Source: a virus
Virus record (IMG/VR): IMGVR_UViG_3300047443_000289
Location: 1-45,058 of that record
DNA: 45,058 nucleotides
Reading direction: 5' to 3' (one strand)
Within the stretch, counting starts at the first letter, position 1. Each line of letters starts with the position of its first letter. Made by a program: the position numbers and the translations under genes. The notes under the pieces were generated by a model. The model was not told the origin of the DNA and made no database searches. It saw only the letters and a list, made by a program, of their open reading frames with translations. Below are positions 1-45,058 of this stretch, in pieces.

Positions 1-846
1 ATGACTACACCTGTTGAGCTCGGCGCTCTGTTTGCCGCTGCGGTGGGAAACAAAGAGTTGCTACAGATGATTTACAAGGATGCGGCTCAGCCTGGCGTCC
101 AACAGGTAGGTTCTGCAATTGGGACTATTCTTGGTCTAGGGAATACGCTCCTTTTGCCGTTAAGATTGTTGAATGAGCGAGCGAGCGCTGCATTTATCAA
201 CAATATGGAGCGATATCGGGAATCGTTAAAAGATGTCCCGATGAGCGCCATATGTCCAGTGACGTCAGAGATCGGCGTCCCAATTCTTGAGCGTTTGGCT
301 TATGTAACTGACGAAACAATAGCAGAGATGTTTGTTCAGTTGCTATCGAGTGCATCCCAGACTTCGCACGCTGATGAGGTTCATCCTGCATTTGTCCACG
401 TTATTGATAATATGTCGCCGGACGAGGCGAAGTTAATACGTGCCATCAGCCTATACAAACACAATGTCTACGGCACATTTCAGATAGTTCCTCCTGGAAC
501 TCAGCACGTACTTGGGCAAGGAAAATATCTGTTGTCCCCAAGGATCGTTGAAGGTGCGCAACTGGTCTATCCAGAATACGCACCGGCGTACATAGAAAAC
601 TTGAAGCGCCTTGGAATTCTTGAGTCTTTCCTCCATAGCGACCCTGAGAAGCACCTCAGGGAAGAATTGATGGACATCCAACGTACTTATGAAAAATTGG
701 TAGCAGAAGAACCGCTCAATACTGTGCCAGGCGCGGTCTGCTGGCACTTTGGGTATATCGTTTATAGTGAATTCGGTCGGTTTTTCAAATGGTCTATCAG
801 GCAGAAGTCGCAAGCCGATGCTGATATAGGCGGTATAGGTTCCTAG
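1..846 (+). CDS. Abi-alpha (DUF4393) family protein, probable phage-defence cargo
   Basis: The protein is 281 aa and soluble, with no signal peptide or clear membrane segment. It has the layout I associate with the DUF4393/Abi-alpha family: an N-terminal helix ending near residues 30-50 (GSAIGTILGLGNTLLLPLRL), a central helical part (ISEIGVPILERLAYV-like, about residues 80-125) and a conserved middle region around MSPDEAKLIRAI. Proteins of this family were named from an abortive-infection context, but their biochemical activity is not established to my knowledge. The gene lies outside the integrase at the left edge of the prophage, faces it convergently and is a single transcription unit, the usual place for lysogenic cargo. 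The ATG is the first base of the window, so the promoter and any longer start are not visible. The family assignment is by recognition only. Confidence 0.75.
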   Translation: MTTPVELGALFAAAVGNKELLQMIYKDAAQPGVQQVGSAIGTILGLGNTLLLPLRLLNERASAAFINNMERYRESLKDVPMSAICPVTSEIGVPILERLAYVTDETIAEMFVQLLSSASQTSHADEVHPAFVHVIDNMSPDEAKLIRAISLYKHNVYGTFQIVPPGTQHVLGQGKYLLSPRIVEGAQLVYPEYAPAYIENLKRLGILESFLHSDPEKHLREELMDIQRTYEKLVAEEPLNTVPGAVCWHFGYIVYSEFGRFFKWSIRQKSQADADIGGIGS

Positions 847-882
847 TGCCTCCCTATAATTAAGGGAAGCCTTCAAGGTTGA

Positions 883-2034
883 TCATCCTCGCAACGCCGC
901 CTCGATCTTGGCTAGCTCGCGCTCGTCGTGTTGGCCGTCGATCCACTTAGCGTAGACTTTGAAAAACATATCAAGGCTATGGCCCAGTTGGCGGGCCATA
1001 AAGGCCGGGTTCACGCCGGCCATGAGGCCGATGGTCGCGTACGTGTGGCGCGTGTTGTAGGTGCGGCGGTGCCGAATCCCCAGCCGCTTTAGCGTCGTCG
1101 TCCAGAAAGCGGCTCGCGTGATCCGGTGGTAGAGCCAGGGCTCGTTATAGTAAGGGTCGTGGAAGACCTTGTTGCTGTTGCTGGTGTGTCGCTTCTGCGC
1201 GAGCACGGCCGCCAACGCTTCCGCCGGCAGCTTGACCACGCGCGAGGTCGACGTCTTGGTCGAGTCCTGCTCCTCGTCGTAGACATTGACCGCATCGACC
1301 AGGATCTCGCCATTGTTGACGTCAACGTTTGACCAGGTCAGCGCGATCGCCTCGGAGGTTCGTAGGCCGGAGAAGAATTGGAACTGCAGGTAGTTCAGTA
1401 CCTGCTCGTTGTAATGCTCGGCCACGCTGGCGAGGATCTTCCTGACCTCGGTCAGCGAGAAAGGGTCGGGGCCGCGCAGCTGCACGTCGGCGTACTCAAG
1501 GCCGGCGCACGGGTTCTCCTTGATCTGCTTGTCCATGATGGCCAGCTCGAACACGCTGCGAATAATCGACAGCTGGTTGTTGCGGCTCTTGTTGCTCTTC
1601 CAGGTGCCCTTCTTCAAGGCGGCCTTGATGTCCGAGTGGACGAATTCCTGGATGGGCTTGTTGGGCAAGTGCACCTTCCAGAAGTTGTCCTTCTGCCGGC
1701 GGTACTGGCTCTTGGTCGACGGCTTCAGCTCGAGCAGATCGCACCAGCGGTCGATGAGGTCGAAGAACAGCTCGTCGCCAGTCCTGCCGGCTGGCTCGGG
1801 TTCCGGCGCCTGGGTCGAGTCGGGAAAGGTCTTCCGATAGTCGAATGTACCGGTCTCGATCTGCTGCCGGACCTCGGCCACTAGGCGGGACGCGTACTTG
1901 ATATTCGCCGGCGTCGGCGCCAGCACCTGGCCGTCGACCTTCACCGGCTCCTTGCGCTGCTTGCCCTGGAAGGAGAACAGCACGCGGATGCTGCTCTCCC
2001 GAAGTTCAACCCCGCTTAATTTTGCTCGACCCAC
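883..2034 (-). CDS. int: Tyrosine-family phage integrase
   Basis: This 383-aa site-specific recombinase would insert and excise the prophage. The N-terminal 70 residues resemble the DUF3596 arm-binding domain, about residues 85-180 form the SAM-like core-binding domain, and the catalytic domain follows. The visible active-site set is R225 (in GLRTSEA), a box II YNTRHT with R329 in which the first histidine is replaced by Tyr as is common in this subgroup, H352 (QLGHS) and the nucleophile Y361 (KVYAKW). Length is full and no frameshift is seen. The start overlaps the end of the excisionase gene by 19 nt, so the two are cotranscribed. It is the last gene of the leftward operon and faces the Abi-alpha gene. 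The att site it uses is not evident next to it, so attL probably lies to the left of base 1. Confidence 0.95.
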   Translation of the reverse strand: MGRAKLSGVELRESSIRVLFSFQGKQRKEPVKVDGQVLAPTPANIKYASRLVAEVRQQIETGTFDYRKTFPDSTQAPEPEPAGRTGDELFFDLIDRWCDLLELKPSTKSQYRRQKDNFWKVHLPNKPIQEFVHSDIKAALKKGTWKSNKSRNNQLSIIRSVFELAIMDKQIKENPCAGLEYADVQLRGPDPFSLTEVRKILASVAEHYNEQVLNYLQFQFFSGLRTSEAIALTWSNVDVNNGEILVDAVNVYDEEQDSTKTSTSRVVKLPAEALAAVLAQKRHTSNSNKVFHDPYYNEPWLYHRITRAAFWTTTLKRLGIRHRRTYNTRHTYATIGLMAGVNPAFMARQLGHSLDMFFKVYAKWIDGQHDERELAKIEAALRG

Positions 2035-2210
2035 TTGTAGTATTCCTGAAGATTCATTGTAATCCGGCCGTCTGGGGCTTTTCTATAGTGCTTTCCTTCC
2101 AACCAAACGCCGTCCTCGATCTTACGGCGGACGGCTTTTTCGCTGTAACCCGTGAGGCCCGCAAAGACTGGGATCAGGACCCATTCAAGGTGCACCACAA
2201 TTGCATTCAT
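2016..2210 (-). CDS. xis: Excisionase-like small DNA-binding protein
   Basis: The protein is 64 aa. It begins with a winged-helix/MerR-like turn (about residues 15-35, FAGLTGYSEKAVRRKIEDG) followed by WLEGKHYRKAPDGRI and a short C-terminal helix, a pattern I recognise from phage excisionases that bend att DNA and set recombination direction. Its 3' end overlaps the integrase start by 19 nt. The ATG at 2210 has an A/G-rich stretch (AAAGGAAA) upstream. Size and position next to int support the call. The alternative is an unrelated AlpA-type regulator. Confidence 0.75.
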   Translation of the reverse strand: MNAIVVHLEWVLIPVFAGLTGYSEKAVRRKIEDGVWLEGKHYRKAPDGRITMNLQEYYKWVEQN

Positions 2211-2269
2211 CAGTCATTTCCTTTCTTTGTCCGGGCGGCTTCTCTATCGTTGTGCTCGACACCAGTTCC

Positions 2270-2452
2270 TTACACATAGGTCGCTCGCTCCTTGCCGCAC
2301 AACTGTGCAATCGCCTGAGCCTTAGCCTCGGTGATGATCTCGTCCTCGGTCCAGCCCGGGTGCAGGTGGCGCAGCTCCTGCGCAATTCGATGCGCCAATG
2401 GGCGGCGGATTGGCGTGCCGTCCAGGTGTAAATTATTGACGTTGTCCAGCAT
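2270..2452 (-). CDS. Small hypothetical phage protein (60 aa)
   Basis: This is a 60-aa, mostly helical, soluble protein with motif RRPLAHRIAQELRHLHPGW in the first half and an acidic-then-alanine helix (WTEDEIITEAKAQAIAQL) in the second. I do not recognise a family. It overlaps the end of the upstream gene by 20 nt, and an AAGGGA Shine-Dalgarno sits before its ATG at 2452. Both fit translation within the leftward early operon. About 60 nt separate it from the excisionase. Confidence 0.5.
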   Translation of the reverse strand: MLDNVNNLHLDGTPIRRPLAHRIAQELRHLHPGWTEDEIITEAKAQAIAQLCGKERATYV

Positions 2453-2711
2453 CGCTATTCCCTTCGGTGGTGGTGTTATTCGCGCTCGGTTTGATGTGAA
2501 TCTCCGAGCTGTCGATTCCGTCTTTTTTTCCGGCCAGGTAGACGATCATCCCGACCCGGCCGCCGTCTTGATACAGGGTCAGACTGTTGATGAACTGGTT
2601 CAGCCCCTCGTACACGACAGGCCGTGCACAATGCGCAGATTTCAGCAGCAGAAGCTGGTGGCGGTATGCGTCCTGGTCGAGCGGGACTTCCTGGCCAGAT
2701 AGATCAATCAC
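2433..2711 (-). CDS. Small hypothetical early protein (92 aa)
   Basis: I place the start at a GTG (2711) that overlaps the stop of the preceding gene as GTGA and has a GGAGG Shine-Dalgarno 7 nt upstream. An ATG 42 nt further up is possible but would overlap the neighbour more. The product has a hydrophilic N-terminus, a middle segment with two strands (LNQFINSLTLYQDGG and RVGMIVYLAGKK) and a polar Thr/Asn-rich tail. No family is recognised. Position suggests an accessory role in the early operon, nothing more specific. Confidence 0.55.
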   Translation of the reverse strand: MIDLSGQEVPLDQDAYRHQLLLLKSAHCARPVVYEGLNQFINSLTLYQDGGRVGMIVYLAGKKDGIDSSEIHIKPSANNTTTEGNSDAGQRQ

Positions 2712-2902
2712 GCTGCCCTCCGCATCAGGGTGCTCGTCTTGGCATGAGCGCATGCGTCACATCCGCCCTGCTGGTTGAGTTGCTTGGCCGTGACGACCTT
2801 GCCGCACATGCAGCGCTTGCGGTGGAGATCCAGCGGCGGGCTGGCGTGAGTGTTCGCGCGGTAAAGGGCCGTGCTGGCCGGATCGGCTATTCCAAATTTC
2901 AT
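2708..2902 (-). CDS. Small zinc-ribbon-like protein (64 aa)
   Basis: The ATG at 2902 gives a 64-aa protein. A longer reading to 3010 exists, but its extra N-terminus is Ser/Arg-rich and runs into the upstream gene. The C-terminal half has a CxC-x14-CxxC arrangement (RCMCGK and GCDACA), which could hold one zinc ion, flanked by basic residues. Such miniature ribbons are common in phage early operons and may bind nucleic acid or a host protein. The stop overlaps the next start by 4 nt (GTGA), so translation is coupled. Confidence 0.55.
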   Translation of the reverse strand: MKFGIADPASTALYRANTHASPPLDLHRKRCMCGKVVTAKQLNQQGGCDACAHAKTSTLMRRAA

Positions 2903-2906
2903 GTGC

Positions 2907-3311
2907 TCAGCCCTCGTCAATTCCGCCAACCAGGACAAAGAAGGCCTTGACCTCGGCCACTGCCTTGTCGAACTGCTGCAGCGGGACGCGATGTATGCCC
3001 GCGTCTGCATTCGCGATTACTTGGCGGAGGTGAGCGACTTCCTCGGGCTCCAAGGTGATGCTGCCGGTCTGTTCAAAGCGATCGCAGATGACGTTCATGG
3101 TCCGCGAGCCTGGGTCAACCACGGAGGCCATCCCAGCGCGGTTCAATGTCGCGAACATTCTGGTGAGTTGGTTGTACGCATCGATGGTCGGATGTCCGAT
3201 CAGAGATTCGCCCGCCATGCGAAGTTCAAGCGCGAGGCGGTCGCGGGTCTCGGTGACCATCGGGACGTTGGCTTTCGGCTGGAAGTTAAGTCGTTTATGG
3301 AAACGAGACAT
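2907..3311 (-). CDS. Hypothetical early phage protein (134 aa)
   Basis: This 134-aa soluble, helical protein starts MSRFHKRLNFQPK and has a region (about residues 25-60, TRDRLALELRMAGESLIGHPT) that reads like a bundle of amphipathic helices. I do not recognise the family. It ends 4 nt before the zinc-ribbon gene and begins 16 nt after the DUF2303 gene, in line with a tightly packed operon. No catalytic motif is visible. Confidence 0.5.
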   Translation of the reverse strand: MSRFHKRLNFQPKANVPMVTETRDRLALELRMAGESLIGHPTIDAYNQLTRMFATLNRAGMASVVDPGSRTMNVICDRFEQTGSITLEPEEVAHLRQVIANADAGIHRVPLQQFDKAVAEVKAFFVLVGGIDEG

Positions 3312-3327
3312 GGCGGGTTTCCCTTGC

Positions 3328-4221
3328 TTACGGCCGGCCGATCAGGACCTGGTAGCCACTCGCCCGCGCCTGCTCGACGTATGCTTTGAACGCGTCCTCG
3401 ATCGCGTTCTCGGCGCGGTCCAGCTCGTACCAGAACTTCACCTTGCTAGCGCCCAGGCGGTACTTCAGGCGCGCGCGGACCTTGTAGCCGTCGCCGTTCT
3501 TAAAGAGGCGCAGACCCAGCGCGAATTCGCGCGGGATCAAGATGTCGCCCGCGCCTGCGCGCGCATCGATGGTCTCGGTGTAGGACAGTTGCACCTGGCC
3601 GTTGTCGAGGCGGCGGTGAGAGCTGAACGCCACTTCGGTCTTGGCCTGTAGCGTCAGCGCGACCTGCAGCATCGTCTCGCCGCTCGGCTCGGCGATGTCG
3701 GCGACGTTGTCTTCCAGGAAGGTGGCGAACTGCTCTTGCTCCATCGGCGTGCGGTCGTGTTTGAACCACGCCGAGAATTCCCGGCTGAGCTCAGCGGTAT
3801 AGACCGCGCGGAAGTCACGCCACCCCGGCACCCCCACGAAGCTGCGGCCGTGGTCGTTGAGAACGGCCGTAAGCGTGCGCGTTTCCGGGTTGGCGTAGAT
3901 GTAGGTGTCGATGGCCGGAGCCTGCTCGGTCACGTACGTGAGGAAGCTCGGGAGATCAGCCAGCGCGACCGAGCCGCGCTTGCGGTGCGGTTCCGGCAGC
4001 GCTTCCTCGATCGCCTTCGTAACGTCAACGTGTTTGTATTCGGGCGGCAGCACCAGGTAGTGTGCGTCGCCGATCGAGCGCACGTTGGCGGCGGCAACGG
4101 TCAGGGCACCGATCTTTTCGATGGTGGAGTCGTCGATCCTCAGGTGCTCCTGGGGTTGGGCGGCTGCGGCCAGCTGGCCGGCGACGAGGCCGGATACCGG
4201 CGTGTTCTGGGTTTCGGACAT
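3328..4221 (-). CDS. DUF2303 family (YfdQ-like) phage protein
   Basis: The protein is 297 aa and matches what I know of DUF2303/YfdQ proteins: an N-terminal segment with LRIDDSTIEKIGAL, a central SLPSFLTYV/ALADLPSFLTYV block, YIYANPETRTLTAVLNDHG at about residues 105-125, PGWRDFRAVY, and a C-terminal beta-rich part ending in FWYELDRAE. Members are widespread in prophage early operons next to the short gene found here upstream. Their function is unknown to me. The ATG shares one base with the stop of the upstream gene (TAATG), so the two are translationally coupled. The length is normal. Confidence 0.8.
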   Translation of the reverse strand: MSETQNTPVSGLVAGQLAAAAQPQEHLRIDDSTIEKIGALTVAAANVRSIGDAHYLVLPPEYKHVDVTKAIEEALPEPHRKRGSVALADLPSFLTYVTEQAPAIDTYIYANPETRTLTAVLNDHGRSFVGVPGWRDFRAVYTAELSREFSAWFKHDRTPMEQEQFATFLEDNVADIAEPSGETMLQVALTLQAKTEVAFSSHRRLDNGQVQLSYTETIDARAGAGDILIPREFALGLRLFKNGDGYKVRARLKYRLGASKVKFWYELDRAENAIEDAFKAYVEQARASGYQVLIGRP

Positions 4222-4565
4222 TACGCTTCCTTAAGTTGGAGTGGTTGAGGTGCAGTCGCTTCGCGCAGTTCGAGCGATTGCTGACGGGGATGCTTGCGGG
4301 AGAGCTCGTTGTCGTCGGTGACCCAAAAGAAGTCCTCGCCGCGCTCTGGCTTGGGCAGGTCGACCTTGACGTTGTCGACGATGACTACCTTGTCGACGTC
4401 CTTGCCGCGGGCGCCCGGCTTGACCTTTAGCTGGAGGGTCAGGCTGCCGGCCTTGCCAGTGTCCTTTACGGCAGCGAGCAGGTCGGCCTTGCCGGCCGAC
4501 AGTTCGGAGTGGGCGCGGCCGTCGCGCAGGTCCTGCAGAAACACGGCGAATGCTTGGGTACTCAT
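4221..4565 (-). CDS. Conserved hypothetical partner of the DUF2303 gene
   Basis: I choose the ATG at 4565 because an AGGAG-type Shine-Dalgarno lies just upstream. A longer reading exists to 4598. The product is 114 aa with an N-terminal helix (STQAFAVFLQDLRDGRAHSE), a strand-rich middle (SLTLQLKVKPGARG and KVVIVDNVKVDLPKPE) and EDFFWVTDDNELSRKHP at about residues 80-97. Paired small genes of this sort next to DUF2303 proteins are familiar in prophages, but no function is assigned. The stop overlaps the DUF2303 start by one base. Confidence 0.6.
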   Translation of the reverse strand: MSTQAFAVFLQDLRDGRAHSELSAGKADLLAAVKDTGKAGSLTLQLKVKPGARGKDVDKVVIVDNVKVDLPKPERGEDFFWVTDDNELSRKHPRQQSLELREATAPQPLQLKEA

Positions 4566-4632
4566 ACGAGGAATTTCTCCTTTCTGGTTGTGGTACAAAA
4601 ATGTGTTTAAATGAAACTTTTGAGGAATTTCA

Positions 4633-4950
4633 ATGTCCGCTCGACATATCTATTTCCCGTATTGCCTGGAGCGTTTGGAAGACGGGCGCTACATTGTTCT
4701 AAACCGCAACTACAAGCCGTTGGGCGATCCTCGTAGGGACTGGGTCGTTTATGAGGACCACCCAAGCGCACAGCATCTAAAAGGTCTGACTGCGGCTAAG
4801 GCCAAGGCGATGTCGTACAAAGAATCGCCAGACCTGGACAAGATTTACCTCTACAACGATGGCTGCGTGCCGACGGGAAGTGCCGAGAACTGGGCCGCAT
4901 ATTCGAAGCGCCTCCATGTGCTCGCGAAATTGCAGATCAACGACGAATAG
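4633..4950 (+). CDS. Hypothetical protein, rightward singleton in leftward operon
   Basis: This 105-aa soluble protein starts MSARHIYFPYCLERLEDGRY, with a small beta-sheet-like N-terminal half and a helical C-terminal half (WAAYSKRLHVLAKLQ). I recognise the style as a conserved phage hypothetical but know no function. A GAGGAA Shine-Dalgarno precedes the ATG. It is transcribed against the surrounding operon from the divergent gap 4566-4632, which is AT-rich and may hold its own promoter. Its end overlaps the end of the convergent P-loop gene by 14 nt. Confidence 0.55.
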   Translation: MSARHIYFPYCLERLEDGRYIVLNRNYKPLGDPRRDWVVYEDHPSAQHLKGLTAAKAKAMSYKESPDLDKIYLYNDGCVPTGSAENWAAYSKRLHVLAKLQINDE

Positions 4951-5188
4951 CGAGACCAGCCGCGCGCATGGCCACTGAGAACGTGATGGCGTTCTGCGGC
5001 GGCGGCGAGGCATTCGTCAGTACCAGCGCATCTGCGGGCACGCTTGCGCCGGCGTGCGGCTGCCAGTCGTCGATGATCACGGTCTTGCCGTAGTGCCGCG
5101 CGAGTGCTGCGGCGTGGCGGGACTTGCCGCAGCCTGCCGGGCCGTGGACGATGACGGCTGCATTACTGGTAGATTTGACCTGGTGCAT
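4937..5188 (-). CDS. Miniature P-loop protein (83 aa)
   Basis: The 83-aa product carries a clean Walker A motif GPAGCGKS (residues 15-22) after a beta-strand (AAVIVHG), then a helix (RHAAALARHYG), a strand ending in D-D (KTVIIDDW, about residues 36-43) that could serve as Walker B, and VPADALVLTNASPP with a possible sensor Asn. It is far shorter than a normal AAA or RecA domain, covering only the core strands. It may be a minimal NTP-binding module used with another protein. It lies 35 nt downstream of the ParB-like gene. Confidence 0.6.
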   Translation of the reverse strand: MHQVKSTSNAAVIVHGPAGCGKSRHAAALARHYGKTVIIDDWQPHAGASVPADALVLTNASPPPQNAITFSVAMRAAGLAIRR

Positions 5189-5223
5189 TTCGATCTCTCA
5201 AAGGAATTGGGTTCGTAGGGCGG

Positions 5224-6126
5224 TTACTGCGCGGCGGGCTCGGGCACGCTCGGGGCGGCCGGCGGATGCATCCAGTGCGTCACGCGCTCGGGCTCAATGG
5301 GCATGCCGTCCTCGGCGCGCCAGCCCATCCCGTCGCGATACATGAGCGAGACCTTGCCGTCGGTGAGGGCCACAAGCACGGTGATGTCGTCGTCCGGCAG
5401 TCGGGCGGCTACCTGAAGCCATTCGAGCGTGACCTTGAGGTGGCTCGATTCCGTTGGCGCCTCGGCAAACATCTTCGGCGTCGCTTTGGCCTTGCCGCTG
5501 GCCTTGGCCTTCGCCACGCCGGCCTCGATCACCTTGCCGGCCTTGTTGCCGTGCTTTTTCACCAGCGCCGCGGCCGTCGTGCTCGACACCTCGCCAGCGT
5601 TGACGGCCTTGTGCACGTCGCTGTTTGCCTCGGCCAGGAGGATCGTGTTCTTCACGTGCTCCACGGACTTGCCGATGCGCGTCGCGATCTGTTTTTCCGT
5701 CCAGCCGAAGCCGAGCAGTTTGCGCAACTGGATGCCGAGCTGGAGCGGCGTCAGCGGCAGGCCGCCCGCGCTGGTGATCATGTGGGCGACGCGATCCGCA
5801 TCGCCGCCGCGGAACTGGCGACAGTCGAGCGACTTGATTTCGAAGCCCTTCGCGATCGCGTCGAGAGCTGCCGCACGGCGGTGGTGGCCATCCACGAGGA
5901 TGATGTGCCCCTCGTCGACGCGCACCTCCAGCGGCGGGAAAATCGCGCCGTTCTGCAGGGCGATGGACATCTCGGCCACATGCTCCATGTTCAGCGGGCG
6001 GGCGTTGAATCCTTCTTCCACCTCCAGTAGGCGCGGATCCACCGCGAACGAGGTCACTTTCGAGACGCTGTCGCCGTGGATCTTCTTTTCGGCGGCGACC
6101 TTCAGCGAGACAAAACTTTCGGACAT
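5224..6126 (-). CDS. ParB/Sulfiredoxin-fold (ParB N-terminal-like) protein
   Basis: This 300-aa protein has a ParB-type N-terminal domain. RPLNMEHVAEM at about residues 41-51 and ILVDGHHRRAAALDA at about 75-90 correspond to the nucleotide-binding boxes (GxxRxxA-like DGHHRRAA). A KorB/ParB-like HTH follows (FGWTEKQIATRIGKSVEHVKN, about 155-175), and then a Lys/Ala-rich linker. The C-terminal 70 residues are beta-like (ITVLVALTDGKVSLMYRDG). Bacterial ParB clamps DNA using CTP. Phage versions act in partition, replication or transcription control. No parA is present, so a plasmid-type partition role is unlikely and a regulatory or replication role is more probable. The exact function is not decidable here. 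Confidence 0.85.
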   Translation of the reverse strand: MSESFVSLKVAAEKKIHGDSVSKVTSFAVDPRLLEVEEGFNARPLNMEHVAEMSIALQNGAIFPPLEVRVDEGHIILVDGHHRRAAALDAIAKGFEIKSLDCRQFRGGDADRVAHMITSAGGLPLTPLQLGIQLRKLLGFGWTEKQIATRIGKSVEHVKNTILLAEANSDVHKAVNAGEVSSTTAAALVKKHGNKAGKVIEAGVAKAKASGKAKATPKMFAEAPTESSHLKVTLEWLQVAARLPDDDITVLVALTDGKVSLMYRDGMGWRAEDGMPIEPERVTHWMHPPAAPSVPEPAAQ

Positions 6127-6133
6127 GGTCTGT

Positions 6134-6322
6134 TTATTCTTTGTCGTTGGCCTGCAGCTTCTTCACATCGAATCCGCTACGGCGCTGCATGTGCCGGCGG
6201 GCGATGGCCTCCAAAATGATTTTGAGGGCCGGGATCTTGAGCATTTCGTCGAGCGAGGAGGGCGTCCGAAGCCAGCGGTGCGCGATTTCAAGCGCGGCGC
6301 GGTCCGGGACAGCGCGGTCCAT
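6134..6322 (-). CDS. Small hypothetical early protein (62 aa)
   Basis: The product is 62 aa and helical (PSSLDEMLKIPALKIILEAIARRHMQRR) with a basic C-terminal half. The ATG begins one base after the stop of the 30-codon reading frame upstream, and the stop is 7 nt before the ParB-like gene. This tight spacing supports coupled translation. No family is recognised. Confidence 0.5.
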   Translation of the reverse strand: MDRAVPDRAALEIAHRWLRTPSSLDEMLKIPALKIILEAIARRHMQRRSGFDVKKLQANDKE

Positions 6323-6323
6323 G

Positions 6324-6416
6324 TCAGCTCACCAAGAGGCGATAGGCGCGGCGCAGTGCAGGTGCGCGTGCCATGCCAGTCGAACGGTAGTAGCGGTAGA
6401 TGGCGATGAGTCGCAT
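6324..6416 (-). CDS. Microprotein of 30 aa heading the ParB segment
   Basis: A reading frame of 30 codons starts at ATG 6416 and ends with TGA at 6324, one base before the next ATG (TGACATG). The product starts MRLIAIYRYYR and is strongly basic and helical, ending ALRRAYRLLVS. A purine-rich GAAGAAG lies upstream of the start. The tight junction and the Arg/Tyr-rich helix suggest a true small gene or a leader peptide that couples translation of the next gene. There is no direct proof of expression. Confidence 0.45.
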   Translation of the reverse strand: MRLIAIYRYYRSTGMARAPALRRAYRLLVS

Positions 6417-6519
6417 GTCTTACTTCTTCCGTTAAAGGATTGCGATTGAATGGGCGGGCGATTCCAGTCGTGCTAAATTGTTGTTTCCACACAAACAGTT
6501 TTTGCAAAAGGAATCGCCC

Positions 6520-7005
6520 ATGGAAATGTCACTTGCCGCTGCCATTGCCGCGTGTAGGGTCACGCTCGATACCGCCAGGGCTGCGATCGCCGCCCGCGAC
6601 GACAGGCTTATCGAGGATGCGGTTCGCGACATGAAGGACCGGCTCATGGATGTCACGGACAGGGCTTTGGCGCTCCAGGAAAAGCAATCGGCGCTGGCCG
6701 ATCGAGAACGCCAACTCGAAGAACAGGTCCGAGAGCTTCAGAAGCGGAACGCGGACCTGGATAACTACCAACTGCACCGGACGGCTCGTGGCGGCCTGGT
6801 CTATCGCTCGCAGACGCCGTTGGAGCCCGGACAGGTGCCAGTAGATATCTGCGCTAACTGCGTAGCTCAGGGCGTAAAAACGTTTCTTCAGCCTGTTGGC
6901 GTGGCGTTGCACTGTCACATTCACGGCAATGTTCCTTCCGATAGGGAACGGCAGAAGGTCGATATCAAGCCGATTGTTTCCCCGTGGTCAGGGCGCCGTT
7001 GGTGA
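6520..7005 (+). CDS. Coiled-coil protein with C-terminal Cys/His cluster
   Basis: I take the ATG at 6520 (161 aa), which follows an AAAAGGA Shine-Dalgarno. Residues about 15-75 form a heptad-rich coiled coil (ALQEKQSALADRERQLEEQV). A short globular part follows (TARGGLVYRSQTPLEPGQVPV), then CANC and CHIHG about 25 residues apart, a possible zinc site. Similar layouts occur in phage hypotheticals whose role I do not know. It is transcribed against the early operon, from the AT-rich gap at 6420-6519, and could be expressed in the lysogen. Confidence 0.6.
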   Translation: MEMSLAAAIAACRVTLDTARAAIAARDDRLIEDAVRDMKDRLMDVTDRALALQEKQSALADRERQLEEQVRELQKRNADLDNYQLHRTARGGLVYRSQTPLEPGQVPVDICANCVAQGVKTFLQPVGVALHCHIHGNVPSDRERQKVDIKPIVSPWSGRRW

Positions 7006-7014
7006 AGCTGCATG

Positions 7015-7215
7015 TCACGCTCCGTCGGTAGGCTGGGCCAGGGGGTGGCGATTCGATGTCCGAATCGACTTGGCGGCACGGCCCTTGGGCTGTTTAGTCC
7101 CGCGCTCTTGGCGACCCGCAATGGCCAAGGTCGGCGGCGTGATGAGCGCCTTCAGCGCGGCGCGCTTGTCGGCCAGGTCATCCTCGGCCGTGCGCAGGCG
7201 GATGGAGAAGTCCAT
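7015..7215 (-). CDS. Small hypothetical early protein (66 aa)
   Basis: The product is 66 aa, starts MDFSIRLRTAEDDLADKRAAL (helical), and ends with a long basic, disordered tail (KQPKGRAAKSIR). The start shares one base with the stop of the upstream small gene (TGATG). It ends 10 nt from the convergent coiled-coil gene. Function unknown. Confidence 0.5.
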   Translation of the reverse strand: MDFSIRLRTAEDDLADKRAALKALITPPTLAIAGRQERGTKQPKGRAAKSIRTSNRHPLAQPTDGA

Positions 7216-7361
7216 CAGCGACCTTCCCGCACGGTGATGCCGCAGGGTTCGTCGTACAGGCCGGCGGCGTGTTCTGCCGCCTGGCCGCTCGACTCCGCGA
7301 TCACGGTGCGCTGCTCAGGCATCGCGGCACTGCGGGCGATGATGATCACGAAGCATTTCAT
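7215..7361 (-). CDS. Small hypothetical early protein (48 aa)
   Basis: This 48-codon frame begins at ATG 7361, overlapping the TGA of the upstream gene by 4 nt (ATGA), and ends with TGA 7215-7217, overlapping the next ATG by one base. The protein starts with a hydrophobic strand (MKCFVIIIARS) and ends DEPCGITVREGR. The two overlaps make it a convincing coupled gene despite its length. No family is recognised. Confidence 0.55.
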   Translation of the reverse strand: MKCFVIIIARSAAMPEQRTVIAESSGQAAEHAAGLYDEPCGITVREGR

Positions 7362-7633
7362 GCGGCCTCCGGCTCGGCGGCCAGCGCGGCCTGGGCGATC
7401 TGCTCGGCTTCTTCGCGAACGATCTCGCGAGTCAGGATGGCGAATGCGTTCTCGCCGGCCATTGAGCGTTGAACCAGTTCGGCAATAACGTGTTCGTCAC
7501 GCAGGCGATCCGCAAGGCTGCTGACGATGAGTTTCGTCGTTACCGGATGGCCGGCTGCGAGGGTTTGCTTCAGACGGTCAGCGGTGTCGCGCGTGACGCG
7601 CTTGAGCTCCGTGTCGGTGTGAGATTTATCCAT
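7358..7633 (-). CDS. First gene of the leftward early operon (91 aa, unknown)
   Basis: The 91-aa product is all-helical (TADRLKQTLAAGHP, VIAELVQRSMAGENAFAI, REEAEQIAQAALAAEPE). It has no recognisable domain. The ATG is preceded by AGGAG with 7-nt spacing, and the transcript starts from the repressed promoter at 7667-7695. By position it corresponds to the first genes under lambda PL, which often code for anti-host or regulatory proteins. There is no sequence evidence for such a function. Confidence 0.6.
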   Translation of the reverse strand: MDKSHTDTELKRVTRDTADRLKQTLAAGHPVTTKLIVSSLADRLRDEHVIAELVQRSMAGENAFAILTREIVREEAEQIAQAALAAEPEAA

Positions 7634-7666
7634 CCTGCTGCTCCTAATGAGGTCGCTTGGATAGGT

Positions 7667-7708
7667 ATATTAGTCTGACTAATCAATATGGTCAACAGTC
7701 TGACTGTT
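7667..7708 (-). promoter_or_regulatory. Left early promoter (PL-like) with two repressor operators
   Basis: On the minus strand a -35 TTGACC (7695-7690) and a -10 TAATAT (7672-7667) are separated by 17 bp, close to sigma70 consensus. Two perfect-arm palindromes overlap it: ATTAGTC-T-GACTAAT at 7669-7683 covers the -10, and AACAGTC-T-GACTGTT at 7694-7708 sits at the upstream edge of the -35. Their centres are 25 bp apart. The same pair with the same spacing recurs at 8848-8887, so both are almost certainly sites for the S24 repressor and Cro-like protein. Confidence 0.8.
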
Positions 7709-7712
7709 AAAT

Positions 7713-7764
7713 ATAAAAAAAATGTTGGCCTGGGTGGGGACGTCCTTACGTCACAACCGGCCAA
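7713..7764 (-). terminator. Rho-independent terminator of the repressor operon
   Basis: Read leftward, TTGGCC (7764-7759) pairs with GGCCAA (7730-7725) around a partly structured loop, followed by a run of eight T (A tract at 7715-7722 on the plus strand). It lies 15 nt after the stop of the gene at 7779-8042 and just before the left operator, so it would end repressor-operon transcripts before they enter the early operon. Confidence 0.6.
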
Positions 7765-7778
7765 GATGCATCGTTGAT

Positions 7779-8042
7779 TTAAAACGGGAGATCGGCTTCT
7801 GCCGGCAACTCTAGACTGCGCCAAGACAAGTCGGGGTCAGCAAGAATATCGATAGGGCACGGTAGGCCGCAAGCTCGTATGCCCTCCGGGGCTTCCCAGT
7901 CTGGCGTAATCATCGCCACATCTTTCATGAAATGCTGGTTGAGCCTAGTGAGCAACTCTTTTGATTCGGGGCCATCGAACTGTTCGGGCTTCACTTCTAC
8001 GACGACAACTGCGTTGATCCACTTAGCGATAGCTGATCTCAT
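7779..8042 (-). CDS. Hypothetical protein cotranscribed with the repressor (87 aa)
   Basis: The 87-aa protein starts with a helix and a hydrophobic strand (INAVVVVEVKPEQFDG), then a helix (ESKELLTRLNQHFM) and a C-terminal part rich in Pro and acidic residues. No known domain is seen. Its ATG overlaps the repressor stop by 4 nt (ATGA), so it is expressed with the repressor in the lysogen, and a terminator follows. Lysogenically expressed partners of repressors often act in superinfection exclusion or repressor tuning. That is an inference from position. Confidence 0.55.
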   Translation of the reverse strand: MRSAIAKWINAVVVVEVKPEQFDGPESKELLTRLNQHFMKDVAMITPDWEAPEGIRACGLPCPIDILADPDLSWRSLELPAEADLPF

Positions 8043-8812
8043 TCCATACGTCCGGAAATAACGCGACCTGGTTGATAGACGACCTTGCCTATGATGCTGG
8101 AATCAGGTGTACGGTAGGGAACCGGTTTGTACTTAGGATTGAACGACCGCATGTACCACTGATGGCCCTCAAACGCCATTTGCTTCACTACCGACTTGCC
8201 TTCGCAGTTGACGGCGTAGACATCGCCCGACACCGGCTTGATATCAGCGATGTTGATCACGATAATGTCGCCTTCCGCAAATACGGGAAGCATACTGTCC
8301 CCTCTGACCTTGATAGCCAACAGGCATTGTGGAACCCATTCGTTCAACTCTACGTCTCGGCGTGGGATATGGATAACACCGCCATCCTCAAATTCTTGGT
8401 CGGCCTCAAAACCAGGGAAGCCTGCTTCGACGCGGATCTTCGCAGTCTTGATCGGGACAGTATCGACAGCTGGCTCCAATGACACAGCCGTGGCTTTGCG
8501 TACCATCGCGCTTCCGTCTTGAGGGATAGATGCTGTTGCGTACTGCTCGATCTGGGACGCCAAGGAAGGACTAAAGTCCGCCACCTGGCACTCGATTAGG
8601 GACGCAAATTTAATCGCCGCCTCAATGTTGAGGGGAATGCGGCCGTTCAAATATTGGCTCACTGCACTTTGATTGAAGCCCAGCAGTTCGCTCAGAGCCT
8701 CTTGGGACGAGGGTAGGCCTGCATCCTTACGGCCCTTCTGCCAGGCAAGGAAGCGCTGTTTGAGGCGGGCAGCGTCGTCGAGCTGCTCTTTCGTCAGTGG
8801 TAGGGCCGGCAT
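8039..8812 (-). CDS. CI/LexA-type prophage repressor (HTH + S24 peptidase)
   Basis: From the ATG at 8812 the protein is 257 aa. Residues about 33-60 contain an XRE-type helix-turn-helix (QEALSELLGFNQSAVSQYL). Residues 120-250 are a LexA/CI S24 domain with the Ala130-Gly131 cleavage site (VEAGFPGF), catalytic S173 (GDSMLP) and K210 (SVVKQM), all intact, so RecA-stimulated self-cleavage is expected. A TTG 36 nt upstream could extend it but has no Shine-Dalgarno. The -10 of the promoter lies only 9 nt before the ATG, so the message is nearly leaderless, as for lambda cI. Its binding sites are the paired palindromes at 7669-7708 and 8848-8887. Confidence 0.92.
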   Translation of the reverse strand: MPALPLTKEQLDDAARLKQRFLAWQKGRKDAGLPSSQEALSELLGFNQSAVSQYLNGRIPLNIEAAIKFASLIECQVADFSPSLASQIEQYATASIPQDGSAMVRKATAVSLEPAVDTVPIKTAKIRVEAGFPGFEADQEFEDGGVIHIPRRDVELNEWVPQCLLAIKVRGDSMLPVFAEGDIIVINIADIKPVSGDVYAVNCEGKSVVKQMAFEGHQWYMRSFNPKYKPVPYRTPDSSIIGKVVYQPGRVISGRME

Positions 8813-8821
8813 GGCGCGAAG

Positions 8822-8848
8822 AGTATAAGTAAAGCTAATAATTTGCAA
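8822..8848 (-). promoter_or_regulatory. Repressor maintenance promoter (PRM-like)
   Basis: Read leftward, a good -10 TATACT lies at 8827-8822 and a weak -35 (TTTGCA or TTGCAA, 15-16 bp spacing) abuts the AACAGTC-type operator at 8848-8862. A poor -35 next to an operator suits activation by bound repressor. The expected start is 2-3 nt from the ATG. Confidence 0.55.
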
Positions 8849-8889
8849 ACAGTCAGACTGTTGACTAATCTGATTAGTCGGACTAATAT
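8848..8889 (+). promoter_or_regulatory. Right early promoter (PR-like) with paired operators
   Basis: A -35 TTGACT (8861-8866) and -10 TAATAT (8884-8889) are spaced by 17 bp. AACAGTC-A-GACTGTT (8848-8862) lies upstream of the -35 and ATTAGTC-G-GACTAAT (8873-8887) covers the -10; their centres are again 25 bp apart. In the 10 bp between them an extra GACTAAT half-site makes a second, overlapping palindrome (8863-8879) that the left operator lacks. The -10 ends 8 nt before the Cro-like ATG, so this transcript is also nearly leaderless. Confidence 0.8.
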
Positions 8890-8897
8890 GCTTCTAT

Positions 8898-9149
8898 ATG
8901 AACCCGATCAAACAGCTACGGTCGCGCCTTGGCGTTACCCAAACCGCAATGGCGGCAGCCATTGGCGTATCGCAGGCTAACGTTTCGCTTTACGAGAGTG
9001 GGCAGCAGATGCCACCTCAGGTGGCCCAGCGCCTGATCACGTACGCGTATGAGTTGGGGCAGGTAGTCACGTACGAGGACATTTACGGCGCCCCTCCGGT
9101 ACCACGACAAAGAAGAGCAGGCGACCGGAAGAGCGCCGAGTCTTCATAA
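8898..9149 (+). CDS. cro: Cro-like HTH repressor
   Basis: The 83-aa protein has an N-terminal helix-turn-helix (residues about 8-35, LGVTQTAMAAAIGVSQANVSLY) followed by a fourth helix (PQVAQRLITYAYELG) and a basic, disordered tail (PRQRRAGDRKS). It is divergent from the repressor and is the first gene of the rightward early transcript, the position of lambda cro. It should bind the same operators and help the switch to lytic growth. No Shine-Dalgarno precedes the ATG, in line with leaderless translation. Confidence 0.78.
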   Translation: MNPIKQLRSRLGVTQTAMAAAIGVSQANVSLYESGQQMPPQVAQRLITYAYELGQVVTYEDIYGAPPVPRQRRAGDRKSAESS

Positions 9150-9335
9150 AAATCAGCAGAAGAAGTTTGCTCCCGGCGTCATAACGTAAAACCAGAGCAA
9201 CTGGTCGTCCAGTACGCAATTCACTTTTCGCAGAACTGAGTACCCGCTTCACACGGGCGAGCTTTGATTCGTAAAGAAAATTGCTCATAGGAAATTAAAT
9301 GATGTGCGGAATGTTGTTGGATGCCATTGTAGCTA

Positions 9336-9351
9336 TGTTGACAAGTCAACA
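9336..9351. promoter_or_regulatory. Perfect 7-2-7 palindrome upstream of the YmfL-like gene
   Basis: TGTTGAC-AA-GTCAACA forms a 16-bp palindrome 26 bp before the ATG at 9378. It differs from the repressor operators in half-site sequence (TGTTGAC outward rather than AACAGTC inward). The 228-bp stretch 9150-9377 has no convincing gene, and this palindrome is its only clear signal. It may be the binding site of the following regulator or of a host factor. Confidence 0.35.
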
Positions 9352-9377
9352 AAACCCAAGAATTTGAAGGAAAAGCT

Positions 9378-9851
9378 ATGGATCTGCTGTCGGCCTATCA
9401 AGAAATGATCCGCGTGCATGGGTGGAATGGCACGGCCGCGACGCTGGGCTTGACCAAGTCTGCCCTCGAAGCTCGTGTGTACGAAGTCAAAGGCTCGGGC
9501 ATGCGCGTCGATACGGCGTTGCTGATCCAGGCCTATGCCGGCACCAAACACTTCGCTCAGGCAGTGGCTCACGCAAGCGGCGGGGTGTACATCGATCTGC
9601 CGGAAGTCGACTGCGTTCATGGTGACGATCTCGAAGCCAAATTCCACGAGCTGGTGAGTGTACTCGGCCAACTGTCGAAGACCTCGTACGAAGCCAAGAA
9701 AGACGGCGAGATCGATGCGCGTGAACGGGGCCAACTGGAAGACATCGCACAGCAGATGCACAAGACCCTTCAGGAGCTGATGGGTCTGATGTTCCAAATT
9801 TACTGCCGCCCGGCAGTTGCAACTCGCAAGTCCAACAACGATGACCGCTGA
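9378..9851 (+). CDS. YmfL/CII-like phage regulatory protein
   Basis: The 157-aa protein resembles the YmfL family of putative phage regulators. An N-terminal HTH-like half (about residues 10-40, GWNGTAATLGLTKSALEARVYEVKG) leads to the conserved LIQAYAGTKHFAQAVA and ASGGVYIDLP, and a long helical C-terminal half follows (FHELVSVLGQLSKT to KTLQELMGL). An AAGGA Shine-Dalgarno precedes the ATG. Its position, second in the rightward early operon before the replication gene, is where CII-type activators are encoded. The DNA-binding role is inferred from family and context. Confidence 0.65.
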   Translation: MDLLSAYQEMIRVHGWNGTAATLGLTKSALEARVYEVKGSGMRVDTALLIQAYAGTKHFAQAVAHASGGVYIDLPEVDCVHGDDLEAKFHELVSVLGQLSKTSYEAKKDGEIDARERGQLEDIAQQMHKTLQELMGLMFQIYCRPAVATRKSNNDDR

Positions 9852-10014
9852 ACCAATCCAGAAAGAACCCGCCGCTGAAAGTGCGGTGGCACTGCTCGCT
9901 GATCCGCCTGCGATCCAGCGGACGGCGGAGGAAAAGGCGCGCATCCTCGCGCGCCTGACGTTGCAACTGGCCGCGCTCGAAAACGACGGGGGGCGCAGCG
10001 ATGGCGACGCTTGA
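9841..10014 (+). CDS. Small hypothetical protein before the primase (57 aa)
   Basis: The ATG at 9841 lies 11 nt inside the end of the upstream gene and the frame ends 14 nt inside the primase gene, so all three are translationally chained. The 57-aa product is helical and Ala-rich with a TAEEKARILARLTLQLAAL segment. It could be a small loader or regulator of the primase-helicase, but only the position suggests this. Confidence 0.5.
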   Translation: MTAEPIQKEPAAESAVALLADPPAIQRTAEEKARILARLTLQLAALENDGGRSDGDA

Positions 10015-12502
10015 CCAAGTCATCGACCTGAACAACATCCCCATCGAGCTCGCGCAGCGTCGCCAATGGCTGGTATGGCGGTTCGAACCGGGCGAGAAGA
10101 AGCCTCGGAAAATGCCGTATTACGCATCCGGACGCCGTCGCACGGGTAAGCAAGGAAGTGAAGAGGATCGTGCTGAGCTCGTCTCGCTGGACGTCGCTCA
10201 TGCGCGCTACCGTGATGGATATTCAGGCATCGGTTTTGCGTTCCTGCCTGGCGACGGCCTGATTGGCATCGACATCGATGCGTGTTTGGATGAGAACGGG
10301 GTAGCGACGGAGCGAACCAGGTCAATCATTGATGCCTGCGGATCTTACACAGAGTTTTCGCCGTCACGCCGCGGCCTGCATATCATCGTTGCAGGTGAAA
10401 CGCGGACATTCAAGTCGAATGACATCGGACTTGAGGTATTTTGCGGCGCCCAATTTTTTACCTTTTCAGCATCTCCTTTCCCCGGCTCCCCTTCGGAAGT
10501 AAAGCCGATCGACCAAGCCGTATTGAATCGTTTACGTGCCACAGTACAGCAAGCGAAGGGCAGTACGACACATCGCTCTTCGTCGACCGCGCCATCTCTG
10601 TCCGCTTCTGTTATAGATGAGCGCGCGAAGCTGGAATCAGCCTTGGCCCATGTCAGCGCCGATTGCGGGTATCACGACTGGATCCATATTGGCATGGCCA
10701 TCCAAGCCGCGTTAGGTGATGCTGGACTAGCCGTATGGGACTACTGGTCCCAGAAATCGAGTAAGTATGGCGGGGCGCAAGCGCTCGAATCGCACTGGAA
10801 GTCGTTCAATGGCGGACCGGGTGGGATTACGGCTGCTACAGTGTACAAGCGTGCGATCGATGCCGGCTGGCGGCCGCCGCTGCCGCCAGGAGCAAATCGC
10901 CCTGTCCCGCGTGGCGTTCCTGCCGACTTCGATAATGTGCCGTTCTGCGACGTCGATGCTACGCCGATCAGTCTTAACGGTGTGGGCTCCTCCGCACCTC
11001 CAGTGGACTGTGCGGAGCCAGTTGCGCGCAGCGAGTTCACGCTGGAATGGGCGCTCTCGCACTGCGCCCTGGTGCAGGGAACGACCGACGTGTGGGATTC
11101 GCTGAACAAGCTGCGCATGAAGCGCGCGGGCTTCCAGGACACCGTGGGCAAAGACATTGCGAAGGCCTGGCTGGAGCATGCCGACCGGCGCTCGATCAGT
11201 CCGCGCAACCTGCCACAGCTTCGGCGCGGCATCGCAGTCGACGAGGGGGCGGCGGGGGCCGACAACATCGTCATGATGCTAAACCGGTACGCGCTGCTGT
11301 ACGGAACCAAGACCGTATGGGATGAGGACAAGCGGACCGTGATCGCATACGACGCTATGTCGCTGGCACGCGGCAGCGATCTCGCAACCCGCTGGCTCGA
11401 ACATCCAATGCGCCGCGAGGTCGACCTGGACAACCTGGTCTTCGACCCGACGCAACGCGTCAACCTCGACACGCACATCAACATGTTCGAGGGCTTCCCG
11501 CTCACGCCGAAGAAAAACCAGACGATGGCGGACTTGGCCCTGTCGCTGCTGTACAGCCTGTGCAGCAGCGAGTCGAATTGCGACGAGATATTCCACTGGG
11601 CCCTGTGCTGGCTGGCGTATCCGCTACAGAACCCTGGCGCCAAGATGCAGACTGCCATGCTGTTCTTCGGTGAGAAGCAAGGCACCGGCAAGAGCCTGTT
11701 CTTCGAAGGGATCGTCAAACCGATCTACGGTGCGCACGGCGCCACCGGTGGCCAACACCAGCTGGACGCGCAGTACACGCACTGGCGGTCGCAAAAACTG
11801 TTCGTCCTGTTCGAAGAGATCCTGTCCCGTCAGGACAAATACAGTCACTTCGGCCTGATCAAGCACATGATCACCGGCCGGGACCAGATGGTGACACAGA
11901 AGTTCAAGGACGACCGCACCGAGGCGAACCACATGAACGTGGTGATGCTATCCAACGAGTTCCAGGCGGTCCCAATCGAGCCAGACGACCGGCGCTTCCT
12001 CGTGGTCGAGGCACGTAGTCCCCTCGACCCCCAGCTCTTGAAGGAGATCCAGGCCGCCCTTGCCGATGGCCTGAGCGAGGCGTTCTATGCGTTCCTGCTC
12101 GAATACCCGCTCGATGGCTTCACCCCGCACACCAAGCCGCTGATGACGGTGTCGAAGGAACGGATGATCAACTTCGGCCGTCCTGACTGGGACCTTTTCT
12201 ACCTGGCCTGGCAGGCCGGCGAGCTATCCGCGCCTTACTGCTCGTGCCTGTCGACGGACCTCTACACGGTGTACGCCCGCTACTGCAACAAGTATGGTTA
12301 CCGGCAGATGACGATGACCAAGTTCGCCGAGCTGATCGCCCAGCGAGTCCGCAAGGACCGCCAATGGGTCGCCTTGGGCGCGACTGGACAGAAGAAGCTG
12401 CTGACCGTGTTCCATGTGCCATGGACTGATGAGAAAGAGCCTGAGCTCTCCCTCAGCAAACAGTGCGAACGCTTCCGTGACCTGGCCGACATCAAGGAGT
12501 GA
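10001..12502 (+). CDS. Primase-helicase: primase-polymerase, PriCT-2 and DUF5906 SF3 helicase
   Basis: This 833-aa replication protein has three parts. Residues about 10-180 are an AEP-type primase-polymerase half with QRRQWLVWRF, GIDIDAC (metal-binding Asp, residues 88-94) and TEFSPSRRGLHI. Residues about 210-290 are a PriCT-2 domain (YHDWIHIGMAIQAAL and the WKSFN region). Residues about 510-790 are an SF3/DUF5906 helicase with Walker A GEKQGTGKS (557-565), Walker B FVLFEEI (about 600) and VVMLSNE as sensor (about 645). Such fusions start and unwind phage replication in one polypeptide. No separate loader or SSB is seen. The length fits the family. Confidence 0.9.
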   Translation: MATLDQVIDLNNIPIELAQRRQWLVWRFEPGEKKPRKMPYYASGRRRTGKQGSEEDRAELVSLDVAHARYRDGYSGIGFAFLPGDGLIGIDIDACLDENGVATERTRSIIDACGSYTEFSPSRRGLHIIVAGETRTFKSNDIGLEVFCGAQFFTFSASPFPGSPSEVKPIDQAVLNRLRATVQQAKGSTTHRSSSTAPSLSASVIDERAKLESALAHVSADCGYHDWIHIGMAIQAALGDAGLAVWDYWSQKSSKYGGAQALESHWKSFNGGPGGITAATVYKRAIDAGWRPPLPPGANRPVPRGVPADFDNVPFCDVDATPISLNGVGSSAPPVDCAEPVARSEFTLEWALSHCALVQGTTDVWDSLNKLRMKRAGFQDTVGKDIAKAWLEHADRRSISPRNLPQLRRGIAVDEGAAGADNIVMMLNRYALLYGTKTVWDEDKRTVIAYDAMSLARGSDLATRWLEHPMRREVDLDNLVFDPTQRVNLDTHINMFEGFPLTPKKNQTMADLALSLLYSLCSSESNCDEIFHWALCWLAYPLQNPGAKMQTAMLFFGEKQGTGKSLFFEGIVKPIYGAHGATGGQHQLDAQYTHWRSQKLFVLFEEILSRQDKYSHFGLIKHMITGRDQMVTQKFKDDRTEANHMNVVMLSNEFQAVPIEPDDRRFLVVEARSPLDPQLLKEIQAALADGLSEAFYAFLLEYPLDGFTPHTKPLMTVSKERMINFGRPDWDLFYLAWQAGELSAPYCSCLSTDLYTVYARYCNKYGYRQMTMTKFAELIAQRVRKDRQWVALGATGQKKLLTVFHVPWTDEKEPELSLSKQCERFRDLADIKE

Positions 12503-12505
12503 GAC

Positions 12506-12787
12506 ATGCACGTCCGTCAATTAACAGGGTTGATCATGGTTGCAGAGAAGTGCGTAAGCCGGAAAGCCAGTATCCATGCGGGTTCTACAGGGTTAACAGG
12601 GTTAACAGGGGTCGCAGGCGCGCACGTGGGTAAGTCGATCAAACCAAACCCACCCAATAAAAATCTTCCCATGTGCGCGATGAAAACAATGTTAACCCTG
12701 TTAACCCTGATCAAAGCCAGTATCCATGCGGTTTTCGACGTAACAGGGTTCGATGTCAACACCGTTATGCCACGTAAAGGGGCCTGA
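12506..12787 (+). CDS. Possible small protein covering the repeat stretch (93 aa)
   Basis: A frame opens 3 nt after the primase stop, with AAGGAG 6 nt before the ATG, and closes 2 nt before the next ATG. This spacing looks like a true operon gene. However, the sequence is unlike a folded protein: it reads TGLTGLTG and KASIHA twice because it runs over DNA repeats. It may be a real but fast-evolving peptide, or an artefact of a noncoding origin or regulatory region. Confidence 0.4.
   Translation: MHVRQLTGLIMVAEKCVSRKASIHAGSTGLTGLTGVAGAHVGKSIKPNPPNKNLPMCAMKTMLTLLTLIKASIHAVFDVTGFDVNTVMPRKGA
12563..12731 (+). repeat. 19-bp direct repeat pair
   Basis: The 19-mer beginning AAAGCCAGTATCC and ending ATGCGG occurs exactly at 12563-12581 and at 12713-12731, 150 bp apart. 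It brackets the inverted repeat at 12588-12709. Confidence 0.85.
12588..12709. repeat. 20-bp perfect inverted repeat built of GTTAAC/CAGGG iterons
   Basis: CAGGGTTAACAGGGTTAACA at 12588-12607 is the exact reverse complement of 12690-12709, with 82 bp between. Each arm is itself two tandem CAGGGTTAA units. Further copies of TAACAGGGTT occur at 12522-12531 and 12741-12750. The array sits directly after the primase-helicase gene, a common place for an iteron-type origin. It could instead be a regulatory RNA hairpin. No T tract follows, so it is not a typical terminator. Confidence 0.75.
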
Positions 12788-12789
12788 TC

Positions 12790-13545
12790 ATGCGGATCAA
12801 CGTCCAGACCAACTTCGCCGAAATTGCCCAGCGGCTGTCCGAGATGGGCCGCCAAGCGCCGTACGTTGCAGCCTTGTCGCTGACGCGAACGGCGCAGGAC
12901 GTCCAAGCCGCGATCAAGACCGAGATGCGGAGCGTGTTCGATCGGCCGACCACGTACGCACTGAACGGTACGTTCCTTAAGCGTGCCACAAAGCAGAACC
13001 TGGAGGCTCGCGTATGGGTCAAGGACAATCCGTTTGGCAAGGGCACGCCGGCCGATCGTTTCCTACTGCCACAGATCTACGGCGGCTCGCGCGGACTGAA
13101 GGGTATGGAGCGCGTCCTACAGCGCAACGGCATGATGCCGTCGGGCCAGTTCGCTGTCCCGGCCGCTGGTGCGCAGCTCGATGCCAATGGCAACGTCAAG
13201 CGCAGCCAGATCATCCAGATACTGTCCCAGCTGCGCGTGCAGAGTGGCGCCGGCTACGAGTCTCGCGCTACCGGGAGTGCACGTTCGAACCGCACCGTCG
13301 CACGCCAGGGCGTGACGTACTTCGCGCTGCCGAAGGCGCGCCGTGGGCTGAAGCCGGGTATCTACCTTAAGCGCAAGTTCGGTCACGGCGTGGCGATCAA
13401 GCCCGTGTTCATCTTTGTGCCGGCAGTGCAGTACAAGCCTCGCTTGCGCTTCTTCGAAGTGGGCAAGGTCGTGGCCGATGCGCAGTTCCCGCGCCACTTC
13501 GATGCCGCGTGGGCGAAGGCCGTGGCGACGGCAAGGCTGGGCTGA
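12790..13545 (+). CDS. gpZ-like minor tail/tail-completion-type protein
   Basis: The 251-aa basic protein begins with a helix (NFAEIAQRLSEMGRQAPYVA) followed by ALSLTRTAQDVQAAI, VFDRPTTYALNGTFLKRAT and NLEARVWVKD (residues about 30-80), then QIYGGSRGLKG. This N-terminal order recalls the prophage minor tail protein Z family, but it is longer than lambda gpZ (about 190 aa) and lies before the terminase genes, not among tail genes. An AAAGGGG Shine-Dalgarno precedes the ATG. The structural role is inferred and the homology is tentative. Confidence 0.5.
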   Translation: MRINVQTNFAEIAQRLSEMGRQAPYVAALSLTRTAQDVQAAIKTEMRSVFDRPTTYALNGTFLKRATKQNLEARVWVKDNPFGKGTPADRFLLPQIYGGSRGLKGMERVLQRNGMMPSGQFAVPAAGAQLDANGNVKRSQIIQILSQLRVQSGAGYESRATGSARSNRTVARQGVTYFALPKARRGLKPGIYLKRKFGHGVAIKPVFIFVPAVQYKPRLRFFEVGKVVADAQFPRHFDAAWAKAVATARLG

Positions 13546-13601
13546 ACACCAACGATTTACACCGAGCCGGCCGGATGCCGGCAACTACCAAAGGAAGAGA
13601 A

Positions 13602-13847
13602 ATGATCAATCTGGGCGCCACCTACAAGGACAAGATTACTGGCTTCGTCGGCGTAGCTACGGGCTACGTGCAGTACATCAGCGGCTGCAATCAGGCCTTG
13701 ATCCAGCCGCGCTGCGGCGAGGATGGTTCGATGCGTGAGTCGCAGTGGTTCGACCAACAGCGCCTGGACGAGGTGCCCTGCATGCCCGTCGTCATGCTGG
13801 ACAACGGGGCAACCCCCGGGTTCGACCGGGCCGCCCCGCGCCGCTGA
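13602..13847 (+). CDS. Small conserved phage hypothetical (81 aa)
   Basis: The ATG at 13602 follows AAGGAAGAG. The 81-aa product starts MINLGATYKDKITGFVGVAT with a short beta-barrel-like N-terminal half (YVQYISGCNQALIQP) and a C-terminal half with DEVPCMPVVML. I recognise it as a recurrent phage hypothetical found before terminase genes, perhaps with a KOW-like barrel. Function unknown. Confidence 0.6.
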   Translation: MINLGATYKDKITGFVGVATGYVQYISGCNQALIQPRCGEDGSMRESQWFDQQRLDEVPCMPVVMLDNGATPGFDRAAPRR

Positions 13848-13936
13848 CGGCGGCACCGGTCACCCCTCCCCAGGGTTAGGTTCTTCCCAGGGAGAAGGTG
13901 GCAAGGGTAATTCAGGCCCCGTCATCGCACTAGCCG
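13848..13936 (+). other. Noncoding gap before terminase, possible cos region
   Basis: These 89 bp separate the small gene and the terminase. They are GC-rich, with CTCCC...GGGAG and CCAGGG repeats at about 13867-13896 and CGGCGGCACCGG at the start. In phages with lambda-type terminase, cos and its terminase-binding sites lie here. No site can be proven by reading. Confidence 0.25.
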
Positions 13937-14551
13937 GTGCCCAAACCATTTCCTGACAACTTACCTGACAACGTACCGAAACACATGCCGAACCTGACAA
14001 CCATTGCCGAGTGGGCCAAGCTGGTGGGGATCTCCCGCCAGTCCGCGTATGACGCGGTGACCCGTTGTGAAATTCCGGTGGCGGACGGGAAGGTCGACGC
14101 CGAATACGCGACGCACCTGTACGAGAAAAATACCCGCAAGCGTGCGAACGGCACGCGGCCTGCCTCCTTGGCTATGGCGGCGCAGCCCGTGGGGCTGGCG
14201 GGTGCGGGAGGGGCGGGAGGTAAGGAACCCTCGCAGAAGGTTCCGGGGTACGACAGCAGTCGTGCGCGCAGGGAAGCGGCCGAGGCGGAGATTGCCGAAC
14301 TGAAGCTGGCCGAGCAGGCAGGCAAGTTCCTTCTCAAGAGCGATGTCGAGGCGACGGCATTCGAGATCGCGCGAGCGCTCCGCGACGGTCTGAACAACAG
14401 CGCGCGGCGCATCGCTGCCGAAGTCGCATCGCTGACCACGACCGAAGCTTGCGAGGAGATCATCGACCGGGAGATCACTGCGCTGCTCGGCAGCATGTCC
14501 CAGTCGCTGCGCGCAGACCTAGACGTCGATGTTAGCGAGGCCGTGCAATGA
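13937..14551 (+). CDS. Terminase small subunit (Nu1-like)
   Basis: The protein is 204 aa from GTG 13937; an ATG at 13985 would give 188 aa, and neither has a clear Shine-Dalgarno. A winged-helix DNA-recognition domain lies near the N-terminus (TTIAEWAKLVGISRQSAYDAV, about residues 21-40), followed by a Gly/Ala linker and a helical C-terminal half (REAAEAEIAELKLAEQAGKF) of the type that contacts the large subunit. It recognises cos and starts packaging. The stop overlaps the large-subunit start by 4 nt (ATGA). Confidence 0.82.
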   Translation: MPKPFPDNLPDNVPKHMPNLTTIAEWAKLVGISRQSAYDAVTRCEIPVADGKVDAEYATHLYEKNTRKRANGTRPASLAMAAQPVGLAGAGGAGGKEPSQKVPGYDSSRARREAAEAEIAELKLAEQAGKFLLKSDVEATAFEIARALRDGLNNSARRIAAEVASLTTTEACEEIIDREITALLGSMSQSLRADLDVDVSEAVQ

Positions 14552-16530
14552 GGACCGCACTGGCCGGCCCAGTCGTGCGCGCCGCTGTCGGGCGTGGCCT
14601 TGAGCCGGATCCCAACCTGCCCGTCGATCAGTGGGCCGACGAGTACATGGTCATCCCGAAGAGTGGCGGCGCGAGCGAGTACGGCAAGTACCGGTCGAGC
14701 CGAACGCCACACGCCAGGACCGTGATGCGCGCACTGTCGCCGAGCCACCCGTGCAAGCGCGTCGTGGTGATGGGCGCATCGCAAATGCTCAAGACGCAGG
14801 TCGCCCTGAACTTCTTCGGCGCTTGCGTCCATCAGGCACCGTCGAACTTCCTCTGGATTCTTCCGACCGGGAAGCTGGCCAAGCGTGCGAGCAAGCGTAT
14901 CGACAAGACGATCGACGCCGTGCCCGTGCTGCGCGAGCGAGTCGCCCAGCCGCGGTCCCGCGATGCCGTCAACACGATGGACACAAAGGAGTACGTCGGC
15001 GGTTCACTGACCATTGTCACCTCGGGCGCGGCCGCCAACCTTTCCGAGCTGTCGTGCCGCTACCTGGTGTATGACGAAGTGGACAGGGCAGATGCCAACG
15101 TAGACGGAGAGGGTGACACGACGGCGTTGGCCGAAGCGCGCCAGACTACCTACGAGCGCAACAAGAAATCCTACTACCCGAGCTCGCCGACGATCAAGGA
15201 ATCATCAACGATCGAAGCGCTCTACCTGAAGGGGACGCAGCGTGAGGCCCTGGCCGACTGCGTGCATTGCGGTCACGCGCAGACGCTGGTGTTCGAGCGT
15301 CTGGAGCAGGGACCCGACGGTCGCGCGCGCTACGCGTGCATCGACTGCGGTGCCTTCATGTATGAGACCGACAAGACGCGGATGTTCGAACGGGGCGGAT
15401 GGACCGAAGGCGTTGCCGGCGATGGCGAAACGGAGAGCTTCACCATCAGCGGCATGTTTCTGCCCTATGGCTGGTTCTCCTGGCTGGGCCTGCTCAAGGA
15501 ATACCGCGCGGCCAAGGTGAAGCTGGACGAGGGCAGCGACGAGCTGATGATCACGTTCTACAACACGCGCCTGGCGCGCAGCTGGGAACGGAAGAAAGAG
15601 CAGACGAAAGCCAAGGAACTCCAGGACCGCGCCGAGCCATACAAACTGGGCACGGTGCCGAAGGGTGGCCTGATTCTGGTCGCCACGGTCGACACCCAGC
15701 CAGACCGCTTCGAAATGAAAGTCGTCGCCTGGGGCGAGGGGATGGAGGGCTGGCTCGTCGATTACCAGATCGTCTCAGGGTCGCCGTCCGAGCAGGCCAC
15801 GCAGGACAAGCTCGACCAGCTGCTGCTGGGCCGGTATCGCCACGTCGGCGGCCGTATGCTCCCGATCGCCGCCACCTTCATCGACTCGGGTGGCGCGAAC
15901 ACCCAGGATGTCTACAACTTCTGCCGCACTCGCCAGCATCGCCACGTCTACGCGATCAAGGGTCACTCGGTAGCGAACAAGCCGATCATCGGCGCCAAGC
16001 CATCTCTGCAGGACGTCAACTGGAATGGACAGGTGATCCCGCAAGGCGTGCAGCTGTGGATGATCGGTACCGACACCGCCAAGGACTACTTGTCCGCACG
16101 CTGGAAGTTTGTCGCCGGCCCTGGTGCGATCCACTTCTCGCAGGATCTGCCGAAAGAGTATTACGAACAGCTGACCGCCGAGTATTGCATCACGGTCTGG
16201 CGGCGCGGTCACAAGGTGCGCGTGTGGGAAAAGAAGAAAAACGACCGCAATGAGGCCGGCGACCTGATGGTATATGCCGTGGCCTGTGCCTACTACCTGG
16301 GCCTGCACAAAAAGACGGCCGGGCAATGGCAGCAGGTACGCGAGTACGTCGATCCTGAAACGCGCGACCTCTTCCTGGATCCGCCAGCAGCCGCGGCGGC
16401 TGATATCGCCGCTACCGCTCAGGCGCAACCATCGACCGTAGAAACCATAGCCCGAACCGAATCATGGACGACATCGAAATCGCAACCCCAGTCATCGCCG
16501 CCACGTCGTCCAACCGGGAGAGCGTGGTGA
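14548..16530 (+). CDS. Terminase large subunit, lambda GpA family
   Basis: This 660-aa packaging motor and nuclease has an N-terminal ATPase with a deviant Walker A (GASQMLKT, residues 76-83), Walker B YLVYDEVD (about 172-179) and a Cys pair set CVHC...CIDC (about 238-266). The C-terminal nuclease half opens with VATVDTQPDRFEMKVVAW (about 375) and has TFIDSGG (about 445) and NEAGDLMVYAVACAYY near 575. All are typical of GpA. It makes cos ends and translocates DNA into proheads. The C-terminal 40 residues are a variable tail overlapping the next gene. Confidence 0.95.
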   Translation: MRTALAGPVVRAAVGRGLEPDPNLPVDQWADEYMVIPKSGGASEYGKYRSSRTPHARTVMRALSPSHPCKRVVVMGASQMLKTQVALNFFGACVHQAPSNFLWILPTGKLAKRASKRIDKTIDAVPVLRERVAQPRSRDAVNTMDTKEYVGGSLTIVTSGAAANLSELSCRYLVYDEVDRADANVDGEGDTTALAEARQTTYERNKKSYYPSSPTIKESSTIEALYLKGTQREALADCVHCGHAQTLVFERLEQGPDGRARYACIDCGAFMYETDKTRMFERGGWTEGVAGDGETESFTISGMFLPYGWFSWLGLLKEYRAAKVKLDEGSDELMITFYNTRLARSWERKKEQTKAKELQDRAEPYKLGTVPKGGLILVATVDTQPDRFEMKVVAWGEGMEGWLVDYQIVSGSPSEQATQDKLDQLLLGRYRHVGGRMLPIAATFIDSGGANTQDVYNFCRTRQHRHVYAIKGHSVANKPIIGAKPSLQDVNWNGQVIPQGVQLWMIGTDTAKDYLSARWKFVAGPGAIHFSQDLPKEYYEQLTAEYCITVWRRGHKVRVWEKKKNDRNEAGDLMVYAVACAYYLGLHKKTAGQWQQVREYVDPETRDLFLDPPAAAAADIAATAQAQPSTVETIARTESWTTSKSQPQSSPPRRPTGRAW

Positions 16531-16820
16531 GCCAAGATGTCCTCGATAACGCCGACCTGGTCGACGCCATCTTCGCCTTCATCGAAGAAGAATTTCCACA
16601 GATGGCGTCGCTAACGTCGAAGCTCAAGGATGAGGTTCGACGTGAATTCAATGGTATCGAGATATACATCCCTCGCAGGTCGCGTGCTGCTCGCGACAAG
16701 CTGACGCGCGATGTGCTGAACCTGTTCAACGGCCGTAACGCAACCGAGATTGCGCGGCGGCTGGGAATTGGCCGGGCAACGGTGTACCGCATCATCAAGC
16801 AGGAGGGGAGCAAAAAATAG
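16527..16820 (+). CDS. Mor/C-type transcription activator
   Basis: I choose GTG 16527, which overlaps the terminase TGA by 4 nt and has GGGAG 7 nt upstream, giving 97 aa. A longer frame from ATG 16464 lies inside the terminase. The protein has an N-terminal dimerisation helix pair (LVDAIFAFIEEEFPQM) and a C-terminal HTH with the hallmark block IYIPRRSRAARDK, FNGRNATEIARRLGIGRATVYRI (about residues 55-92). Mor and C of Mu activate middle and late promoters by binding dyad sites. Its position at the head of the late genes, with a 25-bp dyad immediately after its stop, makes it a good candidate late activator. Confidence 0.75.
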   Translation: MSQDVLDNADLVDAIFAFIEEEFPQMASLTSKLKDEVRREFNGIEIYIPRRSRAARDKLTRDVLNLFNGRNATEIARRLGIGRATVYRIIKQEGSKK

Positions 16821-16844
16821 TCTCAGTTTTCCGAGAATTGAGAC
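16820..16844. promoter_or_regulatory. 25-bp dyad, copy 1
   Basis: Half-sites GTCTCA and TGAGAC lie at the ends, with inner symmetric matches TT/AA and TC/GA around one central base. It starts on the last base of the Mor-like stop codon and lies 24 bp before the gpW gene. A run of A precedes it on the plus strand. Copies at 22207 (identical) and 39901 (three changes) show it is a conserved element. Confidence 0.8.
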
Positions 16845-16868
16845 GACCGCGTCGATACCCTTGGAGGC

Positions 16869-17081
16869 ATGGCCCTCACGCAAACAGACCTCGACGCCCT
16901 CGATAAGGCGATTGCCTCCGGCACCCTCGAAGTGGAATTCGATGGTCGCCGGCAGCGTTTCCAAACAACCGCATCGCTGATCAACGCGCGCGACCACGTG
17001 GCTCGCGTCCTCAACCAGGGAACCGCGAACCGCGGGCCGCAAGTGTTCGGCTTTCGCTTCACGACCACGCGGGGATTCTGA
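16869..17081 (+). CDS. W: gpW-type head-tail joining protein
   Basis: The 70-aa protein matches gpW-like connectors: MALTQTDLDALDKAIASGTL, then EVEFDGRRQRFQTTASLINARD and a short C-terminal tail. It would sit at the portal vertex and close the filled head before tail attachment. It overlaps the portal gene by one base (TGATG). It is the first gene after dyad copy 1. Only 1 nt separates a GGAGG from the ATG, which is an unusually short spacing. Confidence 0.8.
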   Translation: MALTQTDLDALDKAIASGTLEVEFDGRRQRFQTTASLINARDHVARVLNQGTANRGPQVFGFRFTTTRGF

Positions 17082-18556
17082 TGGCGAACCCCATTGACCG
17101 CGTGATCGGCTGGTTCAACCCGCAGGCCGGGCTAGCTCGCCAGCGCGCCCGTCAGAACCTCCAGCGTGCTTACGAGGCAGCCAGTACGCGTGACGGCTGG
17201 CGGCCTCGCCGCGCAGGTGCCAGTGCGAACGCTGACCACCAGGCCGATTCCAAAATGCTGCGCGCCAAAGCACGCGCTCTCGTGCAGAATGTTCCGTACA
17301 TCGCCTCGGCGCTCGATACGCTCGTTACCGATACCATCGGTACCGGCATCATGGTGCGCGCGATTGGCGCAGAGGCAGTCAAAATCGATGCACTTTTCGC
17401 CGAATGGGCAAAAACCGCCGATGCGGATGCCCGCCTGGACTTTCACGGGCTGATCAAAGTAGCCTACACGGCCATGGAACAGGACGGCGAGGTGCTGGTG
17501 CGCCTGCGACCACGTCGGCTGAGCGACGGGCTGCCGGTGCCGCTGCAGTTGCAGGTGCTTGAAATCGATTGGCTTGATGACACCCGGATGGGCGGCTACA
17601 ACGGCAACACGATCATTCAAGGTGTCGAATACGACCAGCTGGGCAAAGTCACAGCCTACTGGTTGTGGGACCAGCACCCTGGAGACGTTGCGCTTGTTCG
17701 CGGGCGCAAGATCCAGAGTTCGCGCGTCCCAGCCCAGAACATCATCCACCTGTTCAACCCGAAACGTCCCGGCCAGGGACGGGGCTTCACGCGATTCGCG
17801 GCCGTCATCGCGCGCACCCGCGACATGCAGACCTATGAGGACGCAGAACTCGGGCGGAAAAATCTTGAGGCACGCCTGTCCGTCCTGGCCAGTGGCGATA
17901 CCACTCAGCTGGAACACCCCGCCGCATCCGGTATGCCGGGCAGTGCCGGTGGAGTCCAAGACCTGGGCGAGCTCGGTGGCGGCAACATCTTTGGCATGCC
18001 GGCCGGGCTCAACTTTACCGTAGTGGAACCGAAGGCCGCGCCTGGCTACGTCGACTACGTCAAGCTGCAGCTGCACATTATCGCAGCTGCGATCGGCGTG
18101 CCGTACGAAGCGATCACCGGCGACATGTCCGAAGTGAACTTCTCCAGTGCGCGTGTGCGCCTGCTGGCCTACCGACGCGCGGTGCAGCAGATCCAGTGGC
18201 TTGTCCTGGTGCCCGTGCTGCTGCGCCCGATCTACGAAGCATTTATCGATGCCGCCAATCTGGCCGGAAAAATCCGCGTGGTCAACAAGGCAGTCGACTT
18301 CAGCATGCCCAAATGGGACTACGTCAATCCGGAGCAGGAGGTCAAAGCCGATACCGCCGAGATCGCCGCCGGCCTGTCGACGCCGAGCGAGAAGCTTCGC
18401 CAGCGCGGCTACGATCCGGACACCGTCTATAAGGAACTCGCAAGCGATCTCAAGAAGTTCAAGGACCTCGGCATCCTCGACGTGCTGCTGTTCATGCAGC
18501 GAGGGAATATGCCAACCCAGCCTGATGCCGGCCCCGGCACCGATAAAAACACTTAA
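17081..18556 (+). CDS. B: Portal protein, lambda gpB family
   Basis: This 491-aa protein has the lambda portal order: N-terminal GWFNPQAGLARQRAR, RALVQNVPYIASALDTLV (about residues 66-85), EQDGEVLVRLR (about 133), LQVLEIDWLDD (about 155), IIHLFNPKRPGQGRG (about 222), IGVPYEAITGDMSEVNFSS (about 338-356) and a C-terminal helix with LSTPSEKLRQRGYDP. Twelve copies form the DNA gate of the head. Full length, no frameshift. Confidence 0.95.
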   Translation: MANPIDRVIGWFNPQAGLARQRARQNLQRAYEAASTRDGWRPRRAGASANADHQADSKMLRAKARALVQNVPYIASALDTLVTDTIGTGIMVRAIGAEAVKIDALFAEWAKTADADARLDFHGLIKVAYTAMEQDGEVLVRLRPRRLSDGLPVPLQLQVLEIDWLDDTRMGGYNGNTIIQGVEYDQLGKVTAYWLWDQHPGDVALVRGRKIQSSRVPAQNIIHLFNPKRPGQGRGFTRFAAVIARTRDMQTYEDAELGRKNLEARLSVLASGDTTQLEHPAASGMPGSAGGVQDLGELGGGNIFGMPAGLNFTVVEPKAAPGYVDYVKLQLHIIAAAIGVPYEAITGDMSEVNFSSARVRLLAYRRAVQQIQWLVLVPVLLRPIYEAFIDAANLAGKIRVVNKAVDFSMPKWDYVNPEQEVKADTAEIAAGLSTPSEKLRQRGYDPDTVYKELASDLKKFKDLGILDVLLFMQRGNMPTQPDAGPGTDKNT

Positions 18557-18596
18557 GCAACCGCGTGCGTGCCACGCATGAAGAGAGGTTACAACA

Positions 18597-19244
18597 ATGT
18601 CCGGACTTACCGACTACGCACAAAATAAGATTACGGATGCCCTGTGGCGCGCCCAGGCGCTTGGTGCTCCGGCCACGCTCTACTTCGGGCTGATCTGCGC
18701 GACCAAGGGCACGCGGACCAATTCGACAGCCTATGCGCTGAACGACACGATTATCGTCCTGATCGGAGGCAAGTACCAGCTGTACAAATGCACGACGGCC
18801 GGCACGACGGCCGCAGCTCAGCCGGGTTCGTATGTTGGAGCTGTCGCCGAAGCGATCACCGATGGCACGGCCGTCTTTACCGAGCAAAGCGCCGCACTCG
18901 ACGCGGGCACCTACACGGAGGTGTCGACTTCCAGCACCGGCTATGCACGCGTCGGAGTTGCATGCTCGCTCGCCAACTTTGCCGGCACGCAGAGTGCTGG
19001 CTCGACGACGGCCTCAACCGGCACGAATGGCACGACTTCGAACAATGGAGCCATCAACTTCGGCACGCCGACGGCGCAGTGGCATCCCACCGGCGGCTTG
19101 ATTGTTGGTGTCGTCGCGTTCGATGCGGCCACCGCCGGCAATCCGTGGTGGTGGGGCATGCTCGCCGCAGGCAAGAACGTGAACAGTGGTGACTCGGCAC
19201 CGAGCATCGCCGCTGGTGCGTTGACGTCGCAAATCGGAGCCTGA
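18597..19244 (+). CDS. Gp80-like tail fibre/tail-associated protein with inserted module
   Basis: The 215-aa protein starts MSGLTDYAQNKITDALWRAQ and continues APATLYFGLICATKG, then resumes far downstream with YARVGVACSLANFAGT, WHPTGGLIVGVVAFDAAT and GDSAPSIAAGAL, the order of the Gp80-like phage tail-fibre family. Between about residues 37 and 95 an extra module (AYALNDTIIV, YQLYKCTTAGTT, ITDGTAVFTE) of the kind repeated in phage adhesins is inserted. A GAGAGG site precedes the ATG. It is the first gene of a fibre-like cassette between portal and capsid. Confidence 0.6.
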   Translation: MSGLTDYAQNKITDALWRAQALGAPATLYFGLICATKGTRTNSTAYALNDTIIVLIGGKYQLYKCTTAGTTAAAQPGSYVGAVAEAITDGTAVFTEQSAALDAGTYTEVSTSSTGYARVGVACSLANFAGTQSAGSTTASTGTNGTTSNNGAINFGTPTAQWHPTGGLIVGVVAFDAATAGNPWWWGMLAAGKNVNSGDSAPSIAAGALTSQIGA

Positions 19245-19246
19245 CG

Positions 19247-19705
19247 ATGTCGACCGAGGAACAGCGACAGGTGTTGCGTGATGAGGTCGCCAACGACCCC
19301 AAAGGCCTCGGATACGCAACGCATCTGCCGGCGTCGCCTGGGCTGGTCGTCGACCTGCTCAACGCACTGACCGATACCGCGCTTGGGCCGTTGCGCTCGA
19401 CCACCGCAAAGGCATGGGCTGCGGGTGGGCCCTATGCCCGAATTGTCGATGCCAGTAACGACGCCGAGAGCCCATGTCGCTCGTCCTGCCTCGTGATCCG
19501 CGAGTCTTTCGCGTGCGGCGACCCTATTCACGTGGAAGACCCGGAGCTGCAGGCAATGCTCGCAGTATGGGTTCAACACGGGGTCGCAACACAAGCGGAA
19601 GTGGACGCGTTGTACGCGCGCGCTCAGCAGCCAGTAAGCCGCGTAACGAAGCTCGGCCTGGGTGACGTAACCATCCTCGATCTGATCGAGGCAGGGGTGG
19701 TGTAA
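19247..19705 (+). CDS. Hypothetical phage structural-cassette protein (152 aa)
   Basis: The 152-aa protein starts with a helix typical of phage proteins of this context (LRDEVANDPKGLGYATHLPA), then VVDLLNALTDTALGPL. The C-terminal half is helical (LQAMLAVWVQHGVATQAEVDAL) and ends in a hydrophobic LGDVTILDLIEAGVV. I associate such proteins with tail-region cassettes but know no defined function. It starts 2 nt after the previous stop. Confidence 0.5.
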   Translation: MSTEEQRQVLRDEVANDPKGLGYATHLPASPGLVVDLLNALTDTALGPLRSTTAKAWAAGGPYARIVDASNDAESPCRSSCLVIRESFACGDPIHVEDPELQAMLAVWVQHGVATQAEVDALYARAQQPVSRVTKLGLGDVTILDLIEAGVV

Positions 19706-19727
19706 CAACAACCTTTAAGACCGTCCG

Positions 19728-20189
19728 ATGACTACCCTGAATCCGAATTACGCTACCCCGCAATCGTACTCCGTCGCGTCCAGCCTGGCCGCGGCGAACT
19801 ACGACCTCACGCTCACCTCGTACAACAGCACGACGAACAAGCCAGTCGACGTGCTGTTTGAGTACGTGGCCACCGTGGCCGCCTCGTCGACGGGTAACAA
19901 GCAAATTGTCCTGTTTGTGCAGGCATCGATGGACGGCACGAACTGGCCACCAGTTCCGTCCAGCGTGACCGACACGACGCACGACACGTCGATGCAGCAG
20001 CTCGGCGCGATCCCGACCAACGGCGGCGCAAGCTCTGAAACGGCGCGCCCGCCGCGCCCGTACAGCATCGCCGCAGCGTTCGGCGGGATCGTGCCGCCAT
20101 ATTGGCGCGTGATCGCCAAAAATGATTGCGGCGTCGCGCTGTCGTCCTGTTCGGCTCGCACTCAGGAAATCAGCCTGACGGCGGCGTAA
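19728..20189 (+). CDS. Hypothetical structural protein, beta-rich (153 aa)
   Basis: The 153-aa protein is Thr/Ser/Ala-rich with alternating strands (DVLFEYVATVAASSTG, QIVLFVQASMDGTNWPP, PYWRVIAKNDCG), like a single jelly-roll or Ig-like virion domain. No family is recognised. It lies one base before the lectin-like gene and 22 nt after the previous gene, in the same cassette. Confidence 0.45.
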   Translation: MTTLNPNYATPQSYSVASSLAAANYDLTLTSYNSTTNKPVDVLFEYVATVAASSTGNKQIVLFVQASMDGTNWPPVPSSVTDTTHDTSMQQLGAIPTNGGASSETARPPRPYSIAAAFGGIVPPYWRVIAKNDCGVALSSCSARTQEISLTAA

Positions 20190-20190
20190 C

Positions 20191-21672
20191 GTGGGCGCCC
20201 CGCTCCCGCTGTTTGTGACCCGGCAGCAGCCGGCGCAGATAGTCCCCATCGACGCCGACAATCCGATCACGGTCGGATTGCTGTCGGCACGCACGGGCAT
20301 TCACATTCCGACGAATGCGCCCGGTCTCGCCGGTCGCTACATGACGCGCACTAGCACGGGCGGCCTGGTCAACCCAGACATCATCCCGAGCACGAGTGTC
20401 ACCAACGGCACGATGACGGGGTTGAACGCCGTCACGTTTGTTGCTCTCATCCGGCGCAATAACGCCAGCAACTCAGGGGCGCAGTGGGCGTCCCGATACC
20501 GATCCACTGGCAGTGTCAACGCTACTACCTTTGGCCTGGGCTTCAATGCCTATAACAGCAATACGAGCCTTATTTTTACCGGCCCAACGAACTCGGTTGG
20601 GTGGACTGCTCCAGGCGCCCCGGCATCTGGCGAAGTCATGTTCATCGCTGGGGTGTGGGATAAGGTCAATAATCTCCAGACCTTGTATGTAAACGGCGTC
20701 GCCGTCGCCACCGGAGCCGCTGGCGCCAATGCTATCCCTGCAAACGGCTACACGATGTACGAAGCCGACTGTGCAGGGGGTAACACCAATACCGGCGTCC
20801 TGCCCTTTGCGAACCTGATATACGGCCGCGCATTGACGCCGGCCGAGATTTACGCGCTGTACCTGAACATCTGGCAGGTGTGGACGCCACCGATGAGCCT
20901 GGTCAGCTATGCGGTGCTGACGTCGAGCGCGGCCGCCGCGCCAGCTGTTCTTCTCGCCGCGTCTGGATCATCGACGAGCGTTTCGGTGGCGACGTTGACC
21001 GCCGCCGTGCGCTTGTCCGGCGCTGGCGTCAGTTCGTCGTCCGGCGGAGTCGCGCTGTCATCCGGTATGGCGTTGTCGACGGCGTCCATGTCGATGACAT
21101 TGGCTGCCGCGGCCGTGTCCGCCGGTATCGTCCTGGCTGCTGCCGGGGCCTCGGCTGGAACTGCTGGCGCGGCGATGGCTGCAGCCGTCAAGCTGTCCGT
21201 TGCTGGTGCCGCGTCATCGTCTGGCAATGCCGCGCTATCGACAAATGGCGCGAGCTGGACCGCAAGCGGCTCTTCGGTCGTCAGTGCCGGCGCGGTGATG
21301 TCGACGTCGGTTCGACTGACCTCCGCAGGAGTGTCGCCGTCCACCTCTGGCTCTGCGCTGACGTCTCCCGGTTTGCCATGGGCGGCGTCGGGTGTGGCGC
21401 CGTCCCGGGCGTCATGCGCCTTGACCGCGACTGTGCGGATTGCGACGGCCGCCATTGCGGCAGCCAGGGCAAGCGCAGCGCTCACGGCGTCGCTGGGATC
21501 TCATCTCCCGGTAGGAATCGATGCAGGCTTGGTCGCGGTGTCGCATACGGTTGTTTTCCCAGGATGCGGAAGCCGGACAGTCGTCTTCGATGGCGGGAGC
21601 AGGGTAGTGGAGTTTGAGGGCGGTACACGCGTCGTCGAGTTCGGCGGCGCAATAAACGCGGTTCCATTCTGA
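20191..21672 (+). CDS. LamG/ConA-like lectin protein with low-complexity stalk
   Basis: The frame opens with GTG (493 aa). Residues about 55-230 look like a concanavalin A/LamG sandwich (TFVALIRRNNASNSG, GEVMFIAGVWDKVNNLQTLYVNG, FANLIYGRALTPAEIYALY). Residues about 245-445 are almost only Ala, Ser, Gly, Val and Thr in loose 25-35 residue repeats (VKLSVAGAASSSGNAALS type). The last 50 residues hold four VVF/VVEF-x-GG-x-R units. A glycan-binding head on a long stalk is the simplest reading. It is unusual for this to be encoded between portal and capsid. Confidence 0.6.
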   Translation: MGAPLPLFVTRQQPAQIVPIDADNPITVGLLSARTGIHIPTNAPGLAGRYMTRTSTGGLVNPDIIPSTSVTNGTMTGLNAVTFVALIRRNNASNSGAQWASRYRSTGSVNATTFGLGFNAYNSNTSLIFTGPTNSVGWTAPGAPASGEVMFIAGVWDKVNNLQTLYVNGVAVATGAAGANAIPANGYTMYEADCAGGNTNTGVLPFANLIYGRALTPAEIYALYLNIWQVWTPPMSLVSYAVLTSSAAAAPAVLLAASGSSTSVSVATLTAAVRLSGAGVSSSSGGVALSSGMALSTASMSMTLAAAAVSAGIVLAAAGASAGTAGAAMAAAVKLSVAGAASSSGNAALSTNGASWTASGSSVVSAGAVMSTSVRLTSAGVSPSTSGSALTSPGLPWAASGVAPSRASCALTATVRIATAAIAAARASAALTASLGSHLPVGIDAGLVAVSHTVVFPGCGSRTVVFDGGSRVVEFEGGTRVVEFGGAINAVPF

Positions 21673-21698
21673 CCGCACGACAGATAGGGAGTACACGA

Positions 21699-22007
21699 AT
21701 GGCGACAGCGCCTTATTTCAAAAACGGGAAGTGGTATATCGATGTTGACCCCGACGACCACAATTACGTCGTAGCTAACGTCGGGAATGATCTCACTGAT
21801 CGCGCCACGACGGCATCATCCGTCGTTTGCATTCTCAATGGCGTGACCGTCCTAGAAGGCCCGGACGCGCAGGGGGCGCTGATGGTCGCGCTCGTTACGG
21901 TCGATCAGGTTGCGAATGTGGCCGAGCCGAGCATTACATTCCGCGTGACATGTGTAAATACCGAGCGGTTCGATCGCACAATCTGGCTCAATCTGGAAGA
22001 CCACTGA
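21699..22007 (+). CDS. Fibre-tail adaptor-like protein (102 aa)
   Basis: The 102-aa protein starts MATAPYFKNGKWYIDVDPDD, followed by YVVANVGNDLTDRATTASSV, ILNGVTVLEGP and a final ITFRVTCVNTERFDRTIWLN. I recognise this as the small immunoglobulin-like family annotated in databases as phage fibre-tail adaptor. It would connect a fibre to the virion. Its neighbour upstream is the lectin-like protein, its likely partner. GGGAG lies upstream of the ATG. Confidence 0.6.
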   Translation: MATAPYFKNGKWYIDVDPDDHNYVVANVGNDLTDRATTASSVVCILNGVTVLEGPDAQGALMVALVTVDQVANVAEPSITFRVTCVNTERFDRTIWLNLEDH

Positions 22008-22192
22008 TGATCAACGCGAAGGATCTGCCCGCCGCGCGGGCGCAGGCTACAGTGGCCGACACAGCAAAGTCAGTTTCGTCCAGCAAAGCCTCAACTGAAT
22101 TGGCGCCATCGGGCATGCAGTCGACCGGTCGCGTCAAGCCGGGCTTGATGCTCGATAAGGGCAAATATTACGTCGTGGATCGGGATAAATAA
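22007..22192 (+). CDS. Small hypothetical ending the fibre cassette (61 aa)
   Basis: The ATG shares one base with the stop of the adaptor gene. The 61-aa product is polar and Ala/Ser-rich with a C-terminal LMLDKGKYYVVDRDK strand pair. No family is recognised. It is the last gene before dyad copy 2. Confidence 0.45.
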   Translation: MINAKDLPAARAQATVADTAKSVSSSKASTELAPSGMQSTGRVKPGLMLDKGKYYVVDRDK

Positions 22193-22206
22193 CAGAATCA
22201 AAAATT

Positions 22207-22231
22207 GTCTCAGTTTTCCGAGAATTGAGAC
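22207..22231. promoter_or_regulatory. 25-bp dyad, copy 2
   Basis: This copy is identical in all 25 bases to the one at 16820. It lies 15 bp after the end of the fibre cassette and 16 bp before the protease-capsid start. An A-rich run (CAAAAATT) again precedes it. Confidence 0.8.
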
Positions 22232-22246
22232 AAAGCAATCAGCAGA

Positions 22247-24316
22247 ATGGTGAGCATGACAACGCCATCTTCTGCGCCGAGCGCGCCCAACGTCAATCGC
22301 GGTACCCCGAGCATGCCGGTGATGAACCGTGCTGCGACGCTGGTGCCGACCACGTTCAACGAAGCAGACAATACCGTCGACCTGGTGTGGACCACTGGCG
22401 CGAGTGTGCTGCGCTACGACTGGTACAACGACACGCAGTACGACGAAGAGCTCGTCGTCACCGCCGAAGCTGTAGACATGAGCCGCTTCGATGCCGGCGT
22501 CGTGCAGGTGATCGACAATCACCGCGTCAACGGCGGCGTCGCATCAATCCTGGGCGTTGCAGTACGCGGGGCCATCGAGAACGGTGAGGGAAAAGCTACT
22601 GTTCGCTTGTCGGTACGGCCGGAAATGGCCGGTATCGTGGCGGACATCAAGGCCGGCATCATCCGCTCGATTAGCTTTGGCTATCGTGTCATCCGCTACG
22701 AAATTATCCCGCCGAATGCACGTACCGATGGCGGCAAGATCCCACTGTACCGTGCCGTCGCTTGGCAGCCTTACGAAATCAGTTTCGTGACCGTCCCGGC
22801 CGACCCTGACGCAAACACGCGCAGCGCGCCGCAGAACGGCCACCCATGCGAATTCATCACCCGGGCGCCCGCCCAATCGTCTCAACCTTTACTGGAAGAT
22901 CCTATGACCACTGCAACCACGACGGGCGCACCGACCACCGCGCCCACCGATGCAACCCGTAACACCCCGGCACCGGCTCCGGTGGCACCTGCGCCCACCG
23001 CTGACCCTGTCGCACTGGCTGCGCAAGAGGCGGCGACCCGCGCAGCGGACATCACCGAACTGTGCACCCGCCACAACGTCAGCAACCTGGCGGTCAGCCT
23101 GATCCGTGCGAACAGCACGATTGACCAAGCTCGTGCCGCGATCCTCGACGAGCGCGTCCGTCTGGACGCGGCCGGTGGTGGCATGCGCAACGTGCGGGTC
23201 GAAACCGTCCGCGACGAACATCAGACCCGCCTGAACGGCATCAGCGAGGCAATCATGCACCGCGTGAATTCGCGCGCCGAGCTGACCGACAACGGCCGCC
23301 AGTACCGGGGCATGTCGCTGATCGAAGTGGGTCGCGACCTGCTGGAGTCGTGCGGCGTCAATACGCGCGGCATGGATCGTCTGACGCTGGCGACCAACAT
23401 GCTGTCGTTCCGCTCGGGTGGCATGATGACCACGAGCGACTTCGCCAACCTGTTCGCCAACGTCGCAAACAAGCGTCTTCGCCAAGCCTACGAGGAGAAT
23501 CCGGGCACGTACCAGATGTGGGCGCGCCGCGCACCGAACGCGCCGGACTTCAAGAACATGAGCGTCGTCCAGCTGTCCGGCGCGCCTGACCTGCTGCAGA
23601 CCAACGAACACGGCGAATTCAAGTATGGCGGTATGACCGATGGCGCCGAAGCCTACAAGGTTCTGACGTTCGGCCGCATCGTTTCGCTGTCGCGTCAGTC
23701 CATCATCAACGACGACCTGCGCGGCTTCGATCGCCTGGTCGCCGCATTCGGCGGAAGCGCGGCCCGCCTGGAAAACCGCCTGGTCTACAGCCAGCTGACC
23801 GCAAACGCGAACCTGGCCGACGCCCTCGCACTGTTCGAAGGCACGACCCACAAGAACCTTGCCTCGGGCGCTGGCTCGGCGCTGCAGTTCTCGGCGCTGA
23901 CGACGGCGCGCGCTGCGATGCGTGTGCAAAAAGGCATGCAGGGCGAAGAACTGAATCTGACGCCGTCGTACCTCATCGTTCCGGCCGCGCTGGAGCAGAC
24001 GGCGTACCAGCTGACCAGTTCGAACTACGTGCCGGCCAAGCAGGCCGACGTGAACGAGTTCCGTACCGGCGGACGCACTTCTCTGGAGCCGATCGTCGAA
24101 CCGGTTCTGGACGCCAACAGCACGACCACCTGGTATATGGCCAGTAACAGCAACCAGGTCGACACCGTCGAGTATTGCTACCTGGACGGTGCCGAGGGTC
24201 CGGTTATCGAGACGCAGGCCGGCTTCGAAGTCGATGGACTCTCGTACAAATGCCGTCTCGACTTCGCTTCGAAGGCGATCGACTACCGCGGCCTGTACAA
24301 AGCCGTCGGCGCGTAA
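22247..24316 (+). CDS. Fused HK97-type prohead protease and major capsid protein
   Basis: The 689-aa protein combines two normally separate proteins. Residues about 30-200 are a U35/HK97 prohead protease with H92 (IDNHRVNG), S143 (RSISFGY) and E178 (PYEISFVTVPADP). A Thr/Pro/Ala linker (about 205-250) follows, a scaffold-like helical delta region (about 250-320), and then an HK97-fold capsid protein (ESCGVNTRGMDRLTLA to IDYRGLYKAVGA at the end). Such fusions are known in related prophages. An in-frame ATG at 22904 (residue 220) has GGAAG upstream and could start a separate capsid product. GTG/ATG choices at 22247-22258 are uncertain. Confidence 0.9.
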   Translation: MVSMTTPSSAPSAPNVNRGTPSMPVMNRAATLVPTTFNEADNTVDLVWTTGASVLRYDWYNDTQYDEELVVTAEAVDMSRFDAGVVQVIDNHRVNGGVASILGVAVRGAIENGEGKATVRLSVRPEMAGIVADIKAGIIRSISFGYRVIRYEIIPPNARTDGGKIPLYRAVAWQPYEISFVTVPADPDANTRSAPQNGHPCEFITRAPAQSSQPLLEDPMTTATTTGAPTTAPTDATRNTPAPAPVAPAPTADPVALAAQEAATRAADITELCTRHNVSNLAVSLIRANSTIDQARAAILDERVRLDAAGGGMRNVRVETVRDEHQTRLNGISEAIMHRVNSRAELTDNGRQYRGMSLIEVGRDLLESCGVNTRGMDRLTLATNMLSFRSGGMMTTSDFANLFANVANKRLRQAYEENPGTYQMWARRAPNAPDFKNMSVVQLSGAPDLLQTNEHGEFKYGGMTDGAEAYKVLTFGRIVSLSRQSIINDDLRGFDRLVAAFGGSAARLENRLVYSQLTANANLADALALFEGTTHKNLASGAGSALQFSALTTARAAMRVQKGMQGEELNLTPSYLIVPAALEQTAYQLTSSNYVPAKQADVNEFRTGGRTSLEPIVEPVLDANSTTTWYMASNSNQVDTVEYCYLDGAEGPVIETQAGFEVDGLSYKCRLDFASKAIDYRGLYKAVGA

Positions 24317-24355
24317 CAGACCAGCTGATCGATAACCCTCAAACAAGGAATACGG

Positions 24356-24688
24356 ATGAAGAACTATGTGCAATCCGGTGACGTGATCACCATCACCGCC
24401 CCGTACGCGCTGACGGCCGGCCAAGGCGCACTCGTCGGTTCGCTGTTCGGCGTGGCGACCTGCGACGCCGCCAACGGCGCCAACGTCGACGTCATGCCCG
24501 AGGGCGTGTTCGATATCACGGCGCTGCAGACGGATACGGGCGCTGCCGGTACGAAGATGTACTGGGACAACGCGGCCAAGCGCCTGACGACGACCTCCAC
24601 GGGCAACACGCTCGTCGGCTGTCTGACCGCCGCCAAGGGCAGCAGCGATACCACTGCGCGCGTCTACCTGGACGGCTGCATCCGCTGA
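24356..24688 (+). CDS. DUF2190 capsid decoration protein
   Basis: The 110-aa protein has the DUF2190 order: MKNYVQSGDVITITAPYALTAGQGALVG, FGVATCDA, EGVFDITALQTD and a final LVGCLTAAKGSSDTTARVYLDG. It likely forms a beta-tulip or decoration trimer on the capsid, next to the capsid gene as usual. An AAGGA Shine-Dalgarno precedes the ATG. Confidence 0.85.
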   Translation: MKNYVQSGDVITITAPYALTAGQGALVGSLFGVATCDAANGANVDVMPEGVFDITALQTDTGAAGTKMYWDNAAKRLTTTSTGNTLVGCLTAAKGSSDTTARVYLDGCIR

Positions 24689-24696
24689 CCGCCGCT

Positions 24697-24996
24697 ATGA
24701 CGTTCGCGCTCCTCAAAGCCATGACGAACGCCAGCGTGCTCAACACGCTGGCCGACGCGCAGGTCCGGTTCGCCGGCAGCGATGTCGATGTGCCTGGTCT
24801 GTTCAAAGACCCGTCGACCGTGGCCGCCCTCGGCATCGGTGCGGACGATACGAGCCCGATCGTCACGGTGGCAACCAACGCGGTGCCGGATGATCCGGCG
24901 GAACAGACGGTGCAGGTTGACAGTGTGTCGTACCTGATTCTTCGCGCTGCGCCGGATGGTACCGGCCTGACGACTCTCACTTTGGAGCGTGTTTGA
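24697..24996 (+). CDS. Head-tail joining protein, FII-like
   Basis: The 99-aa protein has FALLKAMTNASVLNTLADAQVRF at the N-terminus and ends in beta-strands (VQVDSVSYLILRAAPDGTGLTTLTLE), the pattern of lambda FII-type adaptors. It would attach below the connector and receive the tail. Its stop overlaps the next start by one base. Confidence 0.7.
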   Translation: MTFALLKAMTNASVLNTLADAQVRFAGSDVDVPGLFKDPSTVAALGIGADDTSPIVTVATNAVPDDPAEQTVQVDSVSYLILRAAPDGTGLTTLTLERV

Positions 24997-25427
24997 TGAG
25001 CACACAGTTCTCGCAAATTGTTGGCGCCATCGTGACCGCCCTGCAGGCCACGCCGGCAGTTTGCCCGAAAGTGTATCGTGCGCGCCCCGACAGCGTCCCG
25101 GAGCAGTTCGACCAGGCGGTCAACGTCCAATGGGAGCAGGGCATTGCGGGCTTCGGGACGATCCACGGCGCACCCATTGACTGGACGACGAAAGTGTCCG
25201 TCGAGTGCTTCGCACGGAGCCAGACGGATACGGGCGACGTGGCGGTGGATCCGCTTCTCTCAGCCGTGTTCGCTCGTCTTGCGCAAGACACGACGCTGGG
25301 CGGCCTGGTCGCCGACCTGAACGTTGCAGGCGTCGAAGCCGAGAACTCGTCCGACGGAAAGAAGACCGGGTGGGTTCGGCTTACCTACATCGCCCAGCAC
25401 CGCACCGACAACGGAACCCTGAACTGA
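24996..25427 (+). CDS. Tail terminator-like (gpU-type) protein
   Basis: From ATG 24996 the product is 143 aa: a first helix (FSQIVGAIVTALQATPAV), then IDWTTKVSVECFAR as a central strand and KTGWVRLTYIAQH near the end. The position between the FII-like protein and the tail tube fits gpU, which ends tail tube growth and joins tail to head. The fold match is from the order of elements, not from a strong motif. Confidence 0.65.
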   Translation: MSTQFSQIVGAIVTALQATPAVCPKVYRARPDSVPEQFDQAVNVQWEQGIAGFGTIHGAPIDWTTKVSVECFARSQTDTGDVAVDPLLSAVFARLAQDTTLGGLVADLNVAGVEAENSSDGKKTGWVRLTYIAQHRTDNGTLN

Positions 25428-25434
25428 AACCGAT

Positions 25435-25617
25435 ATGACCCAGCAAACCGAAAACCTGACGAGCAATGCCGCTCGTGAAATTCCAACGCCGCCAGGCGGT
25501 GGATCGTGGACCTTCGACGAGGCCGCATGGCAGTGGAAATCCAACGACCCGGCCCCCGAACAAGTGCCGGCCACGACCGGAGGTGATGCCGCGAACACCT
25601 CCACTGAACAGGAGTAA
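25435..25617 (+). CDS. Small tail-region protein (60 aa)
   Basis: The 60-aa acidic protein contains PTPPGGGSWTFDEAAWQWKSND in its middle, a motif I recognise from short phage proteins found just before the tail tube gene. The ends look disordered. Role unknown. Confidence 0.5.
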   Translation: MTQQTENLTSNAAREIPTPPGGGSWTFDEAAWQWKSNDPAPEQVPATTGGDAANTSTEQE

Positions 25618-25622
25618 GCCGA

Positions 25623-26582
25623 ATGCCCCGCTATACACGAAATACCCTGATCGCCGCGGCGATCGAGGCCACTACCGGAACCGACGCGTTGCCGACCGGC
25701 GCGGCCAACGCGATCCTGATCTCCGATCAGAGCATTACGCCGCTCGATTCCCAGAACATCGACCGCTCGCTCGTTCGCGGTTTCTTCGGCGCGAGCGACC
25801 AGCTGGTCGGCCCGGCGAGCGTGAAGCTCGGCTACACGGTCGAGCTGGCCGGCTCGGGCACCGCCGGCACCGCGCCCGCCTGGGGCAAGCCGCTGCAGGC
25901 GTGCGCGGTCGCTGAAGGCATTCTCGCCACGCCGGCGCGCGTGGAGTACACGCCGGTATCGACGAACCTTAAGGCGGCCACCCATTATTACTACGACGAT
26001 GGCGCGCTGCATAAGCTGCTGGGCTCGATGGGCGACTTCACGATCTCGGCGAAGGTCGGTGACCGCCCGACGATCGCTTTCGACTTCATCGGCCTGGACG
26101 GCGGCATGAGCGCCGCGTCGGATACCGGCACCTTCACGGCCTGGAAGAAGCCGGTCGCCATGACGAAGGCCAACGTCGTCGACATCACGCTCGGCGCGTC
26201 TTACGCTGCGGGCGCACTGACTGCCGGTACCGTCTATTCGAGCACCGGCCTGGAACTCAAGGCCGGCAACCAGTCCGCTTTCACGCCTCTGCTGGGCAGC
26301 GAGTCGGTGGATATCACCGATCGCGAGTCGACCGGTAGCGTGGAGCTTGACTTGACCGCTGCCCAGGAAGTGGCGCTGATGACGAGCGTCAAGGCGAATG
26401 CCACCCAGAGTCTGGCCATCACGATCGGTACCACGGCGGGCAACAAGATCATCCTTTTCGCGCCCGCCGCGCAGCTGCTGAACCCGAAAAAAGTCGAGAA
26501 GAACGGCAAACGCCTCATTGGCTACGACGTGCGCTTCATGCCGGTCAACGGCAACGACGAGTGGCGGATCGTCGTCCTGTAA
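25623..26582 (+). CDS. Major tail tube protein
   Basis: The 319-aa protein has the usual tube layout: an N-terminal arm (YTRNTLIAAAIEATTGTD), a beta-barrel core (SVKLGYTVELAG, FTISAKVGDRPTIAFDFIGL), and a C-terminal strand pair (KIILFAPAAQLLNPKKVEK, IGYDVRFMPVNG). An AGGAG precedes the ATG. It is followed by the chaperone pair and tape measure, the normal order. It stacks as hexamers around the tape measure. Confidence 0.85.
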   Translation: MPRYTRNTLIAAAIEATTGTDALPTGAANAILISDQSITPLDSQNIDRSLVRGFFGASDQLVGPASVKLGYTVELAGSGTAGTAPAWGKPLQACAVAEGILATPARVEYTPVSTNLKAATHYYYDDGALHKLLGSMGDFTISAKVGDRPTIAFDFIGLDGGMSAASDTGTFTAWKKPVAMTKANVVDITLGASYAAGALTAGTVYSSTGLELKAGNQSAFTPLLGSESVDITDRESTGSVELDLTAAQEVALMTSVKANATQSLAITIGTTAGNKIILFAPAAQLLNPKKVEKNGKRLIGYDVRFMPVNGNDEWRIVVL

Positions 26583-26614
26583 CCCTATTTCTACCTCAAA
26601 CACGAAAGACCTAT

Positions 26615-26947
26615 ATGGCACTCAAACTCGTCGTCCGCAGCAAACTCCGCGTCCCGGTCAAGGGCAGCATCGCCGGTGAAGACGGCAAGCCGGTCGCGTT
26701 CAGCTTCGTGCTCCTGTGCGATCGCCTGACGCAGACCCAAATCGAAGATGCGATGCGGGACAAGGATACGCCGGTGGTGGACTTCATCCGGCGTGTAACC
26801 CACGGCTGGGAAGACATCCTCGACGACGCGGGCCAGCCGATGTCCTTCGACGAAGACGGCTTCTCGGCAGTCATGGACCAGGCTGGTCTGCCGGGGGTCT
26901 GCTTCCAGGCTTATATGAAAGAAGTTGGCGCCGTCGCAAAAAACTGA
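26615..26947 (+). CDS. Tail assembly chaperone G
   Basis: From ATG 26615 the protein is 110 aa: MALKLVVRSKLRVPVKGSIA with a beta-rich N-terminus, LLCDRLTQTQIEDAMRDKD and a C-terminal helix (FQAYMKEVGAVAKN). It binds the tape measure during tail assembly and is not part of the virion. The frame ends GCA-AAA-AAC-TGA, which is a slippery site for making the GT fusion. Confidence 0.75.
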   Translation: MALKLVVRSKLRVPVKGSIAGEDGKPVAFSFVLLCDRLTQTQIEDAMRDKDTPVVDFIRRVTHGWEDILDDAGQPMSFDEDGFSAVMDQAGLPGVCFQAYMKEVGAVAKN

Positions 26948-27306
26948 AGGAGGCCGCGCGCCTGATGGCGCGTGGCCAGCTGCAACTTGATTCGCAAACT
27001 GATGAAGAGGCCAGCGACGACCTGGCTGCAGCGTTCGCGGCCTTTGGCCTTCAGTGCGAAGACGGCATCGCTGTCGACCAGGACGAATTCTGGCTGTGGC
27101 CGGAAAACGAGGAAGTGTTCTGGTTGTGGGCCGGTTTGCAGACGCAGTGGGTTGTCGGCATGGCCGGCGCTGTCGGCCTGAATTACGCCGGCGTTGAGTC
27201 GGACCTTCGATTGCGCGGCATTCCGAAAAAAAGGCGTCGGGCCATCTACCTCCTCATCAAACACATGGAACAAGCGGCGCTCGACGAGTGGGCGGCGAAA
27301 CGATAG
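26615..27306 (+). CDS. Frameshifted tail chaperone GT (T part 26944-27306)
   Basis: A -1 slip at AAAAAAC (26938-26944) continues G into the T frame, reading LKEAARLMARGQ, and gives a 230-aa fusion. The T part has the DUF1799/gpT look (EEVFWLWAGLQTQW, MAGAVGLNYAGVES, LRGIPKKRRRAIYLLIKHME). In lambda, G and GT in a set ratio recruit tape measure and tube. The only separate start for T, ATG 26965, lies inside the hairpin, which suggests it is poorly used. Confidence 0.8.
26938..26977 (+). promoter_or_regulatory. Programmed -1 ribosomal frameshift signal
   Basis: The heptamer A-AAA-AAC (26938-26944) is in the correct register with the G frame and sits just before the TGA. After 7 nt an 11-bp hairpin follows (26952-26962 with 26967-26977, one G-U pair, loop TGAT). 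Spacing and stem strength match known -1 frameshift sites. Confidence 0.88.
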
Positions 27307-27316
27307 GGCGCACGCA

Positions 27317-30300
27317 ATGTCATTCTCACCGGGATCCGGCGCGGTCATCAGATTTACTGTGGAAGGCGCACAGACCGCGCAACGCCAGATCGAGACGATC
27401 GGTAGCTCCTTCGATCAGTTAGGAGCCTTTGCGCGTACGGGTTTGGCAGCGCTGGCCGCTGGCTACGCTGCATTGAACATCGGTGCATATGTCAAAGATG
27501 CGACGCTCCTGGCCGCGCGCTATGAGACGCTGGGCATCGTCATGCACACCGCAGGCGTGAATGCCGGGTATTCCAATGCACAGATGGACGCTTATGCCAA
27601 GGGGTTGGAAAAAAGTGGTATCTCGATGGTGAAGGCGCGGGAAGCCATGACGGCGATGACGACGGCGAACCTGGACAACAACAAGTCCGTGGAGCTGGGG
27701 CGCATGGCACAGAATCTTGCCGTGGTCGCCAACAAGAGTTCGTCGGAGACCCTGACTGATCTGATCACGAACATTCAGCAGGCCGATACCGAGGGCCTGA
27801 AGTACATGGGCATCATCCTGAACCAGGACGAGGCCCTTCAAAAATACGCCACTTCCCACAACACCGTAACCAAAGCCCTGACCCAGACCCAGAAGGCGGA
27901 AGCGATTCAGGCAGCGGTCATGCAGCAGGGCGCCAAGTACGCAGGAATCTACGAAAGGGCGATGGGCACGGCAGGCAAAGCCCTGAGCTCTCTCGACCGC
28001 TACTTCGAGAACATCAGGGTCCGGTTGGGAACGCCGTTCCTGGAAGGCTTTGCCCAAGGCGTATTCGGCGTTACCGACGGAGTCAAGCACCTGAACACGT
28101 GGCTGGACGAGCTTGAAAAAAACGGTGCCATGGAGAACTTGGCCAAGTCCATCGGTTCTTTAGCCGGCGGCACGATCGGCGTCATCAAAGACGTCATTGG
28201 CGCCATCGGCGATATGGGCACGGCGCTCGTCAACACAGGCCAGGCGGCCGGGGAATTCTTCACCAAGTACCTTGGCGGGATGGCAACGCTCAAAACCGCG
28301 ACGATCGCCTTCGCGTTGTTGTTATCCGGATTCATGGTCGAGCAAGCGTTGATCGGGTTTCGCGCGCTTAGCGCGGCGGCCTGGGCGGCGGCTCTGCAGG
28401 TAGGTGGCGCATTTACCGCTATGAGCGCGGCCGCCACGACCATGCTGCGAGGCTTGCAGTTCAGCGCAGCGCTGATCGGCTGGGGTCCGGCGATCCTGCT
28501 CGCAGGTCGAATGGCGATTGCCGCCATTGGCACGACGATCGCATCGATTCCCGGAGCGGTAGGGGCATTGACATTGGCAGCAGGGGGCACGCTCGGCTAC
28601 CTCCTCGTGAAAGGGTTTGGCGACAGCATCAGCAAAGGGGTTTCGTTCCTCCTGCCGAAGTTCATCGACGACGCCGTGGACAAGGCTGTTGCCTACGCTG
28701 TTAAAAAATTCAGTGATTTGCCCGAAGTCAGCGAGGCGATCGTAAAAGGCAATCCCGTAGACGATGCGAAGGCGGCGGAAAACAAGGCCGAGAAGGACCG
28801 CAAAGAACGACTGATGCGTGAGATGAACAACTCGGTTGTTGCCGCGGAGAGCCAGATCGCCATCACGTCGGCCGCCAACACCAGGCTCAAGGCGCTGAAC
28901 GATCTGCGTGACCAGGAGCTCAAACAATCTCTTGACCAGCGCATCATCACCCAAGCCGACTATCTCCAGAAAAAGGAAAAGCTGGACGTGGCCGAGGCTC
29001 AGGGGCAGCTCAGCCAGATTGCAGCTCAGAAAGCGCAGCTGGCTGCGTACATGGCCGCTTTCAAGGCCGGCGCACCACTGGGCCAAGGACGTGACCCTGC
29101 CGCCGACGCCAACGAGATGATCAAGCTGTCGGGCGAAGAAGCTGCAGCACAGACCAGGCTCAATGCAGTAAAGCAGAACTATGCCTACCAGATCGCCGAC
29201 GCCGTAATCGAAAGCTACACGAAGGAATTTGGTTCGATTACCAGTATCGTGGAAGCGCAAGAACAGCTCGTGCGCGTGACCCGGCAAACCTTTTTGGAGG
29301 CCGGAAAGACGGCCGAGCAACGTGAAACGATCGGCGCCCAGCGTATGCAATCGGCCGCCGATGAACTGTCCGCCGAGCAAGAGGCCAAGCGGGCCAACGG
29401 CACCGCTACCAAAGAGTACATCCAGAACACTTCGGCAATGATCACGGCGCTGAATCAGATGGGGCAGGCACGCCTGAAAGCCTTAGGCTCGAACGTTGCC
29501 ACCAGCTTCATCAATGATACCAAGGCGATGCGTGACGATACGGTGGCGCTGTATGCGGACATGAAGAACACGTTCCTCGGCACGGAGGAAGAACGCGTGC
29601 GTGCAGCAGCAGCAGCTTCGATACGTCTGGCAGACATTCGCAAGCGGGACGCCGACGCTGCGATCGACGGTACCAACGATACCGACGCGCAGAAGATCGC
29701 CGCCAAAATGAAAGTCCTCCAGGCATACAACGATTACGTCAACTCGGTGAACAAGAACGCCGATGCCAAAGCCCTGCAAGGCTCCAGGGGGTTCGAGACG
29801 TTGAAGGACGCTATCGGATCTGCATTCGACGTGAATAGGATTGAATTGTTCGGCCAGGCGATGAGTGATGCCTTCGGCAATGCCGGTGCGGCATTAGGTA
29901 GCTTGGTCGACGCGTTCTCCCTTTACGCTCAGCAGCAGCGAGACAATGAAAGTGCGCGTGAGGTCGCGAACACGCTATACAAGACTGACGCCAACAAACT
30001 GGCCGCGGCCCAGTCGGCAATTACGATGAAGCAGCAGCGTGAGCAGCTGGGATATTACGGGAATATCGCCGGCGCAGCTAAAGGATTCTTCAAACAGAAC
30101 ACGACTGGTTACAAGCTCCTGGAGGGGGCGGAAAAGGAGTTCCGACTGATGCAGTTGGCCTTCCAGATGGAATCGTTGTACACCCATCTGTTTGTGACCA
30201 CCGCGAAAACGACCGCCACGGTAACTGGGCAGGCTGTGGAGACTGGCGCGGTCGCTACCGGAGAGGCAGCGCGCAACGCCATTAAGGTCCCTGGCGTATT

Positions 30301-32371
30301 CCTGTCGTTCATGAGCGCCCTCGGACCGTGGGGGACTGCCGCCGCCGCTGTTGCGATCGCAGCTGTGATGGGTGGCGCCTTCAGTGGCGGGGGCGGTGGC
30401 GGTGGCGTCAACCCTAACTCCGCTGATGAGCGGCAAAAGGTTCAGGGCACCGGTACCGTGCTTGGCGATTCAAAGGCCAAATCCGATTCAGTCGCAAATT
30501 CGCTCGAGATCATGAAGAAGAACTCCGAATTGGAGCTCGACTATCAGAACTCGATGCTCACCGCGCTCCAGAACATCGCGTCAGCGCTGGGCGGTGCGGC
30601 CAAGGGCATATCGCAGACGGCTGGCATCACCGGCGGCAGCGCGTTCGGTACCGTCGCATCGTCCGACAAGGCATTCGTCGGTGCGTCCCATACCAAGGAC
30701 ATCACCGACAGTGGCGTGCAGTTCTCCGGCACCTTTGGCCAACTCCGAAGCGGGGGCGGCATGGGCCGGCAGTACGAGGACGTGTACACCACCAGTGACG
30801 GCGGGATGTTCCGCAGTGGGTGGTCCCGGACCGACACGAACTACAAGGCCCTGTCGGCGGAGGCGATGAAACCTTTCTCGCTGATCTTCGACAACATGGG
30901 CAATCTGCTCGTGGATGCCGGCGCTAAGCTTGGCCGTGACAGCGCCTCGTTGACCGACGCAATCAACGGCATTGGCATCGACTTTGGCGTCAGCCTTCGC
31001 GGACTGAGCGGGCAGGACCTTACTGATGCTTTGAATGCAGGGGTGAGTGTCGCGTTTGACAAGGTCACTACGCAGTTGTTCCCGACCATTCAGCAGTTCC
31101 AGAAGATGGGCGAGGGCCTGGGCGAAACGCTGGTGCGAGTGGCATCCGACGTGCAGGGTGTCCAGAGCGTATTCGGGTCAATGGGCAAGGCTGTTGGCAA
31201 CATGTCCATCGAAGCGAAAGAGCGGCTGGTTGAGGCTTCGGGTGGCCTGGATGAGTTTGCGTCGGCAGCAAAGTCATTCATGCAGAACTTCTACACGGAG
31301 AGCGAGCAGCGGGCAGCCACGAAGGCGAAGCTGAATCCGGTTCTCGCGCAGTATGGGCTTTCAACAGAGGGTCCCGCAGCGCAGAAGATGTTCAAGGATT
31401 TCGTCACGGGCCTCGATACTTCCACCGAGGCTGGCGCCGGCACATACGCGATGCTGATGAAGCTGCAGCAGGCATTCTTCGACGTCACCGATGCTGTTGC
31501 GAGCGAGCGTAAGGATCTGCTGGACCAACTCGACGAAGCGACGATGACCGAGACCCAGCTGCGTCAAAAGGAGCGTGACGCGTTGGACGACAGCAACCGC
31601 GCACTGTATGACCAGGTGCAGGCTGCCAAGAAGGCCAAGGACGCGCAGGACGCGGCGAAGAGCAGCTTGGGGAGCTTCATCAACCAGATGAACTCGTTCG
31701 CGACCATGGCAAAGGGGCTGAACAACAGCCTCGTGCTTGGAAGCCTGACGACTCTCACGCCGGAGCAGCAGTACGCCGAGGCGCGCCGGCAGTTTGAGCA
31801 AACCCGGCAGGCAGCATCCGCTGGTGACGCCACGGCGCAGGGCAACCTGTCGTCGATCGAGCAGGCCTTCCTCCAACTGTCGCAGAAGATCAACGGCGGG
31901 GACGCGGCCTATTCGTCCGACCTGGCAACCGTCATGCGCACCAACGACGATCTGTCCAGGTGGGCGACGAATTCGGTCGACGTTGCGCAGGCGAGCCTCG
32001 ATGCTCTCACCAATTCGTCGGCCACGCTGACGGACATTAGCGCAACGCTGACGATGATCGCCCAGAAAGGACAGTTGGCGTCGCCCGCGGCTGGAACTAC
32101 TCCCTCGTACACGCCTATCGACTACTCGAGCGTCGGCACTAGCAACATGACTGCCCTGGTCGGCGAGATTAAGGCGTTACGTGCATCGAACGAGGCTATG
32201 GCCGCCGAGCTGAAAGGCCTTCGTGACGACCAGCAGAAGCAGACCGGTGACCTGATCCAGGCCGGCGCAGCAAGCAGCCAGCAGGCTGCCGAAACCGTCG
32301 TCGAGGGGTTCCGTGAGGCCGTCACCGACGCGGCATACGCAGAGGCCAATTCAACAAGGGAGATCAAGTGA
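27317..32371 (+). CDS. Tape measure protein
   Basis: From ATG 27317 the protein is 1684 aa. It starts with a helical part (RQIETIGSSFDQLGAFARTGLAAL), has a hydrophobic cluster at about residues 324-434 (FALLLSGFMVEQALIGF; IPGAVGALTLAAGG), long helical repeats to about 990, a second hydrophobic Gly-rich segment at about 990-1035 and a polar C-terminus. By the rule of about 0.15 nm per residue the tail would be near 250 nm. It sets tail length and helps DNA entry. It overlaps the next gene by 4 nt (GTGA). Confidence 0.93.
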   Translation: MSFSPGSGAVIRFTVEGAQTAQRQIETIGSSFDQLGAFARTGLAALAAGYAALNIGAYVKDATLLAARYETLGIVMHTAGVNAGYSNAQMDAYAKGLEKSGISMVKAREAMTAMTTANLDNNKSVELGRMAQNLAVVANKSSSETLTDLITNIQQADTEGLKYMGIILNQDEALQKYATSHNTVTKALTQTQKAEAIQAAVMQQGAKYAGIYERAMGTAGKALSSLDRYFENIRVRLGTPFLEGFAQGVFGVTDGVKHLNTWLDELEKNGAMENLAKSIGSLAGGTIGVIKDVIGAIGDMGTALVNTGQAAGEFFTKYLGGMATLKTATIAFALLLSGFMVEQALIGFRALSAAAWAAALQVGGAFTAMSAAATTMLRGLQFSAALIGWGPAILLAGRMAIAAIGTTIASIPGAVGALTLAAGGTLGYLLVKGFGDSISKGVSFLLPKFIDDAVDKAVAYAVKKFSDLPEVSEAIVKGNPVDDAKAAENKAEKDRKERLMREMNNSVVAAESQIAITSAANTRLKALNDLRDQELKQSLDQRIITQADYLQKKEKLDVAEAQGQLSQIAAQKAQLAAYMAAFKAGAPLGQGRDPAADANEMIKLSGEEAAAQTRLNAVKQNYAYQIADAVIESYTKEFGSITSIVEAQEQLVRVTRQTFLEAGKTAEQRETIGAQRMQSAADELSAEQEAKRANGTATKEYIQNTSAMITALNQMGQARLKALGSNVATSFINDTKAMRDDTVALYADMKNTFLGTEEERVRAAAAASIRLADIRKRDADAAIDGTNDTDAQKIAAKMKVLQAYNDYVNSVNKNADAKALQGSRGFETLKDAIGSAFDVNRIELFGQAMSDAFGNAGAALGSLVDAFSLYAQQQRDNESAREVANTLYKTDANKLAAAQSAITMKQQREQLGYYGNIAGAAKGFFKQNTTGYKLLEGAEKEFRLMQLAFQMESLYTHLFVTTAKTTATVTGQAVETGAVATGEAARNAIKVPGVFLSFMSALGPWGTAAAAVAIAAVMGGAFSGGGGGGGVNPNSADERQKVQGTGTVLGDSKAKSDSVANSLEIMKKNSELELDYQNSMLTALQNIASALGGAAKGISQTAGITGGSAFGTVASSDKAFVGASHTKDITDSGVQFSGTFGQLRSGGGMGRQYEDVYTTSDGGMFRSGWSRTDTNYKALSAEAMKPFSLIFDNMGNLLVDAGAKLGRDSASLTDAINGIGIDFGVSLRGLSGQDLTDALNAGVSVAFDKVTTQLFPTIQQFQKMGEGLGETLVRVASDVQGVQSVFGSMGKAVGNMSIEAKERLVEASGGLDEFASAAKSFMQNFYTESEQRAATKAKLNPVLAQYGLSTEGPAAQKMFKDFVTGLDTSTEAGAGTYAMLMKLQQAFFDVTDAVASERKDLLDQLDEATMTETQLRQKERDALDDSNRALYDQVQAAKKAKDAQDAAKSSLGSFINQMNSFATMAKGLNNSLVLGSLTTLTPEQQYAEARRQFEQTRQAASAGDATAQGNLSSIEQAFLQLSQKINGGDAAYSSDLATVMRTNDDLSRWATNSVDVAQASLDALTNSSATLTDISATLTMIAQKGQLASPAAGTTPSYTPIDYSSVGTSNMTALVGEIKALRASNEAMAAELKGLRDDQQKQTGDLIQAGAASSQQAAETVVEGFREAVTDAAYAEANSTREIK

Positions 32372-33831
32372 TCACTGATGCACAGTTTGCTGCGTGGCTG
32401 GGAGACTCCAGCGCGCAGCGCGTCATGCTGTTCGAAGTCGGCGTCAAGAGCGCCGGCGTCGACACGATCCGATACCTGTCGACGAAAGCGTACATCGGCT
32501 CGGCCGCGACCCCATATCAGGCCGTCGTCGCCGGCGGCCTGAAGGTGACCGAAGCGATCTCAATGGATTCCAACGCCAGCCTTTCCGCTGGTGACATCGA
32601 AATCTTCAACGCCAACGGCGCGCGCGACGCCTGGCTGGATGATGTGTGGGCAAACCAGCCGGTGAATGCGTTTCTCGGCGATGTGAGGTGGGCCCGCGCT
32701 GACTTCCGCCAGGTGTTTGCCGGGACGGTCGTCGATATCGATAGCAAGTCGAGGGATCGGCTCAATCTTCGGCTGGTCAACAAGCTCGAATTGTTGAATA
32801 CGCCTGTCACAGACGTAAAGATTGGCGGCAGTGCGACGAATCCGGATGCACTGGTGCCGGTCCTGCTGGGGGAGGGCAGCAACCTCAGCCCGGTGCAGAC
32901 CAACCCGAACACGTTGGAGTATGCCTTCGGCGACGGCGTGAACGAGGGCGTCATCGAGGTGCGGACGGATGGGAAGCCGCGCGGTGCGGTCACGGTAACG
33001 CCTAGCACCGGCCGGTTCGTGTTCAACGAGGCGGTCGGCACGGGCGTGGTGACCTGCAGCGCCCAGGGCACGAAGTTCAACGGCACCTACGTGAACACGA
33101 TCAGCCAGCTTGTGCAGTACCTGGTCACGCAGCGCGGCAAGTCGACGACGCGCTTCGCCACGTCGGATCTTGACACCGCCCAGCTAGCGGCCTTTGACAC
33201 GGCGAACCTGCAACCGGTCGGCCTGTGGCTGACCGAGCGGACGAATGTGCTCGTCGCATGTCAGCAGCTGGCCAGCAGCGTCGGCGCTCAGCTCGCGATG
33301 TCCATGACCGGCAAGCTGCGCCTGATCCAGTTCGCGATCCCGTCTTCGGCGACGACTGTGATTCCGCGGTCGCAGCAGCTCGATCGCAGCATCAGCATCG
33401 TCAACCGGACGGAGGTAGCGGCCGCCGTGAAGATCGGCTACTGCCGCAACTGGACCGTGCAGGACAAGCTGCAGACGTCCTTGCCTGACGCGCACAAGAA
33501 CCTGTACGCACAGGAATGGCTGTCCGTCACGGCAGTCGATACCGCGGTGCAGGCGACGTACAAGCGCGACGCCGAGCCGGACCTGGTCGAGACGTGTCTG
33601 CTACGCAAGACGGATGCGCAGGCCGAAGCGAACCGCCGCCTAGCGATCGTGAAGGTGCCGCGCACGACGTATCGCTTCGAGGCCACGCCGGCGCAGCTGC
33701 TCACGGAGCTTGGGCAGGCCGTCACTCTCTTCAGTAACCGCTTCGGCCTCTCGGCGGGCAAGGTCGGGATCGTGACCTCGCGCTCGGTTGACTGGGGCAC
33801 CCTTCGTTCTACACTGGAGGTAACCGTCTGA
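32368..33831 (+). CDS. Tail tip/baseplate protein
   Basis: The GTG overlaps the tape-measure stop as GTGA. The 487-aa protein is beta-rich, with VMLFEVGVKSAGVDTIRYLS at the N-terminus, LSAGDIEIFNANGARDAWLDD (about residues 70-90), VVDIDSKSRDRLNLRLVNKLELLNTP and, in the C-terminal part, KIGYCRNWTVQD and YKRDAEPDLVETC. This combines a distal-tail-like start with a hub-like end as in tail proteins encoded right after the tape measure. The precise ring it forms is not clear. Confidence 0.7.
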   Translation: MITDAQFAAWLGDSSAQRVMLFEVGVKSAGVDTIRYLSTKAYIGSAATPYQAVVAGGLKVTEAISMDSNASLSAGDIEIFNANGARDAWLDDVWANQPVNAFLGDVRWARADFRQVFAGTVVDIDSKSRDRLNLRLVNKLELLNTPVTDVKIGGSATNPDALVPVLLGEGSNLSPVQTNPNTLEYAFGDGVNEGVIEVRTDGKPRGAVTVTPSTGRFVFNEAVGTGVVTCSAQGTKFNGTYVNTISQLVQYLVTQRGKSTTRFATSDLDTAQLAAFDTANLQPVGLWLTERTNVLVACQQLASSVGAQLAMSMTGKLRLIQFAIPSSATTVIPRSQQLDRSISIVNRTEVAAAVKIGYCRNWTVQDKLQTSLPDAHKNLYAQEWLSVTAVDTAVQATYKRDAEPDLVETCLLRKTDAQAEANRRLAIVKVPRTTYRFEATPAQLLTELGQAVTLFSNRFGLSAGKVGIVTSRSVDWGTLRSTLEVTV

Positions 33832-35261
33832 TGGCAACTGTCGTCAATGACCGCGACGTGCTGATCATGGGCGCGTCGCCGCGCTTCAACCCGCCGACGG
33901 ATCGCGGCATGTTCCTCACCCCGCCGGCTTCCATTTTCAAGGTGTCATCGGACGGGTTGACGGCGTCGCCAAGCTCATTCACGTTCACGGCGACCCTGTT
34001 GAATATGACCGGTACCGTGACCTGGTCGTACAGCGGCGGCATAGCGCTGTCCATCAACGGCAACACGGCCACGCTCAGCTTCGCCAGCTTTTCGGCGGTG
34101 TCCGGCACAATCACGGCGAGCATCACGGTCGACGGGCAGCCTTACTCGCAGACCGTGACCGTCTCGAAAGTGGCGGATGGTGCCGTCACCTACACGTGGG
34201 TCAAGTACGCGGACTCTGCCGCCGGCAACGGCCTGAGCGACGACCCGACCGGTAAATCTTACATCGGCCTTGCCTACAACAAGTCGACCGCAATTGAGTC
34301 GACCGTCGCGTCGGATTACGCCTGGTCGCTGATCAAGGGCACTGATGGGGTGCCAGGCGCCAAAGGTGCGGACGGCGCGACTCTCTACACCTGGATCAAG
34401 TACTCGGACGTCGCCGATGGCACAGGCCTCTACGACACGCCAACCGCGTCGACTCAATATATCGGCCTGGCCGTCAACAAGGCCACTGCAACTGAGTCGA
34501 CGCTGAAGACCGATTACGTGTGGTCGAAGTTCAAGGGTGATCAGGGTGTCCCCGGGAATCCCGGCGCGCAAGGCATTCGCGGCAACGTCGACATCGCCGC
34601 GGTCACGACAGGCAGTGTGTGGTCGGATAGCGAGGCCGTCGCCGCGCTGACTGCGGCTGGATGGGGCGCGCCGCAGAATCGCGACCTGGTCAAGCTGTAC
34701 AAATCGGACCGGACTTTCAGCGCGCAGAAGATGTACAACGGCAGCGCTTGGGTAGCGGTCGACTACGTGTATGACGGCAGTGTCTTCGTCAAGGGTTCGA
34801 TCCTGCCAGAGGCGATCGATACCCGAGGGCTGACCGTCAAAGATGCGCAGGGCAACCTAATCCTTGGCGCCGGCTCGGCGCTGCCTACTTCGTATCTGCC
34901 GGCCGGTGCGCTGAACAGCAACGTCAGCATCAGCTCCAACGGAGCGTTGAGCGGCGGTGGCGGCGGCCAGGTGACGATCGGCGGCCTGGGCTATACCGGC
35001 GCGCTGAACGCCACCTATGGCGCGACCATCGGAGTGAACCTGGGCGGCCAGATGACAGCGGCGAATATCTCGACCTTCATCGCGGCCGCCGCCATCGGGC
35101 TGGCCCTGATCGACAAGGCGAGCATCGGCAACCTGCAGGCTCTCAGTGCAACGATCGGATTGCTTCGCACCGCAACGTCCGGTGCGCGCGTCGAGATCGC
35201 GGATAACCTGATCACTGGCTACCGCTCGAACAACACGATGAGCTTCAAGATTTCTTCATAA
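33831..35261 (+). CDS. Tail fibre/tip protein with Ig-like and collagen-like repeats
   Basis: The 476-aa protein has an Ig-like domain (about residues 35-110, VTWSYSGGIALSING), two related modules (YTWVKYADSAAGNG and YTWIKYSDVADGTG, each ending in a DYxWSxxKG strand) joined by collagen-like Gly-x-y stretches (GVPGAKGADG; GVPGNPGAQG), a WSDSEAVAALTAAGWG region, and a Gly-rich C-terminal part with SIGNLQALSATIGLLRT. It probably trimerises. It would form part of the tail tip or a fibre. Confidence 0.65.
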   Translation: MATVVNDRDVLIMGASPRFNPPTDRGMFLTPPASIFKVSSDGLTASPSSFTFTATLLNMTGTVTWSYSGGIALSINGNTATLSFASFSAVSGTITASITVDGQPYSQTVTVSKVADGAVTYTWVKYADSAAGNGLSDDPTGKSYIGLAYNKSTAIESTVASDYAWSLIKGTDGVPGAKGADGATLYTWIKYSDVADGTGLYDTPTASTQYIGLAVNKATATESTLKTDYVWSKFKGDQGVPGNPGAQGIRGNVDIAAVTTGSVWSDSEAVAALTAAGWGAPQNRDLVKLYKSDRTFSAQKMYNGSAWVAVDYVYDGSVFVKGSILPEAIDTRGLTVKDAQGNLILGAGSALPTSYLPAGALNSNVSISSNGALSGGGGGQVTIGGLGYTGALNATYGATIGVNLGGQMTAANISTFIAAAAIGLALIDKASIGNLQALSATIGLLRTATSGARVEIADNLITGYRSNNTMSFKISS

Positions 35262-35262
35262 C

Positions 35263-35544
35263 ATGCCACTCATCATTTACGACAACAGCGGCGGCGAGGT
35301 CTGGAATTCCGACACCGTGTCGGGCGGTGTGATCGCTACGATCAAGTCGTATGCCTCGACTTCTACGGACACGCTGACATTCCCGGCATTCGCCGGCCGC
35401 AGTGCGCAGATCGTGAATCTGCTCACGTACGTCACCGCCGGCAAGGGCAGTCAAAACGTGACACTGGACTTCGCCCTGGGCTATCCCAGGGTCACGGTCG
35501 CCACATCGTCGGCCGCCCGGAAATTCGCACTGGTCGTGTACTGA
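35263..35544 (+). CDS. Small tail protein (93 aa)
   Basis: The 93-aa product begins MPLIIYDNSGGEVWNSDTVS and is all beta, ending in ARKFALVVY, like a single virion Ig-like or jelly-roll domain. It overlaps the next gene by one base (TGATG). No family is recognised; position between fibre genes suggests a tail role. Confidence 0.5.
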   Translation: MPLIIYDNSGGEVWNSDTVSGGVIATIKSYASTSTDTLTFPAFAGRSAQIVNLLTYVTAGKGSQNVTLDFALGYPRVTVATSSAARKFALVVY

Positions 35545-36248
35545 TGGAACTGACCTTCTACAACCCGAACAACGAACTGACATTCTCCGCGGACGGGATC
35601 ACGTACAGCTACGTCGGACAGGCGTCCGCGACGGGGATCGTTCAGGCTGGGAGCGACCCCATCGAGAACTACTGTGGTTCCAGCACCTACACCATCAGCT
35701 GGGCCGGCGACATCGTCGTCGTGCTTCCGCTCAAGACGAACGGACCGACTGTGCTGGTGGAAACCACGCAGTCTGGATCGACGTGGACGATCACGGTCAT
35801 GAAGGGCAACGGCACGCTTGATGCTCTCGGCTTCCCGGTGCAGGAGTACACGGAGGTCTACGTCTTCGGCGCGCCGCCGAGCACAGCCACGTCGCAATTC
35901 ATGATCTACGACGTCAATGGCGTTCCAAGTGGCGACCTGTCGCGCCGCCCACTGCTGTCAAAAGGGATCCTGACCCTCAGCGCTGACCCACTAAATCACA
36001 CATGGACGCCACCATCGCCAATTTCCTCTCCCGGCATCATGGGCGTCCCCTACGGCTACAACACGTCGTCGACGCAGTCGGGCATGTGGACCAATAAGAC
36101 ATTGGCTTACGCGTGGATCCTTGAGACGTCGGGCGCCGTGACGAGAACGACCTACCAGACGGCGTGGACGAAAGACGAGGCTTCAATCGGGAATTCCGTG
36201 AACTTGTTCCCGGCCGCCGCAATTATGACAACCGTAGCAGGACTCTGA
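35544..36248 (+). CDS. Tail/fibre-associated protein (234 aa)
   Basis: The 234-aa beta-rich protein starts MELTFYNPNNELTFSADGITYSYVG, with DALGFPVQEYTEVYVFG in the middle and SGMWTNKTLAYAWILE near the end. I recognise the N-terminal style from tail-region proteins of lambdoid prophages, but no defined function. It is chained to its neighbours by a one-base overlap and a one-base gap. Confidence 0.5.
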   Translation: MELTFYNPNNELTFSADGITYSYVGQASATGIVQAGSDPIENYCGSSTYTISWAGDIVVVLPLKTNGPTVLVETTQSGSTWTITVMKGNGTLDALGFPVQEYTEVYVFGAPPSTATSQFMIYDVNGVPSGDLSRRPLLSKGILTLSADPLNHTWTPPSPISSPGIMGVPYGYNTSSTQSGMWTNKTLAYAWILETSGAVTRTTYQTAWTKDEASIGNSVNLFPAAAIMTTVAGL

Positions 36249-36249
36249 T

Positions 36250-36894
36250 ATGCCAATTGCCAAGACCCTGACCGCCGAAAACGGCATCACCATCAGCTAC
36301 CACCGCGCCGCGCGCCTTACGGTGGACCTCGCAGCCAACACCGCGATCGTCATCGTCAATTCGCACGCGAGCGAGCAGGCTGCGCTCGCCAACCTTCCGG
36401 TCGCGTGGCAATGGGGGGTTAGCATCCCCGTCGATAGCCTTGCAGGCGACGAGGCAACCTTCCTCGGCGAAGTCGAAGCGGCCTTGGTCGGCAGCGAAGA
36501 TTCGCCTTTCGCGGGCGGTGAGCGTGTGACTGACCTCGGCGACACCCTGGATGCCGCGAAGGGGCGCGCGTGGAATCGCATCAAACTGGCGCGCTCCGCG
36601 GCGGAAGACAAGGACGTCATCTACGACGGCGGCGCGTATCAGGCCGACAAAGAGCGCATCAGCGGCGCCACCCAGCTGGCCTGGATGGCGAAGCAGGGCG
36701 GGAAGCCCTACTCGATCACCTGGACCCTGACCGACAACACCACGCGTACGCTCGATGCGGACGGCATGATTGGCCTGGGCGTCGCCTTGGGCCAGCATGT
36801 CGTGCAGGTCTACGACACCGGGCGCGCCTTGCGTGACCAGATCGCAGCTGCTTCAACCATCGAAGAAGTCGAGGCAATCGGGTGGCCGGTATGA
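36250..36894 (+). CDS. DUF4376-containing tail protein
   Basis: The 214-aa protein has a short beta-rich first half (ISYHRAARLTVDLAANTAIV) and a helical second half from about residue 108 with DAAKGRAWNRIKLARSAAE, ADKERISGATQLAWMAK and LGVALGQHVVQVYDTGRALRDQI. The second half fits DUF4376, found in tail-fibre-linked and assembly proteins of many phages. The stop overlaps the receptor-binding gene by 4 nt. Confidence 0.72.
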   Translation: MPIAKTLTAENGITISYHRAARLTVDLAANTAIVIVNSHASEQAALANLPVAWQWGVSIPVDSLAGDEATFLGEVEAALVGSEDSPFAGGERVTDLGDTLDAAKGRAWNRIKLARSAAEDKDVIYDGGAYQADKERISGATQLAWMAKQGGKPYSITWTLTDNTTRTLDADGMIGLGVALGQHVVQVYDTGRALRDQIAAASTIEEVEAIGWPV

Positions 36895-39413
36895 GCAACC
36901 TGCGCATTGTTTCGGATAACGCCGCCGACCGCGCGACGCTGACCACGAGCAGCACGGCCGGCGCGCTGACCGCCTCTAATCTGCAGATCGATACGAAGTC
37001 CGACGTGTGGCGCGCGACCGGAATCGCCGCGACGATTGCCGCACTTTGGACATCGCCGGAAAACGTCCAGGCCGTCGCACTCCCGTTCTGTAACCTGTCG
37101 CCGACGGCAACAATGCGCGTGCGCCTGACGAACGAGCAGCCGATCACGAACATGCTCACGACCAGCGAAACGCCGTCCGCTTCCCCCTGGTCCCGTACAA
37201 ACTGCATCGCCTCCCCATTTTTTGCGACGGCCCCGGATGGCTCGTACAGCGCCCAGTTCATCCGTGAGGACGTGACCGTCAGCGCGGCCCATGAACTGCG
37301 TACGTCGACCATCACGCTGAATGCCGGGACGCCCTACGCGATGTCCGTGTTCGCAAAGCAGGGGTCGAGGCGTTACGTTCGGGTGGGTTTCTCGTCCGTC
37401 TTCAGCTACAGCAACTTCTCGGCGTATGTCATTTTCGACCTACAGACCGGAACTATCTCAAGCACTGCTGGTGCGGGTGTTACTGGCAGCATTACCGCCC
37501 AAGGTAACGGGTGGTATCGCTGTAACGTGTTTTTCTTCGTGTCGAAGACCGCCACTGGCACCAACTATATCGGCCTCCAATCGGATGCGGTCACTACCAC
37601 CTACACGGGCGACGGGGTGAGTGGCCTCTACGTGTGGGGTGCGCAGGTTGAGCAGATTCCCACCACGCTCGGGGGCGAACTCATCACGAACACCACGTTT
37701 GATGCTTTCCTTACAGGCTGGCAAGCAACTCAACAGGGTTCGTCAACTGTTACCTGGAGCAGTACAAACGGGGGGAGCGCAAGCATCAACGGCGACGGGA
37801 CCAATACTGCATTTTTGTCGCAGGCTATCCCAACGACACCCGGTGTTACGTACTTGTTTGTGTTCACCCTTACCAATACGGGGGTCCTTGCTAAAGTTGG
37901 CAATACGCAGAACATCGGCGATATCATTAACTCGCCGACGCTGCTCGGGGGAACGACCTACGCACTGACGTTCACCGCCACGAATGCAACCACTTGGGTG
38001 TCCTTCGGAAGAAGTTCAGCAGGCGCTGTCTACATCGATAATGTCAGCGTAAAGCGTCTTACGTACACGAACGCCGTTACGAGCTACTACCCGTCGCAAG
38101 ATACGTTCACCTCGCGCGCCTCCACGGGCACGTACATCGCCAGCGACGGCACGATGAAGTCGGCTGCCATCAACGTCGCCCGGTTGACGTACAACCCGAA
38201 CAATCTGTCGGCACCGCCCAAGCTGTTGCTGGAGCCGGCTGCAACGAACGTACTTACCGCCTCTGGCACCCTGACGACGGGCTGGAGCGGGTGCAACATC
38301 GCGGCGGCGACGGGTACGATGTACCGGGCCTTCGAGACGTATCAGATCGTCAGCAAGGCCACTACGAGCGCCAACGAAAGTCGGACCCAGGGCTTTGGCA
38401 CCATTGCTATTGGCACGAGGTACACGGCAACCATCGCCTTGCGCGCCGGGTCGGTCTCATCGTGCGCCATCGGTCTATACGACTCTGCTGGCGTTTCGTG
38501 GGGCGCCAATGCGGACAGCTTCTGCGTGATTCTTGAGGGGCCTGGGACCGCGGTCCAGACCAGCGGCGGGCTGTTTGTCATTTCCAACTTGTCTTTGACC
38601 GTGGACACCGTGATTCAAATCACCCGAAATTACGTCTCGGGCGGCACCGGTTCCTTCGTGATCTACCCCAACAACACGACTTCCGTTACTGTGAGTGACT
38701 CGGTTCTTGCTACTCGTGTTCAGGTGGAAGCGCAGGGGTTTGCAACTTCGTACTTCCCGACCACGACTGCCGCAGCGACGCGCGCTGCAGACATCTGGTC
38801 AAGTCCACTCGGTACCAGACCACTCGGCTACATCGACACCTGGCAGTCCTACACGTACGACAGCGGCGCAGTGCTGGCGTGCCCGGCGCCAGCCGTGACG
38901 CTGCGGGGCTGGACTGCCGCGCAGGCCGCCAGCGCTTACGCCTACGGTGGCGGGGCGTACGCGCGGATGTGGTTGCCCGCCGCGGTGCAGGCATACGGCA
39001 TGACCGTCGACATCACGGACGCGAACAACCTGCAGGGCTACGTCGAGGCGGCGCGGCTCGTGGCTGGGCCGTACTGGTCGCCAACTCGTAACGCGGCGGA
39101 TGCGCCGATGACTGTTGTGGATACGACGGAACTCTATCGCACCGACGCAGGTGATCAAGGCGCCACCGCCGGATATACCTACCGCCGCGTGCCAATCGAT
39201 CTGGCTCTCATCCCTCCCACTGATCGGACGGCGCTCGTAAGCGTCCTTCGAAATAGCCGGGCCTATCCAATTTTGGCGAGCATCTCCTCAGGCTCGACCG
39301 ATCTATCCCTTGAACGCGACAACATGGTCTATGGCCGTCGAAGCAAGGATTCCGACGTCGCGATCCAGTACGCGACGGCTTACTCAACCACCATCGAAAT
39401 CGAGGAGATCTGA
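36891..39413 (+). CDS. Large receptor-binding/tail spike-like protein with CBM-like repeats
   Basis: From ATG 36891 (ATGA overlap) the protein is 840 aa. After a short N-terminal anchor (about residues 1-80, ALWTSPENVQAVAL) come beta-sandwich modules: about 90-235 (MLTTSETPSASPWSRT to GLYVWGAQVEQIPTT), about 240-385 (ITNTTFDAFLTGW to VYIDNVSV), and about 440-620 (LLLEPAATNVL to TRVQVEAQGF). They resemble head-spike/CBM domains of phage adhesins. The C-terminal 200 residues are conserved-looking (ALGTRPLGYIDTW, VAIQYATAYSTTIEIEEI). It likely binds host surface glycans. Confidence 0.65.
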   Translation: MSNLRIVSDNAADRATLTTSSTAGALTASNLQIDTKSDVWRATGIAATIAALWTSPENVQAVALPFCNLSPTATMRVRLTNEQPITNMLTTSETPSASPWSRTNCIASPFFATAPDGSYSAQFIREDVTVSAAHELRTSTITLNAGTPYAMSVFAKQGSRRYVRVGFSSVFSYSNFSAYVIFDLQTGTISSTAGAGVTGSITAQGNGWYRCNVFFFVSKTATGTNYIGLQSDAVTTTYTGDGVSGLYVWGAQVEQIPTTLGGELITNTTFDAFLTGWQATQQGSSTVTWSSTNGGSASINGDGTNTAFLSQAIPTTPGVTYLFVFTLTNTGVLAKVGNTQNIGDIINSPTLLGGTTYALTFTATNATTWVSFGRSSAGAVYIDNVSVKRLTYTNAVTSYYPSQDTFTSRASTGTYIASDGTMKSAAINVARLTYNPNNLSAPPKLLLEPAATNVLTASGTLTTGWSGCNIAAATGTMYRAFETYQIVSKATTSANESRTQGFGTIAIGTRYTATIALRAGSVSSCAIGLYDSAGVSWGANADSFCVILEGPGTAVQTSGGLFVISNLSLTVDTVIQITRNYVSGGTGSFVIYPNNTTSVTVSDSVLATRVQVEAQGFATSYFPTTTAAATRAADIWSSPLGTRPLGYIDTWQSYTYDSGAVLACPAPAVTLRGWTAAQAASAYAYGGGAYARMWLPAAVQAYGMTVDITDANNLQGYVEAARLVAGPYWSPTRNAADAPMTVVDTTELYRTDAGDQGATAGYTYRRVPIDLALIPPTDRTALVSVLRNSRAYPILASISSGSTDLSLERDNMVYGRRSKDSDVAIQYATAYSTTIEIEEI

Positions 39414-39895
39414 TGGCCAAGTTCCGCGCAGCCTTCTATAAAGGCACGCACACCGGCATGGCCGGCATTTATAACCGCCTCGTGCGCTGGTGGACGCGCA
39501 GCTCGTATTCGCACGTCGAGCTAGTGTTCTTCGACGGCGGACCTGGCGGAGACAGCCAGGCTGCCTCCTCGTCGTACATGGACGGCGGTGTGCGTTTTAA
39601 GTGGTTCTTCTTTGATCCCGCGCTGTGGGATTTCGTCGACCTTCCGGCCGCCCTGACGCTGCCGGCGCTAGCGTGGTTCGACAGGCACGACGGCGAGTCG
39701 TATGACCTACTGGGGAACCTGCACTTCGTCTTGTCGGCTGTCGGCGACGATAAACGCAAATGGTTTTGTTCGGAGGCAGTGGCGGCCGCGCTCGGCATGC
39801 CTGATCCGGAGCGATTCGATCCCGGGACGCTGCATGCGGCTCTGACCTTCCTCAACCGGCCAGCTTCGTCAGGTGTTGTCTCACTCACTCTCTAA
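39413..39895 (+). CDS. Papain-like (NlpC/P60, YiiX type) tail-region amidase-like protein
   Basis: The 160-aa protein has a possible Cys-His pair in permuted order: SHVELVFF (His about residue 34) and KWFCSEAVAAALG (Cys about residue 121). This is seen in the permuted YiiX/YaeF branch of NlpC/P60 papain-like enzymes. It could cleave or remodel peptidoglycan or act on lipids. Activity is not established. It overlaps the previous gene by one base and ends the tail operon. Dyad copy 3 follows after 5 bp. Confidence 0.6.
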   Translation: MAKFRAAFYKGTHTGMAGIYNRLVRWWTRSSYSHVELVFFDGGPGGDSQAASSSYMDGGVRFKWFFFDPALWDFVDLPAALTLPALAWFDRHDGESYDLLGNLHFVLSAVGDDKRKWFCSEAVAAALGMPDPERFDPGTLHAALTFLNRPASSGVVSLTL

Positions 39896-39900
39896 AAACT

Positions 39901-39925
39901 GTTTCACTTTTCCGAGAAATGAGAC
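39901..39925. promoter_or_regulatory. 25-bp dyad, copy 3 (three changes)
   Basis: GTTTCA...TGAGAC with the same inner TTTTC-C-GAGAA core differs from copies 1 and 2 at three positions. It lies just after the last tail gene and 125 bp before the holin. An A run (CTAAAAAC) again precedes it. The rest of 39926-40050 has no gene I can support. Confidence 0.75.
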
Positions 39926-40050
39926 AGGGAATTCAGCATTATCAGGACAGCCCATCACTGCAGGCTGCGCCCCGGGCGCATCTCGCGGGGCCAGTCTCAT
40001 CGGCCAACCTGCTTAGACAGGATTCCTCTCAATCATCGGATAACACAGAT

Positions 40051-40263
40051 ATGAACCAAGTAAGTGCACCTGAAGCTGGAAGCTATGCCGGCGCTGTAGT
40101 GGCGATCGTCGCATCGCTGACCCTCACGCAGTGGGGAATCATCGTCGGCATTTTTACTGCACTGGCGACCTTTGTCCTGAACGCGTTCTACATGCGCCGT
40201 CGTGACCAACGTGAAGAGCGCGAAACCGCCGCTACGCTTACTCAGATGGGGGTGAAACAATGA
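40051..40263 (+). CDS. Phage holin (HP1-like)
   Basis: The 70-aa protein has a hydrophobic core from about residue 13 to 46 (AVVAIVASLTL; WGIIVGIFTALATFVLNAFYM) and a charged C-terminus (RRRDQREER), the pattern of HP1-type holins. It would form or regulate the inner-membrane lesion that times lysis. It overlaps the next gene by 4 nt. Confidence 0.7.
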   Translation: MNQVSAPEAGSYAGAVVAIVASLTLTQWGIIVGIFTALATFVLNAFYMRRRDQREERETAATLTQMGVKQ

Positions 40264-40514
40264 TGGCCAGCATCGAGATGGTCTTGAATCAGGCGCGTAA
40301 AAACGTGTGGACTCTGCTGCTGCTGGCGTACCCATTCGCTGACCAGATTATCGCCGCCCTGGAAGGCTGGATGCCAGCCTTGGCGCCGCACCTGGGCGCG
40401 AGCACATTCCGTTACATGGGGCTCGTCATCGTCAGCGTCAAGGTTGGACTGCAGGTGTATCGCGGGTGGTCGCAGTTTACGGCGCTGCTCACCAGGAAAG
40501 AGGGCGGTGCGTGA
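40260..40514 (+). CDS. Second small membrane protein of the lysis cassette
   Basis: ATG 40260 overlaps the holin stop (ATGATGG; a second ATG at 40263 is equally possible). The 84-aa product has two hydrophobic segments (WTLLLLAYPFADQIIAAL, and FRYMGLVIVSVKVGLQVY). It may be an anti-holin or second holin. It overlaps the endolysin gene by one base. Confidence 0.6.
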   Translation: MMASIEMVLNQARKNVWTLLLLAYPFADQIIAALEGWMPALAPHLGASTFRYMGLVIVSVKVGLQVYRGWSQFTALLTRKEGGA

Positions 40515-41041
40515 TGGTCGATACAACGACGAAATCTTCACGCCTGGCTGTCGCCGCGGTGCTGGCAACGGCACTGGCCGTACCGGCCGAGGGCCTGCGC
40601 CAGGTCGCGTATTACGACCCTCCGGGTATCCTTACGGCGTGCCGAGGACATACGGGCCCGGACGTCAAGCAGAACGTGCGCTACTCGCTCGACCAATGCG
40701 ACCAGTGGATGACCAGCGATATGCGCGCGGCTGTGGCGAAGGTCGATGTCTGCGCGCCGGGCCTGCCACCCGAGGTGCTGGCCGCGTTCGGTGACGCCGT
40801 GTTCAACATGGGCCCGACGATCGCGTGCGACGCCGCCAGTTCGAATGCGGCGCGCTACCTGCGCCAATACTCGGCCGGCGGTGCCGCCAATCCAGACAGC
40901 GGTGTGCCGCTGCTGCGCGCCGCATGCGACCAGCTGCCGCGCTGGGATAAGGCGCGCGTTGCCGGCGTCATGGTGTCCCTGCCGGGTCTGACGAAGCGCC
41001 GCGCTGCCGAGCGTGCGCTGTGCATGCGGGGCGCGGCATGA
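40514..41041 (+). CDS. SAR endolysin, T4-type lysozyme (GH24)
   Basis: From ATG 40514 (overlapping the previous TGA) the protein is 175 aa. A weakly hydrophobic Ala-rich segment at residues 11-25 looks like a signal-anchor-release sequence. The GH24 triad is intact: E26, D35 and T41 (E-x8-D-x5-T, AEGLRQVAYYDPPGILT). It cleaves peptidoglycan glycosidic bonds and would be freed from the membrane when the holin depolarises it. Cys residues later in the chain may assist SAR activation. Confidence 0.88.
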   Translation: MVDTTTKSSRLAVAAVLATALAVPAEGLRQVAYYDPPGILTACRGHTGPDVKQNVRYSLDQCDQWMTSDMRAAVAKVDVCAPGLPPEVLAAFGDAVFNMGPTIACDAASSNAARYLRQYSAGGAANPDSGVPLLRAACDQLPRWDKARVAGVMVSLPGLTKRRAAERALCMRGAA

Positions 41042-41526
41042 GCACGCTCCAATCCCTACTGATCGGCGTGCTAACCGCGATCATGCTCGCCGTCGGCACC
41101 TGGATCGGCATCGACTGCTACGGGAACGCTCGGTACGACGCGGGCTATGAGGCCGCTATCGCCGAGCGGACGAAGGCCGACGCCGATGCCGTGCGGACGC
41201 GCACCGAGGAGAACACGGCCGAGGCAAGCCGCCAGGTCGCCAGCAACGCAACCATTACGGAGAAAAAACATGAAGAGATTCAGCCTGTGCGCGAGCGCAT
41301 TATTACTCGCCGCGTGTACGTCGGTGCCGCGCTATGTGGTGACCGACCTGCCGCCCCCGCCCAAGCGGAAAGCGCCGCCGGCGGCGATGGCGCCGATCCA
41401 TCCGGCCGGCTGGTTCGACCAGACGCTGAGCGAGATATTGTCGCGCTGAAGCTGGCCGTCGAGGAAGACCTGGCCACCGGCCGCGCATGTCAGGCCGTGC
41501 TCAAGGACGAAGGTATGGTGCCCTGA
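41038..41526 (+). CDS. Rz: Rz-like inner-membrane spanin
   Basis: ATG 41038 overlaps the endolysin stop by 4 nt and gives 162 aa: a transmembrane segment at about residues 5-27 (LLIGVLTAIMLAVGTWIGI), then a helical periplasmic part (AIAERTKADADAVRTRTEEN). It pairs with the nested Rz1 to fuse inner and outer membranes in the last lysis step. Confidence 0.8.
   Translation: MSTLQSLLIGVLTAIMLAVGTWIGIDCYGNARYDAGYEAAIAERTKADADAVRTRTEENTAEASRQVASNATITEKKHEEIQPVRERIITRRVYVGAALCGDRPAAPAQAESAAGGDGADPSGRLVRPDAERDIVALKLAVEEDLATGRACQAVLKDEGMVP
41270..41449 (+). CDS. Rz1: Rz1-like outer-membrane spanin lipoprotein, nested in Rz
   Basis: In the +1 frame inside Rz, ATG 41270 opens a 59-aa frame with a lipoprotein signal (MKRFSLCASALLLAAC, lipobox Cys at residue 16) followed by a Pro-rich stretch (DLPPPPKRKAPP). 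This is the classic embedded Rz1. Its lipid anchor would sit in the outer membrane. Confidence 0.85.
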   Translation: MKRFSLCASALLLAACTSVPRYVVTDLPPPPKRKAPPAAMAPIHPAGWFDQTLSEILSR

Positions 41527-41669
41527 TGGACTTCCACGTCATCACGCCGACCGAGGAGAAACTCGTCATGCAGACGACGGAAGGCGGCTATGTGCATCGG
41601 GTATTTTCGGCGCCGCCGTCATCGTTGCCGCCCGCCGACAGGCCTGACGCCTCTCATCCGGCCGAGTGA
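41526..41669 (+). CDS. Small hypothetical after the spanins (47 aa)
   Basis: The ATG shares one base with the Rz stop (TGATG). The 47-aa product starts MDFHVITPTEEKLVMQ and ends in a polar Pro/Ser tail. The overlap suggests translation, but the function is unknown and the last half is antisense to the next gene. Confidence 0.4.
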   Translation: MDFHVITPTEEKLVMQTTEGGYVHRVFSAPPSSLPPADRPDASHPAE

Positions 41670-41805
41670 GCACACGCAGCGCGGTCTCGACTGACACACC
41701 GAGATCACGCAGCGCCACGGCCGCCTCCCGCTGCCCGATGCTCGGCAGGCCATTGAGCACGGCATCGATGTATAGCTGCGTGAGGCGGTCGGTTCGTCGG
41801 TCCAT
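41566..41805 (-). CDS. Antisense small phage hypothetical (79 aa)
   Basis: From ATG 41805 the product is 79 aa and helical (TDRLTQLYIDAVLNGLPSI, AVALRDLGVSVETALRVL) with the look of a small DNA-binding fold. I associate similar proteins with the end of lysis cassettes. It overlaps the small gene at 41526-41669 by 104 nt on the opposite strand, so both may not be real. The name and role are unknown. Confidence 0.5.
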   Translation of the reverse strand: MDRRTDRLTQLYIDAVLNGLPSIGQREAAVALRDLGVSVETALRVLTRPDERRQACRRAATMTAAPKIPDAHSRLPSSA

Positions 41806-41839
41806 TTCCCGATGCTCGCACCGGGCCTGACAAGGCAGA

Positions 41840-41885
41840 TTGAGGCAGATCAAGCTCGACCGTTATACTGTACGCTCATACAGTA
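41840..41885 (+). promoter_or_regulatory. Promoter with a consensus LexA (SOS) box
   Basis: The 20-mer TACTGTACGCTCATACAGTA at 41866-41885 is a perfect CTGT-N8-ACAG palindrome of the LexA type. A -35 TTGAGG (41840-41845) and -10 TATACT (41864-41869) with 18-bp spacing overlap it, so LexA would block the promoter. The ATG at 41897 is 12 bp downstream. Confidence 0.82.
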
Positions 41886-41896
41886 CTTCGACGACC

Positions 41897-42130
41897 ATGA
41901 AACGCCCGCCCCTTACCCGTGAAGACCTGCTTGCCATCCGTGACCGCAACCGCGGCCAGGAAGACGTCGTCGCGCTGCTGTGGGAAGTGCATCGGCTGCG
42001 CGCGCTCGTGCTGCGCTCGCACGACTATTTCCGACAGCCCCCCAGCTCGTCGACGGCGGCTATTCTGTCCGAAACGCTGCTGGCGCAGCTCGACGAAGAG
42101 CCGGCAGTGAAGGAGCAACCGAAGCTGTAG
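41897..42130 (+). CDS. Probable SOS-controlled small phage protein (77 aa)
   Basis: The 77-aa protein starts MKRPPLTREDLLAIRDRNRG with two helices (EDVVALLWEVHRLRALVLRSH) and a polar acidic C-terminal half. I recognise no function. The LexA box directly upstream means expression should rise on DNA damage together with repressor cleavage. A bidirectional terminator follows, so it is a single-gene unit. No clear Shine-Dalgarno precedes the ATG, so leaderless or weak initiation is possible. Confidence 0.65.
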   Translation: MKRPPLTREDLLAIRDRNRGQEDVVALLWEVHRLRALVLRSHDYFRQPPSSSTAAILSETLLAQLDEEPAVKEQPKL

Positions 42131-42138
42131 GGCAATAA

Positions 42139-42161
42139 AAAGCCACCTCTCGGGTGGCTTT
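42139..42161. terminator. Terminator after the SOS gene
   Basis: AAAGCCACC (42139-42147) and GGTGGCTTT (42153-42161) form a 9-bp stem with a 5-nt loop. It is A-rich before and T-rich after, so it can act in both directions. It closes the rightward phage transcripts. Confidence 0.8.
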
Positions 42162-42256
42162 CAATTTCGAGTCGTTGGAAAATTCCTAAATCCGTTGGAA
42201 ATTTCGCTATTCGAAAAATTTAGATTCTACTAACTCGTTGAATCTTAAGGAATTCT

Positions 42257-42306
42257 TGGGGTGGCTGATGGGACTCGAACCCACGACAACAGGAATCACA
42301 ATCCCG
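42257..42306 (-). pseudogene. tRNA-His fragment: anticodon arm to CCA, 5' half missing
   Basis: Read leftward, 42306-42290 gives a full anticodon arm (CGGGA TTGTGAT TCCTG, anticodon GTG), then TTGTC, a T arm (GTGGG TTCGAGT CCCAT), a 7-nt acceptor strand (CAGCCAC), the His-specific discriminator C and CCA. Upstream, where the D arm and 5' acceptor strand should be, lies the end of a protein gene instead (its TGA is inside the fragment at 42296-42298). The fragment is a recombination remnant and would not form a tRNA by itself. Confidence 0.85.
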
Positions 42307-42526
42307 AACTCTTCTGATCAGGTGGCTCATAGCCGATCGCAGTAAAGCCGTCGTTGTCGACGTCATCGGCCGGCACTTCGTAACTTGGCCCTGCAATCTG
42401 AGCGCCTATACCGTTGATCGCGTGCGGTCTGGCGAGGCGTTTCGACAAGACGAACTCGTCCTTCGTGATGTCGTAGATCTTGAACCGGAATACTGCAACG
42501 GTATTACCCCTTGAAAACACAGGCAT
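42296..42526 (-). CDS. Small right-end protein ending in the tRNA-His fragment (76 aa)
   Basis: The 76-aa protein starts MPVFSRGNTVAVFRFKIYD, with strands early and VPADDVDNDGFTAIGYEPP near the end. A strong GAGGAG precedes the ATG at 42526. The last codons run into the tRNA fragment, so the original C-terminus was probably different. No family is recognised. It could be paired with the gene at 42841-43206, which faces the same way. Confidence 0.6.
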   Translation of the reverse strand: MPVFSRGNTVAVFRFKIYDITKDEFVLSKRLARPHAINGIGAQIAGPSYEVPADDVDNDGFTAIGYEPPDQKSSGL

Positions 42527-42771
42527 AAAGACTCCTCGTTGGAAATTGGTTTGTTGACAATTAAATCTGACTATTGATCGTTTCCGTACTACTCTACCGC
42601 CGGTTGAAGAATAAGCAAAATATCCGTCGATTTTCGTTATAAAGCGGAATAAAAAATGCAGTAAGTCGTTGATTTATAAACGACAAGATCATAGACTTCG
42701 TCTTACAATTACTTCCCGAGAGGCGCGTGAAGGGGTGCCTGCATTGCGATTTCTCGAAGTTGCCAGAACAA
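42527..42771. other. AT-rich intergenic stretch
   Basis: No supported gene lies in these 245 bp. There is a perfect TTGACA at 42554-42559 without a good -10, and a small inverted repeat GTCGTT-N8-AACGAC at 42665-42684. The base composition is richer in A and T than the phage core. Confidence 0.4.
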
Positions 42772-42794
42772 AAAGCCACCTCAAAGGTGGCTTT
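42772..42794. terminator. Terminator with the same stem as 42139
   Basis: AAAGCCACC (42772-42780), loop TCAAA and GGTGGCTTT (42786-42794) repeat the 9-bp stem of the terminator at 42139, with a different loop. It lies after the stop of the leftward gene 42841-43206 and can act in either direction. Confidence 0.75.
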
Positions 42795-42840
42795 GTGCTG
42801 CATTTCTGGCAGTCTCGTGCTGTTATTGACATCGTCCAGA

Positions 42841-43206
42841 TTACTTCTTACTTTCCGTTACGTCGCCATCGCGCGGGTTCGCACTCGATACGGCTTCGCT
42901 GAACATGTTGTCGAAATGGTTCAAAAATGTCTCTGTCAGGTGACCGTGATAGTAGCCATAGACCTGGACTGTCACGTCGTAATCCTTGTTCTTGATGATG
43001 TTGAAGCGGAGCACGTTGTCACCGACGACGGGTTTGAAGAATGCTTTGTTCGCCCAGTCGGTAGCCGTGTGGGTATAGTACTTTTGGCCGTCCTGTTCGA
43101 ACCGCCTCCATGTACGGATTTTTCCCTTCGGTTCTTCTTGATCGATGCGTTCGTTAAACGCCTTCAGCAATGCCGTCGGATTTGTGGTTTTGAAATAAAC
43201 TGCCAT
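42841..43206 (-). CDS. Hypothetical right-end protein (121 aa)
   Basis: From ATG 43206, with AGGAG upstream, the 121-aa protein starts MAVYFKTTNPTALLKAFNER, with alternating strands and helices (IRTWRRFEQDGQKYYTHTA, YDVTVQVYGYYHGHLTETF) and a hydrophilic tail. It resembles recurrent short hypothetical proteins of Burkholderiales prophages, but I know no function. A terminator follows at 42772-42794. Confidence 0.65.
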   Translation of the reverse strand: MAVYFKTTNPTALLKAFNERIDQEEPKGKIRTWRRFEQDGQKYYTHTATDWANKAFFKPVVGDNVLRFNIIKNKDYDVTVQVYGYYHGHLTETFLNHFDNMFSEAVSSANPRDGDVTESKK

Positions 43207-43254
43207 AATAGCTCCTATACTTAGCATTTGGAAAAATTTCCATGAGTGCAAGTA

Positions 43255-43482
43255 ATGCCATATTCTTGGTATTCAATAGTTGTTGCCTCGTACCTAGTAG
43301 TGTTGCTAGGCTCGGCGTCGTCGGCCCTTGAAAACTGGCCTGACGTACGTAAAGCAATGGAGCTTAGAGCATGGGGGCTCAGTGTAGAACTGGAGCAGAG
43401 CTCGACTGTTCGTTGGTTTGGGATAATTGCTGGGTTAACGTTGGGGAGTGCAGGGTACTGGAAGGGCGGCAAAGTTGCCTAA
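43255..43482 (+). CDS. Doubtful small membrane protein (75 aa)
   Basis: The frame from ATG 43255 (or GTG 43246) gives two hydrophobic stretches (YSIVVASYLVVLLGSASSA; FGIIAGLTLGSAGYW). No Shine-Dalgarno is visible and the composition is not convincing. The remaining part of 43207-43540 shows no other gene. Confidence 0.3.
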   Translation: MPYSWYSIVVASYLVVLLGSASSALENWPDVRKAMELRAWGLSVELEQSSTVRWFGIIAGLTLGSAGYWKGGKVA

Positions 43483-43540
43483 GTCCTTGAATCCGTTACC
43501 CATGACGCCCTTACGATCCCCCGTCAGTGAGTTCATAGCC

Positions 43541-43572
43541 TATCGGGGGTTCGAATCCCCCTCTCTCCGCCA
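43541..43572 (+). pseudogene. tRNA-Ser 3' fragment (T arm, acceptor, CCA), probable attachment site
   Basis: A T arm (GGGGG TTCGAAT CCCCC, 43545-43561) is followed by acceptor strand TCTCTCC, discriminator G and CCA (to 43572). The matching 5' strand GGAGAGA and the anticodon part are not found in the preceding 100 bp. This is the typical duplicate left by an element integrated at the 3' end of a tRNA gene, here most likely tRNA-Ser. The full gene should be at the other end of the prophage, left of base 1. Confidence 0.8.
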
Positions 43573-43588
43573 AGGATTCAAATTGGCT

Positions 43589-43618
43589 GGTCCAGAAAGG
43601 TCCAGCAAAGTCCAGAAA
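43589..43618 (+). repeat. Three tandem 10-bp repeats next to the tRNA-Ser end
   Basis: GGTCCAGAAA, GGTCCAGCAA and AGTCCAGAAA follow directly on one another. Repeats of this kind close to an att core are often integrase or host-factor sites. Confidence 0.7.
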
Positions 43619-43628
43619 AGGCCCCTCT

Positions 43629-43647
43629 AGCCCCTGCTACAGGGGCT
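43629..43647 (+). terminator. Rho-independent terminator after tRNA-Ser end
   Basis: AGCCCCTG, loop CTA and CAGGGGCT are followed by a run of T (six) into TTGTTTT. It would end tRNA-Ser transcription. Confidence 0.88.
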
Positions 43648-43704
43648 TTTTTGTTTTCCGGTGTCCGCCAGCGTCCAGTTGAGCCCGCGCACATCCAACG
43701 CTTT

Positions 43705-43756
43705 TGGGGGTATGAATTTGAGGACATACCCCCACGAGGTCAGAACCATACCCCCA
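43705..43756. repeat. TGGGGGTATG / CATACCCCCA repeats before the P4-type integrase
   Basis: One inverted (43705-43714) and two direct copies (43725-43734, 43747-43756) of a 10-bp motif. The first two form an inverted repeat with a 10-bp spacer. They lie 42-94 bp before the integrase start and are probably arm-type or autoregulatory sites. Confidence 0.7.
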
Positions 43757-43798
43757 GAAGCTGTCTAACTTGTTTTCCAGACGTTCAAGGAGAACCAC

Positions 43799-45058
43799 GT
43801 GGCTACTTCAGCTCCCCTGACCGAAATGCAGGTTAGAAACGCAAAACCGAAAGACAAGGCATACAAGCTCTTCGACGGCGGCGGCCTCTACCTTCACGTC
43901 TTGCCCAACGGCTCCCGCATCTGGCGCCTCAAGTTCCGTCAGTTCGATGGGAAAGAGAATCTGCTGACGTTCGGGCCCTATCCAGAGATCACGCTGCAGG
44001 ACGCACGGGAAAAACGTCTGGAGGCGCGCCGGCTCATGCTGCAGCGGGTCGATCCTGCGAAACACCGTGACGACGCCAAGCGCCTTACCGCAGACCGCCT
44101 GAGCAATACCTTCGAGAAGATCGCGCGCGAGTGGTACGCCAACAAGGTACCGACCTGGAGCGAACGCACGGCCAAGAACATGATCGTACGACTGGAAGCT
44201 GACATCTTTCCGTCTATAGGCTCGCGCCCTATCACGGAGCTCAAGCATCGCGACATCATCGACACGCTACGCAAGATTGAGCAACGTGGCGCAACCGAGA
44301 TCGCCAAGCGGCTGAAGGCTGTGTGCTCGCAAATCTTCAGTTATGCCATCCAGTGCGGGCTTGCGGAACGCAATCTGGTAGCGGACATGAGGGACGTACT
44401 CAAGACGCGGCGCGCGTCCCATTTCGCCGCTATCGATGCAGACGAACTGCCGGCTTTCCTTGCTGCGCTGGAGCGCAACGAGGCGCGCATGTTTGAGCCG
44501 ACACGCATTGCCATGAGGTTGATGCTGCTGATTTTCGTCCGGACCAGCGAGCTGATTGAAACGCCCTGGAGCGAGATCGATCTCGACAAGGGTGAATGGA
44601 TCATCCCATGGCAGCGAATGAAACGAGGGAAGCTCACGGTCAACCCGGACACGACCAACCACCACGTGTGCATGTCGCGGCAAGCCCTCGCTCTTCTGCG
44701 CGAGCTGCACGCGATTACGGGTGGCTCGAAGTACCTGTTCCCGAACCAGCGTGACCCGAAGAAGCCGATTAGCAATAACACTCTCCTCGTGGTACTCGAA
44801 CGCATGGGGTACAAGGGACGCATGACGGGACACGGCTTCCGGGCGCTCGCAATGAGTACCATCAAGGAGCGCCTGGGCTACCGGCACGAGGTTGTCGATC
44901 GTCAGCTGGCGCACGCACCGAAAGACAAGGTTGCAAGCGCCTATGACCGTGCCCAGTTCCTCGCCGAGCGCAAGAAGATGATGCAGGACTGGGCCGACTA
45001 CATCGATTCCCTGTCATCGCGCGCTGGAACCACAGGGAGCCGGAAGGCATTGGCCTAG
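43799..45058 (+). CDS. P4-type (DUF4102) tyrosine integrase of a second element
   Basis: A GTG at 43799, with AAGGAG upstream, opens a complete 419-aa protein. Residues 1-85 form the DUF4102 arm-binding domain (LTEMQVRNAKPKDKAYKLFD, GGGLYLHVLPNG), about 105-200 the core-binding domain, and then the catalytic domain with R248 (FVRTSELIE), H345 and R348 (TGHGFRAL), H372 (QLAHAP) and Y382 (SAYDRA). It is not related closely to the phage integrase at 883. It belongs to the island that lies downstream, beyond the window, and presumably uses the tRNA-Ser end at 43541-43572. Confidence 0.95.
   Translation: MATSAPLTEMQVRNAKPKDKAYKLFDGGGLYLHVLPNGSRIWRLKFRQFDGKENLLTFGPYPEITLQDAREKRLEARRLMLQRVDPAKHRDDAKRLTADRLSNTFEKIAREWYANKVPTWSERTAKNMIVRLEADIFPSIGSRPITELKHRDIIDTLRKIEQRGATEIAKRLKAVCSQIFSYAIQCGLAERNLVADMRDVLKTRRASHFAAIDADELPAFLAALERNEARMFEPTRIAMRLMLLIFVRTSELIETPWSEIDLDKGEWIIPWQRMKRGKLTVNPDTTNHHVCMSRQALALLRELHAITGGSKYLFPNQRDPKKPISNNTLLVVLERMGYKGRMTGHGFRALAMSTIKERLGYRHEVVDRQLAHAPKDKVASAYDRAQFLAERKKMMQDWADYIDSLSSRAGTTGSRKALA

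What the first reader, a model, noticed from the sequence alone, without database searches (positions are those of the whole stretch)
12506..12787. Iteron-like array and 20-bp inverted repeat after the primase-helicase
A 20-bp perfect inverted repeat made of CAGGGTTAA units lies within a 19-bp direct repeat pair 150 bp apart, with further TAACAGGGTT copies on each flank. The sequence immediately follows the replication gene. This looks like an origin or a replication-control element, even though an apparent gene (TGLTGLTG, KASIHA repeats) is superimposed in a frame with a good Shine-Dalgarno.
Basis: partly seen in the sequence, partly recalled or inferred. Interest (0 to 1): 0.62.

Follow-up and report, generated by a model that had tools for sequence, protein, structure and literature searches.

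The report
Shared motif in phage/plasmid replication origins
The repeats after this phage's primase gene look like its DNA replication origin. They contain two copies of a short hairpin-like sequence that also occurs, usually at replication origins, in unrelated phages, small plasmids and the classic F plasmid; I found no description of it in the papers I could search.

Summary
The repeats are real (20-bp perfect inverted repeat, 19-bp direct repeat; 0 of 2,000 Markov shuffles match either). Ten relatives keep the DNA repeats and both long repeat copies. The overlapping ORF shows no codon signal, and the spacing of the copies breaks frame in 4 of 10. So this is a DNA element, most likely the origin of the adjacent NrS-1/VapE-like primase-helicase: GGTTAACAG-type iterons (P4 type I: GGTGAACA) directly 3' of the gene, as in P4 crr and Gram-negative PICIs.

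The surprise is the "KASIHA" direct repeat. It is a widespread motif, GCTGAAAS-CC-AGYAWCCATGC-GG-STTTCAGC, often flanked by lineage-specific complementary arms. In IMG/VR it recurs as pairs with cores about 130-200 bp apart (divergent 50 contigs, direct 27, convergent 10; none at 300-330 bp), around AT-rich DNA, with iterons outside. In plasmids it lies upstream of rep on rep's strand, including F oriS, between the AT-rich repeats and the RepE iterons. I found no description of it in Rfam or the searchable papers.

Best reading: an origin element at the edge of the unwinding region, possibly a single-strand initiation site. Origin: well supported. Mechanism: inferred. Dispersed chromosomal copies remain unexplained.

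The parts
10001..12502 (+). Primase-helicase: AEP primase-polymerase domain, PriCT-2, SF3/VapE-DUF5906 helicase; presumed origin-binding replicase
   Evidence: Pfam PriCT_2 8.8e-19, DUF5906 1.4e-17, VapE-like 7.6e-8; PDB relatives 7rr3/6a9w primase 1e-16, 7ola 1e-11, 6k9e 1e-10
12523..12531 (+). Iteron copy AACAGGGTT
12563..12586 (+). Shared origin motif copy 1 (AAAGCCAGTATCCATGCGGGTTCT; core 12567-12584)
   Evidence: PWM 31.3, best in window; maximum in 20 mononucleotide shuffles of the window 18.5
12586..12612 (+). Three tandem 9-bp iterons (TACAGGGTT AACAGGGTT AACAGGGGT); left arm of the 20-bp inverted repeat is 12588-12607
   Evidence: conserved in 10 relatives
12619..12679 (.). Central segment with inner inverted repeat GCGCAC-GTG (12619-12630 / 12668-12679) around a more A+T-rich stretch; candidate unwinding region
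   Evidence: stem kept with G-C/G-U changes in relatives; pair interiors AT-rich as a class
12690..12711 (-). Two inverted iterons; right arm of the 20-bp inverted repeat is 12690-12709
12713..12736 (+). Shared origin motif copy 2 (AAAGCCAGTATCCATGCGGTTTTC; core 12717-12734), enclosed by arms AACCCTGTTA 12694-12703 / TAACAGGGTT 12741-12750
   Evidence: PWM 25.7
12742..12750 (+). Iteron copy AACAGGGTT, 3' arm of motif-2 hairpin
12506..12787 (+). Overlapping ORF (93 aa, TGLTGLTG, KASIHA x2): open frame without evidence of protein-level selection
   Evidence: no Pfam family

Best explanation
The region is the replication origin (or a cis-acting replication region) of this temperate phage. Lineage-specific 9-bp iterons (GGTTAACAG) would be bound by the phage primase-helicase encoded immediately upstream, as P4 alpha binds GGTGAACA in crr/ori. 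The stretch between the two iteron sets would melt. At each edge of it sits one copy of a motif shared by many replicons, GCTGAAAS-CC-AGYAWCCATGC-GG-STTTCAGC, able to form a hairpin with a conserved 11-nt loop and often extended by iteron arms. My preferred mechanism is that, once the DNA is single-stranded, the motif acts as a single-strand initiation site where the first primer is made or the helicase/primosome is loaded; two motifs would serve two forks and one motif one fork. Shown here by computation: repeats, conservation of DNA not peptide, pairing at about 130-200 bp, AT-rich interiors, association with iterons and rep genes, presence in F oriS. Inferred: origin activity, binding by the primase, and the single-strand initiation role.
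For: Position directly 3' of a primase-helicase, as P4 crr after alpha and the functional PICI pri-rep-ori (PMC6092414). Ten relatives conserve DNA not peptide. Motif sites are iteron-rich: >=4 copies of an 8-mer within 360 bp in 24/175 sites against 12/865 control windows, >=5 in 11 against 0, with a different iteron in each lineage. Complementary arms >=8 bp in 20/106 deduplicated loci against about 2 expected. Paired cores: divergent 29 and 21 contigs at gaps 138-168 and 169-199, direct 27, convergent 10, none at 300-330; AT 0.585 inside against 0.48 flanks and 0.435 locus (22 divergent, deduplicated); DUF5906 in 11, VapE in 6, RepB_primase in 2 of 65 neighbouring proteins. Plasmids: motif upstream of rep on rep's strand at 37 bp (p47S), about 120 bp (pHB2a/b), 200 bp (IncFIA repE), about 350 bp (two Pseudomonas), 526 bp (Conchiformibius), 0.8 kb (two Massilia); F oriS carries it between AT-rich repeats and iterons. 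Window primase is related to the NrS-1 primase-polymerase, which starts synthesis at a specific template motif (PMC8718748).
Against: No replication data. P4, phiX174 and G4 lack the motif, so it is not needed for such origins in general. Some bacterial genomes hold many dispersed copies (182 in one MAG, a 10-copy MITE-like family in another), which an origin does not explain. Many single copies in phage contigs have no recognisable replication neighbour. The F copy is diverged and does not fold. The window's copies are direct while most lineages have divergent pairs. GC skew of the window shows no clear switch at 12.6 kb.
Confidence: 0.8

Rival explanations
1. The shared motif is a double-stranded binding site for a conserved host protein (for example a nucleoid or loader protein) that bends or opens origins, not a single-stranded priming hairpin.
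For: Motif orientation flips between close lineages with the same synteny (window direct, L038/L062 divergent) and within a dispersed family; the F copy does not fold.
Against: Complementary arms of differing sequence are selected, stem positions -2, -3, -4, -8, -9 co-vary (z 2.4-5.0), and the consensus folds as ssDNA with z -4.4.
Confidence: 0.3
2. The motif is a REP/MITE-like mobile palindrome that tends to sit in intergenic DNA; its presence at origins is insertion preference rather than function.
For: Dispersed families in G003 (182 copies), G008 and a TIR-bearing 10-copy element in G233; one G003 copy lies about 90 bp from a Y1 transposase gene.
Against: Surrounding sequence differs completely between lineages; fixed spacing of pairs; consistent strand relative to rep in plasmids; conservation in place in relatives; other RAYT loci lack it.
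Confidence: 0.1
3. The region is a translated small gene and the repeats are a by-product of a repetitive peptide.
For: Open frame with a start codon close to the primase stop is kept in all 11 sequences.
Against: No third-position excess and 12% synonymous differences against 41% in the primase; motif spacing 148 bp changes frame in L030, L041, L050, L081; repeats are inverted as DNA; motif occurs in all frames and intergenically elsewhere.
Confidence: 0.05
4. Iterons are operators of a transcriptional regulator (CI, Cro-like, or CII-like CP76 protein) controlling late genes, or a transcript-level hairpin/attenuator.
For: Region lies between early replication and late genes; S24 repressor, HTH and Phage_CP76 genes are nearby.
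Against: The same architecture follows rep genes in phages with other gene orders and in plasmids; no Rfam family.
Confidence: 0.07

Closest known systems
Phage P4 crr / ori1 (alpha-protein origin)
   Same: Directly downstream of the primase-helicase gene (crr 4291-4590, alpha ends 4636); short direct and inverted iterons, TGTTCACC/GGTGAACA against GGTTAACAG here
   Different: P4 has no copy of the shared motif; P4 has two separate cis regions; window primase and alpha share only weak helicase similarity (E 0.2)
Gram-negative PICI pri-rep-ori
   Same: Two iteron sets flanking an AT-rich region next to pri-rep; functional replicon shown for EcCICFT073 (PMC6092414)
   Different: The shared motif is not mentioned in the passages read; PICI iteron sequences were not compared here
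F plasmid oriS (ori2) and IncFIA relatives
   Same: Motif variant CCTTTATCCATGCTGGTT at the junction of the AT-rich repeats and the RepE iterons
   Different: One motif copy; initiator is RepE (no primase); F copy lacks the stem. I recall, unverified, a primosome assembly site reported near mini-F ori2 (Imber, Low and Ray 1983)
RSF1010 ssiA/ssiB (RepB' primase sites)
   Same: About 40-nt hairpin-bearing sites, one per strand, used for primer synthesis at an iteron origin by an AEP primase (PMC4434180); window primase is also AEP-type
   Different: Sequence relationship not tested; window copies are on one strand; the motif also occurs in replicons that encode no AEP primase
Origins primed by NrS-1-type primase-polymerases
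   Same: Related primase; NrS-1 enzyme starts at 5'-TTTGGTTA-3' or GTG (PMC8718748)
   Different: TTTGGTTA is absent from this region

Membership tests
Iteron-type replication origin | Several short repeats in direct and/or inverted orientation | tested here: met
   7 copies of AACAGGGTT (0-1 mismatch) in 230 bp
Iteron-type replication origin | Adjacent to its initiator/replicase gene | tested here: met
   begins 20 bp after the primase-helicase stop
Iteron-type replication origin | AT-rich unwinding element | tested here: inconclusive
   only a short AT-richer stretch in the window; as a class, pair interiors are AT-rich (0.585 against 0.435)
Iteron-type replication origin | Supports autonomous replication with the initiator | not testable with these tools
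   needs a replication assay
P4-type origin | Iteron related to GGTGAACA bound by the alpha C-terminal domain | tested here: inconclusive
   GGTTAACAG differs by one base; binding not tested; protein similarity weak
Single-strand initiation (ssi) site | Hairpin in ssDNA with conserved recognition sequence | tested here: inconclusive
   consensus folds (z -4.4) and arms co-vary, but the F copy does not fold and motif copy 1 of the window lacks simple arms
Single-strand initiation (ssi) site | Directs primer synthesis on ssDNA | not testable with these tools
   needs an M13-type ssi assay
phiX174 primosome assembly site / G4 complementary-strand origin | Sequence shared with those sites | tested here: not met
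   best PWM scores 8.2 and 6.5 against 25.7-31.3 for the window copies
REP element with RAYT transposase | Cognate RAYT gene flanked by the repeat | tested here: inconclusive
   12 genomes searched; 20 Y1 transposase loci scanned: a clear nearby copy only in G003 and a diverged one (4 mismatches) in G205; not tested in the phage
Protein-coding gene (12506-12787) | Purifying selection on codons | tested here: not met
Known structured RNA (Rfam 15) | Covariance-model match | tested here: not met
   no meaningful match to 4,227 families

The most novel reading that the evidence does not exclude
A previously undescribed motif, GCTGAAAS-CC-AGYAWCCATGC-GG-STTTCAGC, placed at the edge of the unwinding region in origins of unrelated proteobacterial phages, satellites, rolling-circle and theta plasmids including F, is a general site read by a conserved host replication factor to prime or load the replisome; its number and orientation set fork direction.
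Probability: 0.4. Interest if true: 0.88.

Novelty: new variant of a known kind. Interest (0 to 1): 0.72.

Why it matters
Iteron sequences differ from replicon to replicon, so origins of phages and plasmids are usually found one at a time. A short motif shared by many of them, including the well-studied F oriS, would give a sequence handle for finding origins in metagenomic phages and plasmids. It would also point to a common early step, possibly first-primer synthesis or helicase loading, that current models of iteron origins do not name. It is directly testable in mini-F.

Tried and rejected
Pfam/Rfam identity for the ORF or an RNA: none. Close relatives in annotated phages: none. Chromosomal oriC: three sites lay near DnaA-box-like words (L191, L254, L259), but their surroundings show no recognisable dnaA/rpmH and look like another dispersed repeat; dropped. 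E. coli-type DnaG start (CTG; the G4 primer also begins AGUA): CAG in the motif is common but lost in many copies and in F, so not relied on. NrS-1 recognition word TTTGGTTA: absent here. P4, phiX174 and G4 as carriers of the motif: no. REP/RAYT as general explanation: only two RAYT loci have a nearby copy. GC skew of the window: uninformative. Hits inside secD and moaA-like genes are chance codon matches (sequence contexts; identification by eye). My early inference of strand from G-T wobble was too weak to use.

Full report
Observation. The repeats exist as described. The 20-bp inverted repeat (12588-12607/12690-12709) and the 19-bp direct repeat (12563, 12713) were not matched in length in 2,000 first-order Markov shuffles, and nothing comparable exists elsewhere in the 45-kb window. 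Seven AACAGGGTT-type 9-mers (0-1 mismatch) lie within 12523-12750. The upstream gene 10001-12502 is a primase-helicase: PriCT-2 and DUF5906/VapE helicase by Pfam, and N-terminal AEP primase-polymerase similarity to solved chains 7rr3, 6a9w and 7ola (I know 6a9w as the phage NrS-1 enzyme). The next gene starts at 12790, and the gpA-type terminase is at 14548-16530.

DNA or peptide. Ten IMG/VR relatives that share the primase end, the array and the next gene were aligned. Both copies of the long direct repeat, the iterons, and an inner GCGCAC/GTGCGC inverted repeat are kept; linkers differ and carry indels. The copies are 150, 159 or 148 bp apart, so in four relatives they cannot share a frame. 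In the KASIHAG frame, substitutions fall 594/754/714 on codon positions, with 12% of codon differences synonymous; the neighbouring primase gives 226/167/360 and 41%. An open frame is retained in all eleven sequences, so translation is not excluded, but selection is on the DNA.

The long direct repeat is not particular to this phage. The exact 16-mer GCCAGTATCCATGCGG occurs in 94 stretches of IMG/VR DNA, mostly within a longer match but in unrelated surroundings. Hits in GenBank phages are mostly unannotated intergenic DNA in the better matches, and in plasmids likewise. A fuzzy scan of viral and plasmid loci gave 159 matches against 16 for the reversed pattern. Copies not selected by the exact word give the consensus GCTGAAAS-CC-AGYAWCCATGC-GG-STTTCAGC, a self-complementary stem around an 11-nt loop. 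The consensus folds as ssDNA far better than shuffles (z -4.4), the F copy does not. In 20 of 106 deduplicated loci at least 8 bp of flanking sequence is complementary across the motif, against about 2 expected when left and right flanks are exchanged between loci. Several stem positions co-vary, though the effect is modest.

Architecture. Copies come in pairs. Searching IMG/VR for two 11-nt cores at set gaps found divergent pairs in 29 contigs (gap 138-168) and 21 (169-199), direct pairs in 27 (130-160), convergent pairs in 10, and none at a control gap of 300-330. After removing near-duplicates 36 loci remain; the DNA between divergent copies is AT-rich (0.585 against 0.48 in flanks and 0.435 for the locus). 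Outside lie short iterons that differ per lineage (GTTGGACGG, CCCTGCA, GTGTCC, TCCTACATT and others). Motif sites as a class are enriched in such repeats. Replicases with DUF5906, VapE, RepB_primase or DUF927 domains occur among the large neighbours, but several lineages have only genes of unknown function nearby.

Plasmids. In p47S (1.8 kb, Rep_trans), pHB2a and pHB2b (Rep_3), two Massilia plasmids, Conchiformibius pDSM2580_2, two Pseudomonas plasmids and IncFIA plasmids of Klebsiella, the motif lies upstream of the rep gene on its strand, 37 bp to about 0.85 kb away. In the F plasmid a variant sits between the AT-rich repeats and the first RepE iteron of oriS. The F origin papers consulted list DnaA boxes, AT-rich repeats and iterons; the passages I read do not name this element. 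Two further plasmids carry it beside mobI. Exceptions: one hit beside IS66 genes and one beside unrelated genes.

Function. The window array matches in position and style the P4 crr (immediately after alpha; TGTTCACC = GGTGAACA repeats) and the PICI pri-rep-ori, for which replication was shown experimentally (PMC6092414). I therefore take it as the phage origin (0.8). In the paired phage origins and in F the motif lies at the edge of the AT-rich part with iterons on its 3' side. That is where a strand-specific site for the first primer or helicase would be useful, as RSF1010 ssiA/ssiB are for RepB' (PMC4434180). The single-strand initiation reading is inference (about 0.45 on its own). Because F and p47S carry the motif without an AEP primase, a host factor is more likely than the phage primase to read it.

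What does not fit. One bacterial MAG has 182 copies inside a roughly 75-bp dispersed element in which the loop occurs in both orientations. Another genome has a 10-copy MITE-like element carrying the motif between terminal inverted repeats, and a Rhodocyclaceae MAG has about 23 copies. The window lineage has direct copies while a lineage with the same synteny (L038/L062) has divergent ones. P4, phiX174 and G4 lack the motif. So it is neither universal nor confined to origins.

Novelty. The array alone would be a new member of the P4/PICI-type iteron origins. The shared motif with its pair spacing is, as far as the searchable open papers and Rfam show, undescribed, hence 'new variant of a known kind'. 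Subscription papers, including older work on mini-F primosome sites that I recall but could not read, may already contain part of this.

Noticed in passing
G003 (Pseudomonadota MAG USDV_maxbin.015), e.g. L210-L229: 182 dispersed copies of a roughly 75-bp element (ACATCATTT..CCTCTG-CAAGCCAGTATCCATGCGGCTT-CAGAGG..CTCTCGGG) whose loop occurs in both orientations relative to the outer parts.
   Followed up: partly
G233: L297-L302: About 115-bp MITE-like element, 10 copies listed, terminal inverted repeats CTAGTGTAGTG/CACTACACTAG, with the motif GAAAACCAATATCCATGCGGGTTTCAAG inside.
   Followed up: no
L311:2765-3166 (P. aeruginosa pPae-WC20-001-02): Four tandem copies of the motif at 128-bp period near mobI, flanked by CTTAGAACGGG arms; possible oriV or oriT-proximal initiation site.
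   Followed up: no
L274:1500-1920 (G003): A Y1 (RAYT-like) transposase gene with a motif copy about 90 bp away, the only clear such case among 20 RAYT loci scanned.
   Followed up: no
L191, L254, L259: Motif-like CCAGTATYGATGCGG repeats next to TGTGGATAA-like words in Burkholderiales genomes, not at a recognisable dnaA locus; a different dispersed repeat.
   Followed up: partly
L004, L009, L027, L064, L341, L343, L349: Phages with terminase_6-type genes whose predicted origin (divergent motifs around a TATATA-rich core) lies beside genes matching no Pfam or PHROG replication family; their initiator may be unknown.
   Followed up: no
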